This document shows positions 1 through 64,000 of a stretch of DNA of 64,000 nucleotides, piece by piece. This DNA comes from Jiella endophytica. Its GTDB lineage: Bacteria; Pseudomonadota; Alphaproteobacteria; Rhizobiales; Rhizobiaceae. The stretch lies in the NCBI RefSeq assembly GCF_004519335.1, contig NZ_SOZD01000006.1, positions 186,001 to 250,000 on the forward strand, given 5' to 3'. The notes below the pieces were generated by a model. That model made no database searches. It was not told the DNA's origin and saw only the letters and a list, made by a program, of their open reading frames with translations. How positions within the stretch are numbered: the stretch's first letter is position 1; every line of letters starts with the position of its first letter. Both the position numbers and the translations under genes were made by a program.

Positions 1-1
1 A

Positions 2-418
2 GGCGACGTGACCGCCCAGCAATGCTGGTCGGCACTGTCGGACGACCCCTCGGCTGTGCTCGTCGATGTCAGGACGGCAGCCGAGTGGACCTATGTCGGC
101 ATCCCCGACCTCTCGCCGGTCGGCAAGACGCCGGTCCTCGCCGAGTGGCAGTCCTTCCCCTCCATGGCGGTCGATCCGCACTTCGCCGAACGGGTGGCGG
201 GTGCGCTGGCCGAGGGCTCGCACGATGCGTCGAGCCGGGTCTTCCTGCTCTGCCGTTCCGGCGTGCGGTCGATCGCGGCCGCGAGAGCCCTCACCGCAGC
301 GGGCTACGAGCACTGCTTCAATGTCCTCGACGGCTTCGAGGGGCCGCCGGACGAGAACGGCCATCGCGGAACCAGGGCCGGCTGGAAAGCGGAGGATCTC
401 CCATGGCTACAGAGATGA
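2..418 (+). CDS. Rhodanese-like sulfurtransferase domain protein (5' end outside window)
   Basis: Single rhodanese domain. The reading frame is open to the window edge and the first visible residues (G-D-V-T-A-Q-Q-C-W) match the usual 'GDVTPxECW' start region of this family, so the real start is probably upstream; the GTG at base 8 is more likely an internal Val. The stretch LVDVRTAAEWTYVG is the N-terminal rhodanese signature and LLCRSGVRS is the active-site loop carrying the persulfide-forming Cys followed by Arg. Such proteins move sulfane sulfur to acceptors in the cytoplasm; the partner cannot be read from sequence. The last codons overlap the preferred dnaA start by 16 bases, so the two genes are probably co-transcribed and coupled. 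Confidence 0.85.
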   Translation, partial: GDVTAQQCWSALSDDPSAVLVDVRTAAEWTYVGIPDLSPVGKTPVLAEWQSFPSMAVDPHFAERVAGALAEGSHDASSRVFLLCRSGVRSIAAARALTAAGYEHCFNVLDGFEGPPDENGHRGTRAGWKAEDLPWLQR

Positions 419-1977
419 ACCATGCGGGGCCGGCAGCGGCAGGCAGGACGAGGATCGAGGTTTCCGGCGGATCCGCCGGAAAGGCGAAGAACAGCGGCGA
501 TTACGGGGCAGACATGACGGTTGGTGACGAGGATCGGGCCGAGGTGATCGAGCGCGTCAAGATGCGCCTCAAGGCCCAGCTCGGCCAGGACATTTTCATG
601 AGCTGGTTCCAGCGCATGAAGCTCGACAGCCTCGGCAAGGGCGTCTGTCAGGTGTCGGTGCCGACCGCCTTCCTGCGGTCCTGGATCCAGTCGCACTATC
701 AGGAGCTCTTGACCGAGATCTTCGCCGACGAGGTGCCGGGCAACCTGCGCGTCGACATCGCCGTTCGCTCGGCCGTGCGGGGCGGCGGCGTCACCATCCG
801 CTCCAGCCGCATCGGCGGCAGGGCCGAAAGCACCGCGCCGCTGGTCGCCGGCGAGGCGCGCATGGTCGAGAAGGCCGCAATGGTGGAACAGCCGCGTTCC
901 GCCGAGACGCCGCTCGCCATCTCGGGCTCGCCGGAATTCGGCTCGCCGCTCGATTCGCGCTACGTCTTCGACAGCTTCGTCGAGGGCTCGTCGAACCGCG
1001 TCGCGCTCGCCGCCGCCAAATCGGTGGCCGAGAACGGCCCGGGCTCGGTGCGCTTCAATCCGCTGTTCATCCACGCCGCCGTCGGCCTCGGCAAGACCCA
1101 TCTCCTGCAGGCGATCGCCAATGCGGCGGTGCGCCGGCCGGACCAGCCGCGGGTCGTCTATCTGACGGCGGAATATTTCATGTGGCGCTTTGCCACCGCC
1201 ATCCGCGACAACCGCGCCCTCGACCTGAAGGAGACGCTGCGCGGTATCGACATCCTGATCATCGACGACACCCAGTTCCTCCAGGGCAAGTCGATCCAGC
1301 AGGAATTCTGCCATCTCCTCAACGCGCTGATCGATTCGGCCAAGCAGGTGATCTGCGCCGCAGACCGGCCGGCGGCCGATCTCGAATCCCTCGATCCGCG
1401 GGTGCGCTCGCGGCTTGCCAACGGCATCACGCTGGAAATCGGCGTGCCGGACTATCCGATGCGCAAGGCGATCCTCGAGACCCGCGCCAGCGCCATGCGC
1501 GGCGAGGACTCGACCTTCGCCATGCCCGACCACATGATCGACACGATCGCCCGCCGCGTCGTCGGCTCGGGCCGCGACCTCGAAGGCGCCTTCAACCAGA
1601 TCGCCTTTCGCCATTCCCTCGGCCAGCCCCTGTCGGCCGAGCATCTCGAAGACCTCCTCAACCAGCTGACCCGGGCGAATGTCGAGCGCCGGGTCCGCAT
1701 CGAGGACATCCTGAAATTCGTCTCCCGGCACTACAACGTGACCCGGACCGACATCCTTTCCTCGCGCCGCACCAAGACCATCGTGCGACCCCGGCAGATC
1801 GCCATGTATCTCGCCAAGACGATGACGCCGCGCTCGCTGCCCGAGATCGGCCGGCGCTTCGGCGGCCGCGATCACACGACGGTGCTCCACGCGGTGCGCA
1901 AGATCGAGGGCGAACGCTCGCGGGACGAGACGTTCTCCAACGAGCTCGATCTCATCCGCCGGATGATCGAGGAATAG
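403..1977 (+). CDS. dnaA: Chromosomal replication initiator protein DnaA
   Basis: DnaA, the AAA+ ATPase that melts oriC. From the ATG at 403 the protein is 524 residues. Domain I (MRLKAQLGQDIFMSWF), a short linker, then the AAA+ module with Walker A VGLGKTH near residue 228 and Walker B LIIDDTQF near 286, the sensor region DPRVRSRL, and the C-terminal DNA-binding domain with the DnaA signature GRDHTTVLHAV near 489. I chose 403 because GGAGG sits 7 bases upstream; the ATG at 514 (487 residues) is the alternative and gives the more conserved N-terminus. The frame stays open upstream through the rhodanese gene but that part is not DnaA-like. No cluster of DnaA boxes is visible in the flanking gaps, so the origin is not shown here. 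Confidence 0.95.
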   Translation: MATEMNHAGPAAAGRTRIEVSGGSAGKAKNSGDYGADMTVGDEDRAEVIERVKMRLKAQLGQDIFMSWFQRMKLDSLGKGVCQVSVPTAFLRSWIQSHYQELLTEIFADEVPGNLRVDIAVRSAVRGGGVTIRSSRIGGRAESTAPLVAGEARMVEKAAMVEQPRSAETPLAISGSPEFGSPLDSRYVFDSFVEGSSNRVALAAAKSVAENGPGSVRFNPLFIHAAVGLGKTHLLQAIANAAVRRPDQPRVVYLTAEYFMWRFATAIRDNRALDLKETLRGIDILIIDDTQFLQGKSIQQEFCHLLNALIDSAKQVICAADRPAADLESLDPRVRSRLANGITLEIGVPDYPMRKAILETRASAMRGEDSTFAMPDHMIDTIARRVVGSGRDLEGAFNQIAFRHSLGQPLSAEHLEDLLNQLTRANVERRVRIEDILKFVSRHYNVTRTDILSSRRTKTIVRPRQIAMYLAKTMTPRSLPEIGRRFGGRDHTTVLHAVRKIEGERSRDETFSNELDLIRRMIEE

Positions 1978-2144
1978 GCGTTTTCCCGCCTCGCCCAGGC
2001 ACCGCTTGAATTGCCGCCCGCTCGATGCTCCGATTGGAGCCTCGCCGGGCTGCGCCGCTCTTTTCAAGCCGGCAGCTTACCCTTAAGAACATTGGTCCCG
2101 GACGCCACGTCTTCGCGCCGGGACATAATGGAACGGCAGATCTC

Positions 2145-3269
2145 ATGCGTATCATCATCGAGCGTTCGAACCTTCTGAAGTCGCTGTCGCACGTTCACCG
2201 CGTCGTCGAACGACGCAACACGATTCCGATCCTGTCGAACGTTCTGGTCCGCACCGAGGACACCGGCATGCGGCTGAAGGCGACCGACCTCGACATCGAG
2301 ATCACCGAGAACGTCCCGGCGATGGGCGAGGAGGCCGGCGCGACGACGGTTCCGGCGCATCTTCTCTACGACATCGTCCGCAAGCTGCCGGAAGGCTCCG
2401 AGGTCAAGCTGCAGACCAATGGCGAGGGAACGCAGATGAGCGTTTCCTCCGGCCGCTCGAACTTCCGCCTGCAGTGCCTGCCAGAGGCCGATTTCCCGGA
2501 CATCACCGCCGGCAGCCTCAGCCACAGCTTCTCTCTCAAGGCCTCCGAGCTGCTCGGGCTGATCGAGCGCACCCAGTTCGCGATCTCCACCGAGGAGACG
2601 CGCTACTATCTGAACGGCATCTACATCCACACCGTCGAGGCCGACGGCGACCTGTCGCTGCGCGCCGTCGCGACCGACGGCCATCGCCTTGCCCGGGCCG
2701 AGGTGAAGGCGCCGGCGGGCTCTGAGGGCATGCCGGGCATCATCGTGCCGCGCAAGACCGTCGGCGAGGTGCAGAAGCTGCTGGGCGACTGCGGCGACGA
2801 CGACACCGTGTCGGTCGAACTCTCCGATTCGAAGATCCGCTTCACCATCGGCGAGGTGGTGATGACCTCCAAGCTGATCGACGGCACTTTCCCGGACTAT
2901 CAGCGGGTGATCCCGCAGAACAACGACAAGGCCCTCACCCTCGACCGGCAGACCTTCTCGGCCGCCGTCGACCGCGTCTCGACGATTTCATCGGAGCGTG
3001 GCCGCGCGGTGAAGCTGTCGATCTCCCCCGCCCAGCTGGTGCTGACGGTGAATTCGCCGGACAGCGGCACCGCGACGGAGGAACTCGCCGTCGACTACGA
3101 CGCCGAGGACATCGAGATCGGCTTCAACGCCCGCTATCTCCTCGACATCACCAGCCAGCTCTCCGGCGAAAGCGCCGTCTTCATGCTGGCCGATCCCGGC
3201 TCGCCGACCTTGATCAGGGACGGAGGCGACGAGACGACGCTCTACGTCCTGATGCCGATGCGGGTGTGA
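2145..3269 (+). CDS. dnaN: DNA polymerase III sliding clamp, beta subunit
   Basis: 374 residues, the normal length for the beta clamp, which encircles DNA as a dimer and tethers polymerase III. The start MRIIIERSNLLKSL, followed by VVERRNTIPILSNVL, is the family N-terminus, and the end VLMPMRV matches the conserved C-terminal VMPMR. The frame is open further upstream but that extension has no clamp character, so the ATG at 2145 is used. It lies 167 bases after dnaA, and its stop overlaps the recF GTG start by four bases (GTGA), giving tight dnaN-recF coupling. Confidence 0.97.
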   Translation: MRIIIERSNLLKSLSHVHRVVERRNTIPILSNVLVRTEDTGMRLKATDLDIEITENVPAMGEEAGATTVPAHLLYDIVRKLPEGSEVKLQTNGEGTQMSVSSGRSNFRLQCLPEADFPDITAGSLSHSFSLKASELLGLIERTQFAISTEETRYYLNGIYIHTVEADGDLSLRAVATDGHRLARAEVKAPAGSEGMPGIIVPRKTVGEVQKLLGDCGDDDTVSVELSDSKIRFTIGEVVMTSKLIDGTFPDYQRVIPQNNDKALTLDRQTFSAAVDRVSTISSERGRAVKLSISPAQLVLTVNSPDSGTATEELAVDYDAEDIEIGFNARYLLDITSQLSGESAVFMLADPGSPTLIRDGGDETTLYVLMPMRV

Positions 3270-4447
3270 GCGAAGCCTCCAGGACGGCACCGGACAGCGA
3301 CGCCCCGACGACGCCTTCATCGCCGCCGCCGTCGCGGGTCACGCGGCTGCGCCTCGGCGACTTCCGCAACTATGCGACGCTGGATCTCGCCTTCGACAGC
3401 GGCTTCGTCGTCTTTCACGGCGACAATGGCGCCGGCAAGACCAACCTCCTCGAAGCCCTCTCCCTGCTCTCGCCCGGCCGCGGCATCCGCCGCGCGACCT
3501 ATGGCGAGATGGCGCGGCAGGGCGGCAGCGGCGGCTTCCTGGTGCGGGCCGGCCTTGTCTCGAACGGCAGCGAGGCGCTGATCGAATCGCGGCTTTCCCC
3601 GCCAAGCGGCGCGCCGGCCTCGCGCAATCTGAAAATCGACGAGACCGCGGCGAAGACCGCCGACGAGCTGCTCGAGACATGCCGGGTCCTGTGGCTCACC
3701 CCGGCGATGGACGGGCTGTTTACCGGCCCTTCCAGCGACCGGCGGCGCTTTCTCGACCGGATGGTGCTCGCCATCGACCCCGGCCACGGCCGGCGGGCCA
3801 GCGACTACGAGCGGGCGATGCGCTCGCGCAACCGCCTCCTGTCGGAGGACCGGACGGACGATGTCTGGCTCTCCGGTCTCGAGGCGCAGATGGCCGAACT
3901 CGGCGTCGCCATGGCGATTGCCCGCAGCGAGCTCACCCGCATGCTGACCGAAAAGATCGCCTCGGCGGCCAGCGCCAGCCCCTTCCCGCTGGCGAAGCTG
4001 GACCTGAACTCCGGCTACGAAGCGGCGGATCTTGCAAGGGCCTCGATCGAAACCGAGGAAGAGGTGCGCGCCGGGCTGAAGCGGTCGCGCGGCCTCGACC
4101 GGGCCAGCGGGCGCACCCGCGAGGGCGCTCACCGGGCGGACCTTTCGGTGTTCTTCCAGGCCAAGGACATGCCGGCGGCGCTCGCATCGACCGGCGAGCA
4201 GAAGGCGCTGCTGATCGGCCTGGTGCTGGCCCATGCGCAGCTGGTCGCCCAGCTCTCCGGCCACGCACCGATCCTGCTGCTCGACGAGGTTGCCGCCCAT
4301 CTCGACCCCGGCCGGCGCGAGGCGCTTTACGACCTCGTCGCCTCGCTCGGCGTCCAGGCCTTCATGACCGGTACCGACGCCCAGTTGTTCGAGGCACTGA
4401 CCGGCCGGGCGGACATGATCGAGGTTGCCGCCAGGAGCGGAGGATGA
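3266..4447 (+). CDS. recF: DNA replication and repair protein RecF
   Basis: 393-residue SMC-like ATPase that helps load RecA at gapped DNA. Visible motifs: LRLGDFRNY near the N-terminus, Walker A GDNGAGKTNLLE near residue 51, the signature-type STGEQKAL near 307 and Walker B ILLLDEVAAHLD near 335. The GTG start overlaps the dnaN stop. About 20 Pro/Ser/Thr-rich residues precede the first conserved strand, a modest extension relative to the family; no better start exists downstream. The stop is directly followed by the next gene's ribosome-binding site, so dnaN-recF-moeB-like form one transcription unit. Confidence 0.95.
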   Translation: MSEASRTAPDSDAPTTPSSPPPSRVTRLRLGDFRNYATLDLAFDSGFVVFHGDNGAGKTNLLEALSLLSPGRGIRRATYGEMARQGGSGGFLVRAGLVSNGSEALIESRLSPPSGAPASRNLKIDETAAKTADELLETCRVLWLTPAMDGLFTGPSSDRRRFLDRMVLAIDPGHGRRASDYERAMRSRNRLLSEDRTDDVWLSGLEAQMAELGVAMAIARSELTRMLTEKIASAASASPFPLAKLDLNSGYEAADLARASIETEEEVRAGLKRSRGLDRASGRTREGAHRADLSVFFQAKDMPAALASTGEQKALLIGLVLAHAQLVAQLSGHAPILLLDEVAAHLDPGRREALYDLVASLGVQAFMTGTDAQLFEALTGRADMIEVAARSGG

Positions 4448-4451
4448 CGAC

Positions 4452-5216
4452 ATGAGCGAGACGCCACTCCAGAGCGAAGAGATCGAGCGCTATGCCCGCC
4501 ACATCGTGCTGCCGGAAGTCGGTGGCCCGGGCCAGCAGAAGCTGAAGCGCGCCCGCGTCCTCGTCATCGGCGCCGGCGGCCTCGGCTCGCCGGTGGCCCT
4601 CTATCTTGCCGCTGCCGGCGTCGGGACGATCGGCATGGCCGACGACGACCAGGTGTCGCTGTCGAACCTGCAGCGGCAGGTGATCCACGGCACCGCCGAT
4701 GTCGGCCGCGACAAGCTGGAAAGCGCCGCGAGCCGGATCGTCGGAATCAATCCGCATGTCTCCTTCGTCCCGCATCCGCTTCGGATCGACGAAGAGAACG
4801 GCGCGGCCATCGTCGGCGGCTACGATCTCGTCATCGACGGCTCGGACAATTTTTCCACCCGCTATCTGATGGCCGATCTCTGCGAGGCTGCAAGGATCCC
4901 GCTCGTCACGGCGGCCGTCCAGCGCTTTTCCGGATCGCTCACCGTGCTCGCGCCGCATCTGACCGACGCCGAGGGCCGTTTGAACCCGCGCTATCGCGAC
5001 CTCTTTCCCGAGGCCCCGCCGCCCGGCGTCGTGCCGAGCTGCGCCGAGGCCGGGATCCTCGGCACCACCACCGGCGCCCTCGGGACGCTCGCCGCCAACG
5101 AAGCGATCAAGCTGATCTGCGGCCTCGGCGAGCCGCTGATCGGCCGGCTGTTGATGGTCGACCTGCTGGCACCGCGCTTCGAGACGATCCGCTACCGGCG
5201 ACCGAAATCCGCATAG
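4452..5216 (+). CDS. moeB: HesA/MoeB/ThiF family E1-like adenylyltransferase
   Basis: 254 residues. These enzymes adenylate the C-terminal Gly-Gly of a ubiquitin-like sulfur carrier (MoaD or ThiS) for molybdopterin or thiamine synthesis. The nucleotide-binding loop IGAGGLGSPV lies near residue 38, followed by DDDQVSLSNLQRQV and DGSDNFSTRY, all typical of MoeB/ThiF. The cysteine motif PSCAEAGILG is present, but the paired Cys residues that bind zinc in E. coli MoeB are not seen (YRDLFPE where YRCLF is common), so MoeB versus ThiF is not settled. Start at 4452 is supported by GGAGG within the recF 3' end. The link to recF is positional only. Confidence 0.8.
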   Translation: MSETPLQSEEIERYARHIVLPEVGGPGQQKLKRARVLVIGAGGLGSPVALYLAAAGVGTIGMADDDQVSLSNLQRQVIHGTADVGRDKLESAASRIVGINPHVSFVPHPLRIDEENGAAIVGGYDLVIDGSDNFSTRYLMADLCEAARIPLVTAAVQRFSGSLTVLAPHLTDAEGRLNPRYRDLFPEAPPPGVVPSCAEAGILGTTTGALGTLAANEAIKLICGLGEPLIGRLLMVDLLAPRFETIRYRRPKSA

Positions 5217-5324
5217 GGCCAAAGCTCCGGCCGGATTTGAAATCCTGCCTTGCGACCAAGATCTTCAGCCGAATTGCTGATCTCGTTTGGCAATCGTTTG
5301 CCGAAGCCGCGAGACCTCACCGCG

Positions 5325-6722
5325 TCACTCCGCCGGCAGCGCGCCATTCGCCTCGTCGGTCGCCGGCGCCACCTCCTCGGTGCCAACCGGGATCAGCAGC
5401 GACAACAGGATCGCCGACAGGCCAGACAGGGTGATCGGCGTCGCGAAGACCTGGCGGATGAAGTCCGGCAGCTGTTTCGTCGCGTCGGGAACCAGCGTCA
5501 CGCCGAGGCCGAGGCCGAAGGACACGGCCATGATGTAGGCCTTGCGCCGGTCGATCTCCTCGGTGGCGAGGATGCGGATGCCGGCGACGGCGATGGTGCC
5601 GAAGAGCACGAGCGTCGCGCCGCCGAGCACCGGCTTCGGCAGAATCAGGAAGGCGCTGCCGATGATCGGGAAGAAACCGAGCACCACCAGGATGCCGGCG
5701 ATGTAGTAGCCGACGTGGCGGCTGGCGACGCCGGTCATCTGGATGACGCCGTTGTTCTGGGAAAAGGTGGTGTTCGGAAAGGTGTTGAACGCGGCGGCAA
5801 GGCCGGAATTGATGCCGTCGGCGAGAACCCCGCCCTTGATGCGCGCAAGGTAGAGGTCGCCCTTCACAGGCTCGCCCGCGATGACCGAATTGGCGGTGAG
5901 GTCGCCGGTCGTCTCGATGGCGGTGATCAGATAGATGAAGGCGATCGGCAGGAACAGCGCGATGTCGAAGTCGATCCCGTAGCGAAACGGGATCGGCACG
6001 GCCAGGAGCGCTCCCGAGCCGAAGCTCGAAAAGTCGACCTTGCCGAGTACGAGGGCGAGGAGCAGGCCGGCGACGAGGCCGAGCATGATCGCCGAGATCC
6101 GGATCATCGGGTTGGCGTGGAACGACAGGACGAGAATCACCGCGACGACGAAGATGCCGAGGAAAAGGTTCATCGGATCGCCGAGGCTCTCGCCGGCATT
6201 GGCGCCGCCGGCAAAGTCGGTGAAGCCGACCTTCACCAGCGACAGGCCGATGACGGTGATGACGATGCCGGTCACCGTCGGGGTGATGATCCGGCCGAGC
6301 TTGCCGATGAATTGCGACAGCACGACCTCGACCAGGCAGCCGACGAGGCAGAGGCCGAAGATCATCGCCAGGATGTCTTCCGGCGAGCCGCCCCTCCCCT
6401 TCACCGCGAGCCCTGCCGCCAGCACGGCGCCGAGAAAGGCGAAGCTCGTGCCCTGCAGGCTGAGGAGGCCGGAGCCGACCGGGCCGATCCGCCGGCACTG
6501 GATGAAGGTCGCGACGCCGGAGACGAACAGCGACATGGCAATGAGATAGGGAACCTCCGAGCCGAGGCCGAGGACGCCGCCGATGATCAGCGTCGGCGTG
6601 ACGATGCCGACGATGGCGGCGAGGATGTGCTGCAGGGCGGCGAGCGCCGAAGCGCCGGGCGGCGGCACGTCGTCGAGGGCGTAGATCAGGGTGCCGACAG
6701 GGGTTGCCGTCTTTTCGCTCAT
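5325..6722 (-). CDS. NCS2 family nucleobase:cation symporter (uracil/xanthine permease type)
   Basis: 465-residue inner-membrane transporter of the NCS2 family (UraA/UacT/XanQ). The sequence is a series of hydrophobic helices with the family landmarks FIQCRRIGPVGSGL, LQGTSFAFLGA and LITAIETTGDLTAN, the last being the TM8 glutamate motif that contacts the base and proton. The start is the ATG ending at 6722, with AAGGAGAGG just upstream; a frame extension of 65 residues before it is not hydrophobic and is not used. Substrate (uracil, xanthine or urate) cannot be decided by eye. The gene is convergent with the upstream moeB-like gene and probably monocistronic. Confidence 0.88.
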   Translation of the reverse strand: MSEKTATPVGTLIYALDDVPPPGASALAALQHILAAIVGIVTPTLIIGGVLGLGSEVPYLIAMSLFVSGVATFIQCRRIGPVGSGLLSLQGTSFAFLGAVLAAGLAVKGRGGSPEDILAMIFGLCLVGCLVEVVLSQFIGKLGRIITPTVTGIVITVIGLSLVKVGFTDFAGGANAGESLGDPMNLFLGIFVVAVILVLSFHANPMIRISAIMLGLVAGLLLALVLGKVDFSSFGSGALLAVPIPFRYGIDFDIALFLPIAFIYLITAIETTGDLTANSVIAGEPVKGDLYLARIKGGVLADGINSGLAAAFNTFPNTTFSQNNGVIQMTGVASRHVGYYIAGILVVLGFFPIIGSAFLILPKPVLGGATLVLFGTIAVAGIRILATEEIDRRKAYIMAVSFGLGLGVTLVPDATKQLPDFIRQVFATPITLSGLSAILLSLLIPVGTEEVAPATDEANGALPAE

Positions 6723-7080
6723 TGCGCCTCTCCTTGCGTCATCGCACCGGAGAGCCGAGCGATCCGGCCGCATTTCCCGTGCCTGGCGAAAGATCAAGCA
6801 GGAAGCGTACCAGTTCCCGACTGCGTCAGTCCGAAAAATCGCAATCGATTTCCGGAGAGCGCGATAAGTCGATGGGGTGAGTGACAGCGTCATCTCCAGC
6901 GCCCCGGGCAGACGCACCGCGCTCAGCGGAGAAATGCCGGCGAGACCCCGGATACAGATCGCAGGACCATCACGACCACCGATCGGGACCGCACAGGAAA
7001 ACGCCCCCGGGAATGGACCCGGAGGCGTCGACGGTTCATCTCGGCAGCCGCCTCAGGCGGCTTGCAATGTGCGTGCCTCG
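6723..7080. other. Intergenic, no gene; holds the hsp20 terminator
   Basis: About 358 bases between the permease start and the hsp20 stop, both on the minus strand. Apart from the hairpin terminator at 7002-7027 and the permease ribosome-binding site, I see no gene or RNA. A short open frame reading rightward here is antisense to hsp20. Confidence 0.6.
6998..7027 (-). terminator. Rho-independent terminator of hsp20
   Basis: On the minus strand CGCCTCCGGG is followed by a six-base loop and CCCGGGGGCG, then TTTT. The stem is ten pairs with one mismatch. It sits about 55 bases after the hsp20 stop codon. Confidence 0.75.
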
Positions 7081-7548
7081 TCAGGCGGCCGCAGCCTCGA
7101 TCTGCTTCTCGTTGCCGTTGCCGGCAGCGGTGGCGATCTCGATCTTGCGGGGCTTCATCGCCTCGGGAATGACGCGCACGAGATCGATGTGGAGCAGGCC
7201 GTTCTTGAGGCTCGCGCCCTTCACCTCGACATGTTCGGCAAGCTGGAAGCGGCGCTCGAAGGCGCGCCCGGCAATGCCGCGATAGAGGGTCTCGGTGGAG
7301 CCGTCCTCCTTCTCGACTTTCTCGCCCTTGACGGTCAGCGTGTTCTCACGCGACTCGATCGAGAGCTCGGTTTCGTCGAAGCCGGCCACCGCCATGGTGA
7401 CGCGATAGGCGTTCTCGCCGGTGCGCTCGATGTTGTAGGGCGGATAGGTCTGGCCGTTGTCCGGCTGGGACAGCCCGTCGAGCATCGAGACGAGCCTGTC
7501 GAAACCGACGGTGGAACGATAGAGGGGGGCAAAGTCGACGTGACGCAT
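7081..7548 (-). CDS. Small heat-shock protein, Hsp20/IbpA family
   Basis: 155-residue alpha-crystallin-type chaperone that holds unfolded proteins for DnaK/ClpB. The start MRHVDFAPLYRSTVGFDRL is the classic rhizobial IbpA N-terminus. The alpha-crystallin domain runs from about residue 38 (YNIERTGENAYRV) to 130, with the ring motif ELSIES and the C-terminal PRKIEI standing where the I-x-I anchor lies. I use the ATG at 7548 since GGAG lies at the right distance; two upstream in-frame ATGs fall inside the leader hairpin. A sigma-32-like promoter and a ROSE-like leader precede it, so expression is expected to rise with heat at both transcription and translation. Confidence 0.95.
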   Translation of the reverse strand: MRHVDFAPLYRSTVGFDRLVSMLDGLSQPDNGQTYPPYNIERTGENAYRVTMAVAGFDETELSIESRENTLTVKGEKVEKEDGSTETLYRGIAGRAFERRFQLAEHVEVKGASLKNGLLHIDLVRVIPEAMKPRKIEIATAAGNGNEKQIEAAAA

Positions 7549-7641
7549 GATGTTCTCCATTTGAGCAACAAGTTTCGTCCTTGACCGATCAAGCAACCCG
7601 ACTGGCGTTGCTTCGGTCTAGCGGCCCTTTCCAGCGGCCGC
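7549..7641 (-). promoter_or_regulatory. ROSE-like RNA thermometer in the hsp20 leader
   Basis: The minus-strand leader folds into three consecutive hairpins: 7641-7621 (GCGGCC/GGCCGC), 7618-7583 (GACCG plus AAGCAAC pairing with GTTGCTT plus CGGTC), and 7569-7552, where GTTGCTC pairs imperfectly with GGAGAAC across a four-base loop. The last hairpin covers the Shine-Dalgarno GGAG using a TTGCT strand with a G opposite G, the hallmark of ROSE elements of rhizobial small heat-shock genes. Heat would open this weak helix and free the ribosome-binding site. The assignment rests on hand folding. Confidence 0.8.
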
Positions 7642-7648
7642 CCTCCTG

Positions 7649-7677
7649 ATCTGGGAGCCCCTGTTCGGCGCTTCAAG
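7649..7677 (-). promoter_or_regulatory. Sigma-32 (RpoH)-type promoter of hsp20
   Basis: On the minus strand CTTGAAG (7677-7671) is followed after 15 bases by CCCAGAT (7655-7649), close to the RpoH pattern CTTGAA-N13-17-CCCCATNT. Transcription would start just ahead of the first ROSE hairpin. Confidence 0.65.
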
Positions 7678-8169
7678 AGTGCCTCAAGGGTCCCCAAGCA
7701 AAAATTTTTGGGTTGCTGGGACGGACTGGCGTGGCAACTGGCGCTGCGGCTCGCGCGAGCTGTGCCGACCACTCGCCAGCTGCCGCGCCCGGGCCCGCCA
7801 CTGCCGATTTACCAGTTCTGCCCGCGGTCGCCGGTCGCCGAGAAGGTGACCATCGGACGGCAAAATAGTCTGAACGACAGATGAATGGCGGCTTCCGGCC
7901 GCGTTCAGGAGACCTTTGGCAGGATGTGCGTCATGGAGCAGATCGGGTCCCGGCGATCCAGAAGCCGCCTCGTTCGCTCCGCCGCCCGTCTTCGATGTTG
8001 CGTTCGGCGGTTTCGAAACGGTCGCAGTGTCCCGTCCCTTCCACTGTGGCCGCTGGACCGGGAGTTCTGAGACGGGGCTCCCGGTCTCTTTTTTCAAAGA
8101 GATCTTGTCGGTGCGACGCGTCTGCGCACATGGACGGCCGCGCCGGTGCGCCGGGCCCTTCGACGCGCG
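7678..8169. other. Intergenic, no supported gene
   Basis: About 490 bases between the hsp20 promoter and the lapA stop. Short frames exist on both strands but none has a ribosome-binding site or recognisable protein character. A perfect palindrome CAAAAATTTTTG lies near 7699-7710, upstream of the hsp20 promoter. Confidence 0.5.
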
Positions 8170-8547
8170 TCAGGCTGCCCGCGCCACCGGTGCGAGCGCC
8201 CGCGATCCTTCACCCGCGGCCGTCGCCGCCCGATCCTCTTCCAGCATCCGGATGCGCTCGTCCTGCTTGGCCATCTCGCGCTCCAGGCGCTCGATCTCGT
8301 GCTTGCGCTTGTAGGACGCGCGGCGATGGTGCGCCTGGGTCAGGAAGGTCCCGATCCCGCCGAGAATGACGCCGGCGAGGACCGCGCACATCAGGAGGAT
8401 CGACAGGGAGGCTTCGAAGCTCAGCTGCGGGATGCTGCCGAAGGGGTCGAGACTGACGGTGACGTCGCCGCGATTGACCACCATGAAGACGACCAGCACC
8501 ACGGCGATCGGCAGGAGGATGAGGGCGGCGATGATTTTGGCGATCAT
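8170..8547 (-). CDS. LapA/DUF1049-domain inner-membrane protein
   Basis: 125 residues: an N-terminal hydrophobic helix (about 3-22), a short periplasmic stretch containing NRGDVTVSLDPFG, which is the DUF1049 landmark, a second hydrophobic helix (about 45-68), then a charged helix (KRKHEIERLEREMAKQDERIR) likely to form a coiled coil in the cytoplasm. In E. coli the LapA/LapB pair tunes LpxC turnover and LPS synthesis. Its place directly after ihfB is the usual alphaproteobacterial arrangement. The start at 8547 is chosen because the two-helix unit begins there; the ribosome-binding site is weak. Confidence 0.82.
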   Translation of the reverse strand: MIAKIIAALILLPIAVVLVVFMVVNRGDVTVSLDPFGSIPQLSFEASLSILLMCAVLAGVILGGIGTFLTQAHHRRASYKRKHEIERLEREMAKQDERIRMLEEDRAATAAGEGSRALAPVARAA

Positions 8548-8762
8548 GTCACTTCGTCCAGGCTCTTGGCGAGAAGCCCCGTCTGTCGCCCGGCGCGGAA
8601 GGCACCCCGGCGGCCGACGGAAAGGCGCCCTCGCCCGTTTCATCGATTCTCGCGTCGCGAGTTCGCATCAAGCCATAAGATGGCATGAGCGGGGGCCGCG
8701 TCAACGCGGCAGCGCGGTGGTTCGCCGGCACGACGCGTCAGCGCCTGCAACCCGTCGCGTGC

Positions 8763-9044
8763 CTACTTGCGATTGAGCCGCTCGCGCAGCTCCTTGCCGG
8801 CCTTGAAGAACGGCACCCACTTTTCCTCGACCGAGACGGCTTCGCCGGTCCGCGGGTTGCGGCCCGAGCGGGGCGGCCGGTTCTTCACCGAAAAGGCGCC
8901 GAAGCCACGCAGCTCGACCCGGTTCGAATCGGACAGCGCTTCGGTGATCTCGTCGAAGATGGCGTTGACGATCGTCTCGACGTCCCGCTGGTAGAGATGC
9001 GGGTTGCGGGTGGCGATGGCCTGGACGAGCTCGGACTTGATCAT
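8763..9044 (-). CDS. ihfB: Integration host factor beta subunit
   Basis: 93 residues, the standard length of IHF-beta, which pairs with IHF-alpha to bend DNA. The start [17 protein letters not shown], the central [13 protein letters not shown] and the DNA-bending arm [11 protein letters not shown] are all present. The arm carries the Pro that wedges between base pairs. It lies 99 bases after sppA and 215 bases before lapA on the same strand. Confidence 0.96.
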
Positions 9045-9143
9045 GTGCGGTATCCCTCATGCAAAACCGCCATGGGAAGCGGGTTCCAGATGTGGCCGAC
9101 AGGGGCCTTTCCGTCGGCGAAACTCACAGCCATTTCCGAGGCT

Positions 9144-10127
9144 TCACTGAACACTTGTGCGGCTACTGAAAGGCTGCCAGAGCGATACGAGCCCGTCAAG
9201 CCGGCCGGTCTTCATCATCACGGCGGATTCGAGGTCTCCTGCCCGCGGATCGAGGCCGACGAAGGAGAAGGCGAGCGAGCGCGCCGAGGACAGGAAGGAG
9301 AAGGACGAATCGTCCTGCGGCTTGCGGTCGACGAACTCCAGCCCCTTGGGAATTTTCTTTTCCTTCTCCAGCCAGGCCCGCACCGTCTCCGGGCCGCCGA
9401 TCTCGTCGACGAGCTTGAGGTCCAGCCCCTGGTGGCCGGTGAAGACCGAGCCGTCGGAAAGCCGCCGCGCTTCCTCGACCGAGATGTTCCGCCGCTCGGC
9501 GACGAGGCCGACGAACCAGTCATAGGTGTCCATCACCAGGCGCCGGATCATGTCCTCGGCGCCGGCCGGCGGTGGGCCGAAGGGCGACGGCTCGGCCTTC
9601 AGCGGCGACGACTTGATGGCGTTGACCTGCACTCCGACCGTATTGAGCAGCTTCTCGGCATTCACATACTGGAAGATCACGCCGATCGAGCCGACGATCG
9701 AATTGCGCCTGGCGACGATGTGGTCGGTGCCCGCGGCGATCATGTAGCCGGCCGAGGCCGCCAGCGTGCCGACCTCGGCGACCACCGGCTTCTTCTCGGC
9801 AAGGGCGCGCACCGCCTCATAGATCGATTCACCGCCCACCGTCGTGCCGCCCGGCGTGTCGATGCGCAGCACCACGGCCTTGACGTTGTCCTCGTCCTTC
9901 AGCTTGCCCAGAAGGTCGAGCAGCTTTTGGTTCTCGAGGATCATCCCCTCGATCGAAACCCTGGCGATCTGGTTCGACAGGCTCTCGCCGAAACTCTTCG
10001 GATAGCCGAGCAGCAGCGGCGTCGCGATCAGCGCCACGATGGCGATGACGACCGCGGCGATGCGCCAGAAGCTCAACCTGCGACGCAGTCGCCGTCGGTC
10101 GATCATCTCTGCGGCGACATTGACCAT
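9144..10127 (-). CDS. sppA: Signal peptide peptidase SppA (S49 family), short form
   Basis: 327-residue membrane-bound serine protease that clears signal peptides. One N-terminal transmembrane helix (about residues 18-39) is followed by a single S49 domain, the short bacterial form rather than the doubled E. coli protein. LRIDTPGG, the Ser-nucleophile region TLAASAGYMIA, SIVGSIGVI and the Lys region NAIKSSPLKAEPSPF are visible. The start ending at 10127 has GGAG about nine bases upstream; another ATG eight codons in is possible. It heads sppA-ihfB-lapA. Confidence 0.93.
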   Translation of the reverse strand: MVNVAAEMIDRRRLRRRLSFWRIAAVVIAIVALIATPLLLGYPKSFGESLSNQIARVSIEGMILENQKLLDLLGKLKDEDNVKAVVLRIDTPGGTTVGGESIYEAVRALAEKKPVVAEVGTLAASAGYMIAAGTDHIVARRNSIVGSIGVIFQYVNAEKLLNTVGVQVNAIKSSPLKAEPSPFGPPPAGAEDMIRRLVMDTYDWFVGLVAERRNISVEEARRLSDGSVFTGHQGLDLKLVDEIGGPETVRAWLEKEKKIPKGLEFVDRKPQDDSSFSFLSSARSLAFSFVGLDPRAGDLESAVMMKTGRLDGLVSLWQPFSSRTSVQ

Positions 10128-10534
10128 TGACCACTCCGCCCGACCGGGTCCGCCTCGCAGCACCCACCGCTCCGAGATCCCGCAATCGGCGGCGAAAAAC
10201 CCCGATCGTCGATCGAAACGGTTTGTTCAATGCGGCCGGCGACCTTGATCGTTGCCCCTTCGCTCACGACATTGACGCGAAATCCTGAGATCGGCGCGCG
10301 GCCGATCCCTCAGCCGGAGCACTAGCGAAAAGAGCAGCGACTGTGAAGCCGAAACCGGTTTCTACCGGCAGGCGCTGTTCATTCACCACAGTCGCGGACC
10401 ATATGCCGCGCGGGTACCGATCATTGTCGCAATAGACACACATTGATGGTACAAGGCGCCGCTTTGCACATGTTCGTATAGCTCGCATGACGGCCCGCAA
10501 ATTCCGTCAGGGCCGGTTTGTATGAGAGGTTTCC
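10128..10534. other. Divergent intergenic region between sppA and lptC
   Basis: About 407 bases between divergent genes, expected to hold promoters for both. I see no gene, RNA gene or strong operator. The only defining element is AGAGG just before the lptC TTG start. Confidence 0.5.
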
Positions 10535-11239
10535 TTGACATTCCAGACGGTTGACCTCGACCCGCGGCGACTGGGCGCCACGCATGACGTGGCGGCTTCG
10601 GCCGCCCGGCAGGCCGAGTTCGCCCGTGCCGCGCGGCACTCCCGTCTGGTGCGGGCGCTGAAGATCGGCCTGCCGATCCTCGCCGCCGTCATCATTGTCT
10701 GCGGTTTCGCGCTGATCTGGCTCGCCCGCAGCGTGACCGACAATGTTTCGGTGACGAGCGCCTCGATCGACGATGGCAGCGTGGTGATGCAGGATCCGCG
10801 CATGTCGGGCGTCGACAGCAAGAACCGGCCCTATCAGCTGATCGCCCAGCGGGCGGTGCAGTCCCTCGACGGCGGCGGCATCAGCCTCGACGCGATCCAG
10901 GCGAAGGTCTCGATCGGCGAGGACGCGACCGCCGATATCCTCGCCCCGGCCGGCTATTACGACGCGACCGCCGGCACGCTGCAGCTCACCAAGGGCATTT
11001 CCGTCGAGACGACCAACGGCGTTTCGGTCAAGCTCGCCGGCGCCGACATCAACCTCACGTCGGGGGTTCTCGACGGCAAGGGCCCTGTCCTGATCCGGTC
11101 GGGCACCCAGACGATCCAGGCACAGAGCCTCAAAGTCTCCGACAGCGGCCGCCTGCTGCAGTTCGGCGGCCGGGTGAAGATGCTGATCAATCCCGCCTCG
11201 CTGAAGAGCGAGACTTCCGCGTTCCAGTCGAAAGAGTGA
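10535..11239 (+). CDS. lptC: LPS export ABC transporter periplasmic protein LptC
   Basis: 234 residues. A cytoplasmic N-terminus of about 40 residues, one transmembrane helix (about 47-68), then a periplasmic beta-jellyroll. LptC takes LPS from the LptB2FG complex and passes it to LptA. Identification rests on this topology and on its place directly before lptA and lptB. The start is a TTG at 10535 with GAGAGG five to six bases ahead; no in-frame ATG gives the full helix. It is separated from lptA by six bases. Confidence 0.85.
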   Translation: MTFQTVDLDPRRLGATHDVAASAARQAEFARAARHSRLVRALKIGLPILAAVIIVCGFALIWLARSVTDNVSVTSASIDDGSVVMQDPRMSGVDSKNRPYQLIAQRAVQSLDGGGISLDAIQAKVSIGEDATADILAPAGYYDATAGTLQLTKGISVETTNGVSVKLAGADINLTSGVLDGKGPVLIRSGTQTIQAQSLKVSDSGRLLQFGGRVKMLINPASLKSETSAFQSKE

Positions 11240-11245
11240 TCGAGC

Positions 11246-11869
11246 ATGAGCTCACCTATGTTCCGCATCAAGGCCGCCTGCGCCGCCCTCCTCCTCATCT
11301 CCACCAGCGCGGCGGTGGCCCAGAGCAGCGGCTCGCGGCAGACCTTCACCGGCCTGCAGCTTCGTGGCGACCAGCCGATCACCATCGAATCGAACGAGCT
11401 CGACGTCGACGATCGCAACACCATCGCCACCTTCACCGGCAATGTCGCCGTCAAGCAGGGCGAGGTCCAGCTCAGCGCCGGCAAGCTGCTGGTCTACTAC
11501 AAGCGCGACGGCAAGCAGTCGGATGGGTCGGCTGATGCGGCGAAGGCGCAGTCGGCCCCCGGCACGCTGCCCGGCGGCTCCAGCCAGATCGACCGGCTGG
11601 AGGCGACGAACAACGTCTATGTGAAGTCTTCCGACCAGGTCGCGACGGCCAACAACGCGACCTTCGACATGGCCAAAAAGCTCGTCACCCTGACCGGCAA
11701 CGTCGTCCTCACCCAGGGCGAGAACGTCGCCGAGGGCTGCAGCCTGACGATCCGGATGGACACCGGCGTCGCCCGGCTGGAGAGCCAGAGCTGCGGCAAG
11801 GGCGGCGGCGGCGGCCGGGTCCGCCTGATGCTGACGCCCGGCCAGAGCGGCAGTGGCCAGACGCGCTAG
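11246..11869 (+). CDS. lptA: LPS transport periplasmic bridge protein LptA
   Basis: 207 residues. An N-terminal signal peptide (about 1-25, ending AAVAQ) precedes an OstA/LptA beta domain with ITIESNELDVDD and TFTGNVAVKQGEVQL, then a second repeat LVTLTGNVVLTQGENVAEG. LptA polymers bridge inner and outer membranes for LPS. There is a Gly/Ser-rich insert around residues 92-113 and a Gly-rich tail, features common in alphaproteobacterial LptA. It lies in the lptC-lptA-lptB run. Confidence 0.93.
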   Translation: MSSPMFRIKAACAALLLISTSAAVAQSSGSRQTFTGLQLRGDQPITIESNELDVDDRNTIATFTGNVAVKQGEVQLSAGKLLVYYKRDGKQSDGSADAAKAQSAPGTLPGGSSQIDRLEATNNVYVKSSDQVATANNATFDMAKKLVTLTGNVVLTQGENVAEGCSLTIRMDTGVARLESQSCGKGGGGGRVRLMLTPGQSGSGQTR

Positions 11870-11881
11870 AAAGGTTTCGGC

Positions 11882-12655
11882 GTGAATGTCCAATCGCATC
11901 CCGACGGTTCGGCGCCGAGCGCCAGCCGTCTCGAGGGAACGCTGGTCGCGCAGGGCCTGACCAAGACCTATCGCGGCCGGCGCGTCGTCGACGATGTCGG
12001 GCTCGTGGTGCGCCGCGGCGAGGCCGTCGGCCTGCTCGGGCCGAACGGTGCCGGCAAGACCACCTGCTTCTACATGATCACCGGTCTGGTGCCGGTCGAC
12101 AGCGGCCGCATCGGCCTTGACGGCCACGACATCACCCGGGTGCCGATGTATCGCCGCGCCCGGCTCGGCATCGGCTATCTGCCGCAGGAGGCCTCGATCT
12201 TCCGCGGCCTCTCCGTCGAGGACAACATCCGCGCCGTGCTCGAGGTCGCCGAGGCTGACCGCAAGGCGCGGGAAAGCCAGCTCGACGAGCTCCTCGAGGA
12301 GTTCCACATCTCGCATCTGCGCAAGCAGCCCTCGACGTCGCTCTCGGGCGGCGAGAGACGGCGCTGCGAGATCGCCCGGGCGCTGGCCTCCAAGCCGACC
12401 TTCATGCTGCTCGACGAGCCCTTTGCCGGTGTCGATCCGATCGCCGTCGCCGACATCCAGGGGCTGGTGCGGCATCTGACGGCGCGCGGCATCGGCGTTC
12501 TCATCACCGACCACAATGTCCGCGAGACGCTCGGCCTCATCGACCGCGCCTATATCATGCATGCCGGCTCGGTCCTGACCCATGGCACGCCGCAGGCGAT
12601 CGTCGACAATCAGGACGTGCGCCGGCTCTATCTCGGCGACCAGTTCAGCTTTTGA
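11882..12655 (+). CDS. lptB: LPS export ABC transporter ATP-binding protein LptB
   Basis: 257-residue cytoplasmic ATPase that powers LPS extraction with LptF/LptG. Walker A GPNGAGKTT near residue 57, Q-loop GYLPQEASIF, signature LSGGERRR, Walker B FMLLDEPFAGVDP and H-loop ITDHNV are present; GYLPQE and DHNVRETL are specific for LptB. The GTG start follows a weak ribosome-binding site 12 bases after the lptA stop, giving an extension of about 20 residues before the core. Confidence 0.95.
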   Translation: MNVQSHPDGSAPSASRLEGTLVAQGLTKTYRGRRVVDDVGLVVRRGEAVGLLGPNGAGKTTCFYMITGLVPVDSGRIGLDGHDITRVPMYRRARLGIGYLPQEASIFRGLSVEDNIRAVLEVAEADRKARESQLDELLEEFHISHLRKQPSTSLSGGERRRCEIARALASKPTFMLLDEPFAGVDPIAVADIQGLVRHLTARGIGVLITDHNVRETLGLIDRAYIMHAGSVLTHGTPQAIVDNQDVRRLYLGDQFSF

Positions 12656-12849
12656 GCTCATCGCGGTCGCCCGCGTGCACCATAGGTCACTTCCGCGATT
12701 GACAACCCCTCGCATGAACCGCTTTGATGACGGCGTGCGGGTTGGGGGGAGTGTCGCACGGACCTTGGCCCGACCCGCCGCATCGTCGCCGCGTGACATT
12801 GGCATGACGCCGCGTCGCGCCCGATTCACAGCGAGTCCGATCGGCGTAA

Positions 12850-14322
12850 ATGGCCCTTTCCGCAAAGTTGCAAATAAGACAGTCCCAGTCGCTGGTGATG
12901 ACGCCCCAGCTGCTTCAGTCGATCCGACTGCTGCAATACAGCAACACGGAACTCCAGGCCTTCGTCGACACCCAGATGGAACGCAACCCGTTGCTCGCGC
13001 AGGGTGCGTCCGGCGGCGACGACCTGCGGCCGACGGCCGCCTCGCCCGAGCCGCGCGATGCGTCCGGCCAGGCGGCGCCGGCCATTTCCGCGGGCAATCA
13101 GGAGAGCGGATCCGGCAGCGCTGCGACGGCCCCGCGGCCGGTCGGAACCCTGTCGCGTCGCGGCACTGCCCGCGGTCCCTCCGGCGAAGGCGATTTCAGC
13201 ATCGAGGATGTCGCCGACCGGCGCGTCTCGCTGCAGGGCCACGCATTGAAGGAGGTGGCCGACATTCTCGGCGACGGCGCCGCGAGACAGATCGGCGAGG
13301 CTCTCGTCGAGCATCTCGACGAAAGCGGCTATCTGCGCATGTCGGCCGAAGAGATCGCCGCCTCCCTCGCGCTCTGCCCCGACGACGTCGAGAGCGCCCT
13401 CACGCAGCTGCAGGAGGAGGTGACGCCCGCCGGCCTCTTTGCCCGCGACCTTGCCGAATGTCTCGCCATCCAGCTGAAGCGGCAGAACCGCTTCGACCCG
13501 GTGATCGAGACCGTCCTTCTCAATCTCGACCTTCTCGCCCGGCGTGACTTTTCCGCCCTGCGTCGGCTCACCGGCGAGGACGAGCCGGGACTGATGGAGA
13601 TTTTCGCCGAGATCCGCGGCCTCGATCCGAAGCCCGGCCATGCCTTCGATCACGACGGCTCCGAGGCCATCGTCCCCGACGTCTTCGTCAGCGAGGCGTC
13701 CGACGGGGGCTGGCAGGTGGAGCTCAATCCGGATGCCCTGCCCCGGGTCATCGTCGACAACACCTATCTCGCCGCGGTGCGCGGCGGCGCCCCCTTGAGC
13801 GAGGCCGACATCGCCTTTCTCGGCGAGTGCCAGCAGTCGGCCAACTGGCTGGTGCGCTCGCTCGACCAGCGCGCCAAGACCATCCTCAAGGTTGCGACCG
13901 AGATCGTTCGCCGCCAGGACGGCTTCCTGACCAGGGGCGTCGGCGGCCTGCGGCCGATGACGCTGATGTCCGTCGCCGAGGCGATCGGCATGCATGAATC
14001 GACGGTCAGCCGGGTGACTTCGACGAAATACATCGCGACGCCCCGCGGCACCTTCGAGATGCGCTTCTTCTTCACCGTGGCGATCGCCTCGGCGGACGGC
14101 GGCGACGCCCATTCGGCCGAAAGCGTCAAATTGCGCATCAAGATCCTCATCGATGCCGAGAGCGCCGGCAACGTGATGTCCGACGACGACATCGCCGCGG
14201 TGCTGAAGAAGGAGGGAATCGATCTCGCCCGCCGCACCGTGGCGAAATATCGCGAGTCCCTCGGCATTCCCTCCTCGATCCAGCGCAGGCGGGAAATGAA
14301 TGCCCGCCAGCTTGCCTGCTGA
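12850..14322 (+). CDS. rpoN: RNA polymerase sigma-54 factor
   Basis: 490 residues. Region I is the Gln/Leu-rich start (LQIRQSQSLVMTPQLLQSIRLLQ), region II an acidic/Pro-rich linker, and the C-terminus holds the HTH (MHESTVSRVTSTKY) and the RpoN box ARRTVAKYRESLGIP near residue 466, which reads the -24 element. It follows lptB by 194 bases and precedes hpf and ptsN, the widely conserved rpoN neighbourhood linking nitrogen control, ribosome hibernation and nitrogen-PTS. No obvious -24/-12 site was found upstream. Confidence 0.97.
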   Translation: MALSAKLQIRQSQSLVMTPQLLQSIRLLQYSNTELQAFVDTQMERNPLLAQGASGGDDLRPTAASPEPRDASGQAAPAISAGNQESGSGSAATAPRPVGTLSRRGTARGPSGEGDFSIEDVADRRVSLQGHALKEVADILGDGAARQIGEALVEHLDESGYLRMSAEEIAASLALCPDDVESALTQLQEEVTPAGLFARDLAECLAIQLKRQNRFDPVIETVLLNLDLLARRDFSALRRLTGEDEPGLMEIFAEIRGLDPKPGHAFDHDGSEAIVPDVFVSEASDGGWQVELNPDALPRVIVDNTYLAAVRGGAPLSEADIAFLGECQQSANWLVRSLDQRAKTILKVATEIVRRQDGFLTRGVGGLRPMTLMSVAEAIGMHESTVSRVTSTKYIATPRGTFEMRFFFTVAIASADGGDAHSAESVKLRIKILIDAESAGNVMSDDDIAAVLKKEGIDLARRTVAKYRESLGIPSSIQRRREMNARQLAC

Positions 14323-14687
14323 GGCCCTCGCCCCGCTTGAAAATTTTGGCTCGCCGCCGCGGGATCGGAGCGGCCTGCGGCATTGCGGGCCGTCCGGCTC
14401 CATTGCGAAGCGCCCGCCGACGTCTAGTTTCTCCAAAGGATTGGCCGCGTTGACAGGAGCAAAGGACGTTCCTAGAAGGCGCCACCTTGCGGGGTTCCGG
14501 TCGTCATGGCGGCCGGCCGAGAGAATGGTGCATTGCGGCCTTCCGGCCGCACCGGCCCGATGCGGCGCGATCGGGGATCGGTGCGGGAAGTGTCCGGGCC
14601 TCTGGCCCGGGTGACGCGGCGCTACGAGGATTGGAGCGGCAGGGCGGCGATCGTCGCCGGACGCTTCGAGACGATGGGAGAATGGGA
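14323..14687. other. Intergenic between rpoN and hpf
   Basis: About 365 bases. A frame in phase with hpf is open from 14487 but the translated part lacks HPF character and a ribosome-binding site, so I treat it as leader. No gene or clear hairpin terminator seen. Confidence 0.45.
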
Positions 14688-15257
14688 ATGGGCTTGCGCG
14701 TTTCGGGAAAGCACATGGATGTGGGCGAGGCGTTTCGCGTCCGCATCGAGGAGCGCCTCGGCGAAGCGGTCGACAAATATTTCGACGGAAACTTCTCCGG
14801 GACGGTGGTCGTCTCGCGGGAGGGCAGCCGCTATGCCACCGACTGCACCGTCCATCTCGATACCGGCGTCGTCTTCCAGGCGGCCGGCGAGGCGCATGAT
14901 CCCGAAGCAAGTTTCGGCGACGCGGCAGAGCGCATCGAAAAGCGGCTGCGCCGCTACAAACGCCGCCTGAAGGATCACCAGAACAACAGCCATCGCGAGA
15001 TGGCCTATTCGGTGATGGCGGCGATCCCGGAGGAGGCCGAGGAGATCCCGGCCGACTTCGCCCCCGCGATCATCGCCGAGACCACGCTGAAGGTCGGCAC
15101 CCATTCGGTTGCCGGCGCGGTGATGGAACTCGACCGGCAGGACAGCCCTTTCGTGTTGTTCCGCAACGCCAATTCCGGCGACCTCAACATCGTCTTTCGG
15201 CGCGCCGACGGTAATTACGGCTGGGTCGACCCGTCGAACTACTCGCGGGAATCGTAA
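14688..15257 (+). CDS. hpf: Ribosome hibernation promoting factor, long form (HPF)
   Basis: 189 residues, the long HPF with an N-terminal S30AE domain (LRVSGKHMDVGEAFR to the RLRRYKRRLKDH helix at about residue 100) and a C-terminal dimerisation domain (ESPFVLF-like DSPFVLFRNANSGDLN). It dimerises stationary-phase ribosomes into 100S particles. Two ATGs lie two codons apart; I use 14688 because GGGAG is about seven bases upstream and M-x-LRVSGKHM is the usual start. The gene was historically called a sigma-54 modulation protein because it follows rpoN. Confidence 0.92.
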   Translation: MGLRVSGKHMDVGEAFRVRIEERLGEAVDKYFDGNFSGTVVVSREGSRYATDCTVHLDTGVVFQAAGEAHDPEASFGDAAERIEKRLRRYKRRLKDHQNNSHREMAYSVMAAIPEEAEEIPADFAPAIIAETTLKVGTHSVAGAVMELDRQDSPFVLFRNANSGDLNIVFRRADGNYGWVDPSNYSRES

Positions 15258-15317
15258 CGGCGCGATAATCTGTGCCGGGTAAGGATGACGTGCCCGAAAT
15301 GAGAAGGCAGGCCTTCG

Positions 15318-15782
15318 ATGGATGTCGATACCCTGATTGACCCCGGTGCGATCCTGCCCGATCTCAGGGCGAATTCGAAAAAGCAGGTGTTGCAGGAGAT
15401 GGCCGCCAGGGCCGCCGAGATCACCGGCATTTCGGAGCGCGAGATTTTCGAGACGATCCTCGGCCGCGAGAAGCTCGGCTCGACGGGCGTCGGCAACGGC
15501 ATCGCCATCCCGCATGGCAAGCTCGCCGAGCTCGATCACATCGTCGGGCTGTTCGCGCGGCTGAGCCGGCCGGTGGATTTCGACGCCCTCGACGATCAGC
15601 CTGTTGACATCGTCTTCCTGCTCCTGGCACCGCAGGGCTCCGGCGCCGACCACCTCAAGGCGCTCTCCAAGGTGGCGCGGCTGTTGCGCAACCGCGGCAT
15701 CGTCGACGAGATCCGCGATACCCGCGACGGCAACACCATCTATGCGCTGATGACCAACGCCATGGCCCAGAACGCCGCCTGA
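15318..15782 (+). CDS. ptsN: Nitrogen-PTS EIIA component (PtsN)
   Basis: 154 residues, one PTS EIIA type-2 domain. The phosphorylated His lies in GIAIPHGKL near residue 66, preceded by LGREKLGSTGVGNG. In this family PtsN takes phosphate from PtsP/PtsO and works as a regulator (potassium transport, nitrogen state) rather than in sugar uptake. It is the last gene of the rpoN-hpf-ptsN run. Confidence 0.95.
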   Translation: MDVDTLIDPGAILPDLRANSKKQVLQEMAARAAEITGISEREIFETILGREKLGSTGVGNGIAIPHGKLAELDHIVGLFARLSRPVDFDALDDQPVDIVFLLLAPQGSGADHLKALSKVARLLRNRGIVDEIRDTRDGNTIYALMTNAMAQNAA

Positions 15783-15824
15783 GCGGCGCCAGACGCGATG
15801 TGACCAGCCTCTCGGACCGTCGCC

Positions 15825-16589
15825 TCAGCCGGTTCGCCAGCAGTAGACGTCGCCGGAATTGAATTCTTCCGGCAGGTCGCGCAGATAGGCGGCGATCGTC
15901 TGGATTGGCTGCCTCTCGCCGAATACCCAGTCATGGCTTTCGCCGAGCGAGACGTCGAAGTCCGAGTAACCCAGCCGCCGGACCTCGTCGAGGGCGCGTA
16001 GTGCCGGCGCGCGGTCCATCGTCACGAATTCGAAGGACAGCGCTGTCGGCGCATTGTCCGGCGACAGTCCGGCCAGCACCTCGTCCTCGAAGCCCTCGAC
16101 GTCGATCTTGACGAAGTCCGGCCGGCCGAAGCGCGCGGCAAGATCGTCGAGCGTGGTGCAATCGACCTCGACCGCCGCGTCCCAGGCCTGGCCTTCCCAC
16201 CCCTTCGCTCCGGCCCCGGCTGCGGCGACGAAGCCCGCCGATGCCGTCGCGACCGTCGGGTTGGCGGTGTTCAGCCGGAGCGTCAGCCGGCCCTTCATCC
16301 GGCCGACGGCACTCCCGACGACTTTCACCTTCCGCGCCCCTGCGAACTGCCAGGCGAGCAGCCTGGCGAGCCGGGGCTGTGCCTCGACCGCCACCACCCT
16401 CGCGCCGCACGCCGCAAAGGCCGCCGTGCGGTCGCCGACATGGGCACCAATGTCGAAGACGAGATCGCCGGGGCGGGCAAGCTCGCCGCAGAAGCGCGAG
16501 AGGCTTTTGCGATGCTCGCGGTCGAGTCGGTAGACGACAAGGCTTCGGGCGATGCCCCGCCAGGCATCGAGGCTCGTGGCAATTCTCAC
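15825..16589 (-). CDS. FkbM-family SAM-dependent methyltransferase
   Basis: 254 residues. The SAM-binding motif LVFDIGAHVGDRT is near residue 43, followed by VVAVEAQP, and the FkbM landmark FVKIDVEGFEDEVL lies near 160. These enzymes methylate sugar or polyketide hydroxyls. Its ATG overlaps the stop of opgH by four bases (ATGA), so the two are translationally coupled and the substrate may be the periplasmic glucan or another surface sugar; this is inference. Convergent with ptsN. Confidence 0.85.
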   Translation of the reverse strand: MRIATSLDAWRGIARSLVVYRLDREHRKSLSRFCGELARPGDLVFDIGAHVGDRTAAFAACGARVVAVEAQPRLARLLAWQFAGARKVKVVGSAVGRMKGRLTLRLNTANPTVATASAGFVAAAGAGAKGWEGQAWDAAVEVDCTTLDDLAARFGRPDFVKIDVEGFEDEVLAGLSPDNAPTALSFEFVTMDRAPALRALDEVRRLGYSDFDVSLGESHDWVFGERQPIQTIAAYLRDLPEEFNSGDVYCWRTG

Positions 16590-18523
16590 GCCCGCTCGCC
16601 CTCGGCGTCTTCACCTGCCAGCGCCGGACCCGTCGCGCCGCTTCGGCCGACAGGTCGGCGCCAGCGCCTTGCCGCGGCGGGCACCACGGCGCGCAGCACC
16701 GGCGGCATCACCGTCTCCTCGGGGATCGCGAAGAGCCCGAGCCGGGCTGTCAGCCGGCCGAAGACCGGCGCCGCCGTCGCCACCGTGAAGGGCACCGCAA
16801 GGACGAGACCGGCAAGGAACGGCAAGGCGAGGACGACGGCCGAGAGGCTGGCGCCGAAGGCGAGAGCAGCAGTGAGGCCAAGACCGAGCAGCGTCTGCGG
16901 CATCAGCGCGGCGATCGCCGTCGTCCATGGCACGCCGAGGCGATCGCGGTTCTGGCCGTTCCACAGCACCGTCTGGCCGAAACAGAGGCCGACGAGGAAC
17001 ACCGAGACATAGACGGCGACGATCGGCGCCATCAGCATCGAGGCGAGAAGCTCGATGAGAGCCGAGGCGAGGAAGCGCGGCGCTCCGCCATAGGCCCTCA
17101 CGGCGCCGGGGGTGAGAAGCACGTCGAGGACGCCGGCGATCTTCGGTGCGACCGACATGGCAAAGAGGGTGACGAAGAGGCCCATGCCGAGCACCAGCAT
17201 GGAGGCGTCGTAGCCGCCGACGAGCGCCTTGGCGGTCGCGGCGATCGTCATCGCGATCCAGGCGAGCGGCGCGACATACATCAGGATCGCCTGGAGGATC
17301 TGGAACCGGCTGACAGGCTTCAGCCCGGGCGCGAAGAGGAAGCGGAAATACTGCATGTTGCCCTGGCACCAGCGCAGGTCCCGCTTCTGGAATTCGAGCA
17401 GCGTCGGCGGGTTGGTCTCGTAGCTGCGGGTCTCGACCGGGATCACCCGCACCTCGTAGTCCGCCCGGCGCATGAACACCGCCTCGAGCTGGTCGTGGGA
17501 GAGGACGTGGCCGCCGAGCGGCGCCCTGCCGGGCAGCACCGGAAGCTCGCAGGCCGCGACGAAGGGCCGGGTGCGGATCAGCGCGTTGTGCCCCCAGTAA
17601 GGACCGCAATCGGCGCTCCACCAGGCCGAGCCCATGGTGAAGGAGCGCATGCCGTGGCGCATGCCGAACTGGAACAGCCGGGCAAAGCCGCTTTCCGCCG
17701 GCATGCCGACGACCAGGCTCTGGAGGATGCCGATCTGAGGATTGGCCTCCATCGCCTCGACCATCCGCACGATCATCCGGCCGCCCATGACGCTGTCGGA
17801 ATCGAGCGGCAGGAAGAAGTCCGATTCGCCCGGCCAGGAGAGCAGATGGTCGCGAAGATTGCCGGCCTTGAAGCCGGCATTGTCGGTGCGCCGGCGATAG
17901 ACCGGCTGCTCGGTCTGGGGCCGGCCCTCGTAAAGATGGGCGAAGCGGTTAAATTCCAGCCGCTCGGCGGCGGCGACCATCGGGTCGGAGGTGTCGGAGA
18001 GGATCGCGAAGCGGAAATGCCGGGCCTTGCCGGTCGATTCGAGGCTGCGGCGCATGGCCTCCAGCCGCGCGAAGATCGGCTCGGGCGCCTCGTTGCGCAG
18101 GAAGAGCAGAAGGTCGGTGCGGCTCGCAAGCGGCGTGTCGTCCGCACTCTCGCCGCCGGAACGGTCGCCCGGAACGGCGAAATAGGGATGGACGGAGGCT
18201 TCCGGCCTGCCGAAATGGATGACGCAAAGGCCGATCACCGCGTTCCAGAAGCCGAGCACCGTCCATGGCGTCGCCAGCAGGAAACCTGAGAAGATCACCG
18301 CATCGAGCAGGCCGATGCCGTCGCTGCCGAGGAGCAGGAACAGTGCCGTGCCGAGCCCGGCGATGGTGCCGAGATTGAGGGCAAGGACGATGATCCTGCG
18401 GAGCCCGATCGAAAGCCCCGCCTGCCGGCGCGTCTGCCTCGGGCGGACTCGGCTGGCCGGGATCGGCCGATCGGCATCAGGCGCCCGATAGGGGGTGATC
18501 GGGTCGGATGGGGGGCCGAACAT
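16586..18523 (-). CDS. opgH: Glucans biosynthesis glucosyltransferase H (OpgH/MdoH)
   Basis: 645-residue inner-membrane family 2 glycosyltransferase that builds the beta-1,2 backbone of osmoregulated periplasmic glucans from UDP-glucose. Two N-terminal membrane helices (about 35-85) precede the cytoplasmic catalytic domain with FLPLDSDSVMGG near 240, LSHDQLEA near 355 and QKRDLRWCQGN (the QxxRW motif) near 395, followed by several C-terminal helices. The start ending at 18523 has GGAG ten bases upstream. opgG is not beside it in this window, unlike the E. coli opgGH operon; an FkbM methyltransferase takes the second place. Confidence 0.93.
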   Translation of the reverse strand: MFGPPSDPITPYRAPDADRPIPASRVRPRQTRRQAGLSIGLRRIIVLALNLGTIAGLGTALFLLLGSDGIGLLDAVIFSGFLLATPWTVLGFWNAVIGLCVIHFGRPEASVHPYFAVPGDRSGGESADDTPLASRTDLLLFLRNEAPEPIFARLEAMRRSLESTGKARHFRFAILSDTSDPMVAAAERLEFNRFAHLYEGRPQTEQPVYRRRTDNAGFKAGNLRDHLLSWPGESDFFLPLDSDSVMGGRMIVRMVEAMEANPQIGILQSLVVGMPAESGFARLFQFGMRHGMRSFTMGSAWWSADCGPYWGHNALIRTRPFVAACELPVLPGRAPLGGHVLSHDQLEAVFMRRADYEVRVIPVETRSYETNPPTLLEFQKRDLRWCQGNMQYFRFLFAPGLKPVSRFQILQAILMYVAPLAWIAMTIAATAKALVGGYDASMLVLGMGLFVTLFAMSVAPKIAGVLDVLLTPGAVRAYGGAPRFLASALIELLASMLMAPIVAVYVSVFLVGLCFGQTVLWNGQNRDRLGVPWTTAIAALMPQTLLGLGLTAALAFGASLSAVVLALPFLAGLVLAVPFTVATAAPVFGRLTARLGLFAIPEETVMPPVLRAVVPAAARRWRRPVGRSGATGPALAGEDAEGERA

Positions 18524-18652
18524 CGATGGGTCTCCGCGGTCTGAAACTGTTTCGCAACATAGATGCAAGCATTCGGCATGCACCGTCTCTTGCTACACGT
18601 TCCAGATCACATCCTAAGTGATCATCATCACAGCCGCATGAGCGACTTATGT

Positions 18653-20524
18653 CTAGCGGCGCGCCGGAGCAATCGCGCTGCCCGCCCGCCCGTCCTGCCC
18701 CTGCAGAGTGTCGGATTGCGCCGTCGTCTCCGCGGTGGGCGGCTCCGGCCGGTCGGCATCGGGATACCAGTAGCGGGCGGCATCGGCGCCGCGGTCGATC
18801 AGCACGAAGTTGTCGGCAAACACCCGGTAGGGATGGCTCCACTCGCCATCCGGCCACTGCACCCGGATTTCCGCCCGCTCAGCGGTGCCGAGGCCGACAT
18901 GGACGAAGCCCGCCGTTCCCGAGGCATGGCCGCCGCCGACCTGGATCGTCCGGTTCAGCGTCTTGGCGCCGATCTTCACCGCCAGCCTGGCGCCGATGGC
19001 GTCGCGATTGCCGTCTTTCTGCGAAAGCTTCACCTCGACGAAATTGCCGAGCGGCCGTTCGCCGAAATCCGCCCTGCCGCCGAGATTGCGAAAGAGGCTG
19101 GCCTTCTGGCCGCGATTGACGACGAGGAGATCCATCGCGCCGTCGAGATTGAAATCGGCGATCAGCGCGCCGCGCCCCTTGGTGGGGAGCGCGATGCCGG
19201 CTTCCTCGCCGACCTCGGTGAAGCGACCGTCGAAGCCGCCCATCAGGAGATTGTCCGGGTCGTAGGCGGCGAAATCCGGCATCGCCTCGACATTGCCCTT
19301 GGCGATGAAGAGATCGAGCTGGGTATCGTTGTTGAAGTCGGCAAAGCCGGCATGCCAGCCGGTCGAGGGCTTTCCGGCATCGTGGACGTAAGGGCGATGG
19401 GCGGTCGCGCCGCGCTGATAGGCCTCGTCGCGATAGGTCGGGGAATCCTCGAATTCGCGGTCGAGGAACTGCAGCTTGGTGTCGCCCATCGAGGTCAGCG
19501 CGTAGTCGGGATAGCCGTCATTGTCGACGTCGCCCTCGGCGATCCCCATGCCCCAGATCGACAGGTGCTGCCAGCCGTCGGCCTTTCGATAGGGCCGCGG
19601 CGCCCGGCCGGGCTCGACGCGCCACAGCTGTTCCTCGCCGCCGCGATAATACTGCCGATCGTTGGTGATCCTCAAGGATGGCTCGCCCGAGTGGTCCCAG
19701 TCGGTGAACAGCATCGACAGGGCACAATAGCCGGGCGACAGGGCGAAGGGCTCGGAATAGTCGGGCGCTTGCGCACCGCCCGGCTTGCCGGTCGGAGCGC
19801 CCGCTCCCTGCATTGCCGCGGCGGGGTCTGCCCGCCCATCGCGCTCGTCCGATGACTTCGGCCGGATCAGCACGTTGTCGGCACAGGTGCCCCAGGGCGA
19901 GCCCGGCGCGGCGCGGTCCACATAGTTGCCGAAGGCAAGCGTCGGATAGCGGTTGCCCGGCTCGAAGATCGCCGAAAAGGCCGTCGTCCAGGCCCGGCCG
20001 CCGTCGAAGGCCCAGGAAAAATTCGCCTTTTCGAAGCGGCATTCGGCAAGACCCTTGAGCAGGATGTTGCCGCCGACGCGCAACAGCACGAGGTCCTGGC
20101 GGCCATCCTGGTCGATGTCGATCGGATAGGCGCCGGTGACATCTTCGAGGTCCTTCGGATCGAGATCCTGCGGCACCGTTTCGAAGGCGAGGCGTCCGCC
20201 GGCCTGCGAACGGTTGACGTAGACCGTGCCCTCGCCCTTGCCGCCGGCCAGAAACACATCCGGAAAGCGGTCGTCGTTGCAGTCGAAGGCCGCCCCGCCA
20301 CCGCCGACGAAAAACTCCCACGGCCCGCCGTAAGTGTGGTCGATGCCCGCCGCTGCGGCCTCTTCGTGGAGGACCGGAACGTCGCCGGCGAAGGGCTTTG
20401 CCGCAGGTTCGGCGGCGAAAGCGGGACGCGGGATCGCCGCGGCGGCGATCGCCAAGAATGCCCAGCTCGCGATGGAGTGTGCCTTGCCCCCCTGGCATTC
20501 GCGACCTCGGCGATTGGCCGTCAC
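18653..20524 (-). CDS. Exported FG-GAP/VCBS repeat protein, CRTAC1-like with UnbV domain
   Basis: 623 residues from a GTG at 20524 with GGAGGAG directly ahead. A signal peptide (ending PRPAFA, about residue 36) leads to FG-GAP beta-propeller repeats; Ca-binding motifs such as DCNDDRFPDV, DIDQDGRQDL, DVDNDGYPDY, DFNNDTQLDL and DFNLDGAMDL recur. The C-terminus (IQVGGGHASGTAGFVHVGLG and IRVQWPDGEW) is the ASPIC/UnbV domain. It is likely periplasmic or secreted; the substrate is unknown. The GTG lies within a dispersed repeat, so the start is uncertain by some codons. The next upstream gene on this strand is a di-haem oxidoreductase. Confidence 0.82.
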   Translation of the reverse strand: MTANRRGRECQGGKAHSIASWAFLAIAAAAIPRPAFAAEPAAKPFAGDVPVLHEEAAAAGIDHTYGGPWEFFVGGGGAAFDCNDDRFPDVFLAGGKGEGTVYVNRSQAGGRLAFETVPQDLDPKDLEDVTGAYPIDIDQDGRQDLVLLRVGGNILLKGLAECRFEKANFSWAFDGGRAWTTAFSAIFEPGNRYPTLAFGNYVDRAAPGSPWGTCADNVLIRPKSSDERDGRADPAAAMQGAGAPTGKPGGAQAPDYSEPFALSPGYCALSMLFTDWDHSGEPSLRITNDRQYYRGGEEQLWRVEPGRAPRPYRKADGWQHLSIWGMGIAEGDVDNDGYPDYALTSMGDTKLQFLDREFEDSPTYRDEAYQRGATAHRPYVHDAGKPSTGWHAGFADFNNDTQLDLFIAKGNVEAMPDFAAYDPDNLLMGGFDGRFTEVGEEAGIALPTKGRGALIADFNLDGAMDLLVVNRGQKASLFRNLGGRADFGERPLGNFVEVKLSQKDGNRDAIGARLAVKIGAKTLNRTIQVGGGHASGTAGFVHVGLGTAERAEIRVQWPDGEWSHPYRVFADNFVLIDRGADAARYWYPDADRPEPPTAETTAQSDTLQGQDGRAGSAIAPARR

Positions 20525-20535
20525 GCTCCTCCAGT

Positions 20536-20667
20536 CGTCATCCTCGGGCTTGTCCCGAGGATCTACCTTCGCTTGCGACTTGCGATCCTTTTCCCGTATC
20601 GCGCCATCTGCAGCGGTTCGGAGCGTCAATGGCAGTAGATCCTCGGGACAAGCTCGAGGATGACGGC
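20536..20667. repeat. Dispersed inverted-repeat element (GTCATCCTCGGG family)
   Basis: Left arm at 20536-20565 is itself palindromic (CCTCGGG-CTTGT-CCCGAGG then ATCTAC). Right arm at 20635-20665 is its reverse complement. The same ends appear in the copies at 28945 and 29477, so this is a multi-copy intergenic element. It reaches the start codon of the FG-GAP gene. Confidence 0.8.
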
Positions 20668-20780
20668 GCCTTGTCGCCTGCGCCCAAACTTCCACCGACG
20701 GTGATATCGTCGGAGAGACCGCCTCCATTCGGGTGGACAAAAACGGCGAACACCAGGTCCGACCGGCGCCCGTCGCGCCC

Positions 20781-20951
20781 CCCTCTGCCCTGCCGGGCAT
20801 CTCCCCCTCGAGGGGGGAGATCGACCCTGCGCCGACGCCTCGGCCCATCATCGACGACTGAAGAAAGCGCAAGCGATGAAGGAAGGGCGCTGAGACCCAA
20901 AGCTGCCGATCTCCCCCCTTGAGGGGGAGATGCCCGGCAGGGCAGAGGGGG
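20781..20951. repeat. Dispersed inverted-repeat element (CTCTGCCCTGCCGGGCATCT family)
   Basis: The left arm 20781-20820 reads CTCTGCCCTGCCGGGCATCT followed by a CCCTCGAGGGG palindrome. The right arm 20909-20951 is the reverse complement with small changes. Long inverted repeats of this kind are widespread between genes in Rhizobiales. Confidence 0.8.
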
Positions 20952-21002
20952 TCTGCCGCGCCCGCAGATCCAGGCGCGCACGAAATCTCAGGTCCATCCC
21001 CC

Positions 21003-22427
21003 TCACTCCCCCACCTTCAGCGTCTTCAGCCAGGCGATCAGCGCCGAGCGGTCGGCATCGGGCAGCGCGGCATAGGCGCGGCCGGCCTTCTCACCCTCGG
21101 CGCCATGGGCGCGGATCACCTCGTCCAGCGTGGTGATGTCGCCGCGATGGCCGTAGGGCGCGGTGTCGGCAAGGCCCCAGAGCTCGGCGGTCATGAAGAC
21201 GTCGCGCTCGACGAAGCGCTGCGCGAGCGTCTCGTTGCCGAGAAGCGGCGTACGGCTGTCGGCGATGCGGTGGCGCTTCAGGTCGCCGAACAGCGGCACC
21301 ATCACCTCGCCCTCGTCGTTGCGCGGCAGGCGCCTCGCCCATTCGAGGCTGGCAAGGTCGTAGCTTGCCGGGGCTTCGACGTCCCCTGCTCTCAGCGTCC
21401 CGGCCATGTCGACCGGGCCGGGATCTTCGAAGGAAAGGCTCTTCAAGGGCAGCGCCGGCCTGTGGCAGCTGTCGCAGCCGATCTCGGCAAAGACATCTCG
21501 GCCACGGGCTGCCGCCTCGGCCCAGCCCTCGTCCTCGGGCGCTTCGATCACCGGCGGCGGCAGGGTCGCCTGGAAGGCGACCAGCGCCGAGATCTCGCCG
21601 GCGCCGAGTTCGTCGCCATGGCCGTCGCCGTCGAAATCGACAGCCCCGGTCCAGCGGGCGCCCCAGCGCTCGTCGGCTTCCATGCCGTGATGCTGGTTCA
21701 TGGCGTTGACGGTGAACTGCCGGAGCGACGTCATCACCCCTTTCTGGCTGAATGGCCGCACGACGAGGTCGTCGTCGACACCGGCAAGCTCGGAAAGGTC
21801 GACCGAGCCGTCCGGAAAGGCGGTGATCCGGCCGAAATCGACGCCCTTCGAGGACAGGGCAAAGCGGACCGGCTCATGCCTGTCCCGCGCCTGGCGCAGC
21901 GCCTCGCGCCGGCCGGCCGCGAGATCGGCGCTCATCTCGCGGGCAAGCAGCTCGACCAGCCCGGCGCCGAAGAGATGGGTGGTGCCGCGCTCGTTGGAAA
22001 ACTGCGCGTCGAGCGTGTCGAAATTGGCGCTCTCGAAACCTTCCGAGACGAAGGCATTGGCAATGAAGCCGCCGGCACCGCCGGCCACCGGCTCGTTGTG
22101 GCAGGAGGAGCAGGCATTGGCGTCCGGCCCGGCGAGCCGCTGGAAGGCGAACTCGGCCGGGCGCCGCGGCGCGGTCGGCACGATCGCCTGGGTGGCGTTC
22201 GGCCGGCCCGCCCCGTCGAGCACGGTGAAGCGCGCCTCGAAAAGATCGCGGCCCTTCATTGCCAAGGCCTCCAGCCCCTCACCGGCGATCCTGCCGGAGA
22301 CCGGTTCGATGCGCTCCTTGATTGCCTTCTCGCTCCAGGCGGGTTCCTCGGCCCTCGCCCCGGTTCCCCACAAACCGGCCGTGGCGAACGCCGCCATCAG
22401 CAGTATGTCGCGCCTTGCCGTCATCAT
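21003..22427 (-). CDS. Di-haem oxidoreductase (DHOR/thiol-oxidoreductase-like), exported
   Basis: 474 residues. A signal peptide (about 1-26, ending GARA) is followed by two c-type haem sites, CSSCH near residue 104 and CDSCH near 307, the spacing and length of the di-haem oxidoreductase (DUF1111-like) family. Further landmarks are PYGHRGDITTLDEVI and the C-terminal ALPDADRSALIAWLKTL typical of cytochrome c helices. It acts in the periplasm. The ATG overlaps the ROK regulator stop, so the two are coupled. The FG-GAP gene follows on the same strand after 478 bases of repeats. Confidence 0.85.
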   Translation of the reverse strand: MMTARRDILLMAAFATAGLWGTGARAEEPAWSEKAIKERIEPVSGRIAGEGLEALAMKGRDLFEARFTVLDGAGRPNATQAIVPTAPRRPAEFAFQRLAGPDANACSSCHNEPVAGGAGGFIANAFVSEGFESANFDTLDAQFSNERGTTHLFGAGLVELLAREMSADLAAGRREALRQARDRHEPVRFALSSKGVDFGRITAFPDGSVDLSELAGVDDDLVVRPFSQKGVMTSLRQFTVNAMNQHHGMEADERWGARWTGAVDFDGDGHGDELGAGEISALVAFQATLPPPVIEAPEDEGWAEAAARGRDVFAEIGCDSCHRPALPLKSLSFEDPGPVDMAGTLRAGDVEAPASYDLASLEWARRLPRNDEGEVMVPLFGDLKRHRIADSRTPLLGNETLAQRFVERDVFMTAELWGLADTAPYGHRGDITTLDEVIRAHGAEGEKAGRAYAALPDADRSALIAWLKTLKVGE

Positions 22428-23671
22428 GCCGCCTCCGTCGCTTCCGCCGCCGATCGCGCAAATTCTCCGTCGAGCGCAGCCAGCGCATAGGCCGTGCCCG
22501 CATCGAAGACGAGGGCGTCGGTGTCTTCCTGGATGACCAGCGGCGCGTCGGCGCCGAGCCCGTCGACCGAGCTTTCGGTGATGCCCTTTCGGATCGCCGG
22601 CTCCAGAAGGTCGATCGCCCGCGCCCCCGAACCGGTCAGGACGATCGGCAGCGGATCGATCATGGTGAAGACCCGTCCGAGGCCGTAGCCGATGGCGTTG
22701 CCGGCCGCCTCGAAGGCCGCCCGCGCCGGCTCATCGCCCTGCCGCGCCGCCGCGGCGAGCTGAAGCATCGCGTCGTCCGGAATGCGGTGGGCCGGGATCT
22801 CGTCGCTGCCGGTGGCGCTGCGCCAGATGGCGTAGTCGCTGGCATAGGCCTCGACGCAGCCGCGATTGCCGCATCGGCAGAGCGCGCCATGGGGGATGTG
22901 GTTGATATGGCCGAACTCGACGGCCGAGGAATGCTTGCCCTGGAAGGTCGCACCGCTGATCCTGAGGCCCATGCCGACGCCGAAGCCGACGAACAGTGTG
23001 GCGAAGTCGAGGCCGATGAAATCCGGCCGCCAGCGAAACGCCTCGGGCATCAGCGAGCAGTCGTTGAGGACGCTGACATCGGCTGAGAGCCGCTCCGACA
23101 GCGGGCCGGCGATCTCGATGTTCCAGTGCTTGAGGGCCGGCGACCAGACGATGCCGGAAAGGTCGCTGTGGGTCTTGCCCTGCACCGCTACCACGACCTT
23201 GTCGAGCCTGCCGCCCGACGGATGTCCCCGGCCATCGGCAGATTGGCCGATCAGCTCCTCGGCAAGTTCCGCCAGCAGCGCGACGAGCCTCTCGCCGCTC
23301 CGCCCGGAGATGTCGACCTCGCGGCGGGCCTCGGCGAGCGGCGCGCCCGAATAGTCGCTGATCCGGCCGGTGATCTCGCCGACGGCGAGTTTCAGCGCCG
23401 CGACCCGCGCCGCGCCGCCGCGCAGCGCCAGGCTCTTGCCCGGCCGGCCGCGGCGGGTCGAGCGATCGTCCTCCTCTTCGACCTCCTGCAGCAGGCCGGA
23501 GCGCAGCAGCGTGCCGCAGATCGCCGAGGCGGCGGAAACCGACAGGCCAGTCGCCTCGCTGACCGCCTTGCGGGTCGTCACGCCGACACGTCTCAGATGA
23601 TCGAGCACCGCCAGCCGATTGTGCGCACGCACCATGTCGGCGTCGGTCTTCGCCAGACTGCTCAAAGCCAA
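22424..23671 (-). CDS. ROK-family transcriptional regulator (XylR/NagC-like)
   Basis: 415 residues. An N-terminal winged helix ([28 protein letters not shown]) precedes a ROK sugar-kinase fold with the zinc motif [14 protein letters not shown] near residue 271 and EFGHI just before it. Such regulators sense sugars and repress uptake operons. The gene is divergent from xylF with 176 bases between, so it probably controls the xylFHG-like operon. The stop overlaps the di-haem gene start, an unusual partner for a sugar repressor. Confidence 0.88.
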
Positions 23672-23728
23672 TCTCCTCCCCTCCGCCTGGCGCTCTTCTC
23701 GGCGTCTCGGCGGCTCTGATCGAACACG

Positions 23729-23785
23729 TTGACATGGATCGCAATTGCTGTCACCATTTTTTCCGAGGCTTGGAAAAAGTCTCGG
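23729..23785. promoter_or_regulatory. Candidate xylF promoter/operator
   Basis: In the ROK-xylF divergent gap, TTGACA at 23729 is a good -35 element, and an interrupted inverted repeat CCGAGGCT...AGTCTCGG occupies 23763-23785, a plausible operator for the neighbouring ROK repressor. The -10 box is not clear. Confidence 0.35.
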
Positions 23786-23847
23786 CCGGCGCCACGTCGC
23801 CGGGCTCCGTGACGCAAGGGCGCCAGGGGCGCCAGGGGAGGAAATTC

Positions 23848-24891
23848 ATGAAAACGTTGAAGTTCGCGCTTGCCGGCGCGATGTTCTCGATGGCTGCCAT
23901 GGGCAGCGGTGCGGCCGTTGCACAGGACATCACGGTCGGCGTGTCCTGGTCGAATTTCCAGGAAGAGCGCTGGAAGACCGACGAGGCCGCCATCAAGAAG
24001 GCGCTCGAGGCCGCCGGCGCCAAATACATTTCGGCCGACGCCCAGTCCTCGGCCGCCAAGCAGCTGACCGACGTCGAGTCGCTGATCACGCAAGGGGCCA
24101 CCGCCCTGATCATCCTCGCGCAGGATTCCGCCGCCATCGGCCCGGCCGTCCAGACGGCCGCCAACAACGGCATCCCGGTGGTCGGCTACGACCGTCTCAT
24201 CGAGGATCCGAACGCCTTCTACATCACCTTCGACAACAAGGAAGTCGGGCGCATGCAGGCCCGCGCGGTGCAGGAAGCCCAGCCCGAGGGCAACTATGCC
24301 TTCATCAAGGGCTCGTCGTCCGATCCCAATGCCGACTTCCTGTTCTCCGGCCAGATGGAAGTCCTCAAGGAGGCGATCGATTCCGGCAAGATCAAAAATG
24401 TCGGCGAGGCCTATACGGACGGCTGGCTTCCGGCCAACGCCCAGAAGAACATGGAACAGATCCTGACGGCCAACAACAACAAGGTCGATGCGGTGGTCGC
24501 CTCCAACGACGGCACCGCCGGCGGCGCCATCGCGGCGCTCGAGGCGCAGGGTCTGGCGGGTTCCGTACCGGTTTCCGGCCAGGATGCCGACCACGCGGCG
24601 CTCAACCGCATCGCCCTCGGCACCCAGACCGTCTCGGTGTGGAAGGACTCCCGCGAGCTCGGCAAGCGGGCGGCCGAGATCGCCCTGGAACTCGCCGGCG
24701 GCAAGACGATGAGCGAAGTCACCGGCGCCGAGGAATGGGACAGCCCGGCCGGCAAGAAGCTCGAGTCGATCTTCCTCAAGCCGGTTCCGATCACCAAGGA
24801 CAATCTCGACGTCGTCATCGACGCCGGCTGGATCTCCAAGGAAGAGGTCTGCCAGGGCGTCAAGCCCGGCTCGGTCGCCGTCTGCGGCTGA
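23848..24891 (+). CDS. xylF: D-xylose-type ABC transporter substrate-binding protein
   Basis: 347 residues with a signal peptide (about 1-25, AAVAQ) and a periplasmic type I sugar-binding fold. [58 protein letters not shown] and [13 protein letters not shown] are all close to XylF, which binds xylose. GGGGAGGAAATTC before the ATG is a strong ribosome-binding site. A terminator follows the stop, giving more binding protein than membrane components. Confidence 0.92.
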
Positions 24892-24913
24892 AGCTGACAG
24901 TCCTCTGAAAACG

Positions 24914-24944
24914 ATGGCCGCGGCGCTTAGCTGCGGCCATTTTT
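24914..24944 (+). terminator. Intra-operon terminator/attenuator between xylF and xylH
   Basis: ATGGCCGC (24914-24921) pairs with GCGGCCAT (24933-24940), with two more inner GC pairs, followed by TTTT. It lies 22 bases after the xylF stop and in front of xylH, so it should lower permease expression relative to the binding protein. Confidence 0.8.
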
Positions 24945-25110
24945 CGACACGGTGCTCTCGACCGACGGGAGCAACTGGGCCATCCTGCCAAGAAAACGTG
25001 CAGAAGCGCCGGAACGAGCCGGATACACGGCTTCAACGAAAACAACACCGCGCGACAGCCAGCCCCCGGCCAGAGGGCCGTTCAGCTGCCGTTGCGCAAG
25101 GGAGGCGGCA

Positions 25111-26430
25111 TTGAGCGAGGCGACCTCGAACACGTCCGTTCCGGGCGCCAGTCCGACGATCAGGTCGGGCGGCGGCCTGAAGGGCTTCATGCGAGCGACC
25201 GAGATCGACACACGCATGCTCGGCATGATCGGCGCGCTGCTGGTCATCTGGGTCGGCTTTCACATCCTGTCCGGCGGCACCTTCCTGACGCCGCGCAATC
25301 TCTGGAACCTCTCGGTCCAGACCGCCTCCGTCGGCGTCATGGCGACGGGCATGGTGCTGGTCATCGTCACCCGCAACATCGACCTCTCCGTCGGCTCGAT
25401 CCTCGGCGTCACCGGCATGATCATGGCCGTCGCCCAGACCCAGTATCTGACGCCGATGCTCGGCTATGACTCCGGCCTCGTCTGGATCGCCACGCTGATC
25501 GTCGGCCTGCTCTGCGGCCTCGTCATCGGCGGCCTGCAGGGCTTCATCATCGCCTATCTCGGCGTTCCGGCCTTCATCGTCACCCTCGGCGGCCTCCTGG
25601 TCTGGCGCGGCGGCGCCTGGTGGGTCGCCTCCGGCCGGACGATCCCGCTCACCGACGACAACTTCAAGCTTCTCGGCGGCGGCTCGGACGGCTCGATCGG
25701 CGCCACTTGGAGCTGGATCCTCGCGGCCCTCGCAGTGGTCTTCATCGTCTTCGGCGCCTTTGCCGCCCGCCGCCAGCGCAAGCGCTTCGCCTTCGCCGTC
25801 AAGCCGATGTGGGCGGAAGCGGTGACCGTCGGCATTTCGGTGATCGCCGTCATCGTCGCGACGATGATCGTCAATTCCTACCTTCTGCCAGGCCCGCTTG
25901 CCCGGCGCTATGCCGACGCCAATGGCATCGCGGTTCCCGAAGGCGGCCTTCAGATCAGCTTCGGCTATGCCGTGCCGGTGCTCCTGTTCATCGGCGTCGG
26001 CATCGTCATGACCTTCATCGCCAGGCGCACGCGCTTCGGCCGCTACGTCTTTGCCATCGGCGGCAATCCGGAAGCCGCTGATCTCGCCGGCATCAACACC
26101 AAGCGGGTGACGCTGATGGTGTTCGCGCTGATGGGAATGCTCGCCGCCGTCGCCGCGGCGATCTCGACGGCGCGTCTCTCCTCGGCGACCAACGCGCAGG
26201 GAACGCTCGACGAGCTCTACACCATCGCCGCGGCGGTGATCGGCGGCACCTCGCTCGCCGGCGGCGCCGGCACGATCGCCGGCGCGATGCTCGGCGCCCT
26301 CGTCATGCAGAGCCTGCAGTCCGGCATGGTGCTTCTCGGCATGGACACCCCGCTGCAGAACATCGTCGTCGGCGCCGTCCTTGTCGTCGCCGTCTGGCTC
26401 GACACCATCTATCGCAGGAGGGCCGCATGA
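25111..26430 (+). CDS. xylH: Xylose-type ABC transporter permease
   Basis: 439 residues from a TTG at 25111 with GGAGG five bases ahead; an ATG at 25189 (MRATEID) is the other choice. It is a BPD_transp_2 family permease with about ten hydrophobic segments; [27 protein letters not shown] and [15 protein letters not shown] are family landmarks. The length and a long loop (around residues 195-290, with a second helix pair) match XylH rather than the shorter RbsC. It transports the sugar across the inner membrane with xylG. Confidence 0.88.
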
Positions 26431-27266
26431 GCACCACGATGGAGGAAATCCGGGACCACGGCCCGGGCCATCACCACGACAGCGTCGATCGCACCGGCGC
26501 GCCGCTCGTCGCGATGGAGGACATCTCGATCGCCTTTGGCGGCATCCACGCCGTCGACCACGCCTCGATCGACCTTTATCCCGGCGAAGTCGTCGCGCTG
26601 CTCGGCCACAATGGCGCCGGCAAGTCGACGCTGATCAAGATCCTGTCCGGCGCCTACAAGCGCGATTCCGGCGAGATCTACGTGCGGGGCGAAAAGGCCT
26701 CGATCGGCAATCCCCGCGACGCCAAGGCCTACGGGATCGAGACGATCTACCAGACCCTGGCGCTGGCGGATAATGTCGACGCCGCCGCCAACCTCTTCCT
26801 CGGCCGCGAGATCATGACCGCCTGGGGCACCCTCGACGACGGCGCGATGGAGGCCGAGGCCCGCAAGGTCATGGGCCGGCTGAACCCGAACTTCCGCCGC
26901 TTCAAGGAGCCGGTGAAGGCGCTTTCCGGCGGCCAGCGCCAGTCGGTGGCGATCGCGAGAGCGATTCTCTTCAACGCCAAGATCCTGATCATGGACGAGC
27001 CGACGGCCGCCCTCGGGCCGCAGGAGACCGCCCAGGTCGCCGACCTGATCAAAGAGCTGAAGAAGGAAGACATCGGCATCTTCCTCATCAGCCACGACAT
27101 CCACGACGTCTTCGACCTGTCGGACCGGGTGGTGGTGATGAAGAACGGCCAGGTGGTCGGCTCGGCCAAGACCGAGGACGTCACCAAGGACGAGGTGCTC
27201 GGCATGATCATCCTCGGCAAGTGCCCTGCCGGCGCGACGCCGGGACCGGGTGCAATGAAGGAATAG
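26427..27266 (+). CDS. xylG: Xylose-type ABC transporter ATP-binding protein, single domain
   Basis: 279 residues with one ABC domain: Walker [10 protein letters not shown] near residue 70, signature LSGGQRQ, Walker [13 protein letters not shown] and H-loop LISHDIHD. E. coli XylG has two fused ABC domains and about 510 residues; this protein has only one and presumably works as a dimer, as seen for FrcA-type single-domain sugar ATPases. A His-rich stretch (GPGHHHDS) lies at the N-terminus. The ATG overlaps the xylH stop by four bases. Confidence 0.88.
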
Positions 27267-27297
27267 GCGGGGTTCCTGGTCGAAAGGCGCAACCCGC

Positions 27298-27463
27298 GCC
27301 CTCATCCTGAGGTGCGAGCCCGATCTGTGATCGGGCGAGCCTCGAAGGGCGAGAGCGCGGGGCAGACGGACCGCCATCTTACAATCGCGGACATCGAGGC
27401 CAGGCCCCCTCACCCTTCGAGGCTCCCCTCGCTTTGCTCGGCTCGCACCTTAGGATGAGGGGT
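27298..27463. repeat. Dispersed long inverted repeat (CCTCATCCTGAGGTGCGAG family)
   Basis: The left arm at about 27298-27350 begins CCTCATCCTGAGGTGCGAG and ends GCCTCGAAGGG. The right arm at about 27410-27463 is its reverse complement with differences in the loop parts. It fills the gap between xylG and gltX and could act as a two-sided terminator for these convergent genes. Confidence 0.75.
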
Positions 27464-27504
27464 CGTTGGCGTCTTATTCGTCCAATGACCCTGCCTGCCC
27501 GTCC

Positions 27505-28884
27505 TCAGCCGGCCTTGAGCCGCTCCACCAGCCGCTCGCGCCCGATCAGCGGCAGCAGCGGCCCGAGTTCCGGCCCGTGCTCCAGCCCGGTGATCGCCCG
27601 GCGCAGCGGCAGAAACAGCGCCTTGCCCTTGGCGCCGGTTTCAGCCTTGATCGCGCCGGTCCAGGCCTTGAAGGTCTCCGGCCCCGGCTCGCCCTCGGGC
27701 AAAAGCCGCAGCGCCGCCGCCCGGAACTCGCGCTCCGCCTCGTCCTCCGGCGCCGGCACCCTGATCTCGCCGAACACGATCTTTGCCCAGGCTTTCGCCT
27801 CCGGCACCTTGTCGCAATTGGCCCTGACCGCCTGCCAGAAGGCGTCGCCCTCGCGCTCGCTGACGCCCATCGCCGCCAGCCGGTCGCGCACCGCCTCGTA
27901 GGGCATCTGATGGACGATCTCGCGGTTCAGCCGGTCGAGCTCGGCCGGATCGAACTTCGAGGCCGAATGGGAGATCGCCGAAAAATCCAGCCGCGCGGCG
28001 AGCGCTTCCAGATCGGCCATCGGCTCGATCGCGCCGGACATGCCGACGAGGACGGCGAGCGAGGCGACAGCCATCGGCTCGTAGCCGTCCCCGCGCAACG
28101 TCTCCAGCGCCAGCGCACCGGAGCGCTTCGACAGCCCCTCGCCGCCCACCGTGGTCAGAAGATTGTGGTGGCCGAAGCGCGGCACCCTTGCGCCCAGTGC
28201 CTCGAAGATCGCCGCCTGCACCGCCGTGTTGGTGACGTGGTCGTCGCCGCGGATGACATGGGTGACGCCCATCTCGGCATCGTCGACCACTGAGGGCAGC
28301 GTGTAGAGATAGCTGCCGTCCGCGCGGATCAGCACCGGGTCCGACAGCGAGGCGAGATCGATCACCGTCTCGCCGCGGATGAGGTCATCAAAGGCAAGGT
28401 CGGTGCGCTGCGGCGAAAACGGCTCGGTCCGGAAATTCGGCAAGAGGAAGCGCCAGTGGGGCCGGCGACCCTCGGCCTCCAGCTCCGCCCGCTCTCCTTT
28501 CGAGAGCTTCAGCGCCTCGCGGCCATAGACCGGCGGCAGGCCGCGCGCGGCGAGCCGCTTCCTCTTGCGGTCGAGCTCGTCCGGCGTCTCGTAGCAGGGA
28601 TAAAGCAGCCCGGCGCTCTTCAGCTTCTCCGCCGCCGCGTCATAGAGCGCGATCCGCTCCGACTGCCGGGCGGTGCGATGCGGTCGAATGCCGATCCAGG
28701 CGAGGTCCCGCTCAATGAGATCGGCATATTCCCGGCGCGAGCGCTCGCGATCGGTGTCGTCGAAGCGCAGGACGAAGGTCCCGTTCTCCCTGGCGGCGAA
28801 CAGCCAGTTGAACAGTGCGGTGCGCAGATTGCCGATATGGAGCCGACCGGTCGGCGACGGCGCGAAGCGGAGGATGGCGGTCAT
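27505..28884 (-). CDS. gltX: Glutamate-tRNA ligase
   Basis: 459-residue class I aminoacyl-tRNA synthetase. The HIGH motif is [17 protein letters not shown] near residue 10 and the KMSKS motif is GLSKRSGAL near 245. The catalytic half (residues 1-320) is complete; the C-terminal helical anticodon region follows. Alphaproteobacteria often carry two GltX copies, one of which charges tRNA-Gln as the first step of Gln-tRNA formation; this window shows one and I cannot tell which. Flanked on both sides by dispersed repeats. Confidence 0.95.
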
Positions 28885-28944
28885 GCGAGCGGCCTACACG
28901 AAAGCGTGGCGGGCCGGAAGGCCGGGCCGCCCTCCCTCATACGC

Positions 28945-29143
28945 GGCGTCATCCTAGGCCCATCAGGCCGCCATCCTCGGCCCTTGAGGCCGTCATCCCC
29001 GGCCCTTCAGGTCGTCATCCTCGGCCTTGTGCCGAGGATCTACTGCCATCGAAGCGACAGATCGGCGGAGGAGAGGTGCATCCCGAGACACGGTTCTGGA
29101 TCGGCACCCTCAGTAGATCCTCGGCACGGAGGCCGAGGATGAC
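28945..29143. repeat. Composite repeat, copy 1 (22-bp tandem units plus hairpin element)
   Basis: Four degenerate 22-bp units of the form GCCGTCATCCTCGGCCCTTG run from 28945 to about 29030. The last unit is also the left arm of a 130-bp element whose right arm (CAGTAGATCCTCGGCAC to GAGGATGAC) ends at 29143. Confidence 0.85.
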
Positions 29144-29238
29144 GACGCGTCTGCGTCGCCGACTACGTCCTTCATCGCGCCCATCGAAGGCGGATAGCAG
29201 ACCATGTGGCAGATGAGGGCGCCGCCCTCTTCCGCGTC

Positions 29239-29363
29239 GTCGTTCTCGGGCCCCGTCCCGAGAACCCAGGGGCGGCAACCACGGCCGTCGGATGACACGC
29301 ACCTCGTGACACCGGCGACGAGAAGCGCCCGACAATTCCTGGATTATGGGCATGGAGAATGAC
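29239..29363. repeat. Dispersed inverted-repeat element (GTCGTTCTCGGG family)
   Basis: The left end TCTCGGGCCCCGTCCCGAGA is palindromic and followed by ACCCAGG. The right end (CCTGGATT to GAGAATGAC) is an inverted, decayed partner. It lies between the two composite repeat copies. Confidence 0.6.
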
Positions 29364-29476
29364 GAAGCGTTGGTGGCGGCACCCGCCGCCTGCCAGCCCC
29401 CGATCGAGCGGAGACCGCATCGACGATCGACCGCCCACTGCCCGGCCTCGGGGCCAGCGCCATCAGCGCCCCCAAC

Positions 29477-29653
29477 GCCGTCATCCTTGGCCCTTCAAGC
29501 CGCCATCCTCGGCCCTTGAGGCCGTCATCCTCGGCCTTGTGCCGGGGATCTGCTGCCATCGAAGCGACAGATCGGTGGAGGAAGGGTGCATCCCGAGACA
29601 CAGTTCTGGACCGGGACCCTCAGTGGATCCTCGGCACGGAGGCCGAGGATGAC
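29477..29653. repeat. Composite repeat, copy 2
   Basis: Three 22-bp units (the middle one, GCCGCCATCCTCGGCCCTTG, identical to one in copy 1) lead into a 130-bp element nearly identical to that of copy 1, including the core CCATCGAAGCGACAGATCGG. Direct orientation relative to copy 1. Confidence 0.85.
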
Positions 29654-29668
29654 GTGGCGGCGGCACCC

Positions 29669-30961
29669 TCACCGCTCGTGCGGCTGAGGATCCACCCGGT
29701 CGATGCCGCGCTCGGCAAGGGCGCCGGCCACTGACGCGCTGGCGGCATGCGCGCTCTCGACTTTGCGTTGGCGCATCGCCACGACCGCCATCACCAGCGA
29801 GATCGCCACGCAATAGAGCCCCATCACGCCGATCTGCAGCGGATAGTCCACCTGCCGGTCGATCAGGACGCCGGTCACCCCCGGCCCGAGCGCCGAGGCG
29901 AGCACCATCAGCGCCACCGTCACCGAGCGCACAGACCCCAGATGCTTGGTCCCGTAGAGCTCCGGCCAGAGCGCGCCCAGAAGCGTCGAGGAAAAACCGT
30001 TGGAGATGCCGAGGAAGACCATGAAGACGAAGATCGTCACTTCTGCCGAGAACAGCCAGACGACGAAGCAGGCGAGGGACATCGGGATCAGGAAGAACGG
30101 CAACAGCCGCACTGCCGAGAACCGGTCGACCAGCGAGCCGCAGAGGAGCGCGAAGACCACCGTCGTCGCAGACATCACCGCGAAGCCCGAGGCGAAGACC
30201 TCGATCGGCCAGCCGCGCAACTCGGTGAGATAGACCTGGTGGAAGAACAGCGTCGTGCCGATGAAGGGCGGCGCCAGAACCGCCGAGGCGACCAGCCAGA
30301 AGGTCGGCGAGGCGACCACCTCGCGCATCGTCCAGTCGCGCACCGCCGGCCGCTCGCGCATCTTCGGTTCCGACTGCGGGTCGCGATCCTTCGCCGTCGT
30401 CCAGGCGAGGGTCGGCAGCGCGATCACGACGAGAACCGCGCCGCAGGCGAGCCAGGTGCCGCGCCAGCCCAGACTCGCCGCCACCGCCACGAAGATCAGC
30501 GGAAACAGCCCGGTGCCGACATGAAAGCCGAGGGAGATCAGCGCCATCGCCCTGCCCCGGTTGGCGGCGAACCAGCGGCCGGTCGCCGTCATCGCCGTCT
30601 CGGTCATCATCCCCTGGCCGAACAGCCGCAGCATGTAGAGCGAAAGGACGAGCAGCGGCAGGCTGGCGGCGAGCGACATCACTGCTGTCGCCAGCGCCAG
30701 GCAGAGGACGGTGACGGCCGCCACCTGCCAGGCCTTGAAGCGATCGAGCGTCCATCCAAGCGTCGGCAAGGTCGCCGCGCTCGCCAGCGTCGCCGCCATG
30801 TAGAGCAACCCGAAATCGCCGTTCGACAGGTCGAATTCCCGGCGGATGTCGCCGTTGGAGAGCGAGATGTAGAAGGTCTGCCCGAAGGACGAGAAGAAGC
30901 AGAGCAGGAACCCGCCGGAAAGCCAGCGGGCGTTCCGGCCCATGAAGGTGAGGAATTCCAT
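29669..30961 (-). CDS. MFS transporter, 12 TM
   Basis: 430 residues with about 12 hydrophobic helices. LGWTLDRFKAWQ between helices 2 and 3 is the MFS A-motif position, and LCGSLVDRFSAVRLLP is its repeat in the second half. RWFAANRGRAMALISLG is typical of the monocarboxylate/oxalate-formate-like branch, so a small organic anion is a reasonable guess only. The start ends at 30961. A 14-bp palindrome at 30995 lies just upstream. The gene closes the high-GC block; the next gene is in AT-richer DNA. Confidence 0.85.
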   Translation of the reverse strand: MEFLTFMGRNARWLSGGFLLCFFSSFGQTFYISLSNGDIRREFDLSNGDFGLLYMAATLASAATLPTLGWTLDRFKAWQVAAVTVLCLALATAVMSLAASLPLLVLSLYMLRLFGQGMMTETAMTATGRWFAANRGRAMALISLGFHVGTGLFPLIFVAVAASLGWRGTWLACGAVLVVIALPTLAWTTAKDRDPQSEPKMRERPAVRDWTMREVVASPTFWLVASAVLAPPFIGTTLFFHQVYLTELRGWPIEVFASGFAVMSATTVVFALLCGSLVDRFSAVRLLPFFLIPMSLACFVVWLFSAEVTIFVFMVFLGISNGFSSTLLGALWPELYGTKHLGSVRSVTVALMVLASALGPGVTGVLIDRQVDYPLQIGVMGLYCVAISLVMAVVAMRQRKVESAHAASASVAGALAERGIDRVDPQPHER

Positions 30962-30994
30962 AATACGTCCGGCAGAGCAAGTAGCTCCACTTCA

Positions 30995-31008
30995 AGTATT
31001 TAAATACT
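30995..31008. promoter_or_regulatory. 14-bp perfect palindrome upstream of the MFS gene
   Basis: AGTATTTAAATACT, an AT-rich perfect dyad 34 bases before the MFS start codon, is the size and type of operator used by MarR/PadR-like repressors. No such regulator is adjacent. Confidence 0.4.
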
Positions 31009-31095
31009 ACCTTGGATTCTGCAGCGGCTTCCGCATTTTCAGGATCGTCGACGTTGCGGCGACGAGAAGCACCGACGCTAGAGAACCCTTCTTCG

Positions 31096-32577
31096 TCAGT
31101 CAGGTAGAGAGCTGCTAGCGTCCTCTAACGCCTCCAGTTCGAAGTATCGCCTCCAGCCCAACCTCAGGTTAAGGTCCGAGTAGGCTTCGGTAATCGACTT
31201 CTCCGAACCAGTAGCAAATTGCGTCGCCTCCATACAATATCGAATTCCCTCTCGGACCTCACGTTGAGTTTCACCAAAAGCGATTCTCATCAGCCCCCGC
31301 GTATCAACAACCGCCGCTTTCACTTCATCGAACTCATCGTCGTCGAACTCGGACAACACACATTCGACCTCGGCTCGTATCGCGCGCCGCGCTTCAGGAT
31401 GTTGCGTTGGCACATGATACTCCTTCTCCACCAGAAACGACATCCGATTGAACTTGATCTTTTTTCTAGTTTTGTCCGATATGCTCGCAAATTCGCGATC
31501 GTCGAGTAGTCGCTCCGAGATGTCTACTGCCCTGTCGATGTCGCCAAGAACGTAGAACATCAGCGGTACCGCGATTATCTCGCCTTCGTCCTCCAAACGA
31601 TTTCCAGAACGCAAGACTTCAGAGGAAGCGGTTAGCCATGCTTCCGCCTGAACATAGAACCACATTCCGAGATCGTTGCCCCATTTTCTCGTTCGCATCG
31701 TTGCGATCTTACCGGCAAGGATCCATGAGTACCTAACTAGTGAAGAGTCTCTACAGCATTGTGCTATTTCGGTTATTGCTTCTTGCAAGCTGACACTGTT
31801 AGCGTCTTCATTTTCAAGCGCTATCCGCAACTCCTCGATCCTGGAGTCAATAGCCTGAATGCGTTCAGGTACGATATCGCCCCTAAATTGCGGCCCGTAG
31901 CTGAGCATTCTGGTAAAAATTTCATCCCTAGCGGCCTGGCGTGTCGCTTCTTCAACATTCCAGCTCGCTTGGATCATGTTGCGGATGATACGGCTCTGCT
32001 CTTCAAGACTTTGTATCGACTGAGCAATATTTTCCATCATTGAAGAAAGACGAGGATCAAGCAAGCCAAGGGGCTTATAGGTGAGATCATGCATCTTCGC
32101 AGACCAAGCGTCATGCAGCATGGTCTTAAACTGGATTTCACATTGTATCGGATTGCCGGCAATTAGCTTTGTAGACACGACGTGCGTTGCGTAGTAACCT
32201 CGCTTATTGAAGTGCTCTTCCGGCTTTGTAGTACTGACCCCTATTGAGTTAAGGGCGGCTGATATGGATTGCACACCTTTGCGCATGTGATCGGAATAAT
32301 AGAATACGACGGTGAGTCCAACAATATCTGTGAGTTCGAATATATGGTTAGGGGTAACATTCTTCCCGGCGCGGCGCACCTTTTCGACAATCTTATGCGT
32401 TTCTTTAAAGAAAAACTTACCCGACGTTGAATCAGATCGAGTATATATATCACTTATGCGTCCAGAACCACCACCATTGCGGTAGCGGTCACACTCACGT
32501 CTCACTAAATCAACTAGCTCTCGATAACTTTCGCCAAAATTGGAGATGAATTTGTCCGCTACATTAAGATCGGCCAT
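31096..32577 (-). CDS. RelA/SpoT nucleotidyltransferase-domain protein with long helical C-terminus
   Basis: 493 residues in DNA clearly poorer in GC than its neighbours. The RelA_SpoT domain covers about residues 40-170: ELTDIVGLTVVF (D84, the Mg-binding Asp of DIxGxR, with Thr in place of Arg), RGYYATHVVSTKL, and CEIQFKTMLHDAWSAKMHDLTYK-type motif (E147 catalytic, W158, H163). D84 and E147 are kept, so it may be active. There is no HD hydrolase, TGS or ACT domain, so it is not a housekeeping Rel. The remaining about 300 residues are mostly helical, perhaps TPR-like, and could be a sensor. Such stand-alone enzymes make alarmones or act as toxSAS toxins/anti-phage effectors; which applies here is unknown. 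Confidence 0.8.
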   Translation of the reverse strand: MADLNVADKFISNFGESYRELVDLVRRECDRYRNGGGSGRISDIYTRSDSTSGKFFFKETHKIVEKVRRAGKNVTPNHIFELTDIVGLTVVFYYSDHMRKGVQSISAALNSIGVSTTKPEEHFNKRGYYATHVVSTKLIAGNPIQCEIQFKTMLHDAWSAKMHDLTYKPLGLLDPRLSSMMENIAQSIQSLEEQSRIIRNMIQASWNVEEATRQAARDEIFTRMLSYGPQFRGDIVPERIQAIDSRIEELRIALENEDANSVSLQEAITEIAQCCRDSSLVRYSWILAGKIATMRTRKWGNDLGMWFYVQAEAWLTASSEVLRSGNRLEDEGEIIAVPLMFYVLGDIDRAVDISERLLDDREFASISDKTRKKIKFNRMSFLVEKEYHVPTQHPEARRAIRAEVECVLSEFDDDEFDEVKAAVVDTRGLMRIAFGETQREVREGIRYCMEATQFATGSEKSITEAYSDLNLRLGWRRYFELEALEDASSSLPD

Positions 32578-32644
32578 TCATTAATCCTGCGCGCTTCAGG
32601 AATTTTTGGGCTCAGTGAGCTGATTTCACGCATTAACTAATAAC

Positions 32645-32676
32645 GCAAAAGGCGCTTATACGGAAGCGCCTTTTGC
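32645..32676. terminator. Perfect 13-bp-stem hairpin, terminator or attenuator
   Basis: GCAAAAGGCGCTT, a six-base loop, then AAGCGCCTTTTGC. The A/T blocks in the stem make it usable on either strand. It sits 68 bases ahead of the RelA/SpoT-domain start and downstream of a possible leader ORF on the same strand. Confidence 0.65.
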
Positions 32677-32736
32677 AACTTAATCGCGATGAAACGCCAA
32701 TCTAAGAAGCGTCCGGAGAGGGCCCTTGCTCCAGAG

Positions 32737-32802
32737 CTATGTCTTAAAAATCGGGCGCTTAAAAATCGGGCGAGACATAACCAAGATTTGATCGATCATC
32801 AT
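32737..32802 (-). CDS. Possible 21-residue leader or micro-peptide
   Basis: Starts ATG-ATG at 32802 with AGGA five bases upstream, reads MMIDQILVMSRPIFKRPIFKT and stops with TAG. The pentapeptide RPIFK is repeated in frame by a 15-bp tandem duplication. A hairpin follows about 60 bases later and then the RelA/SpoT-domain gene on the same strand. It may be a leader peptide, a tiny toxin/antitoxin, or chance. No homology can be claimed. Confidence 0.25.
   Translation of the reverse strand: MMIDQILVMSRPIFKRPIFKT
32743..32772. repeat. 15-bp tandem duplication
   Basis: CTTAAAAATCGGGCG occurs twice back to back with no mismatch. Confidence 0.95.
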
Positions 32803-32928
32803 ATTTTTCCTAATTGACGCTTCAACAATGAAGCAGCCCCCCTAAGGTTCCCCTGAACCTCGCCGACTCATAGCCGGGTCAACGATGGCACGCAATCGTT
32901 AACGAGCGCTTAGCCCGCCAACTCTCCC

Positions 32929-33342
32929 ATGTTAGAATGGAAAGATGAGATGGAAAATGCAAGTCACGAAGATTCTTTCGCACAGCTTCAGGTTAGCGTT
33001 CATAACGAGAATGGGTATGTTGTATCGATTCCCATCCCCCAACACATCGTCCACGCCGCACGAGCGCTGCGTTACGACCCACACCGCTATTTCTCTGAAA
33101 TTCCGAGTTGCCAACACGTACAGCTTGCCTTGCTGATCCAAAGCAGGGCTCGATCGCAGGGCATAGAGAATGCGCTCAAACTGATGGCTGCCTCCTACCT
33201 TGGTGAAAAACCGAAGCGGAGCCCTATCCGGGTCCGCGAGTTTGAGAATGGAAAGTTCCTTATCCTCGACGGTAACTCGACGGCTACCGTAGCTAAAGCG
33301 GCCTTGTGGCCCGATATTCCATGTATCATCATAAGCCACTAA
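32929..33342 (+). CDS. Small ParB/sulfiredoxin-like fold protein with DGN motif
   Basis: 137 residues from the ATG at 32929, or 130 from the ATG at 32950, which has a better purine-rich leader. The C-terminal third (IRVREFENGKFLILDGNST, then WPDIPCIII) follows the pattern of ParB/Srx-fold proteins, in which a beta-hairpin leads to a DGN(H/R) loop, a helix with A-x-x-A-G-like spacing, and IP-V-I. Here the loop is DGNST. The N-terminal half has no match I recognise. An overlapping frame on the other strand of similar length is the weaker reading. Divergent from the RelA/SpoT-domain gene and in the same AT-richer DNA; a functional link is inference. Confidence 0.6.
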   Translation: MLEWKDEMENASHEDSFAQLQVSVHNENGYVVSIPIPQHIVHAARALRYDPHRYFSEIPSCQHVQLALLIQSRARSQGIENALKLMAASYLGEKPKRSPIRVREFENGKFLILDGNSTATVAKAALWPDIPCIIISH

Positions 33343-33592
33343 CCCGGCCACAGCGGGACAGGTGGCGATGACTGAAAGAAAGGCTCAGCTCGTAATTACG
33401 GTGATTGAAATGCAGAGAATGAACAACGAAGCGGACAGCTTGACCGTAGATTTTGTTACCGTAACTTAAATTTTCTTGTACACAATAATCAACAGAAAAA
33501 CGCAATTTCAAAGCGACTTTTCAGTGCGTCAATCCGAACGCTGCCGGTCTTTTATCTCTCCCAGGCGGAAGTGTTGGAACACGCCGTGCCCC
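33343..33592. other. AT-rich right flank of the island
   Basis: About 250 bases with no gene. AT-rich up to about 33540, then base composition returns to the surrounding level near the nadE stop, marking the likely island edge. No tRNA or clear direct repeat was found here. Confidence 0.45.
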
Positions 33593-35266
33593 TCACACCC
33601 CATCCCGAAATCGGTTGGTGATCGGATACCGCCGGTCCCGCCCGAAATTCTTCCGCGTCACCTTGGTCCCCGGCGCCGACTGCCGGCGCTTGTATTCGGC
33701 GATGTAGAGAAGCTTTTCGATGTGGGCGACCGTCTCGCGATCGAAGCCTCTCTCCACCAGTTCGTCGACGCCGCCGTCATGTTCCACCAGGTGTTCGAGG
33801 ATGGCGTCCAACACGTCGTAGGGCGGCAGCGAATCCTCGTCCTTCTGGTCCTCGCGCAGCTCCGCCGAGGGCGGCTTCACGATGATCCGCTCGGGGACGA
33901 CCTTGCCTGACGGGCCTAGCAGACCCTCCGGATGGTGTTCGTTGCGCCAGCGGGCGAGGCGGAAGACTTGCGTTTTGTAGAGGTCCTTGATCGGGTTGAA
34001 GCCGCCGTTCATGTCGCCGTAGAGCGTCGCGTAGCCGACGCTCATCTCGCTCTTGTTGCCGGTGGTCACCACCATGGCGCCGAACTTGTTGGAGATCGCC
34101 ATCAGGATGACGCCCCGCGTGCGGCTCTGGACGTTCTCTTCGGTGATGCCCGAGGGCGTTCCCTCGAACATCGGTCCGAGCGCGGCGAGGAAGCCTTCGA
34201 CCGGCTGTTTGATCGGCACGGTGTCGTAGCGGATGCCGAGCGCCTTCGCGCAGGCAGCTGCGTCTTCGAGGCTCGTCTCGGCGGTGTAGCGATAGGGCAG
34301 CATGACCGCGTGGACGCGGTCCGCCCCGAGTGCGTCGACCGCCATCGCCGCGCAGACGGCGGAATCGATGCCGCCGGAAAGTCCCAGCACCACCGACTTG
34401 AAGCCGTTCTTGTTGACGTAGTCGGCAAGGCCGAGGACGCAGGCGCTCCACACCGCCGCGTCGTCGCCGGGGATCTCGGCGACTTCGCCGCCCTCGCAGC
34501 GCCAGCCGTCACCGTCCCGCACCCAATCGGTGACGAACACGCCGGTCCGAAACTGCGGCAGCTGGAAGGCCAGCGAGCGGTCGGCGTTGAAGGCGAAGGA
34601 GGCGCCGTCGAAGAGCAGTTCGTCCTGGCCGCCGATCTGGTTGGCATAAACCACCGGCAGCTCGGCCTCGATCACCTGGCGAAGCACCACCTGATGCCGG
34701 ATGTCGAGCTTGCCGCGATAGAACGGCGATCCGTTCGGCACGAGCAGGATCTCGGCGCCGGATTCGGCGAGGGTCTCGCAGACGCCGAGATCGCCCCAGA
34801 TGTCCTCGCAGACCGGGATGCCGAGCCTGAGGCCGCGATAGTTCACCGGACCGGGCATGGGGCCCGGCTGGAACACCCGCTTTTCGTCGAACTCGCCATA
34901 GTTCGGCAGGTCGACCTTGGAGCGCCAGTTGACGATGCGGCCCTCGTCGAGGACGGCGACGGCGTTGTAGAGCCCCTCGCCCGTCCGCAGCGGGCAGCCG
35001 ACGACGACGCCGGGCCCGCCATCGGCGGTGTCGGCGGCGAGATCTTCCACCGCCGCCATGCAGGCGGCGACGAAGGCCGGCTTCAGGACGAGGTCTTCCG
35101 GCGGATAGCCTGAGATGAAAAGCTCGGTGAAGAGCACGAGGTCGGCTCCGGCCGCGGCGGCTTCCGCCCGCGCCCTGCGGGCGAGCGCCAGATTCCCGGA
35201 GACGTCGCCCATCACCGGGTCGAGCTGCGCGACGGCAAGTTTCAGGCGGTTCGTCACATCGGCCAT
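33593..35266 (-). CDS. nadE: Glutamine-dependent NAD+ synthetase
   Basis: 557 residues, two domains. The N-terminal nitrilase-type glutaminase has Glu in LVLFTELFISGYPPEDL (near residue 46), Lys in WRSKVDLPNYGEFDE (near 113) and Cys in GIPVCEDIWG (near 150). The C-terminal NAD synthetase has the ATP loop VVLGLSGGIDSAV near 295 and GNKSEMSVGYATLYGD. It converts deamido-NAD to NAD using glutamine. I chose the ATG at 35266 (GGGGAG nine bases ahead); an in-frame ATG three codons upstream lacks spacing. Confidence 0.96.
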   Translation of the reverse strand: MADVTNRLKLAVAQLDPVMGDVSGNLALARRARAEAAAAGADLVLFTELFISGYPPEDLVLKPAFVAACMAAVEDLAADTADGGPGVVVGCPLRTGEGLYNAVAVLDEGRIVNWRSKVDLPNYGEFDEKRVFQPGPMPGPVNYRGLRLGIPVCEDIWGDLGVCETLAESGAEILLVPNGSPFYRGKLDIRHQVVLRQVIEAELPVVYANQIGGQDELLFDGASFAFNADRSLAFQLPQFRTGVFVTDWVRDGDGWRCEGGEVAEIPGDDAAVWSACVLGLADYVNKNGFKSVVLGLSGGIDSAVCAAMAVDALGADRVHAVMLPYRYTAETSLEDAAACAKALGIRYDTVPIKQPVEGFLAALGPMFEGTPSGITEENVQSRTRGVILMAISNKFGAMVVTTGNKSEMSVGYATLYGDMNGGFNPIKDLYKTQVFRLARWRNEHHPEGLLGPSGKVVPERIIVKPPSAELREDQKDEDSLPPYDVLDAILEHLVEHDGGVDELVERGFDRETVAHIEKLLYIAEYKRRQSAPGTKVTRKNFGRDRRYPITNRFRDGV

Positions 35267-35482
35267 CGTCGGCATCTCCCCGGCTTGTCGCCGATCGTTT
35301 CGCGTGTCGTGGGCAAGGCCGCGGCCCGGGCGGCGCGACGCGCGGATTTCAGTCAGTGTCGGGCGCGCATCCCCGCGGCAGGCAGAGTGCGCTATCTGTT
35401 GCAACGGTTCCAGGACCGATGCGCTGCATCAGATAGCAAGGCCGGCCGCGGCAATCGAGATCCCATCCCCCTGACGACGGAC

Positions 35483-36052
35483 ATGACGACGGTGACACAT
35501 TCTCTGAAGGACGGCGCCGAGCGCTGGTTCGGCCGCCCCGCGGAAAGCCTGCTTCCCCGCGAGCGCCGCATTCTCGAGCTGATCGGGCTGCGCCGACCGA
35601 TCTCCTCGGAGCTGAAGCCGCACGGGCCGGAGGCGCTCGGCCTCGGCGACCGGCTGGCCGACAGGATCGCCGAGATCGGCGGCTCCTGGGCCTTCATCGT
35701 CTCCTTCCTGGTGTTCCTCTTCGCCTGGTCGCTCGTCAACACCGTCATCCTTCGAAGCGACGCCTTCGATCCCTACCCCTACATCTTTCTCAATCTCGTC
35801 CTGTCGATGCTGGCGGCGATCCAGGCGCCGATCATCATGATGTCGCAGAACCGCGCCGCCGCCAGGGACCGGCGCGAGGCGAGCCGCGACTACGAGGTCA
35901 ATCTTAAGGCCGAGATCGAGATCATGGCGCTGCACGACAAGCTCGATCACCTGAAGGACCTTGAAATCTCCGATACGAAGCGCCTTCTAGCGGAGATCAT
36001 CGACCGGCTGGAGAGGATCGAAGGGCGGGGCGCGGAGGACGCCATGCGGTGA
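35483..36052 (+). CDS. DUF1003 membrane protein
   Basis: 189 residues. Two membrane helices (about 70-90 and 103-122) in the DUF1003 pattern: DRLADRIAEIGGSWAFI, FDPYPYIFLNLVLSMLAAIQAPIIMMSQNR. The C-terminus is charged and helical (NLKAEIEIMALHDKLDHL), likely coiled coil. Function unknown; the family is often described as cyclic-nucleotide-binding-like but nothing here supports that. Divergent from nadE. Confidence 0.85.
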   Translation: MTTVTHSLKDGAERWFGRPAESLLPRERRILELIGLRRPISSELKPHGPEALGLGDRLADRIAEIGGSWAFIVSFLVFLFAWSLVNTVILRSDAFDPYPYIFLNLVLSMLAAIQAPIIMMSQNRAAARDRREASRDYEVNLKAEIEIMALHDKLDHLKDLEISDTKRLLAEIIDRLERIEGRGAEDAMR

Positions 36053-36201
36053 GGCAACGGCCGGTGCCGGCCGCGTCATGCCCCCGCGACGGCGGGCGGC
36101 CACTTTCTTGTGCCGCAAAGTTCTGAAACAAGGCACGTTCGAAGCGCCGGGCCGCCCCCGCCAGGACGGCGCCCGCGAATGCAAGCCGATATGGAGTAAC
36201 C

Positions 36202-36888
36202 GTGTACGAGATCCTGTCCCTGATCGCGCAGTTCGGCCCGGTCATCGTTCTGGCAGGCACCTTCTTCGAGGGCGAGGTCTTCGCGATCATCGGCGGTTTC
36301 CTGGCCTATCGCGGCTCTTATCCGTTCGAGATGATGATCGGCCTTGCCTTTGCCGGCTCGTTCTGCGGCGATCTCGCGGTGTTCCTGTTCGCGCGCTTTT
36401 CCTCGAACCACCGCTGGGTGCGGGCCTGGCGGGAGAAGCCGCGATTCGCCAAGGCGCTGTCGCTGGTCGAGCGCTACCAGGCCTATTTCGTCATCGTGAA
36501 CCGCTATGTCTACGGGCTGCGCATGCCCGGGCTGGTGGCGCTCGGCATGTCGCGCATCTCGGTTCTGCGCTTCACCGTGCTCAATCTCCTCGGGGCCGGG
36601 CTCTGGGCCGGCATCTTCACCACCGTCGGCTATGTCTTCGGCTATTCGATCTGGTCGGTCTTCGCCAATCTCCAGGTGTTCGAACAGGGCGCGCTCTACG
36701 TCCTCTGCGGCGCCGCCGTGCTTCTGGCGGCCTATTTCGGCTGGAAGCAATGGGGACCGGTCATCCTCGACTGGTGGCGCCGGCCGGCGCGGCCGGAGCG
36801 CGAGGCTCGGGAACGGCGCGGCCTTGCCGCCCGCCTGCGGATGATGCTGCGCGGTCCGCGGCTGCGCGACCAGGGCTCCGAGGAGTAG
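36202..36888 (+). CDS. DedA/SNARE-associated family membrane protein
   Basis: 228 residues from a GTG with GGAG six bases ahead. Landmarks of the DedA family: FFEGEVFAIIGGFLAYRG, a re-entrant region, and NRYVYGLRMPGLVALGMSRI (the F/Y-x-R-x-x-P motif near residue 105). DedA proteins are inner-membrane lipid scramblase/undecaprenyl-phosphate carriers. The C-terminal 30 residues are rich in Arg and Glu. It follows DUF1003 by 149 bases on the same strand. Confidence 0.88.
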   Translation: MYEILSLIAQFGPVIVLAGTFFEGEVFAIIGGFLAYRGSYPFEMMIGLAFAGSFCGDLAVFLFARFSSNHRWVRAWREKPRFAKALSLVERYQAYFVIVNRYVYGLRMPGLVALGMSRISVLRFTVLNLLGAGLWAGIFTTVGYVFGYSIWSVFANLQVFEQGALYVLCGAAVLLAAYFGWKQWGPVILDWWRRPARPEREARERRGLAARLRMMLRGPRLRDQGSEE

Positions 36889-36922
36889 TTCGAGCCACGG
36901 TGTTGCAGACGCTACATGAAGG

Positions 36923-37717
36923 TCAGGCCGCGCGTTCGAAGGCGAAGGCCTCCATGGCGAGCACGCCGAAGTCGCGGCTCTGATGCAGCATCCTTGCCGC
37001 GCCGCCGCCGGCACCGAGCGCCACGAAGAGCGGCATCAGATGCTCGTCGGTCGGGTGGTTCTCGCGGGCAAAGGGCGCCCTGTCGCGATAGTCGAGCAGC
37101 GCCTCGACGTCGCCTTGCGCCAGCCGCTCACCCATCCAGACGGCGAAGGCCTCGACCCAGTCCGGCACGGCGGCGGTGCGGTTGCCGACCTTGAGATGGG
37201 TGAAGGCCTCGCGCAGATTGTGGGTGAGCGAGCCGGATCCGATGACGAGCACGTCTTCCTCCGGCAGTTGCGAGAGCGCCACGCCGAGCCGGTGGTGATA
37301 GGCCGCGTCCTTGCCCGGATCGACCGATACCTCGACCACCGGGATTGCGGCCTCGGGGAAAGCCAGGATCAGCGGCACCCAGGCGCCGTGATCGAAGCCG
37401 CGGCCGGTGAGCACTTTTGCCCGGAAGCCGGCGTCCTCGAGCCCTTCGACGATCGTCGCGGCGAGCTTCGGATCGCCGGGCGCCGGATAACGCATCTCGT
37501 AGAGCTCGCGGGCAAAACCACCGAAGTCGTGGATCGTCTCGGGGCGCGCGTCACCGGTAACGAAGACACCGCCATTCGCCTCGAAGTGCGCGCTGGCGAC
37601 GACGATCGCCCGCGGCTTCGGCAGGCTCGCCGCCAGATCGCGCAGAAAGGCCGTCGCGGCGGTTCCGGCGATCGCGATGTCCGGCGAGCCGTGGGAGATG
37701 AAGAGGGTCGGCAGCAT
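36923..37717 (-). CDS. DODA-type extradiol ring-opening dioxygenase (YgiD-like)
   Basis: 264 residues, cytoplasmic. The iron/zinc-binding His residues are seen in FISHGSPDIA (near residue 9), SAHFEANG (near 43), FDHGAWVPL (near 110) and SLTHNLRE (near 165), the pattern of class III LigB/4,5-DOPA dioxygenases. Substrates are catechols. GGGAGG lies eight bases before the ATG. Convergent with dedA; the upstream 126-base gap holds a 46-bp interrupted palindrome. Confidence 0.88.
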   Translation of the reverse strand: MLPTLFISHGSPDIAIAGTAATAFLRDLAASLPKPRAIVVASAHFEANGGVFVTGDARPETIHDFGGFARELYEMRYPAPGDPKLAATIVEGLEDAGFRAKVLTGRGFDHGAWVPLILAFPEAAIPVVEVSVDPGKDAAYHHRLGVALSQLPEEDVLVIGSGSLTHNLREAFTHLKVGNRTAAVPDWVEAFAVWMGERLAQGDVEALLDYRDRAPFARENHPTDEHLMPLFVALGAGGGAARMLHQSRDFGVLAMEAFAFERAA

Positions 37718-37794
37718 GGGAGATCCTCCCGGTGAGTGAGACCGGAAGAATATGCCGAAGCCATCGAGACGTCAGGACGCCAAAGCCCCGACGC

Positions 37795-37840
37795 ATTGTT
37801 CACAGCTTGAGCGATGAAATCCGCTCAAACTGAGAACAAT
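37795..37840. promoter_or_regulatory. 46-bp interrupted palindrome between aroG2 and the dioxygenase gene
   Basis: ATTGTTC-a-CAG-c-TTGAGCG, an eight-base loop, then CGCTCAA-a-CTG-a-GAACAAT. The arms pair 7+3+7 with single mismatches at matching places. It starts four bases after the DAHP synthase stop (minus strand). With no T-run it could be a terminator stem or an operator for the dioxygenase gene. Confidence 0.55.
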
Positions 37841-37843
37841 CTC

Positions 37844-39226
37844 TCAACCCGCCGCCTGAGCCCGCTTTCCGGCGTCGGCGGCGTGGTCTTTCTTCAGCAG
37901 CTCGGCCACCAGGAAGGCGAGTTCCAGCGCCTGGTTGGCGTTGAGCCGCGGATCGCAGTGGGTGTGGTAGCGATCGGACAGGTCCTCGGCGAGGATCGGC
38001 CGGGCGCCGCCGGTGCATTCGGTGACGTCCTTGCCGGTCATCTCGATGTGGATGCCGCCCGGATGGGTGCCTTCTGCCGCGTGGACGTCGAAGAAGGCCT
38101 GAACCTCGGCGAGGATCCGCTCGAAGGGCCTCGTCTTGTAGTGGTTCAGCGTGATCGTGTTGCCGTGCATCGGATCGCAGGACCAGACCACCTTGCGGCC
38201 CTCGCGCTCGACGGCGCGGATCAGCTTCGGCAGGCATTCCTCGACCCGCTCGTGGCCGAAGCGGGTGATCAGCGTCAGCCGGCCGGCCTTGTTCTCCGGG
38301 TTCAGCCTGTCGATCAGCCGCAACAGATCGTCCGGCTGCGAGGTCGGGCCGCATTTCAGGCCGAGCGGGTTCTTGATGCCGCGGCAGAACTCGACATGGG
38401 CGTGATCGAGCTGGCGGGTACGGTCGCCGATCCAGATCATGTGGCCGGAAGTGGCGTACCAGTCGCCGGACGTCGAGTCGACGCGGGTCATCGCCTCCTC
38501 ATAGCCGAGCAGCAGCGCCTCGTGGCTAGTGAAGAAGTCGGTCTCGCGCAGCGAGGGGTGGTTTTCCGCGTCGATCCCGATCGCCCGCATGAAGGCCATG
38601 GTCTCGGAGATCTTGTCGGCGAGCGCCCTGTAACGGTCGGCCTCGGGGCTGCCGGCGACGAAGCCGAGCATCCACTGGTGGACGTTGTCGAGATTGGCAT
38701 AGCCGCCCTGCGCGAAGGCGCGCAGAAGGTTCAGCGTCGCAGCCGACTGCCGGTAGGCCATGATCTGGCGCTCCGGGTTCGGAATGCGCGACGCCGCGTC
38801 GAACTCGATGCCGTTGATGATGTCGCCGCGATAGGAGGGCAGCGTGTGGCTGTCCTTGGTCTCGTTGTCGGAAGAGCGCGGCTTGGCGAACTGGCCGGCA
38901 ATGCGGCCGATCTTCACCACCGGCTGGGCACCGGCGAATGTCAGGACGATCGCCATCTGCAGGAAGGCGCGGAAGAAGTCGCGGATATTGTCGGCGCCGT
39001 GCTCGGCGAAGCTCTCGGCGCAGTCGCCGCCCTGCAGAAGGAACGCGCGGCCGTTTGCGACTTCGGCCAGAGAGCGCGTCAGCTTGCGCGCCTCACCGGC
39101 AAAGACCAGCGGCGGATAGCTGGCGAGCCGCCTTTCGGTCTCGGCGAGCGCGGCCGGATCCGGATAGTCGGGCATCTGCAAAACGGGCTTTGCGCGCCAG
39201 CTCGACGGTGTCCAATCCTTCGCCAT
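37844..39226 (-). CDS. aroG2: Class II 3-deoxy-D-arabino-heptulosonate 7-phosphate synthase
   Basis: 460 residues, the plant/mycobacterial (class II) type of DAHP synthase, first step of the shikimate pathway from PEP and erythrose-4-phosphate. Motifs: [14 protein letters not shown] with the metal-binding Cys, [58 protein letters not shown] and [15 protein letters not shown]. Start at 39226 has AGGAG at good distance; a GTG-led extension of 38 residues upstream is not DAHP-like. Monocistronic by spacing. Confidence 0.95.
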
Positions 39227-39448
39227 TGCAATGTCTCCTGACCGGGCCAGCCGGTCGTCCTCGCCTCGGAAATCCTTGGGTTCTTCGCGATCGCTGCGCC
39301 AAAAGGCCGCCGGAAAGTCGCGTGAGCGGCCTTTAAGCACTTATCGATCAGTTTGTCATCACTTCAGGCACCGGATCGCTCTCGCACGGGAAGCGACCTC
39401 GGGATCCGGCTTTCGAAGCTGGCGCGAAAGCGTGCGGTCCTGCTCGTC

Positions 39449-40261
39449 TCAGCCCGCGATCTCGTCCGTCCAAACCTCAAAGCCGGTCAGCGTGTTCTGG
39501 CCGAAGGTATGGGTCAGCGGAACGTCGGCGGCATCGCGCCCCTGGGCGATCAGGATGCGGCCGATCCGCGGCTGGTTGTTGCGCGGATCGAATGTCCACC
39601 ACCGGCCGCCGAGATAGACCTCCATCCAGGCAGCGAAATCCATCGGGCCGAAGGGCGGCGTCTGGCCGATATCGCTGACATAGCCGGTGCAGTAGCGGGT
39701 CGGGATGTTCATCGCCCGGCAGAAGGCGACGGCGAGATGGGTGAAGTCGCGGCAGACGCCGGTCTTCTCAAAATAGGCCTCGGCCGCCGTCTTGGTGGGC
39801 CGCGAATGTTCGTAGCCGAAGCTGATGTGGTCGTGGACGAAGTCGCAGATCGCCTGCACCCGCGCCCATCCCTCCGGCGTCTGGCCGAACAGCCGCCACG
39901 CCTCGTTGGACAACAGATCGCTCTCGCAGTAGCGACTCGGCAGGAGGAAGAGGATCGTTTCCGCCGGCAGGTCCTCGACCCGGTGCTGCATCGTGCCCGG
40001 AGCTTCTTCGTCCGGCAAGCCGTCGTCCTGGATCACGGTGTCGGTGCCCATGACGAAATGTCCGGCCGGCGCGACCAGGCGGTTGCACCAGTTGCCGAAC
40101 GAGTCGCGATAGCTCTCGATCGGGACATGCGGCTCAGTCTGCAGGTGGTCCGGCCGCTCCAGCCGTCCGACGCGCGAGTAGTGGACGTTGAGGATGACGA
40201 TCATCGGCGTCGGCGCGGGGAATTCGTAGGTCAGCCGGCAGCCCAGTCGAATTCGCATCAT
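39449..40261 (-). CDS. Transglutaminase-like cysteine protease family protein
   Basis: 270 residues. The catalytic triad of the transglutaminase core is visible: Cys in TGVCRDFTHLAVAFCRAMNIP (near residue 168), His/Trp in FAAWMEVYLGG (here Ala-Ala-Trp where His is often found) and Asp in WWTFDPRNN. An N-terminal domain of about 100 residues is the 'transglutaminase N' beta domain found in rhizobial proteins. No signal peptide, so probably cytoplasmic. The missing His should be noted: the usual motif is H-x-W; here the place reads M-D-F-A-A-W. Confidence 0.82.
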   Translation of the reverse strand: MMRIRLGCRLTYEFPAPTPMIVILNVHYSRVGRLERPDHLQTEPHVPIESYRDSFGNWCNRLVAPAGHFVMGTDTVIQDDGLPDEEAPGTMQHRVEDLPAETILFLLPSRYCESDLLSNEAWRLFGQTPEGWARVQAICDFVHDHISFGYEHSRPTKTAAEAYFEKTGVCRDFTHLAVAFCRAMNIPTRYCTGYVSDIGQTPPFGPMDFAAWMEVYLGGRWWTFDPRNNQPRIGRILIAQGRDAADVPLTHTFGQNTLTGFEVWTDEIAG

Positions 40262-40417
40262 GCCACGCTTTCTCGGGGTGAGGCCCGGACGGAGGAAGCC
40301 GACGCGAGGCCGGATCGTCCGACGAGCATCGCGGTTCGACGCGAATCTTACGACTGTCGAGCCGACGATGACAGAGCCACAGCGAAATCGCGACAGGCCG
40401 GCGACGCTGCGCGCGCC

Positions 40418-41644
40418 TCAGCCGCCCTGCTTGCCGCCGGATCCGCCGCCCGAGCCGAGCTGTCCGACGGCGTTGCCTGCCGTGCGGGCCAGCTTGTCGA
40501 GAATGTCGTAGAAGATGTCGACGCTGAAGCCGAAGATGAAGGCGAGGAAGAGCGAACCGAAGGAGAGATTGACGATCCCGGCGTCGCTGATCACCGAGGG
40601 GGTGGTGAACCAGACGACGAAGATGCCGGTGAACGCCGCAAGGATCACCCGGAACAGCACCGCGCTGCGCGGCGGGTCCGGATAGATCGAGGTGATGTAG
40701 ATCCGCATGAAGTACATCACCGCACCGAAGGCCCCGTAGAGCGCCGGCAGCAGCCACTGGGTGACGGTGGGATAGAAGTTGCGCACCACCTCGACCTTTT
40801 CCGACACCGACTCCTCGATCTGGATGAAGTCCGAGCCGTTCATCCGCAGCTTGCAGCGCAGGACGTATCTGGCGCCGCTCAAAAGGTCGACGCCCTGCAG
40901 GAAACGGGAGAAATTGTCGTCGCCCTTCTCGGTCGCGTCGATGATCTTGCGGGCTTCCGGCAGAAAGCAGTCGCCCTGCGGGACGTTGCGGCCATAGGTG
41001 AAGAGCATCGCCTTGATGCTGGCGATCGCATAGTCGAGGACATTGGCGTTCAGCGTCAGCCGCGCCGCCCGGTTGGCGACGGTGTTGAGGCGGATGTCGT
41101 AGCGGCGCAGCGTGTTCATCCTGTCCTGCAGAGCGACGGCGCCGCTCGACCTCGCAGGATCGGAGACCCGCAGGTCGAAGACGTCTTTCGCACCGAAGGC
41201 GGCGAAGATGATCTCGTCGAGCAGCGCCGCCTGTCGGTCATCCTCGAGCTGCGAGACTTCGACGAACAGCTTGTCCGCCTCGCGCTGCCAGCTGGTGTAG
41301 TAGGAGCAGAGGACGGCGAGGACGAGCGCGAGCCAGAAGAACGACCATTTGAACAGCCGGTCGATGAACGGTGTCACGCGCCGCTCCGGCGCTCCCTCGC
41401 CGTCGCGGGCGAAGGGATCGAAGCCCTGCTGCAGGTCGATCAGCGTCACCGGCTGGATCTTGTGCAGCGCCAGGCGCAGTTCCTGCTGCAGCGTCAGCGT
41501 TTCAGGCGTCGAGAGATCGGCGTCGGGCTTGGCGGCAAGACCCTGTATCGCCCTGGCGAGACGGTCGCTGTCGAGCTTGCCGCTCTTCAGGCCGAAATTG
41601 GCGACGAGCAGCGCATCGGCGCTGAGCTGGCGAAGATAGTCCAA
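40418..41644 (-). CDS. Unrecognised membrane protein with C-terminal transmembrane helices
   Basis: 408 residues from a TTG at 41644 with GGGAGG upstream; the frame continues upstream but loses protein character. I do not recognise the family. One helix (RLFKWSFFWLALVLAVLCSYYTSW, about 99-119) precedes a long soluble, mainly helical region (120-300), and three C-terminal helices (about 307-325, 336-356, 365-385). The end is Gly/Ser-rich (GSGGGSGGKQGG). It follows the small Cys-rich secreted protein by 32 bases and is likely in one operon with it. Confidence 0.65.
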   Translation of the reverse strand: MDYLRQLSADALLVANFGLKSGKLDSDRLARAIQGLAAKPDADLSTPETLTLQQELRLALHKIQPVTLIDLQQGFDPFARDGEGAPERRVTPFIDRLFKWSFFWLALVLAVLCSYYTSWQREADKLFVEVSQLEDDRQAALLDEIIFAAFGAKDVFDLRVSDPARSSGAVALQDRMNTLRRYDIRLNTVANRAARLTLNANVLDYAIASIKAMLFTYGRNVPQGDCFLPEARKIIDATEKGDDNFSRFLQGVDLLSGARYVLRCKLRMNGSDFIQIEESVSEKVEVVRNFYPTVTQWLLPALYGAFGAVMYFMRIYITSIYPDPPRSAVLFRVILAAFTGIFVVWFTTPSVISDAGIVNLSFGSLFLAFIFGFSVDIFYDILDKLARTAGNAVGQLGSGGGSGGKQGG

Positions 41645-41676
41645 ACCGCCCTCCCATGGCCTGCGGCGCCGCGCCG

Positions 41677-41913
41677 CTAGCCGAGCGTTCCCGCCTGCGG
41701 CCCGGCGATCGACGGGCAGAAGCACTCGTTTCCGGGAATGCCGGGCGGCGAGGCCCAACACCAGAAGTGCTCGGTGAAGCAGATCGTGCCGGGGGCGTGG
41801 TCGGGGACCTGCGCGAGGGCGGGTCCGCTGAGGGCCGATAGAAGCACGACACCGGCGACAAGCAGCCGCGCGAGGAGGGCTGCCGGGGCCTGTTGCGCGA
41901 GCCGACGAGACAT
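41677..41913 (-). CDS. Small secreted Cys-rich protein
   Basis: 78 residues: a signal peptide of about 34 residues (basic start MSRRLAQQ, hydrophobic core, ALAQ cleavage) and a mature part of about 44 residues with four Cys (ICFTEHFWCW and NECFCPS). Probably periplasmic with two disulfides. I know similar short rhizobial proteins only as hypothetical. First gene of a two-gene operon with the membrane protein. Confidence 0.65.
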   Translation of the reverse strand: MSRRLAQQAPAALLARLLVAGVVLLSALSGPALAQVPDHAPGTICFTEHFWCWASPPGIPGNECFCPSIAGPQAGTLG

Positions 41914-42087
41914 GACGCAAACTCCGTCGTCAGCGACCGTTGCGACCGGTCGACAGCTTCGCCCCGTCTCATCTTGGACAGTTTGTTTGACCGACGAAAG
42001 AAAATTCCTCGTGAAACCTGTCGGCGATCTTTCGGCAAGACTTCTGCACCGACCGGATTGCCCGTTCAGGCATCGACCTGCGCAACG

Positions 42088-42723
42088 TCAGCGGATCAGG
42101 ACCGGCCGCACGCCCCGCGCCTCGACCAGCCGGTCGAACATCTCGGCCTCGCCCTCTTCCAGCGTCACCGGGCGCGGATAGCGCGGCGCGTTCCGGTCGG
42201 CGAAGAGGCGCGTCTCGAAGCCGTCGGTCTCCTCGACGAAGCGTCTCAGCCCGTCGTCGCCATAGAGCATGCGGAAACCCTGCATCACCGCGTCGAGATA
42301 GCTCTGCAGGATCGCCGACTGCCGGTCTTCGGCGCTCGGCGCACCGGGACGCGCCTCGTAGATATAGACGGGAATGTCCCTCAGCGGCGGCCGCTCCACC
42401 GTCAGCCGCCCGAGGTCGACGATCCGCCGCGCATAGCCCGCCTCGCGCTCGTCGACCGACGGCAGGTGATCGGCGAGATCGTAGACGACGACGCCATGAA
42501 CGCCCGCCTCCTCGTCGCGCTTGACGGATAGGAGCGACATCGCCTCATTCGCCTCGCGCGGCAGCCATACCCGCCGCCAGCCGGCGGCCTCCGCCCGTCT
42601 TATGCCGAGGAACTTGGTGCGCAGGGTGCGCGGATTGACCAGCGATCCGTAGCCGAAATAGGCGACGACGCGGCCCTCGGCGGCGAGCTGTTCGAGGTCG
42701 GGGTGGTCCGGGTGAATCTCCAT
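42088..42723 (-). CDS. Gamma-glutamylcyclotransferase-fold protein
   Basis: 211 residues from ATG at 42723 (an ATG seven codons earlier is possible). YFGYGSLVN near residue 22 is the substrate-binding loop of the GGCT/AIG2 fold, and the acidic residue in ..VYDLADHL..VDEREAGY fits the catalytic Glu position. Such enzymes release 5-oxoproline from gamma-glutamyl compounds or glutathione; here the substrate is not known. Confidence 0.75.
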   Translation of the reverse strand: MEIHPDHPDLEQLAAEGRVVAYFGYGSLVNPRTLRTKFLGIRRAEAAGWRRVWLPREANEAMSLLSVKRDEEAGVHGVVVYDLADHLPSVDEREAGYARRIVDLGRLTVERPPLRDIPVYIYEARPGAPSAEDRQSAILQSYLDAVMQGFRMLYGDDGLRRFVEETDGFETRLFADRNAPRYPRPVTLEEGEAEMFDRLVEARGVRPVLIR

Positions 42724-42843
42724 GAGCGCGGCATAACGCAACATCGCGGCGGATCAAGCCACGATTTGTGCAGCGCAAGATTACCTACCGCGGCGGGGCA
42801 TAAAAATGCTATGGCTGACGCATCGTCCGCCGGAGCGTGAGCC

Positions 42844-43227
42844 ATGCCGATCGCCGCCCTCTATGCCGCCATCCTGACACCCGTCTTCCTTGCCCTGTCC
42901 GTCCGGGTCGTCCTGCGCAGGAACAGCCTCGCGACGATCATCGGCGACGGCGGCGACGCCGCCCTGAGGCGCCGCATCCGCGTCCACGGCAATTTCTGCG
43001 AATATACGCCGATGGGGCTGATCCTGCTCGCTTTGGCGGAAAGCCTCGCGACGCCAGCCTGGGCCCTGCATGTCGCAGGACTCGCCCTCGTCGCCGGCCG
43101 GCTGCTTCATGCCTATGGCGTCTCGCAGCTGGCCGAGATCATCGGCTGGCGGATCGTCGGCATGGCGGCGACCTTCGCCTCGCTCGTCGTCAGCGCCATC
43201 GCCTGCCTGATCGGCGCGATCGGATGA
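42844..43227 (+). CDS. MAPEG-family membrane protein
   Basis: 127 residues with four hydrophobic helices. RRIRVHGNFCEYTPMGLILLALAE near residue 42 is the MAPEG motif (R-x-x-R-x-x-x-N-x-x-E) that binds glutathione in this superfamily, and GRLLHAYG is the second landmark. Bacterial members may have glutathione transferase or peroxidase activity. Stand-alone by context. Confidence 0.88.
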   Translation: MPIAALYAAILTPVFLALSVRVVLRRNSLATIIGDGGDAALRRRIRVHGNFCEYTPMGLILLALAESLATPAWALHVAGLALVAGRLLHAYGVSQLAEIIGWRIVGMAATFASLVVSAIACLIGAIG

Positions 43228-43280
43228 TCCGGCCTCGCTCCAGCGGATGCCGCAGCGAGGCGTTTCGACAGCCGCCCGCC

Positions 43281-43302
43281 TTGACGTGAACGTAAGCGTC
43301 AT
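43281..43302. promoter_or_regulatory. Inverted repeat TGACG...CGTCA ahead of the hydrolase
   Basis: TTGACGTGAACGTAAGCGTC contains the dyad TGACG-N10-CGTCA, 14 bases before the hydrolase ATG. The TTGACG half could double as a -35 box. The ACGTnAACGTAA-like core resembles operators of MerR-type LiuR regulators; this is a guess. Confidence 0.35.
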
Positions 43303-43315
43303 CCACTTTCGACCA

Positions 43316-44221
43316 ATGCCGACCTTCACCCACCCACCCGGCACCACCGCTCATGCGGCCTTCTTTCCGGTCTCGCAGCGCGAAGTCTCGATCGAGACCG
43401 CCGATGGCGTGATGCTTCCGGCCACGCTGTTCACCGGCGAGGGACGCAAGCCGGCGGTGCTGATTTCGGAAGCTGCGGCAGTGGAGCGGCGCTTTTATCG
43501 CGCCTTTGCGATTCATCTGGTCGAACAGGGGGCCAGCGCCGTTCTCACCTACGACTATCGCGGTGTCGGCGCCGCGGCGAAGGGGCCGAAGGCCGGCGAA
43601 TTCCGCATGAAGCACTGGGGCGTCCACGACCTGCCGGCCGCCCTCGCCACCCTCGAGGCCGAAGTCGGGGACGGGCCGATCGTCGGCGTCGGCCATTCCT
43701 TCGGGGGCGTCGCCCTCGGCCTTAGCGGCGTCTCGGAACGGTTCGAGCGCTACTGCATGGTCGCCTCGCTGAACGGCTATTTCAGGAACACCGCCGAACC
43801 GCTGACGGTGTACGCCCGGATGGCGATTGCCGGCGTACCGACGACCTGGCTGCTCGGCCACATCCCGGCCGCCGCCGGCCTCGGCACCGCGCTTGCCGGG
43901 CCGATCTTCCGGGACTGGACGCGCTGGTGCCGCAACCGCGATTTCCTGTTCGAGGACGCCTCCGTTCCCGAATCGCAGCGCTTCGCCGACGTCCGCCTGC
44001 CGCTCCTGTCGATCGGGATCGGCGACGACCGCTGGGGCACGCCCAAGGCCGTGGCGGAACTCCTGAAGCATTTCTCCAATGCCGAGATCGACGAGGTCTG
44101 GCTGCGGCCCGAGGATGCCGGCGACGAGATCGGTCACATGGGCTTCTTCCGCCGCGAGATGCGCGGTCCGCTCTGGCCGGTCGCGACGGACTTTCTCCTC
44201 GATGGCAGGCGGCCAAGCTGA
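43316..44221 (+). CDS. Alpha/beta hydrolase
   Basis: 301 residues. Oxyanion and strand signatures: PAVLISEAAAVERRFYR, YDYRGVG near residue 82, and the nucleophile elbow VGHSFGGVAL (Ser near 125). The acid/His pair is likely in IGIGDDRWGT and GHMGFFR near the C-terminus. It matches the YheT/COG4757-type cytoplasmic serine hydrolases. The 3' end overlaps the tail of the antisense transporter remnant by 88 bases. Confidence 0.85.
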   Translation: MPTFTHPPGTTAHAAFFPVSQREVSIETADGVMLPATLFTGEGRKPAVLISEAAAVERRFYRAFAIHLVEQGASAVLTYDYRGVGAAAKGPKAGEFRMKHWGVHDLPAALATLEAEVGDGPIVGVGHSFGGVALGLSGVSERFERYCMVASLNGYFRNTAEPLTVYARMAIAGVPTTWLLGHIPAAAGLGTALAGPIFRDWTRWCRNRDFLFEDASVPESQRFADVRLPLLSIGIGDDRWGTPKAVAELLKHFSNAEIDEVWLRPEDAGDEIGHMGFFRREMRGPLWPVATDFLLDGRRPS

Positions 44222-44965
44222 GGCTTGCGGGCGGCGAGCACGGCCGCCAGCCCGACGAGACCGATTCCGGCGAGAGAAAGAAGGCCCGGCACCTCGCCGA
44301 AGAACAGCGCGCTCCAGGCGACCGCGAAGACGAGATAGGAATTGTCGAACAGGCCGACGACCGCCGGCTCGGCCAGCTGATAGGCCCGAGCGACGGCGAC
44401 GGCGATCACCGCCATCAGCGCGCCGAGCAGGCAGACGAGCCCGATGTCGGCGGCGGACAGCGCCGGCCAGGCGGCAAGCCGGCCTGCTACCTCGCCTGCG
44501 TCGAGGTCGAACCACCCGGCAGAACCCACCGCGGCCGCGCCGGCCGCCGCCAGAACGAGATTGAGGTTCAGCGCCATGGCGAGCGGCGCCTCGCCGGCGC
44601 AGCGGTGGCGGGTGACGATCGCCGCAAAAGCGTAGCAGGCGGCGGCGAGGAAGGGCATCGCTGTCGCCGGCGACAGAGCGCCGGCATCCGGGCGCAGTGC
44701 CAGCATCACGCCGCAGAGCCCCAACGCGGCGGCGACCCATCCCGAAAGGCCGATTCGCTCGCCCGGCATCAGGGCCGAGAATGCCGCCATCATCAGCGGC
44801 GCGGTGTAGAGCGCCGCCGCCGCCACGGCCAGTTCCATCTCGGGCAAAGCGCCGTAATAGGCGAACCACATGCCGGTCAGGAGCAGGCTGCGCAGCGTCA
44901 CCCAGAACGGGCCGATGACGTCGCAGCGGAAGCGACGCGGCTTCGCGGCAGCGCGCGCGGCGGCG
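44134..44965 (-). pseudogene. EamA/DMT-family transporter, 5' end missing
   Basis: Normal EamA proteins have ten helices and about 290-310 residues. Here homology begins at about residue 35 of the open frame with FWVTLRSLLLTGMWFAYYGALP, which is the region of helix 3; helices 1-2 (about 70-80 residues) are absent. The frame continues upstream only because it reads antisense through the LysR remnant (GGVEARKPRRQPVERLAE). The rest is intact, including YTAPLMMAAFSALMPGERIG and the second EamA half. The 3' end runs into the hydrolase gene. I judge it a deletion product, not functional. Confidence 0.75.
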
Positions 44966-45579
44966 AGGTCGTTCTGTTCTGCCAGCTCTGCGAGGCGTTC
45001 TACTGGCTGACGCCGCGGCTTGCGGGCTTCCACGCCGCCCATCCCGAGATCGAGCTGCGGCTGCAGTCATCGATCCGGCCGCTCACCGAGAGCGGCGGAG
45101 GTTTCGACGTGGCGATCCAGACCGCCGGCAGGCCATCCGGCACCAGCCGCCTCGCTTTCGCTGTTGACGACGTCGTCTTCCCGGTCTGCTCGCCCGATTA
45201 TCTCGGAGAAACGACGCCGCCCCTCCGCCTTGAAGCCTTGCAGGAGCACCGGCTGCTCTCCCACCGCGTCGCGCCGCAGGACTGGCTCGACTGGCCAGAT
45301 TTTTTTGCGCTGGCAGGTCTGCCGCAGGCCGTCGCAAAAAACGTCATGGCCTTCGACAGCTATCCGCTGGTGCTGCAGGCGGCGATCGCCGGCCAGGGCA
45401 TCGCCCTTGGCTGGCGGCGAACCGTTTCGGGGCTTCTCGCCGACGGCTCGCTGCTGCGGCCATGCCGCGAGAGCCTCGATCGGCCGCGGGAGTTTTGCGT
45501 CTATGTCAGCCCGCAGGCCGGCAACCGGGCGGAGACCGGGGCGCTGCTGGCTTGGTTGCGCCGGGAACTCGCATCATGA
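44960..45579 (+). pseudogene. LysR-family regulator, N-terminal HTH missing
   Basis: From about 44975 the frame reads as a LysR substrate-binding domain: EAFYWLTPRLAGFHAAHPEIEL, FDVAIQTA, VCSPDYL, LLSHR, QAAIAGQGIALG and LRRELAS at the end. The preceding about 90 residues with the winged helix are absent: upstream sequence is instead antisense to the EamA remnant. There is no start codon with ribosome-binding site at the junction. In intact loci LysR genes are commonly divergent from the transporter they control, which fits one deletion removing both 5' ends. Confidence 0.75.
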
Positions 45580-46010
45580 GTTGCGGCCAACATCAGGATC
45601 GTGAGAGGCTCGCCGGGGCGGGCGAAGACGGCCGGATCCGTGAGCAGATGCAAAAACGCATCAATTGCCGCAATTATGCCGCTTCCGCCAGGTTAAGTTC
45701 GTTGACAGTTGCTGGAGGGGTTCAGCACTCAACACATATGGCGGCGCAGAGCCGTCCTGGATTTCCCGGCGCGGCAACGCGTCATGCCGGCGATCGCCGC
45801 TCGCATTCTGCGGGCGACGCGTACTCCGGCAAGGCCTTGCATGGCATTGCCGGTTTGGCCGGCAGGGTTAAAATTCGGTGGGCGAAACGAATTGGTTACC
45901 AAGATTCGCCGATGATGCATGAAACGATTGGCGGGCCGGCGAAAAACGCCGGTGTCGGGCAAAGGGGGCTCTCCGCCGATCATCGCGAATGAAGCGAATG
46001 GGGGACGCGG
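45580..46010. other. Intergenic, no supported gene
   Basis: About 431 bases between the LysR remnant and the DUF2778 gene. TTGACA at 45701 could be a -35 box. Nothing else stands out. Confidence 0.45.
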
Positions 46011-47498
46011 TTGACCGCAGAGAACGTTGAGGGGATGCGCCCCGAGGGGTGCCAGCCGGCGCGCGCGACGCGCGGCTCCAGTCGTCGCGCCCTTTGGACG
46101 GGCGCCCTGGCCATTTCGGCAACGGCCGCGATCGCGGCCGGGTCGATCGCCTTCCTCGCCGAATCGTCGAAGGCGCCCGGTGCGAGCCGCGCGGCGAAGA
46201 ATGCCGTCCAGCGGCAGGCCGGCATGATTCGTCTGGCCTCGCTCGAGGGGGCCGGCCACCGGCAAGACGCCGAGGCCGATCGGACCGGCCGGATCTTCGA
46301 GCCGCTCGCCGCAAAATCCGGTTTCGGACAGGCGCAAGGCCACGAGCTCGCCGAGCGGGGTGGCCGGGTCTTCCATCCGACCGTCGCGGAGACCAGCCGC
46401 AAGGACAATCTCACCGTCGCAGCGCTGATGCCGGCGCCGCCGAAGGCCGCAAAGACGATCCTGCGCGCGATCCCGAAGGCGCTCGAGGCCAAGGTCGCCG
46501 ACGAACCGGCACCGACCGTCAAGCCGCGCCACCAGCTGGCAGACAGTCGCCCGGCCAGCGGCCAGGGCGCGCTCGCGCTCCTCGCCGCCTTCGATCCGAA
46601 GCCGGCGCCGCGCCCCGTGCTGGAAGGCACCGCCGTCGCCGCCTACCAGTCGGCCGACGTGCCGCGGCCGTCGCTGCGCCCGGAAATCGACGCCGAGATC
46701 GCCACGGAAGCGTCCGAGCCGGCGGGCGAGGCAGTCCTCGCCGCGGTCCCGCTGCCGGCGTCGCGGCCCGAATCCCAGGCCGGCAAGGAAGTCAAGGTCG
46801 CAAGCCTTGGCCCCGAGGCCGGACCGGGCCCGCTCGGCACCGCCGGCGACGATCTCACCGCCCTCGCAGTGCCGCTGCCCGAGCGCCGGCCCGACTATAC
46901 CCCGCCGGTGGTCGCCAGCCCGCAGCCGCAGCCCGAGCAGCCGGCCCAGCGCCCGGCGGAGCGCCGCGCTCCCGCCGTCGCCAGCACCCGGCCGAACGTT
47001 CCGGGTCGGGACACCGACGACGGTCCCAGCTTCTTCGAAAAGCTGTTCGGTCGCGGCGGCTCGGCCAAGCTGCCGGGAGCAGGCAGCGGCATCGCCGTCT
47101 ACGACATCTCCGCCCAGACCGTCTATCTCCCCGGCGACGGCAAGCTTGAAGCGCATTCCGGCCTCGGCCACATGCAGGACAACCCGCGTTACGTCGCCCA
47201 GAAGATGCGCGGCCCGACGCCGCCGAACGTCTACAATCTGCGCATGCGCGAGGCGCTGTTCCACGGCGTCGAGGCCATCCGGCTCCTGCCGGCGGACGGG
47301 CGCAAGAAGTACAACCGCGACGGCCTCCTCGCCCACTCCTACATGTATATCGGCGGCGGCGACCGCTCCCAGTCGAACGGTTGCGTCGTCTTCAAGAATT
47401 ACGACCGCTTCCTCGCAGCCTTCAAGCGCGGCCGGGTGAAGAGGATGATCGTCGTGCCGAGCCTCGACGAACTGCCGACCTACATGGCGGCACTGTAG
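46011..47498 (+). CDS. DUF2778-domain protein with N-terminal membrane anchor
   Basis: 495 residues from a TTG with GGGGGA five to six bases ahead (an ATG nine codons in is possible). One membrane helix (about 28-48) is followed by a low-complexity Pro/Ala/Arg-rich periplasmic linker of about 300 residues, then the DUF2778 domain (about 365-495): GSGIAVYDISAQTVYLPGDGKLEAHSG-like start, HSYMYIGGGDRSQSNGCVVF with the L,D-transpeptidase-type SxGC Cys. The domain is shared with Tlde1 peptidoglycan-cleaving effectors; in rhizobia it is found on anchored proteins. A cell-wall role is likely. Confidence 0.8.
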   Translation: MTAENVEGMRPEGCQPARATRGSSRRALWTGALAISATAAIAAGSIAFLAESSKAPGASRAAKNAVQRQAGMIRLASLEGAGHRQDAEADRTGRIFEPLAAKSGFGQAQGHELAERGGRVFHPTVAETSRKDNLTVAALMPAPPKAAKTILRAIPKALEAKVADEPAPTVKPRHQLADSRPASGQGALALLAAFDPKPAPRPVLEGTAVAAYQSADVPRPSLRPEIDAEIATEASEPAGEAVLAAVPLPASRPESQAGKEVKVASLGPEAGPGPLGTAGDDLTALAVPLPERRPDYTPPVVASPQPQPEQPAQRPAERRAPAVASTRPNVPGRDTDDGPSFFEKLFGRGGSAKLPGAGSGIAVYDISAQTVYLPGDGKLEAHSGLGHMQDNPRYVAQKMRGPTPPNVYNLRMREALFHGVEAIRLLPADGRKKYNRDGLLAHSYMYIGGGDRSQSNGCVVFKNYDRFLAAFKRGRVKRMIVVPSLDELPTYMAAL

Positions 47499-47597
47499 AT
47501 CGGCGCGCGGGATTGGTACCAGCGACCGGAAAGCAATCTTCCGGGCCGCGGGTAGCAGGCCGAAACCTCTGCCGCCGAGCCGGACCATCGGCCCGTT

Positions 47598-49154
47598 TCA
47601 ATGCATGGCAGAGACCCCGGCAGCGCCGGAGCGGCGCGGTGCCAGCAGTGCCAGGCCGCAACCGACGAAGGTGACGCAGGCGACCATCGCCCAAGCCTCG
47701 TTGATCGCCAGTGTCGTTGCCGCCTTCTCCACCATCGGCCTGACGACCGCGACCACCTCGGGGTCGGAGGCTCGCGCCGTCGCCTCCAATGGTATTCCAA
47801 CGGTTTCAAAGGCTTTCGGGTCGAGCCCGGCAAGCCCCGCAGCGAGCGCTTTCGCGTGAAGCGGCGCGCGTCCGTAGACCACGGTGTCGATCAGCGCGAT
47901 GCCGATGGCACCACCGAGATTTCGCATCAGGTTGAAGACGCCGCTCGCGTCGGGCACCGTTTCCGGCGGAAGATTCCCGAGCGCCAGCCGCGTCGGTGGC
48001 AACAGGCAGAACATGATCGCCGCGCCGCGCACGACCTGCGGCCAGAACATGCCGGAAAAGTCCGTCTCGACGGTCTGTGCCGTGCTCATGGCGAGGCCGA
48101 TACCGAACGTACCGAAGCCGGCGAGCGTTAGCAGGCGTGCATTAACGCGCTGCTCCAGCGCGACGGCCACGGGTGCGGTCGCCAGCTGCGCAACGCCCGT
48201 CACCAGCATGACGAGACCGATCTCCAGTGGCCCATGCTCCCGCACGAAGGCGAGAAACACCGGCATCAGATAGACCGAGCCGTAGAGGCCTATGCCGAGA
48301 ATGAAGCTCAGCGCGCAGCCGAGGGCAAAGCCGCGGTCCTGAAACGCCCGAAGCTGCACGATCGGACGGATTCGTCCGAGCATGCGCATCACGAAGAGGC
48401 AGCCGGCAAGAACGCTGGCGGCGAGAAGCGCCATGACCGGCGCGGTCAGCCAGCCGCCGTCAGGCGCTTCCTTGAGCCCGATCTGAAGGCTGGCGAGACA
48501 GAAGGCCAGAAGCGCCAGCCCGGCGACGTCGAGGCTGCGCAGCAGCGAGCGGTCGCCCATGACCCGCGGCAGCGTCGTCAGCCCGAGACCGCAAGCGGCG
48601 ATCCCGGGAACGACATTGACGAGGAAGAGCCAGTGCCAGGAGCCCGTCTCGGTGATCCAGCCACCAACGATCGGCCCCACTGTCGGTGCGAGCACTGCCA
48701 GCATGCCGGCGAGCGTCGTTGCGAGGCCCTGGAAGCGCAGGGGAAAGAGCAGGAACACCGCCGAAAACACCAGTGGGATCAGCATGCCGCCGAAGAACCC
48801 CTGGACCACGCGGGCCATCACCAGGCTGGCGAAACCGGTGCTCGCGGCGCAGCCGATCGAGGCGAGCGTGAAGCTGCCGACGGCAAGGGCGAAGAGGCTT
48901 CGCATCCCGACAGCGCGGGTGAGCAGGCCCGTCAAGGGAATGGCGATGACTTCGGCGATCAGATAGGCGGTCTGGATCCAGCTCATCTGCTCGGCCGCGA
49001 TGCCGAGCGCGTCGCGGATCGCCGGCAGGGACGTCGCGACGACCTGAATGTCGAGCACCGCCATGAACATGCCGAGGCACATGGCGGCAAAGCCGATCCA
49101 TGTTCCGGCCGAAACCCTCTCCGAGGGAGCTGATGCCGGCGTCCCGGCCGTCAT
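47598..49154 (-). CDS. MFS drug-efflux type transporter, DHA2 (EmrB/QacA) family
   Basis: 518 residues, 14 predicted helices. LDIQVVATSLPAIRDALG in helix 1 and WIQTAYLIAEVIAIPLTGLLTRAVGMR (motif A) are typical of EmrB. ATG at 49154 is used; a GTG sits one codon earlier. It begins 31 bases after the methyltransferase-like gene and is the third gene of the polyketide operon, so it may export the product. No EmrA partner is nearby. Confidence 0.88.
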   Translation of the reverse strand: MTAGTPASAPSERVSAGTWIGFAAMCLGMFMAVLDIQVVATSLPAIRDALGIAAEQMSWIQTAYLIAEVIAIPLTGLLTRAVGMRSLFALAVGSFTLASIGCAASTGFASLVMARVVQGFFGGMLIPLVFSAVFLLFPLRFQGLATTLAGMLAVLAPTVGPIVGGWITETGSWHWLFLVNVVPGIAACGLGLTTLPRVMGDRSLLRSLDVAGLALLAFCLASLQIGLKEAPDGGWLTAPVMALLAASVLAGCLFVMRMLGRIRPIVQLRAFQDRGFALGCALSFILGIGLYGSVYLMPVFLAFVREHGPLEIGLVMLVTGVAQLATAPVAVALEQRVNARLLTLAGFGTFGIGLAMSTAQTVETDFSGMFWPQVVRGAAIMFCLLPPTRLALGNLPPETVPDASGVFNLMRNLGGAIGIALIDTVVYGRAPLHAKALAAGLAGLDPKAFETVGIPLEATARASDPEVVAVVRPMVEKAATTLAINEAWAMVACVTFVGCGLALLAPRRSGAAGVSAMH

Positions 49155-49185
49155 CACCGGAACGCCCGATGGCCGGCCGCGCCGC

Positions 49186-49698
49186 TCATCCGCGATGCCG
49201 GCGAAGCGCCGAAGCCTCGGCGGGAATACGGATCATCAGGATGCCGGCATTGAGCAGGGAGAACAGGATCGCGATCTCCCAGAGTCCGAACACGGCCGGC
49301 AGAAGGAAGATCTCGCAGACAACGACGAGATAGTTCGGATGGGCAAACCATCGATACGGCCCCCTGGCAACGAGCGTCTCGCCCGGCTTGACGATGATCC
49401 GCGTGGTCCAGCGCCGGCCGATCGAAGCCAGCACCCAGAAGCGGGCAAGCTGGACGATGGCGAACAGCACCAGCGGGACGACGAGGATCGGCCTTCCCTG
49501 CGCGTAGAGCCAGAGCGCGATCAGCCATGCCGCATGGACGAGCACGATCAGACCGTAGTGGCCGGAGGCGACCTCGAACGCTCCCTCCGCAATGAGCCGC
49601 TGCGTGTTGCGGCGCGCGAGGAGGAGTTCGACCAGACGCTGCCCCGTCACATAGGCGAGGATGGCAAACCCTATGGGAAAGGCGGCGTCTCCGGTCAC
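49186..49698 (-). CDS. Isoprenylcysteine carboxyl methyltransferase-like membrane protein
   Basis: 170 residues, four to five helices. VARGPYRWFAHPNYLVV near residue 110 is the ICMT/PEMT SAM-binding motif (RHPxY). The GTG start follows the PKS stop by one base. In bacteria such proteins pair with type III polyketide synthases (for example BpsA-BpsB in Bacillus) and O-methylate alkylpyrones or resorcinols, so that is the likely job. Confidence 0.88.
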   Translation of the reverse strand: MTGDAAFPIGFAILAYVTGQRLVELLLARRNTQRLIAEGAFEVASGHYGLIVLVHAAWLIALWLYAQGRPILVVPLVLFAIVQLARFWVLASIGRRWTTRIIVKPGETLVARGPYRWFAHPNYLVVVCEIFLLPAVFGLWEIAILFSLLNAGILMIRIPAEASALRRHRG

Positions 49699-49699
49699 C

Positions 49700-50869
49700 T
49701 CAGGCGTCCAGCCTCACGAAACTGCCGGTGAACCCCGGCCCCAGAGCCGCAAGCAGCGTCGGGCCGCGCAGTCCCTGCTCGAGCTTGCGCTTTAGGACGA
49801 ACAGCACCGTCGGCGCCGACATGTTGCCGAAGTCGCGCAGAACCTCGCGCTCGCAGGCGAGCGAACCCTCCTTGAGAGCGAAGGTCGGTTCGAGCGCCTC
49901 GATCACCTTGGCACCGCCGGGATGAAAGACGAAATTGTCGACGTCGTCCAAAGTCTCGCCGTTTCGCGCCAGCATCGCCGTCGCGGCGGGACGCATGCGC
50001 TCGCTCACGAGGGTGGGGATCGAGGCGGAGAACACCGCCGTAAAGCCGACAGGGTCGACATTCCAGCCCATGACGTCGAGGGTGGAGGGCCAGAGATGCT
50101 CGCCCGCCGCGACGACCTTCGGGCCTTCCGGCCCCGCCGCCGTCGTCAGCACCAGCGCCGCGGCGCCATCGCCGAAAAGCGCCGTTGCGACGATGTTGCT
50201 CTTGGTCAGCGAATCGTCACGGAAGGCAAGCGTACAGGTCTCGACGACGACGAGGAGAACCCGGGAACCCGGTGCGGCACCGGCCAGCTGAGCAGCGAGC
50301 GCCAGGCCCGAAGCCCCCCCGGCACAGCCGAGACCGAACACCGGCACCCGGCGGATATCGGGCCGAAATCCAAGTTCCTGATGGGCGCGGGCTTCGAGGG
50401 TGGGCGTTGCGACCCCCGTCGAGCTGACCGTGACGACCGTGTCGATCAGTTCGGCTCGCAGTCCGGCGTCATCCAGAGCCCTGGACGCCGCATCGACGAA
50501 AAGCGAAGTCGCGCCATCGAGATAGGCCGCCGTGCGCTTCTCCCAGTCCTGCGGCCGGTGAAACCAGTCGATCGGCTCGACGGAATACCGGTTGGCGATG
50601 CCGCTGTTTTCGAAGACCGGTCGCATCCGCTCGAAATCGCGGAAACGCCCGGCGAACATGTCAGCCGCATGAGCCACCACGTCTTTCTGGGAAAGCCGAT
50701 GCGGCGGGACTGCCGTCGCCAGCCCGACGATCCGGGGTTGCGCTTTGGGATTTGCCTTCTGCCCCGCGCTCGAATGGCTGACGTCCTGCCGGCCGTCCGT
50801 GTCTGAAGAGGGGGATGAGAAACGCGATGAAATCTCGCCAGGCGTCGTTTCGAGGACCGGATGGTCCAT
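49700..50869 (-). CDS. Type III polyketide synthase (chalcone/stilbene synthase family)
   Basis: 389 residues. The thiolase-fold catalytic triad is complete: Cys in FGLGCAGGASGLAL (near residue 181), His in NFVFHPGGAKV (near 314) and Asn in FGNMSAPTVLF (near 348). It condenses acyl-CoA with malonyl-CoA to make alkylpyrones or alkylresorcinols. The first about 45 residues (Ser/Thr/Asp-rich) extend beyond the domain; a later start is possible. It heads the PKS-ICMT-MFS operon. Confidence 0.93.
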   Translation of the reverse strand: MDHPVLETTPGEISSRFSSPSSDTDGRQDVSHSSAGQKANPKAQPRIVGLATAVPPHRLSQKDVVAHAADMFAGRFRDFERMRPVFENSGIANRYSVEPIDWFHRPQDWEKRTAAYLDGATSLFVDAASRALDDAGLRAELIDTVVTVSSTGVATPTLEARAHQELGFRPDIRRVPVFGLGCAGGASGLALAAQLAGAAPGSRVLLVVVETCTLAFRDDSLTKSNIVATALFGDGAAALVLTTAAGPEGPKVVAAGEHLWPSTLDVMGWNVDPVGFTAVFSASIPTLVSERMRPAATAMLARNGETLDDVDNFVFHPGGAKVIEALEPTFALKEGSLACEREVLRDFGNMSAPTVLFVLKRKLEQGLRGPTLLAALGPGFTGSFVRLDA

Positions 50870-51041
50870 GGTGTCTGCTCATTACTGGCCACACGGGGCG
50901 GTGCATTTGCAGCCGAACAACATGTTGATCTTAAATGCGTTCCGCTCATAGCCGAGCCCGTGACGCTTTCACGCACCCGGCGCCAGAGTTGGCCCGGCCT
51001 CTGTGCGTACTGTCGCTCGGAGGTCGCTCTATCGCTCCCAC

Positions 51042-51165
51042 GGCGCAGCAGACCCGCTCGCCGGTCCTCGCGCGACAGCTTGGCTGGGACCTCGTCACCG
51101 ACCCTTCGGCCGCCATCGGTTGGAAGGCCATGGCGGTATCGAACCGGTTTTTTGTCGGGCCGGCC
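51042..51165 (-). pseudogene. Remnant of the 3' end of a gor-like gene
   Basis: Translating the minus strand from the ATG at about 51131 gives MAFQPMAAEGSVTRSQPS, then GERV, which lines up with the C-terminus of the intact glutathione reductase 1.1 kb away (MAVHPTAAEELVTMYQPS, then GERV). Nucleotide similarity extends upstream to about 51165 and stops near 51042. The stop codon (TGA) has become TGC. It is a short decayed duplicate or what is left of an older gor copy. Confidence 0.75.
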
Positions 51166-51410
51166 TATTCGGGGCTCACCCGGAAGGGCGAAAACGGCAG
51201 ATCCGCAAGCTGGCGCTCGTCCATGCGTACGAGATCCGGATGGGTCAGCGGGTCCCGCCGCCAGTCCGGCGACTTGCCACCGGCGCCGCGGCGGCGCGCA
51301 TCCGGGATCCGCCGAGGTCCGAGAGGCCATCCGCGAAGCCCGGTCAGGGCAGAGATCAGCAGCGTCTTCAGTGAGGGCGGTGAAAGGGTCGTCGTCATGG
51401 CGACGACCAT
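51165..51410 (-). CDS. Small hypothetical protein (DUF1127-like region possible)
   Basis: 81 residues (77 from the second ATG at 51398). The C-terminal part PDWRRDPLTHPDLVRMDERQLADLPF resembles short alphaproteobacterial proteins with an 'HPDLRxMxxRQLADLP' pattern; otherwise unknown. No clear ribosome-binding site. It lies after the XRE regulator on the same strand and ends where the gor remnant begins, so it might itself be a leftover. Confidence 0.4.
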   Translation of the reverse strand: MVVAMTTTLSPPSLKTLLISALTGLRGWPLGPRRIPDARRRGAGGKSPDWRRDPLTHPDLVRMDERQLADLPFSPFRVSPE

Positions 51411-51451
51411 GATCCCGGCGACGGATCGGCTCAATCGCCGGAATATTTCAT

Positions 51452-52024
51452 TCAGCCGGTCCGGTCGGCCCCGTCCCGCACCAGCCGCGCCATGGTGCCG
51501 TTCGACAGCGGGATGCGAGTCCAGACGATGGTGCCGGGCTCGATCCACAGCGTCGGGCAGTCGTGGAAACGCGTGGTGAACTGCATTTCGGCCGAGGCCG
51601 CCTCGTGCCAGCCGGTCTGAAGCAGCCGCCACTCGGCCTCGATGATGTCCTCTGACGCGCAGGACCAGAGTGACAGGCCGCAAAGCTCCACGGCATTCCT
51701 GCGCCAGCTCCTGAGCCTGCCGGGCGATGCGGCGAGCAGCCGGTGCGACAGGTCGCAGACGAGGTGCATCGGCTCGGAGGAATTGGCAACGAGGCTGACG
51801 AGCGCCTGGTCGGCGGCCGAATCCGCCCGCGCCCCGATCATCCGGGTGAGCGCCGCCTTCTCCCGGGCGGTCAGCTGGCCGCGGCCGGCCTCCCAGCGCG
51901 AAACGGTCGGCTGCGAGACCGCCAGCATCGCGGCGACCGTCTCCTGCTTGACGTCGTTCAGCCGCCGCCAGCGCCGCAGCGAGCGACCGATCAGCGCCGA
52001 GGTCAAGGGGAGTGCGAAGGTCAT
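51452..52024 (-). CDS. XRE-family helix-turn-helix regulator
   Basis: 190 residues. HTH at about residues 10-60: RSLRRWRRLNDVKQETVAAMLAVSQPTVSRWEAGRGQLTA-like with the recognition helix VSQPTVSRWEAG. The C-terminal half (about 70-190) looks like a PAS-type sensor (HLVCDLSHRLLAASPGR, then WTRIPLSNG). It may control the polyketide operon downstream or itself. Starts at 52024 (ATG); the frame extends upstream without character. Confidence 0.75.
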   Translation of the reverse strand: MTFALPLTSALIGRSLRRWRRLNDVKQETVAAMLAVSQPTVSRWEAGRGQLTAREKAALTRMIGARADSAADQALVSLVANSSEPMHLVCDLSHRLLAASPGRLRSWRRNAVELCGLSLWSCASEDIIEAEWRLLQTGWHEAASAEMQFTTRFHDCPTLWIEPGTIVWTRIPLSNGTMARLVRDGADRTG

Positions 52025-52143
52025 GTCCGTGCCGGATCCTACAGCATCGGCCCGAAAGTCGGAACCGATTTTCCGAAAAGCACGATGCGCGGTGATCAAC
52101 AAGCGGGAGCGTAGTTTGCGCGCCCGAACGGACGTGCGCTGCC

Positions 52144-53532
52144 TCAGACCCGCTCGCCGTTCTTCACGCGATAGCTCGGCTGGTACATCGTCACCAGCTC
52201 TTCCGCCGCCGTCGGGTGGACGGCCATGGTGGCGTCGAACTGGTCCTTGGTCAGCCCCGCCTTGACGGTGATGGCGAGCACCTGGGCGAGTTCGCCGGCA
52301 TCCGGCCCGAGGATATGGGCGCCGAGCACCCTGCGGCTGTCCGCATCGACGACGAGCTTCATCAGCATCCGCCCGTCGCGGCCGGAAAGGGTGTTCTTCA
52401 TCGGCCGGAACGAGGCCCGATAAATCTCGAGCCCGGCATATTGCCGGCCCGCCTCGTGCTCAGTCAGCCCGACGACACCGAGCTCCGGCTGAGAGAACAC
52501 CGCAGTCGCGATCGAGCCGTAGTCCGGCTTGGTCGGCTTGCCCCGATAGAGAGTCTCGATCAGGCACATCGCCTCGTGGATCGCCACCGGCGTCAGCTGC
52601 ACGCGATGGGTGACGTCGCCGATGGCATAGATGTTTTCGGCGCTCGTCCGTGAATAGTCGTCGATCTTGATGGCGCCGCGCTCGTCGAGCTCGACGCCGG
52701 CCGTCTCGCAGCCGAGATTTTCCGTATTGGCAGTGCGGCCGATCGCCAGCATGATCTGGTCGGCGACCATCACCTCGCCGCTCTTGCAGGTCGCGGCGAG
52801 GGTCCCGTCCTCGCGCATGTCGACCCGCTCGAAGGTATCGCAGCAGTGGACGCGCAGGCCCTTCTTGTCCATCGCCTGGTGGAGCTCGTGCCTGAGGTCG
52901 TCGTCGAAGCCCTGGAGGATTTCCTTGCCGCGATAGACCAGCGTCGTCTCGACGCCGAGGCCGTGGAAGATGTTGGCGAATTCCACCGCGATATAGCCGC
53001 CGCCGAGGATGGCGATACGCTTCGGCAGCTCCTTGAGGTGGAAGGCCTCCTCGGAGGTGATGCAGTGCTCGGCGCCGGGCATTGCCGGGTGGCGGTTTGG
53101 CCGCCCGCCGGTGGCGATCAGGATCTGGTCTGCGGTGACGCGCTCGTCGCGGCCGATCAGCCGGATCTCGTGCGGCCCTTCGAGGACGGCGCGGTCGGTG
53201 ATCGTCACGGCGCCGGCCTTGCCGGCATTCACCTCGTAGAGGCCTTCCAGCCGCTCGATCTCGCGATCCTTGGCGGCGATCAGCTTCTGCCAGTCGAACT
53301 GCCTCTCGCCGACCGTCCAGCCATAGCCAGCCGCATCCTCGAAGGCCTCGGGAAACTGCGAGGCATAGACGAACAGTTTCTTCGGCACGCAGCCGCGGAT
53401 GACGCAGGTGCCACCGAAGCGGTATTCCTCGGCGATCGCGACCTTCTTGCCGAGCGAGGCTGCGACGCGCGCCGCCCTGACGCCACCCGAGCCGCCGCCG
53501 ATGACGAAGAGGTCGTAGTCATATGCGCTCAT
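52144..53532 (-). CDS. gor: Glutathione-disulfide reductase
   Basis: 462 residues, FAD/NADPH flavoprotein that keeps glutathione reduced. FAD loop VIGGGSGGVRAAR near residue 10, redox disulfide GGTCVIRGCVPKK near 40, NADPH loop ILGGGYIAVEFA near 175, FAD-binding IYAIGDVTHRVQLTPVA near 307, and the active-site base HPTAAEE near 440. It ends the rpiA-DUF2059-gor run, a normal rhizobial order. Confidence 0.96.
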   Translation of the reverse strand: MSAYDYDLFVIGGGSGGVRAARVAASLGKKVAIAEEYRFGGTCVIRGCVPKKLFVYASQFPEAFEDAAGYGWTVGERQFDWQKLIAAKDREIERLEGLYEVNAGKAGAVTITDRAVLEGPHEIRLIGRDERVTADQILIATGGRPNRHPAMPGAEHCITSEEAFHLKELPKRIAILGGGYIAVEFANIFHGLGVETTLVYRGKEILQGFDDDLRHELHQAMDKKGLRVHCCDTFERVDMREDGTLAATCKSGEVMVADQIMLAIGRTANTENLGCETAGVELDERGAIKIDDYSRTSAENIYAIGDVTHRVQLTPVAIHEAMCLIETLYRGKPTKPDYGSIATAVFSQPELGVVGLTEHEAGRQYAGLEIYRASFRPMKNTLSGRDGRMLMKLVVDADSRRVLGAHILGPDAGELAQVLAITVKAGLTKDQFDATMAVHPTAAEELVTMYQPSYRVKNGERV

Positions 53533-53722
53533 CGCGTGCCGTCCCGATCACTGGCCCGGCGCGCCGCCGCCGGGCAATCTCCGCCCCGGATGGTCGGGGC
53601 CGTCATCGCCTCTTACGATGTTTCGATCCGAAATGTTTCGCTGCGCTGACGCATCCTGGCGTATGCGCGAGCCAGGCGTGCCCAGGCCCTGCCGCAAGGC
53701 GGCGGCTCAGCGCGACGCCCGG

Positions 53723-54292
53723 TCAGCCGCCGTTGGAAGGAGCGCCACCGTCGTTCATCTTGCGGAAGCCGTCGAACGCCGCCTGGCGCAGATCGCGGAT
53801 GATGCCCTTGCTCCAGACATCGGCCGCCCTCACCATATCGCGCGTCGCCGTCGGCCCCTGCGCGAGCAGCTTCTCGCCGGCCCCGGAGGTGTAGAAGGCC
53901 GAGATGCTCTTCAGCTCGTCCTCGGTGAACAGCCGGGCGTAGATCCGCGCGACTTCCGTCTCCAGCGCGGCGCGGCGCGGCGCCAGCTCGATGGCGGCGT
54001 CGTCGACCATGTCGGAAATCTTCGAGTCCATGTCGGGACGGTTGGCGATCAGCTCGGACTTGATCTGCGTCGCCGCGTTGGGAAGGATCTCGTCGAACTG
54101 GTCGGTCGCATGGATCGCCGCGATCGCCGCCCGCGCTGCCGCGAGATGGCTGTCGCTGATCTCCTCGGCGGCGGCGGGCTGGCCGGCATTCTGCTGGTCG
54201 GTGGCCTGCTGGGCGCTGGCAGCCGCCGGAAACAGCAACATGGCGGTGGCGGCGGCAAGAACGCCGCGGCGCATCGACTGACTGAAGATCAT
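53723..54292 (-). CDS. DUF2059 periplasmic protein
   Basis: 189 residues: signal peptide (about 1-27, AASAQ), a Gln/Ala-rich stretch, and a DUF2059 helical domain with FYTSGAGEKLLAQGP (the F-Y-x-T-x-x-G motif) near residue 132. Function unknown. Always between rpiA and gor in related genomes, but no functional tie is known. Confidence 0.85.
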   Translation of the reverse strand: MIFSQSMRRGVLAAATAMLLFPAAASAQQATDQQNAGQPAAAEEISDSHLAAARAAIAAIHATDQFDEILPNAATQIKSELIANRPDMDSKISDMVDDAAIELAPRRAALETEVARIYARLFTEDELKSISAFYTSGAGEKLLAQGPTATRDMVRAADVWSKGIIRDLRQAAFDGFRKMNDGGAPSNGG

Positions 54293-54445
54293 CGCTTGGT
54301 TGACTCCGTTGGTTGATCTGCGCCCCGGGCCGGCTGCCCCTGTCGAGCTCCGCCCCTGCCCCGCCGCGAATGGCTGTCCTGCCCGTTCCGGCGCGGACTA
54401 GCGCCTCCTGCGGCATCGCGCAAGCCGCCCGGTCGGTCCGCCGGC

Positions 54446-55141
54446 TCAGGCGGTCAGATGGCGGACGCCCCCTCGCGTCGCGATCACCGCCTCGCTGGCC
54501 AGGCCGAGGAACAGCCCGTGCTCGACGACGCCTGGAACGTCGTGAAGGGCGCGCGACAGCGCTTGTGGATCGGGAATGCGGCCAAAGGATGCATCGAGGA
54601 TGAGGTGGCCGCTGTCGGTGATGAAGGGCGTTTCGCCGTCGCGCCGCAGCGTCAGGTCGCAGGGCAGTTCGAGCCGCCGGGCCACGTCCTGGATGGCGAG
54701 ATAGGTAGCGATCATGCCGAAGCCGTTGATCTCGATCGGCAGCGGGAAGGCGCCGAGCGTGTCGACCAGCTTGCTCTCGTCGGCAACGACGATCATCCGC
54801 TTCGAGGCCGCGGCGACGATCTTTTCGCGCAGGAGCGCGCCGCCGCCGCCCTTGACGAGGCGGAGGCGGGAATCGATCTCGTCGGCGCCGTCGACGGTGA
54901 GATCGAGCTGCGGGACGTTTTCGAGGGTCGCCATCGGTACGCCGACCTCGCGGCAGAGCCGCTCGGTACGCTCGGAGGTGGAGACGCCGGTGACCGTCAG
55001 CCCGTCCTTCACCTTCACCGCCAGAGCCCGCACGAAGGCCTCCGCCGTCGTGCCGGTGCCGATGCCGAGCCGCATCCCGTCCTCGACATGCGCGAGCGCC
55101 GCCTCACCCGCCGCCCGCTTCAGTTCCTCCGCACTCGCCAT
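54446..55141 (-). CDS. rpiA: Ribose-5-phosphate isomerase A
   Basis: 231 residues. Substrate-binding loops [12 protein letters not shown] near residue 26, [11 protein letters not shown] near 80 (catalytic Asp) and [15 protein letters not shown] near 94 with the catalytic Glu, all standard for RpiA. It interconverts ribose-5- and ribulose-5-phosphate in the pentose phosphate path. First gene of rpiA-DUF2059-gor. Confidence 0.97.
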
Positions 55142-55334
55142 GCCGCGCTCTCCTTCATCGATCCTGGCGTTCGTCTAGCAGCCTCGCTGCCGTACCGATA
55201 GGTCGAAGGGTGAGAGCCATGGGGGAAAGGCGCATGAAAGGCCGCCCCTGCGGACGACCGTTCTCAAACTTAGGCCGGTGATCCTCGCAGTGGGGGCCCG
55301 GCCCGTACGAGCCGGATCCAGCGACGGATCGATG

Positions 55335-55934
55335 TCAGCCGGCGACCTTGGCGGCCACCTCGGCAATGTGCCTGCCCTGGAACTTCGCGCCGTCGAGCTC
55401 GATCTGGCTCGGCATGCGCGAGCCGTCGCCCTTGGCGATGGTCGTCGCGCCATAGGGCGAGCCACCGACGATCTCGTCCATGGTCATCTGGCCCGCATAG
55501 GCATAGGGCAGGCCGACGACCATCAGGCCTTGATGCAGAAGCGTCTTGATGGCCGAAATCAGCGTCGTCTCGTTGCCGCCGTGCTGGGTGGCGGAGGAGG
55601 CAAACGCACCGCCGACCTTGCCGACCAGGGCACCCTTCGCCCAGAGTGGGCCGGTCCTGTCCCAGAAGGACTGCATCTGCGAGGCCATGTTGCCGAAGCG
55701 GGTCGGCACGCCGACGATGATCGCGTCGTAGTTCGCCAGTTCCATCGGATCGCATTCGGGATAGGGATGGTCCGTCTTGAAATGCGCCGCCTCGACGACC
55801 TCCTGCGGCGCCGTTTCGGGGACGCGCTTGATGTCGACGCTGGCGCCGGCGCTCTCGGCGCCTTCTGCGACGGCTTTCGCCATCGTCTCGATATGGCCGT
55901 AGCTGGAATAATAGAGGACGAGAACCTTCGCCAT
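55335..55934 (-). CDS. wrbA: NAD(P)H:quinone oxidoreductase WrbA
   Basis: 199 residues, flavodoxin-like. [22 protein letters not shown] is the FMN-phosphate loop; [16 protein letters not shown] near residue 77 and [10 protein letters not shown] near 110 are WrbA landmarks. It gives two-electron reduction of quinones. AGGAG before the ATG sets the start; the open frame upstream is non-coding. Two 15-bp direct repeats lie directly upstream. Confidence 0.95.
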
Positions 55935-55946
55935 CGCATGCACTCC

Positions 55947-55980
55947 TTGACTGGACTTCGAGGGATTGACTGGACTTCGA
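55947..55980. repeat. Direct repeat in the wrbA leader
   Basis: TTGACTGGACTTCGA occurs at 55947-55961 and again at 55966-55980, perfect copies 19 bases apart, followed by a partial third (CTGGTCTT). Either a regulator site or a small duplication. Confidence 0.85.
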
Positions 55981-56172
55981 CTGGTCTTGGCGCCCCGTCC
56001 GCCGGGATCGCTCCGAGCGACATAGGCGACTGCGCGCCGCCTGGCTCGGACCTTTCCTGCGACGCACCGTCGCGTCAGCGGCAACAATCGCGGCGCGCGC
56101 GTGCCCTGCCCGCTCTTGCTTTCCGAAGGGCAGTTCCGCTTATTCGGGCAAAACCCTGCGGGAGACACCAGC

Positions 56173-56922
56173 ATGCCGCGTGAAAACGCCACGGCCGCCA
56201 TGCTCGCCATTGGCGACGAGCTTCTGTCCGGCCGGACGAAGGACAAGAACATCGGCCATCTCGCCGAGGTGATGACGCTCGCCGGCATCGATCTGAAGGA
56301 GGTCCGCATCGTCGGCGACGATCCGCACATGATCGCCGATACGCTGAACACGTTGAGGCGCGCCTACGACCTGGTCTTCACCTCGGGCGGCATCGGGCCG
56401 ACCCATGACGACATCACCGCCGACGCGGTCGCCGCGGCCTTTGGCCTGCCGGTGATCGAGCATCCGGAAGCGCTCGCCCGGCTGGAAGCGCACTACGCCT
56501 CGCGCGAGATGGAATTCACCCCGGCCCGCCGCCGGATGACCCGCACGCCGCAGGGCGCCGCACTGATCGACAACAAGGTGTCGGTGGCGCCGGGCTTCCG
56601 GGTCGACAACGTCTTCGTCATGGCCGGCGTGCCGAGCGTCTTCCAGGCGATGCTGGCGAGCCTCGTCGACCAGCTTCCCGCCGGCGAACCGCTGAAGAGC
56701 CGGGCGATCCCCTGCCCCTTCGGCGAAGGCGACATCGGCGATCCCTTGAGCGAGATCGCCAAGGCCAATCCCGGCGTGGTCATCGGCTCCTATCCGAAGT
56801 TCGACGGCACGCGCTATTCGACGGAGATCGTCATCCGCTCGCGCGACGACGCGGCGCTGGACACGGCGGCAAAGGCCGTCGAGGCGATGCTCGCCGGCAT
56901 CGAAAACCGGCGACAGGCCTGA
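56173..56922 (+). CDS. Molybdopterin-binding (CinA N-terminal/MoaB-like) protein
   Basis: 249 residues. [16 protein letters not shown] near residue 11, VGDD near 46, [14 protein letters not shown] near 68 and [15 protein letters not shown] near 155 mark the CinA/MoCF_biosynth family. It lacks the C-terminal nicotinamide-nucleotide amidohydrolase domain of full CinA. Related enzymes are COG1058 pyrophosphatases. GGGAG upstream of the ATG supports the start. Divergent from wrbA. Confidence 0.88.
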
Positions 56923-56928
56923 CATGGA

Positions 56929-56965
56929 AACGGCCCCGAGCCGGCGCGCAGCGTCCGGGGCCGTT
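56929..56965. terminator. Hairpin between convergent genes
   Basis: AACGGCCCC (56929-56937) pairs with GGGGCCGTT (56957-56965) across a 19-base loop. It lies between the CinA-like and DoxX stops and can serve both; T-runs are short. Confidence 0.5.
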
Positions 56966-56985
56966 CAGAGCTCCTGGCCTTCGCG

Positions 56986-57378
56986 TCAGACCCGCGACGG
57001 CTTGCCGGCTCCGTCGACACTGAAGGCTCCCGCACCGGCAAAGACCAGCAACAGGAAGACGAAGCAGTAGAGGATCGCAGCGTCGCCGCCATTGTTGACG
57101 GGGAACGGGTTCTGCGGGGCGTGGGCCATCCAGTATGCGACGGCCATCTCGCCGGAACAGATGAAGGCGACCACCCGGGTGAACAGGCCGACGGCGAGCA
57201 GCGCACCGCCGACGAGCTCGATCAGGCCGGCAGCGCCGAACAGCGACATCAGCGCCACGCCGCCATGCTCGCCGGCAGGAAAGGACAGGAGCTTCTGGGT
57301 TCCGTGCTCCATGAACAGGAGGCCCGCGACGATGCGCAGCAGCGCGAGTGCGTAGGGGTGATAGCGGTCGAGTGTCAT
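56986..57378 (-). CDS. DoxX family membrane protein
   Basis: 130 residues with four helices. LLRIVAGLLFMEHGTQKLL near residue 12 and FGAAGLIELVGGALLAVGLFTR near 48 are DoxX family signatures. Function is uncertain; a membrane oxidoreductase role in redox balance is proposed for the family. ATG at 57378, with AGGAAGAC ahead. Confidence 0.85.
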   Translation of the reverse strand: MTLDRYHPYALALLRIVAGLLFMEHGTQKLLSFPAGEHGGVALMSLFGAAGLIELVGGALLAVGLFTRVVAFICSGEMAVAYWMAHAPQNPFPVNNGGDAAILYCFVFLLLVFAGAGAFSVDGAGKPSRV

Positions 57379-57688
57379 TGTCTTCCTCAATGCGGGATGG
57401 TCGGCGGCCAGATGGCTGCGGGGGTGACGGCGTCGTTTCGGCAAGGCGGCATCCCGGATGAACACCGCCCTTTCGCCCGCATCGTCCGGCGAACGACCGT
57501 TAGCCGGCGGGTCGCGGGCTTTCCAGCGCCGCCCCGTTGACAGGCAGTCACTGTTTCGTGCCGCTTTCCTGCCCTCGCTCCGCAAGTTTCACGCTGCCGC
57601 CCCGGCGACGGACACGGCAGCTTGCCTTCGAAGCCGGTTCCGATCTATCCACTCGCTTCATTTCAAGGCGGGCGGAGCAAACAGCGCG
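57379..57688. other. Divergent intergenic between doxX-like and gpt
   Basis: About 310 bases; should hold promoters for both genes. No gene, RNA or clear operator seen. Confidence 0.45.
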
Positions 57689-58186
57689 ATGTCGATGGTG
57701 GAGAAGTCGTTTCCCGTCTCGTGGGATCAGTTTCATCGTGACGCGCGGGCGCTCGCCTGGCGCCTTGCAGGCATCCGGCCCGAATGGCGCGCCATCGTCT
57801 GCATCACCCGCGGCGGCCTCGTGCCGGCGGCGGTCATCTCCCGCGAACTCGGCATCCGGCTGATCGAGACGGTCTGCATCGCCTCCTATCACGAATATGT
57901 CGAGCAGGGTGAGCTGAAGGTGCTGAAGGAGATCAGCCAGGAACTCCTCGAAGACGGCGGCGAAGGCATCCTGATCGTCGACGACCTCACCGATACCGGC
58001 AAGACGGCCGGCGTCGTCAGGGCGATGCTGCCGAAGGCGCATTTCGCCACGGTCTACGCCAAGCCGAAGGGCCGGCCGCTGGTCGACACCTTCATCACCG
58101 AGGTCAGCCAGGACACCTGGATCTTCTTTCCCTGGGATCTCGGTCTGAGCTTCCAGGCGCCGATCGGCAAGGGCTCGCCCGGCTGA
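57689..58186 (+). CDS. gpt: Xanthine-guanine phosphoribosyltransferase
   Basis: 165 residues. The PRPP motif [13 protein letters not shown] is near residue 92, the dipeptide loop region [10 protein letters not shown] near 38 and the base-binding end [13 protein letters not shown] near 142, as in E. coli Gpt. It salvages guanine and xanthine. The start has two close ATGs (57689, 57695). Confidence 0.93.
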
Positions 58187-58303
58187 CCACTTCGGGCGCA
58201 GGAACGACGCGTTCTTAAGCGATCCGACCGAGCGGCGGTCCAGCCGCGCGACAGGCGGCAGCGGTCGGCTTTCGTGTCGTCGAGCCGCTCGCCGGAAAAC
58301 CCT

Positions 58304-59437
58304 TCAGGCGGGGATCCGGCTGAGCTTGACGGTGGCGGTGAACATCAGGCCGCCTGGCGTCAGCTCCCGGGACATCTCGCCCCGCATCTGACGCAGGACG
58401 AGGGTTTCGAGCAGCTCGGTGCCGAAGCCGAGCCCCGCCGAGCCGCGCATGACAGGCGGCGTCGGCCCGCCGCCGAACCACTCCTCCCAATGAAAGGTCA
58501 GGAAGGGCTGCCTCTCCCGCTCGAAGGTTTCCCACCGCATCGAGACGCCGCCCTTGTTGCGCAGCGCCAAGGCGCCGTGCTTGGTGGCATTGGTCGCGAG
58601 TTCGTGGATGATCATCGCCACCGACACCGCATCGTCCTTGCCGACCAGCACCTCGGGGCCGTCGATCCAGACATTCGTGCCGATTCCATAATGCTGGAGC
58701 TCGGCCGTCACGATGTCGGCAAACATCGCGCCCTTGCCATCGCCATCGGCGAGCAGCGACTGGGTCTTGGCGAGGGAGGCGACCCGCTCGAGGAGATCGG
58801 CCCGGATCTCGGAGGCGCTCTGGCCGTCGCGAACCGACAACAGGATGATCGCCTGGACCGTCGAGAGGGAGTTTTTGATGCGGTGCTCCATCTCCCGCGA
58901 CATCAGGAAGGCATGCTGTTCGAGGCGCTGGCGCTGCTTGACCTCCTGGCGCAGCGCCAGTTCCGAGGAGAGAATCGCCCGCAACTCCTCGAGAGACCGC
59001 CGGTCGTCGGCGGACCAGGCGCGCGGCCGCTCGTCGAGAACGCAGAGGCAGCCGACGGCCGAGCCGTCCGGCAGGCTGACGGGCATCGCCATGAAGGCGC
59101 CGATTCGCAGCATCCCCGCAATGGCGCTGTCGGCGAGGCGACCGTCTGCCGCGACGTCGTCGATCACCAGCGGCTCGCCGCCTTCGACCTGCGCCAGACA
59201 CACCGCCTCGTCCCCGGCAAGGACCCGCAGGCCGTTCTCGGTGCGCCGTCCACCCTCGGGAAGCCCGATCTCGCTCTTGAAGACCTGGGTGTCGCAGTCC
59301 GACAGCGCGATGAATGCCGCAGGAACGCCGAGAAGCCGCGTCGCCATGCGGGTGACGCGGTCGATCGCCTCCTCCGGCCCGACGACCGTCAGATCGGCGG
59401 CGGAGAGATTCCACGTCGAATTTTCAGGCCGAGACAA
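58304..59437 (-). CDS. GAF-domain HWE-type sensor histidine kinase
   Basis: 377 residues from a TTG with AAAGGA seven bases ahead. A GAF domain (about 20-165) precedes the HWE/HisKA_2 kinase: phospho-acceptor His in EMEHRIKNSLSTVQAI near residue 183, N box IIHELATNATKHGAL near 277, and the HWE marker W-E-E in FHWEEWFGGGPTPP near 320. No transmembrane helix, so cytoplasmic. No response regulator is next to it. In alphaproteobacteria such kinases feed light, redox or general stress pathways. Confidence 0.9.
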   Translation of the reverse strand: MSRPENSTWNLSAADLTVVGPEEAIDRVTRMATRLLGVPAAFIALSDCDTQVFKSEIGLPEGGRRTENGLRVLAGDEAVCLAQVEGGEPLVIDDVAADGRLADSAIAGMLRIGAFMAMPVSLPDGSAVGCLCVLDERPRAWSADDRRSLEELRAILSSELALRQEVKQRQRLEQHAFLMSREMEHRIKNSLSTVQAIILLSVRDGQSASEIRADLLERVASLAKTQSLLADGDGKGAMFADIVTAELQHYGIGTNVWIDGPEVLVGKDDAVSVAMIIHELATNATKHGALALRNKGGVSMRWETFERERQPFLTFHWEEWFGGGPTPPVMRGSAGLGFGTELLETLVLRQMRGEMSRELTPGGLMFTATVKLSRIPA

Positions 59438-59974
59438 ACACGGTCCTTTCAGAGAGACGGAATCGACGATCCAGTGTCCAGTTCGATTGTCACAAACGGT
59501 TCGTACGATTGACCAATTCGCGATCTCTCGAGGCCAATTGGATAAAAGTTAACGTAAGGTGCCGACGTCGCGGAATGCAAGGCTTCGCGCCTCCCGCGCG
59601 ACAGTTTGTACACAGTTTGTCCCGGCAGGCGGATCCGCCACTGTGATCGATCGGCAATTGACCGCTTCGGCGGACTCACCCTACCCTCCTCTTCGATGGC
59701 CGGGACGCTCAAAAGTGCTCGCGGATGCCACGATTCGGGCCGGCCGTCTGGGGATACCGGTGAATCCCGTTGATAAGTCAGCCGCTTCGCTAAAATCCGA
59801 AATTTTAAGCTTCGCGTAACCCTCATCAGCCACTATATGTAGGGTCACCCGACACAGGCACCACTAGATGCGGGTCGGTTTCACGATTCCAGAGGGTCGA
59901 GGGAACAGCACGTCGGCGGACGTGCGGACGCCCTTGCCGCCGCCAAGACAGTCACTCGAGGATGGGTTTTTGAG
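59438..59974. other. Long regulatory gap upstream of nrdJ
   Basis: About 537 bases between divergent genes. It contains the NrdR-like box pair at 59830-59876. CAGTTTGT is repeated at 59602 and 59613. No gene seen. Confidence 0.5.
59830..59876 (+). promoter_or_regulatory. Pair of NrdR-like boxes
   Basis: Box 1 CCACTATATGTAGGGT (59830-59845) matches the NrdR core CTATATATAG at nine of ten bases. Box 2 CCACTAGATGCGGGTC (59861-59876) is a weaker copy. Their starts are 31 bases apart, the three-turn spacing at which NrdR is known to bind. They lie about 100 bases before nrdJ, so dATP-responsive repression is expected. Confidence 0.65.
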
Positions 59975-62900
59975 ATGGGCATGAAGTTCGAGCGCCGCTA
60001 CACCAAGGCCGGCGAGAGCCCCTACGCCGCGGTCGCCTTTCGCAAGGCGACCAGCGAGATCAAGAACCCGGACGGCTCGGTCGTCTTCCGGCTGGAGGGG
60101 ATCGACGTCCCCGAGCAGTTCAGCCAGGTGGCGGCGGACATCCTCGCGCAGAAATATTTCCGCAAGGCCGGCGTTCCGAAGGTGCTGAAGAAGGTCGAGG
60201 AGCACGACGTCCCCTCCTTCCTCTGGCGCTCGGTCGCCGACGACAAGGCCCTCGCCAAGCTTCCCGAGGACGAGCGCACCGGCTCGGAGATGGACGGCCG
60301 GCAGGTCTTCGACCGTCTCGCCGGCACCTGGACCTACTGGGGCTGGAAGGGCGGCTATTTCGAGACCGAGGAAGACGCCTCGGCCTTCCGTGACGAACTC
60401 GTCTACATGCTCGCCACCCAGAAGGTCGCGCCGAACTCGCCGCAGTGGTTCAACACCGGCCTGCACTGGGCCTATGGCATCGACGGTCCCAGCCAGGGCC
60501 ACTACTATGTCGACTACCGCACCGGCCAGCTGACCCGCTCGGCCACCTCCTACGAGCATCCGCAGCCCCACGCCTGCTTCATCCAGTCCGTCGCCGACGA
60601 CCTCGTCAACGAGGGCGGCATCATGGATCTGTGGGTGCGCGAGGCGCGGCTGTTCAAATACGGCTCGGGCACCGGCTCGAACTTCTCGTTCCTCCGCGGC
60701 GAGGGCGAGAAGCTCGCCGGCGGCGGCAAGTCCTCCGGCCTGATGAGCTTCCTGAAGATCGGCGACCGGGCGGCCGGCGCCATCAAGTCCGGCGGCACGA
60801 CGCGCCGCGCGGCGAAGATGGTCGTCGTCGACATCGACCATCCGGACATCGAGGCCTACATCAACTGGAAGGTCCGCGAGGAGGAGAAGGTCGCCGCCCT
60901 CGTCACCGGGTCGAAGACCGTGGCGAAGCATCTGAAGGCGATCCTCTCGGCCTGCGTCAATTGCGAGGGCCCGGACGGCGACTGCTTCGACCCGATGAAG
61001 AACCCGGCGCTGAAGCGCGCCGTCAAGGACGCCAAGAAGGCGCAGGTGCCGGAGAACTACGCCAAGCGCGTCATCCAGTTCGCGCGCCAGGGCTATACCG
61101 ATATCGAATTCCCGGTCTACGACACCGACTGGGATTCCGAGGCATACCTCACCGTATCTGGACAGAACTCCAACAATTCCGTCTCGCTCACCGACGATTT
61201 CCTGCGCGCCGTCGAGAACGACGAGGAGTGGAAGCTGGTGCGCCGCACCGACGGCAAGGTCCACAAGACCGTCAAGGCCCGTGAACTCTGGGAGCAGATC
61301 GGCTATGCGGCCTGGGCTTCGGCCGATCCGGGCCTCCACTTCAACACCACGATGAACGACTGGCACACCTGCCCCGAGGCCGGTTCGATCCGGGCGTCCA
61401 ATCCGTGCTCGGAATACATGTTCCTCGATGACACGGCCTGCAATCTCGCCTCGCTGAACCTCATCCAGTTCCAGGAAGCGGTGACGGGCGAAGGCGGCAA
61501 GGATACCAAGCGCTTCGACACGGCAGCCTTCGAGCACGCCGTGCGAATCTGGACCGTCGTCCTCGAGATCTCCGTCCTGATGGCGCAGTTCCCGTCGAAG
61601 GAGATCGCCCAGCGCTCCTACGACTACCGCACCCTCGGCCTCGGCTTCGCCAATATTGGCGGCCTGTTGATGACCTCCGGCATCCCCTACGACTCCAAGG
61701 AGGGCCGAGCGATCTGTGGCGCCATCTCGGCGCTGATGACCGGTATCGCCTACCGCACCTCGGCGGAGATCGCCGGCGTTCTTTCGCCCTTCCCGGACTA
61801 TGAGCGTAATGCCGAGGCGATGCTGCGCGTCATGCGCAATCACGCCCGCGCCGCCCATGGCATCGCCAATGGCTACGAGGCGCTCGCCGTCGATCCGGTG
61901 CCGCTCGACCACGCCTCGCTGACCGACAAGCGGCTGTCCGGCCGCGCCAAGGTCGCCTGGACCGAGGCCGTCGAGCTCGGCTCGAAGAACGGCTATCGCA
62001 ACGCCCAGGTCTCGGTCATCGCGCCCACCGGCACGATCGGCCTCGTGATGGACTGCGACACCACCGGCATCGAGCCCGACTTCGCGCTGGTGAAGTTCAA
62101 GAAGCTCGCCGGCGGCGGCTACTTCAAGATCATCAACCGCGCCGTGCCGGATGCCCTGCGTACGCTCGGGTATTCGGAAAGCCAGATCGCCGAGATCGAG
62201 GCCTATGCGGTCGGTCACGGCAATCTCAACCAGGCCCCCGCGATCAACCCCTCCTCGCTGAAGGCCAAGGGCTTCACCGACGAGCTGATCGCGACGCTGA
62301 ACGCCGCGATGGGTTCGGCCTTCGACATCAAGTTCGTCTTCAACAAGTTTACCCTTGGCGAAGCGTTCTGCAGGGACGTCCTCGGCTTCTCCGACGCTGA
62401 ACTGAACGACTTCACCTTCGAGATGCTCCCGGCGCTCGGCTTCTCGCGCAAGGACATCGACGCCGCCAACATCCATGTCTGCGGTGCGATGACGCTGGAA
62501 GGCGCGCCGTTCCTGAAGGACGAGCACCTGCCCGTCTTCGACTGCGCCAATCCCTGCGGGCGGATCGGCAAGCGCTACCTCTCGGTCGACAGCCACATCC
62601 GCATGATGGCGGCGGCGCAGCCCTTCATCTCGGGGGCGATCTCCAAGACCATCAACATGCCGAACGACGCCACCGTCGAGGATTGCACGGCGGCCTACAT
62701 GCTGTCCTGGAAGCTCGCCTTGAAGGCCAACGCGCTCTACCGCGACGGCTCGAAACTCTCCCAGCCGCTCAACGCCTCGCTGATCGCCGATGAGGACGAC
62801 GAGGACGAGACGGTGGAAGAGGTCGCTGCCGCGCTGATCGCCTCCCCGCCGGCCGCCCAGGCGACCGAGGTCGCTGAGCGGATCGTCGAGCGCATCGTTG

Positions 62901-63940
62901 AGAAGGTGGTTCGCGACCGCGAGAAGCTGCCGAACCGGCGCAAGGGCTACACCCAGAAGGCCATCGTCGGCGGCCACAAGGTGTATCTCCGCACCGGCGA
63001 GTTCGACGACGGCCGCCTCGGCGAGATCTTCATCGACATGCACAAGGAGGGCGCCGCCTTCCGTGCGATGATGAACAACTTCGCCATCGCCATCTCCCTC
63101 GGCCTGCAGTTTGGCGTGCCGCTGGAGGAATATGTCGAGGCCTTCACCTTCACGCGCTTCGAGCCGGCGGGCATGGTGCAGGGCAACGAGGCGATCAAGA
63201 ACGCCACCTCGATCCTCGACTATGTCTTCCGCGAGCTCGCCGTCTCCTATCTCGGCCGGCACGACCTCGCCCATGTCCAGCCGGAGGATATCACCGCCTC
63301 GACGGTCGGCCGCGGGGTGGAGGGCGACAAGCCGGCGCCGCTGCCGATCTCGTCGGGCATGGTGCGCGGCCAGACGGCAAAGTTCCGCCTCGTCTCGTCG
63401 AACGAGCCGGTGGGCCAGGCCGCCGGCGGAGCGACGGGCGGCGCTTCGGCACCGTCGGCCGGCGGCGCCAAGCCGGTGACCGCCGGCGCCCAGCGCCCGG
63501 CAGCGCCGGTGGCGGCCAATACCGCCAAGCCGGCCGCCGCTTCGGCCTCGGCCGCAAGGCCGGCAGCCGCCGCTTCGCCGGTCCAGCCGACGCTTGCGGC
63601 ACGCCCTGCCGCGACCGGCGCCCAGGCGGCCACGGCTTTCAAGCGGGATTACGAGGAAGCCCCCCTCGCCTCGCCGGCGCCCGTCGCCGACACCTCGCCG
63701 GCGCAGGGCCTGTTCGACCAGCCGCTGGCCTTCGAGGCCACCGACAAGGACAGCGCCAATGTCGCGGCGGCCGCCTCCGGCAATGCCGACCCGAAGGCCA
63801 CCAGCGCCGAACGCCGGTCGATCGCGATGATGAAGGGCTACACCGGCGAAAGCTGCTCGGAATGCGGCAACTTCACCATGGTGCGCAACGGCACCTGCCT
63901 GAAGTGCGACACCTGCGGCTCGACGAGCGGGTGCAGCTGA
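59975..63940 (+). CDS. nrdJ: Adenosylcobalamin-dependent ribonucleotide reductase (class II, NrdJ)
   Basis: 1321 residues. It reduces ribonucleotides to deoxyribonucleotides using vitamin B12. Finger-loop and thiol motifs: [19 protein letters not shown] near residue 475, [11 protein letters not shown] near 860, [18 protein letters not shown] near 680. The C-terminus ends in [16 protein letters not shown] then [11 protein letters not shown], a Cys-rich zinc-type tail. Between about 1150 and 1240 lies an Ala/Pro/Gly-rich linker absent or shorter in many relatives (usual length near 1250). It is preceded by the NrdR boxes. Confidence 0.96.
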
Positions 63941-64000
63941 GGTCAGCTCGGAAGGCCGGCCGTGTCACGCGACATATAACTCACGATAACGACACATAAT

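Follow-up and report, generated by a model that had tools for sequence, protein, structure and literature searches.

A conserved gene pair encoding a RelA/SpoT-domain protein and a small ParB/Srx-like protein in an AT-rich island: a candidate growth-arrest module

RelA/SpoT-type enzymes are makers of the starvation alarm signal, and several toxin-antitoxin families employ them as the toxin. A precedent for their use against phage is CapRel, in which synthetase and antitoxin are fused and phage is sensed by the fusion (PMC9712102). In the literature searched, with one phrasing that may miss the slash spelling, no toxin-antitoxin pairing of such a synthetase with a ParB/Srx-like partner was found. 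Here we describe a locus in a stretch of 64,000 nucleotides (the window) where a RelA/SpoT-domain protein, called Rel below, is encoded next to a small ParB/Srx-like protein.

The AT-rich island and its position

An AT-rich interval of about 2.6 kb (49% GC vs 67%) holds both genes in divergent orientation between two conserved flanks. The main features are as follows.

29669..30961, minus strand: conserved flank, presumed MFS transporter gene (ORF; congener comparison)
30973..33587, no strand: exchange hotspot from the MFS gene to nadE, occupied by different cargo in seven congeners (congener comparison)
31096..32577, minus strand: Rel, RelA/SpoT-domain protein, 493 aa (ORF; PF04607, E=4.3e-9)
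32578..32928, no strand: divergent intergenic region, 351 bp, with a putative regulatory role (ORF positions, sequence scans)
32929..33342, plus strand: small ParB/Srx-like DGNST protein, 137 aa (ORF; homologues; PHROG ParB-like match, E=0.0043)
33593..35404, minus strand: conserved flank, presumed NAD+ synthase gene, nadE (ORF; congener comparison)

Both open reading frames lie where the earlier note had placed them (493 aa on the minus strand and 137 aa on the plus strand), and the GC-poor island that it described was borne out, with 1-kb values of 0.513, 0.480, 0.459 and 0.482 over 31001-33500. On either side, 1-kb windows that end no later than 31000 or begin after 33500 have GC contents of 0.625-0.750. 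The pair as a whole is at 0.490, against 0.671 for all of the window at distances above 1 kb. Rel and the small gene are AT-rich in three of the four loci where they occur together. By its composition and setting, the island looks horizontally acquired. A prophage remnant or an integrative element was not favoured, since there are just two genes between the flanks and no integrase was noticed.

The MFS-nadE interval holds other, unrelated cargo in seven congeners. Methyltransferase or defence-candidate genes were found in three of the seven (a methyltransferase with MTaX1; FRG/PDC-S15; HD with DarG-like and HTH_37 proteins), and no defence function was recognised for the cargo of G002, G003 and G006. 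Since the cargo differs between all congeners in which both flanks could be seen, the hotspot is a ready place to look for more defence candidates in the genus.

The 351-bp stretch between the two genes probably regulates both of them, and two elements were located in it.

32644..32677, minus strand: terminator-like hairpin, 14 base pairs with perfect arms of 13 nt, in what is probably the rel leader (sequence scan, folding)
32743..32772, no strand: two perfect 15-bp copies in direct tandem, resembling an operator and putatively acting as one (sequence scan)

Within this region neither terminator-like matches (3 vs 2.5 in shuffles) nor promoter-like matches (2 vs 2.6) were above chance, and no counterpart of the hairpin was seen by eye when the sequence preceding rel in L003, L021 and L006 was folded.

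The synthetase and the small protein

RelA_SpoT (PF04607) is the sole Pfam domain of Rel above cut-off, and it leaves a long C-terminal region.

32074..32406, minus strand: RelA_SpoT synthetase domain, residues 58-168 (Pfam; 7-sequence alignment)
31099..31965, minus strand: C-terminal region of Rel, about 290 residues with no Pfam domain above cut-off, putatively regulatory

The catalytic Asp84 (TDIVG) and Glu147 (CEIQ), reported as kept in the earlier note, are invariant in all seven aligned sequences, the window's included. The same is true of Gly127-Tyr128, His132, Gln149, Lys151, His163 and Tyr167-Lys168. The conserved synthetase residues are best explained if Rel is an intact RelA/SpoT-type pyrophosphokinase. 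The claim that it has no hydrolase or TGS/ACT domain also held, as HD, TGS and ACT were unmatched in Pfam at E up to 1. The note had further described about 300 extra helical residues; their length stood, and their helical nature is putative, the sole repeat-like Pfam match being TPR_14 with E=0.13 in one of seven members. This C-terminal region is possibly a sensor or regulatory part.

In the PDB profile comparison, the nearest solved structures to Rel were GTP pyrophosphokinases of the small type. The Rel profile is closer to entries which we take to be of RelP/RelQ type (E to 4e-14) than to 7ztb and 9erv, which we take to be CapRel (E=0.006, synthetase part). The best NCBIfam match was to YjbM (RelQ) GTP diphosphokinase, NF053588, with 31.8 bits (E=1.1e-7) against a membership cut-off of 320. 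No significant match to a known anti-phage system was obtained in PADLOC, where the best hit of Rel was a marginal PDC-S33 (E=0.021) and the small protein had none. The host encodes a further RelA_SpoT protein that is longer than Rel (765-aa open frame), so Rel could be an auxiliary synthetase.

The small open reading frame is a real gene, with homologues of 29-48% identity in other lineages. Its start is uncertain because the family profile leaves the first 12 residues uncovered, and translation may truly begin downstream, for instance at the ATG at 32950.

33217..33339, plus strand: residues 97-137 of the small protein, its ParB-like core, carrying a DGNST box in place of ParB's GERR (profile comparison; Noc match)

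The ParB/Srx-like character proposed from the motif has weak but consistent support from PHROG, profile comparison and a match to Noc. The core compared with 31 ParB-domain rows gave a probability of 88.7 and E=2.6e-6, a set in which many rows are close relatives and one is a 26-residue fragment and for which the E-values hold for a single comparison. The score against the ParB profile was 37.3, and 50 shuffles gave at most 21.2. In an earlier ParB comparison, run on an ORF set with many antisense frames, the E-values were 0.64 for one set and 0.00069 for the other. Among the PDB matches, Noc (E=0.12) ranked above unrelated weak ones (tail proteins, 0.56; sortase, 1.1). Pfam ParB was unmatched by the small-protein family, for which Pfam gave only DUF2773 (E=0.12, one of six members), and the small protein had no family match above cut-off in Pfam, PADLOC or NCBIfam.

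The GERR of ParB is replaced by an invariant GNST in the C-terminal third, and R73, R75, K96, R97, N116, S117 and T118 are invariant in nine aligned copies, whether paired, fused or solo. A structure model built from two sequences was of low confidence (pLDDT 50.5, pTM 0.42); its C-terminal strand-strand-helix-strand order fits ParB and was given no weight. The small protein is probably a nucleotide-binding partner.

Linkage and distribution of the two genes

A draw of 397 genomes from the order gave strong Rel matches (E<1e-80) in G000, G716 and G780, and strong matches of the small protein (E<1e-40) in exactly the same three. The chance of such an overlap if the two were independent is 1e-7 for the strong matches, and 4e-6 for an overlap of three with all five Rel and all four small-protein matches counted, in both cases with relatedness ignored and cut-offs set post hoc. 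G716 was in neither of the starting search profiles (A2, A3). The two genes adjoin in all three genomes in two gene orders, divergent in the window and Rel followed by the small gene on the same strand in Roseibium and G716. The gap between the same-strand genes is about 170-390 bp, which is wide for a toxin-antitoxin operon and counts against that reading. On a plasmid of Rhizobium sp. B21/90 the two are fused into a single 595-aa protein, with the small domain at the N-terminus followed by Rel, and the fusion was found at 100% on two more plasmids. Rel and the small gene thus belong together as a conserved pair. That they are two unrelated passengers brought together by chance is highly improbable: the hotspot does swap unrelated genes and the small gene also occurs alone, but both the co-occurrence, seen in three genera within the order draw, and the fusion on Rhizobium plasmids contradict it.

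By the earlier note, its proposal would be refuted if homologues of Rel usually occurred without the small gene, and the outcome of this check is divided. Among close homologues the small gene is present at four of four independent loci; among distant ones it is absent at three of three (L011, L019 and L020, with Rel relatives of like length). With weak matches counted as well, the small gene is present in three of the five Rel-bearing genomes of the order draw. The distant relatives, one of which (L019) lies in a prophage between terminase and portal genes, speak for Rel alone as a self-contained abortive-infection protein, with the C-terminal region as both inhibitor and sensor and the small protein as an optional part widening or tuning the sensing. 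The lengths of the seven aligned proteins, all 460-549 aa, agree with this, as does CapRel, whose C-terminal domain performs both jobs in one chain (PMC9712102). However, presence at every close locus, once as a fusion, is strong for an optional part, and we regard a self-contained Rel as rather unlikely.

The small gene was alone, with no Rel match nearby, at all eight solo loci examined (six on Ensifer/Sinorhizobium plasmids and two in G850), and the GC content was like that of the flanks in all five that were measured. Of 199 genomes drawn from the family, two are bearers, and one of these, G850, has two solo copies. The small protein is therefore not solely an antitoxin of Rel. For the proposal of a defence or toxin-antitoxin module, the conserved linkage stood (co-occurrence, divergent and same-strand orders, one fusion), whereas the solo copies weigh on the other side. 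They are also hard to explain if the small protein were an effector, such as an NTP-regulated DNase or NTPase, switched on by a nucleotide signal that Rel makes upon infection. PMC5512222 describes ParB/Srx domains as DNases or nucleotidases regulated by NTPs, suggests that they sense or degrade NTPs, and reports that RelA-SpoT and DdrB-like ParB domains share polyvalent proteins of Helicobacter prophages. The invariant polar residues of the small protein point the same way. On the other hand, the box arginine of the GERR/DGQHR type is replaced by GNST, and we consider such a signal-effector pair quite unlikely.

The spread of Rel is sporadic. It was found in two of 87 genomes in one family and in five of the 397 of the order draw, the window's own genome included. 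The class draw gave only the window's own genome (1/385, E up to 1e-15), the relatives draw that genome and G026 (2/61), and the phylum draw that genome and G1189 (2/398), with G026 and G1189 matching in the synthetase domain only. In a scan of genome contigs, 68 stretches matched, with one relative (Roseibium). A tblastn search of both proteins against 50,697 phage records found nothing; viral-contig scans yielded one relative, L011, with profile A2, and none with profile A3, the L019 protein or A7. Such rare occurrence (2/87, 5/397, 1/385), in AT-rich DNA and in a hotspot with methyltransferase and defence-candidate cargo, argues against a reading in which Rel, as RelP/RelQ do, supplies (p)ppGpp for the stress response as a non-toxic auxiliary, the small protein regulates it allosterically and the island is stress cargo. 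The best PDB profile matches (RelP/RelQ-type by our presumption), the YjbM match and the second RelA_SpoT protein of the host favour it; overall we find this account unlikely.

The proposed module and known systems

We put about an even chance on the pair being a toxSAS-like, two-gene, horizontally moving growth-arrest module. Rel has a RelA/SpoT synthetase domain with catalytic residues intact and no hydrolase domain, and a linked or fused partner was present at four of four close independent loci and at none of three distant ones. In the proposed module, Rel would make an alarmone or pyrophosphorylate another acceptor such as tRNA, and its long C-terminal region may be where a trigger is sensed. 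The ParB/Srx-like partner, probably via a bound nucleotide, would restrain Rel or reverse its effect until a phage or plasmid trigger frees Rel and growth halts. The toxicity, direction of control, trigger and product are points that we infer. It is doubtful that the pair is instead an alarmone-signalling defence, in which infection would lead Rel to make a pyrophosphorylated nucleotide that the ParB/Srx-like partner reads or removes as effector or off-switch; if true, the defence would signal through an alarmone, and the RelA/SpoT enzyme family would have a new partner fold. In the growth-arrest module, a ParB/Srx-like partner would bring a new fold to the control of RelA/SpoT-type enzymes, possibly one that reads a nucleotide directly. 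With the natural fusion, control and catalysis could be dissected within a single protein.

Four described systems are comparable. CapRel shares the RelA/SpoT catalytic domain and a synthetase fused or adjacent to its controlling domain, and single- and two-gene forms both exist (PMC9712102). Its partner is a pseudo-zinc-finger domain, whereas here it is ParB/Srx-like and fused at the N-terminus; Rel also has the extra C-terminal region of about 290 residues and reaches only E=0.006 to the CapRel PDB entries. The bicistronic toxSAS (FaRel2/ATfaRel2 and PhRel2/PanA; PMC11782079 and PMC10440598) likewise consist of a synthetase and a small partner gene. Here, in contrast, gene order varies, the divergent one included, and the partner was unmatched in the family-model searches of Pfam, PADLOC and NCBIfam. 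The presumed RelP/RelQ small alarmone synthetases are the closest solved relatives of the Rel catalytic domain, but the matched PDB chains are 209-255 aa long, without the C-terminal region or a ParB-like partner. The polyvalent proteins of Helicobacter prophages combine the same two superfamilies, DdrB-like ParB and RelA-SpoT, in one protein; these are multidomain with a rearranging make-up (PMC5512222), whereas the pair described here is compact and lies in bacterial islands.

The RelA/SpoT-domain protein and its divergent neighbor

Two open reading frames and the AT-rich interval that holds them were observed in the window, as the earlier note had described them.

31096-32577 (-), rel, encoding the 493-aa RelA/SpoT-domain protein Rel
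32644-32677, 14-pair terminator-like hairpin upstream of rel, probably within its 5' leader
32743-32772, perfect tandem repeat, 2 x 15-bp
32929-33342 (+), divergent gene for the 137-aa small protein with a DGNST motif

Consistent with that description, Rel had no hydrolase, TGS or ACT match, RelA_SpoT being its single Pfam domain over the cut-off, and alignment with solved small synthetases showed that the catalytic Asp and Glu are kept, with D84 and E147 aligning to the conserved motifs DIxG and EIQ. The residues invariant in seven aligned Rel sequences (window included) comprise, among others, R47, K58, K66, D84, G127, Y128, H132, E147, Q149, K151, T152, W158, H163, Y167 and K168. The family has a signature of its own, W-x-x-K-x-H-D-L-[TN]-Y-K, found in all aligned members except the one from a viral contig (6/7); at its place the YjbM structure has W-A-T-I-E-H-S-L-N-Y-K. 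Since the contig of Rel carries a second RelA_SpoT protein, in a 765-aa open frame, Rel is an extra enzyme. Attenuation or autoregulation of rel via the hairpin or the tandem repeat is possible.

The small protein had been called ParB/Srx-like. No matching family was found in Pfam, PADLOC or NCBIfam, with DUF2773 at E=0.12 in one of six members, and the N-terminal two thirds remained unaligned to ParB when the profile was compared with 31 ParB-domain rows. Several weak signs suggest membership in the ParB/sulfiredoxin superfamily: a weak PDB match to Noc (E=0.12), a match to the ParB-like PHROG 723 (E=0.0043), a match of the small-protein profile to a DGQHR protein of genome G596 (E=4.4e-5), and the 31-row comparison itself (probability 88.7, E=2.6e-6, score 37.3), all of which map to one common part of the chain and are not fully independent. 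Control scores were at most 21.2 in 50 column-shuffled versions and 14.7 for the reversed one; an earlier ParB profile comparison with poorly picked ORFs had given a mixed outcome. Nine aligned copies, whether paired, fused or solo, share R73, R75, K96, R97, G115, N116, S117, T118, W127, P131 and C132, among others. Because these residues are invariant across all three settings, we infer that they may form a ligand pocket, beyond mere protein contact.

Linkage of the two families and its limits

Rel and the small protein form a real pair. In Roseibium aggregatum, a Rel relative with about 42-43% identity to that of the window has a small-protein relative just downstream. Among plasmids searched by tblastn, three from Rhizobium matched Rel and, directly beside it, the small protein as well; the gene annotated there encodes a single 595-aa protein, small domain first and Rel second. 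Profile searches were run for each family against 397 genomes from the order, and the draw was apparently the same both times (equal number, same handles where listed). They gave five genomes with Rel (the window's own G000, G780 and G716 strong; G642 and G599 weaker) and four with the small protein (the same three strong; G596 weak, a larger ParB-like protein with the DGQHR motif). Thus, strong matches of both families are confined to the same three genomes, and the small gene is present in three of the five Rel-bearing ones, weak matches counted. G780 is the Roseibium locus again, as its two proteins score identically to those found there. The small-protein profile for this search included the G716 and Roseibium sequences; the G716 protein had been found earlier, at E=6.8e-38, with a profile that lacked it. 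Identity to the window proteins drops in parallel in both families.

Identity to the window proteins and GC content of the pair loci
Locus; Rel / small protein; GC of pair vs flanks
Window; reference; 0.490 vs 0.671
Roseibium; 43% / 47%; 0.404 vs 0.613
G716; 31% / 33%; 0.446 vs 0.616
Rhizobium plasmids; 28-29% / 29-30%; 0.572 vs 0.583

Relative to its flanks, the pair is AT-rich in the window, Roseibium and G716, but not in the Rhizobium plasmid. Within one family, the pair was found in 2 of 87 genomes, of different genera.

The pairing was not seen in every member of either family. No small-protein match was found in the DNA searched around three more distant Rel relatives of like length, located in a prophage (L019, genome G642; 14 kb), on a short contig (L020, genome G599; 9.1 kb) and on a viral contig (L011; 16.5 kb). 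Conversely, a Rel match was absent (E up to 0.1; 9-12 kb searched around each) from all eight solo small-protein loci, six on Ensifer/Sinorhizobium plasmids and two in genome G850. Sixteen plasmid records carry the small protein, 13 of them without a Rel match, and six of those 13 were examined as loci. Among 199 genomes drawn from the family, only G850 and the window's own bore the small protein.

The prophage relative (L019:2466-3953) is flanked by genes for the terminase large subunit and the portal protein and runs opposite to them, at 46% GC in surroundings of 71%, and is a phage-borne extra gene. Among the solo DGNST copies (L007, L008, L009, L022, L023, L089-L091), the five measured had flank-like GC; in L007 and L008 the small protein is followed by the same HU-family gene.

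The nadE-MFS interval

The interval between the MFS gene and nadE (30973-33587; L044-L047, L049, L051 and L052 in congeners) serves the genus as an exchange hotspot. All 10 genomes of the genus had nadE, and seven congeners (G001, G002, G003, G004, G006, G008 and G009) had both flanks on one stretch; in G005 and G007 the contig end was reached before any MFS gene. With the window counted, the interval is 1.6-2.8 kb long in eight genomes, with different, unrelated cargo in each and no empty site seen; no integrase was noticed by eye. In an all-against-all comparison (E up to 1e-3), the only sequence common to some of them was a stretch of up to 272 bases beside the MFS gene.

Cargo in the congeners
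G001; cytosine methyltransferase (PF00145, E=2.1e-56) and methylase-associated MTaX1 protein (PF20296)
G004; resembles a PIN-type toxin pair by eye, without Pfam or PADLOC match
G005 (beside nadE); GC-rich, rRNA methyltransferase-like gene by eye
G007 (one side visible); weak Tox-REase-9 match (E=0.0017)
G008; FRG (PF08867), PADLOC PDC-S15 (E=1e-100)
G009; HD (PF01966), DarG-like protein (E=6.6e-15) and HTH_37 (PF13744)
G002, G003, G006; none recognized as defense

Methyltransferase or defense-candidate cargo was thus found in three of the seven congeners with both flanks, and the unrecognized cargo of G002, G003 and G006 makes the hotspot a good hunting ground for new defense genes. We know of no precedent for the combination in G009 (L049:380-2887).

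Short dispersed repeats, partly inverted and also present in G003, were observed at 28991-29226, 29501-29663 and 20536-20673. Two lie close to gltX and the MFS gene; the repeats are probably a repeated extragenic element.

Proposed mechanism and known systems

The literature searched, mostly at title level, showed no toxin-antitoxin or defense module in which a compact synthetase is paired with a ParB/Srx-like protein. A 2020 paper reportedly surveyed toxSAS systems and their antitoxins. We favor reading the pair as a two-component growth-arrest module, in which the ParB/Srx-like partner would restrain Rel, an intact synthetase whose long C-terminal region may act as a sensor. The small protein might block Rel, remove its product or be turned on by that product. 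Published toxSAS antitoxins block the ATP or acceptor site (PMC11782079) or hydrolyze the product (PMC9712102). For ParB/Srx domains, PMC5512222 reports NTPase and DNase activity, proposes sensing or degradation of NTP, and describes polyvalent proteins of Helicobacter prophages that combine a ParB-like with a RelA-SpoT domain. Because the two are fused in Rhizobium, partner and enzyme are able to share one chain, as in CapRel, whose control domain acts as both antitoxin and phage sensor (PMC9712102).
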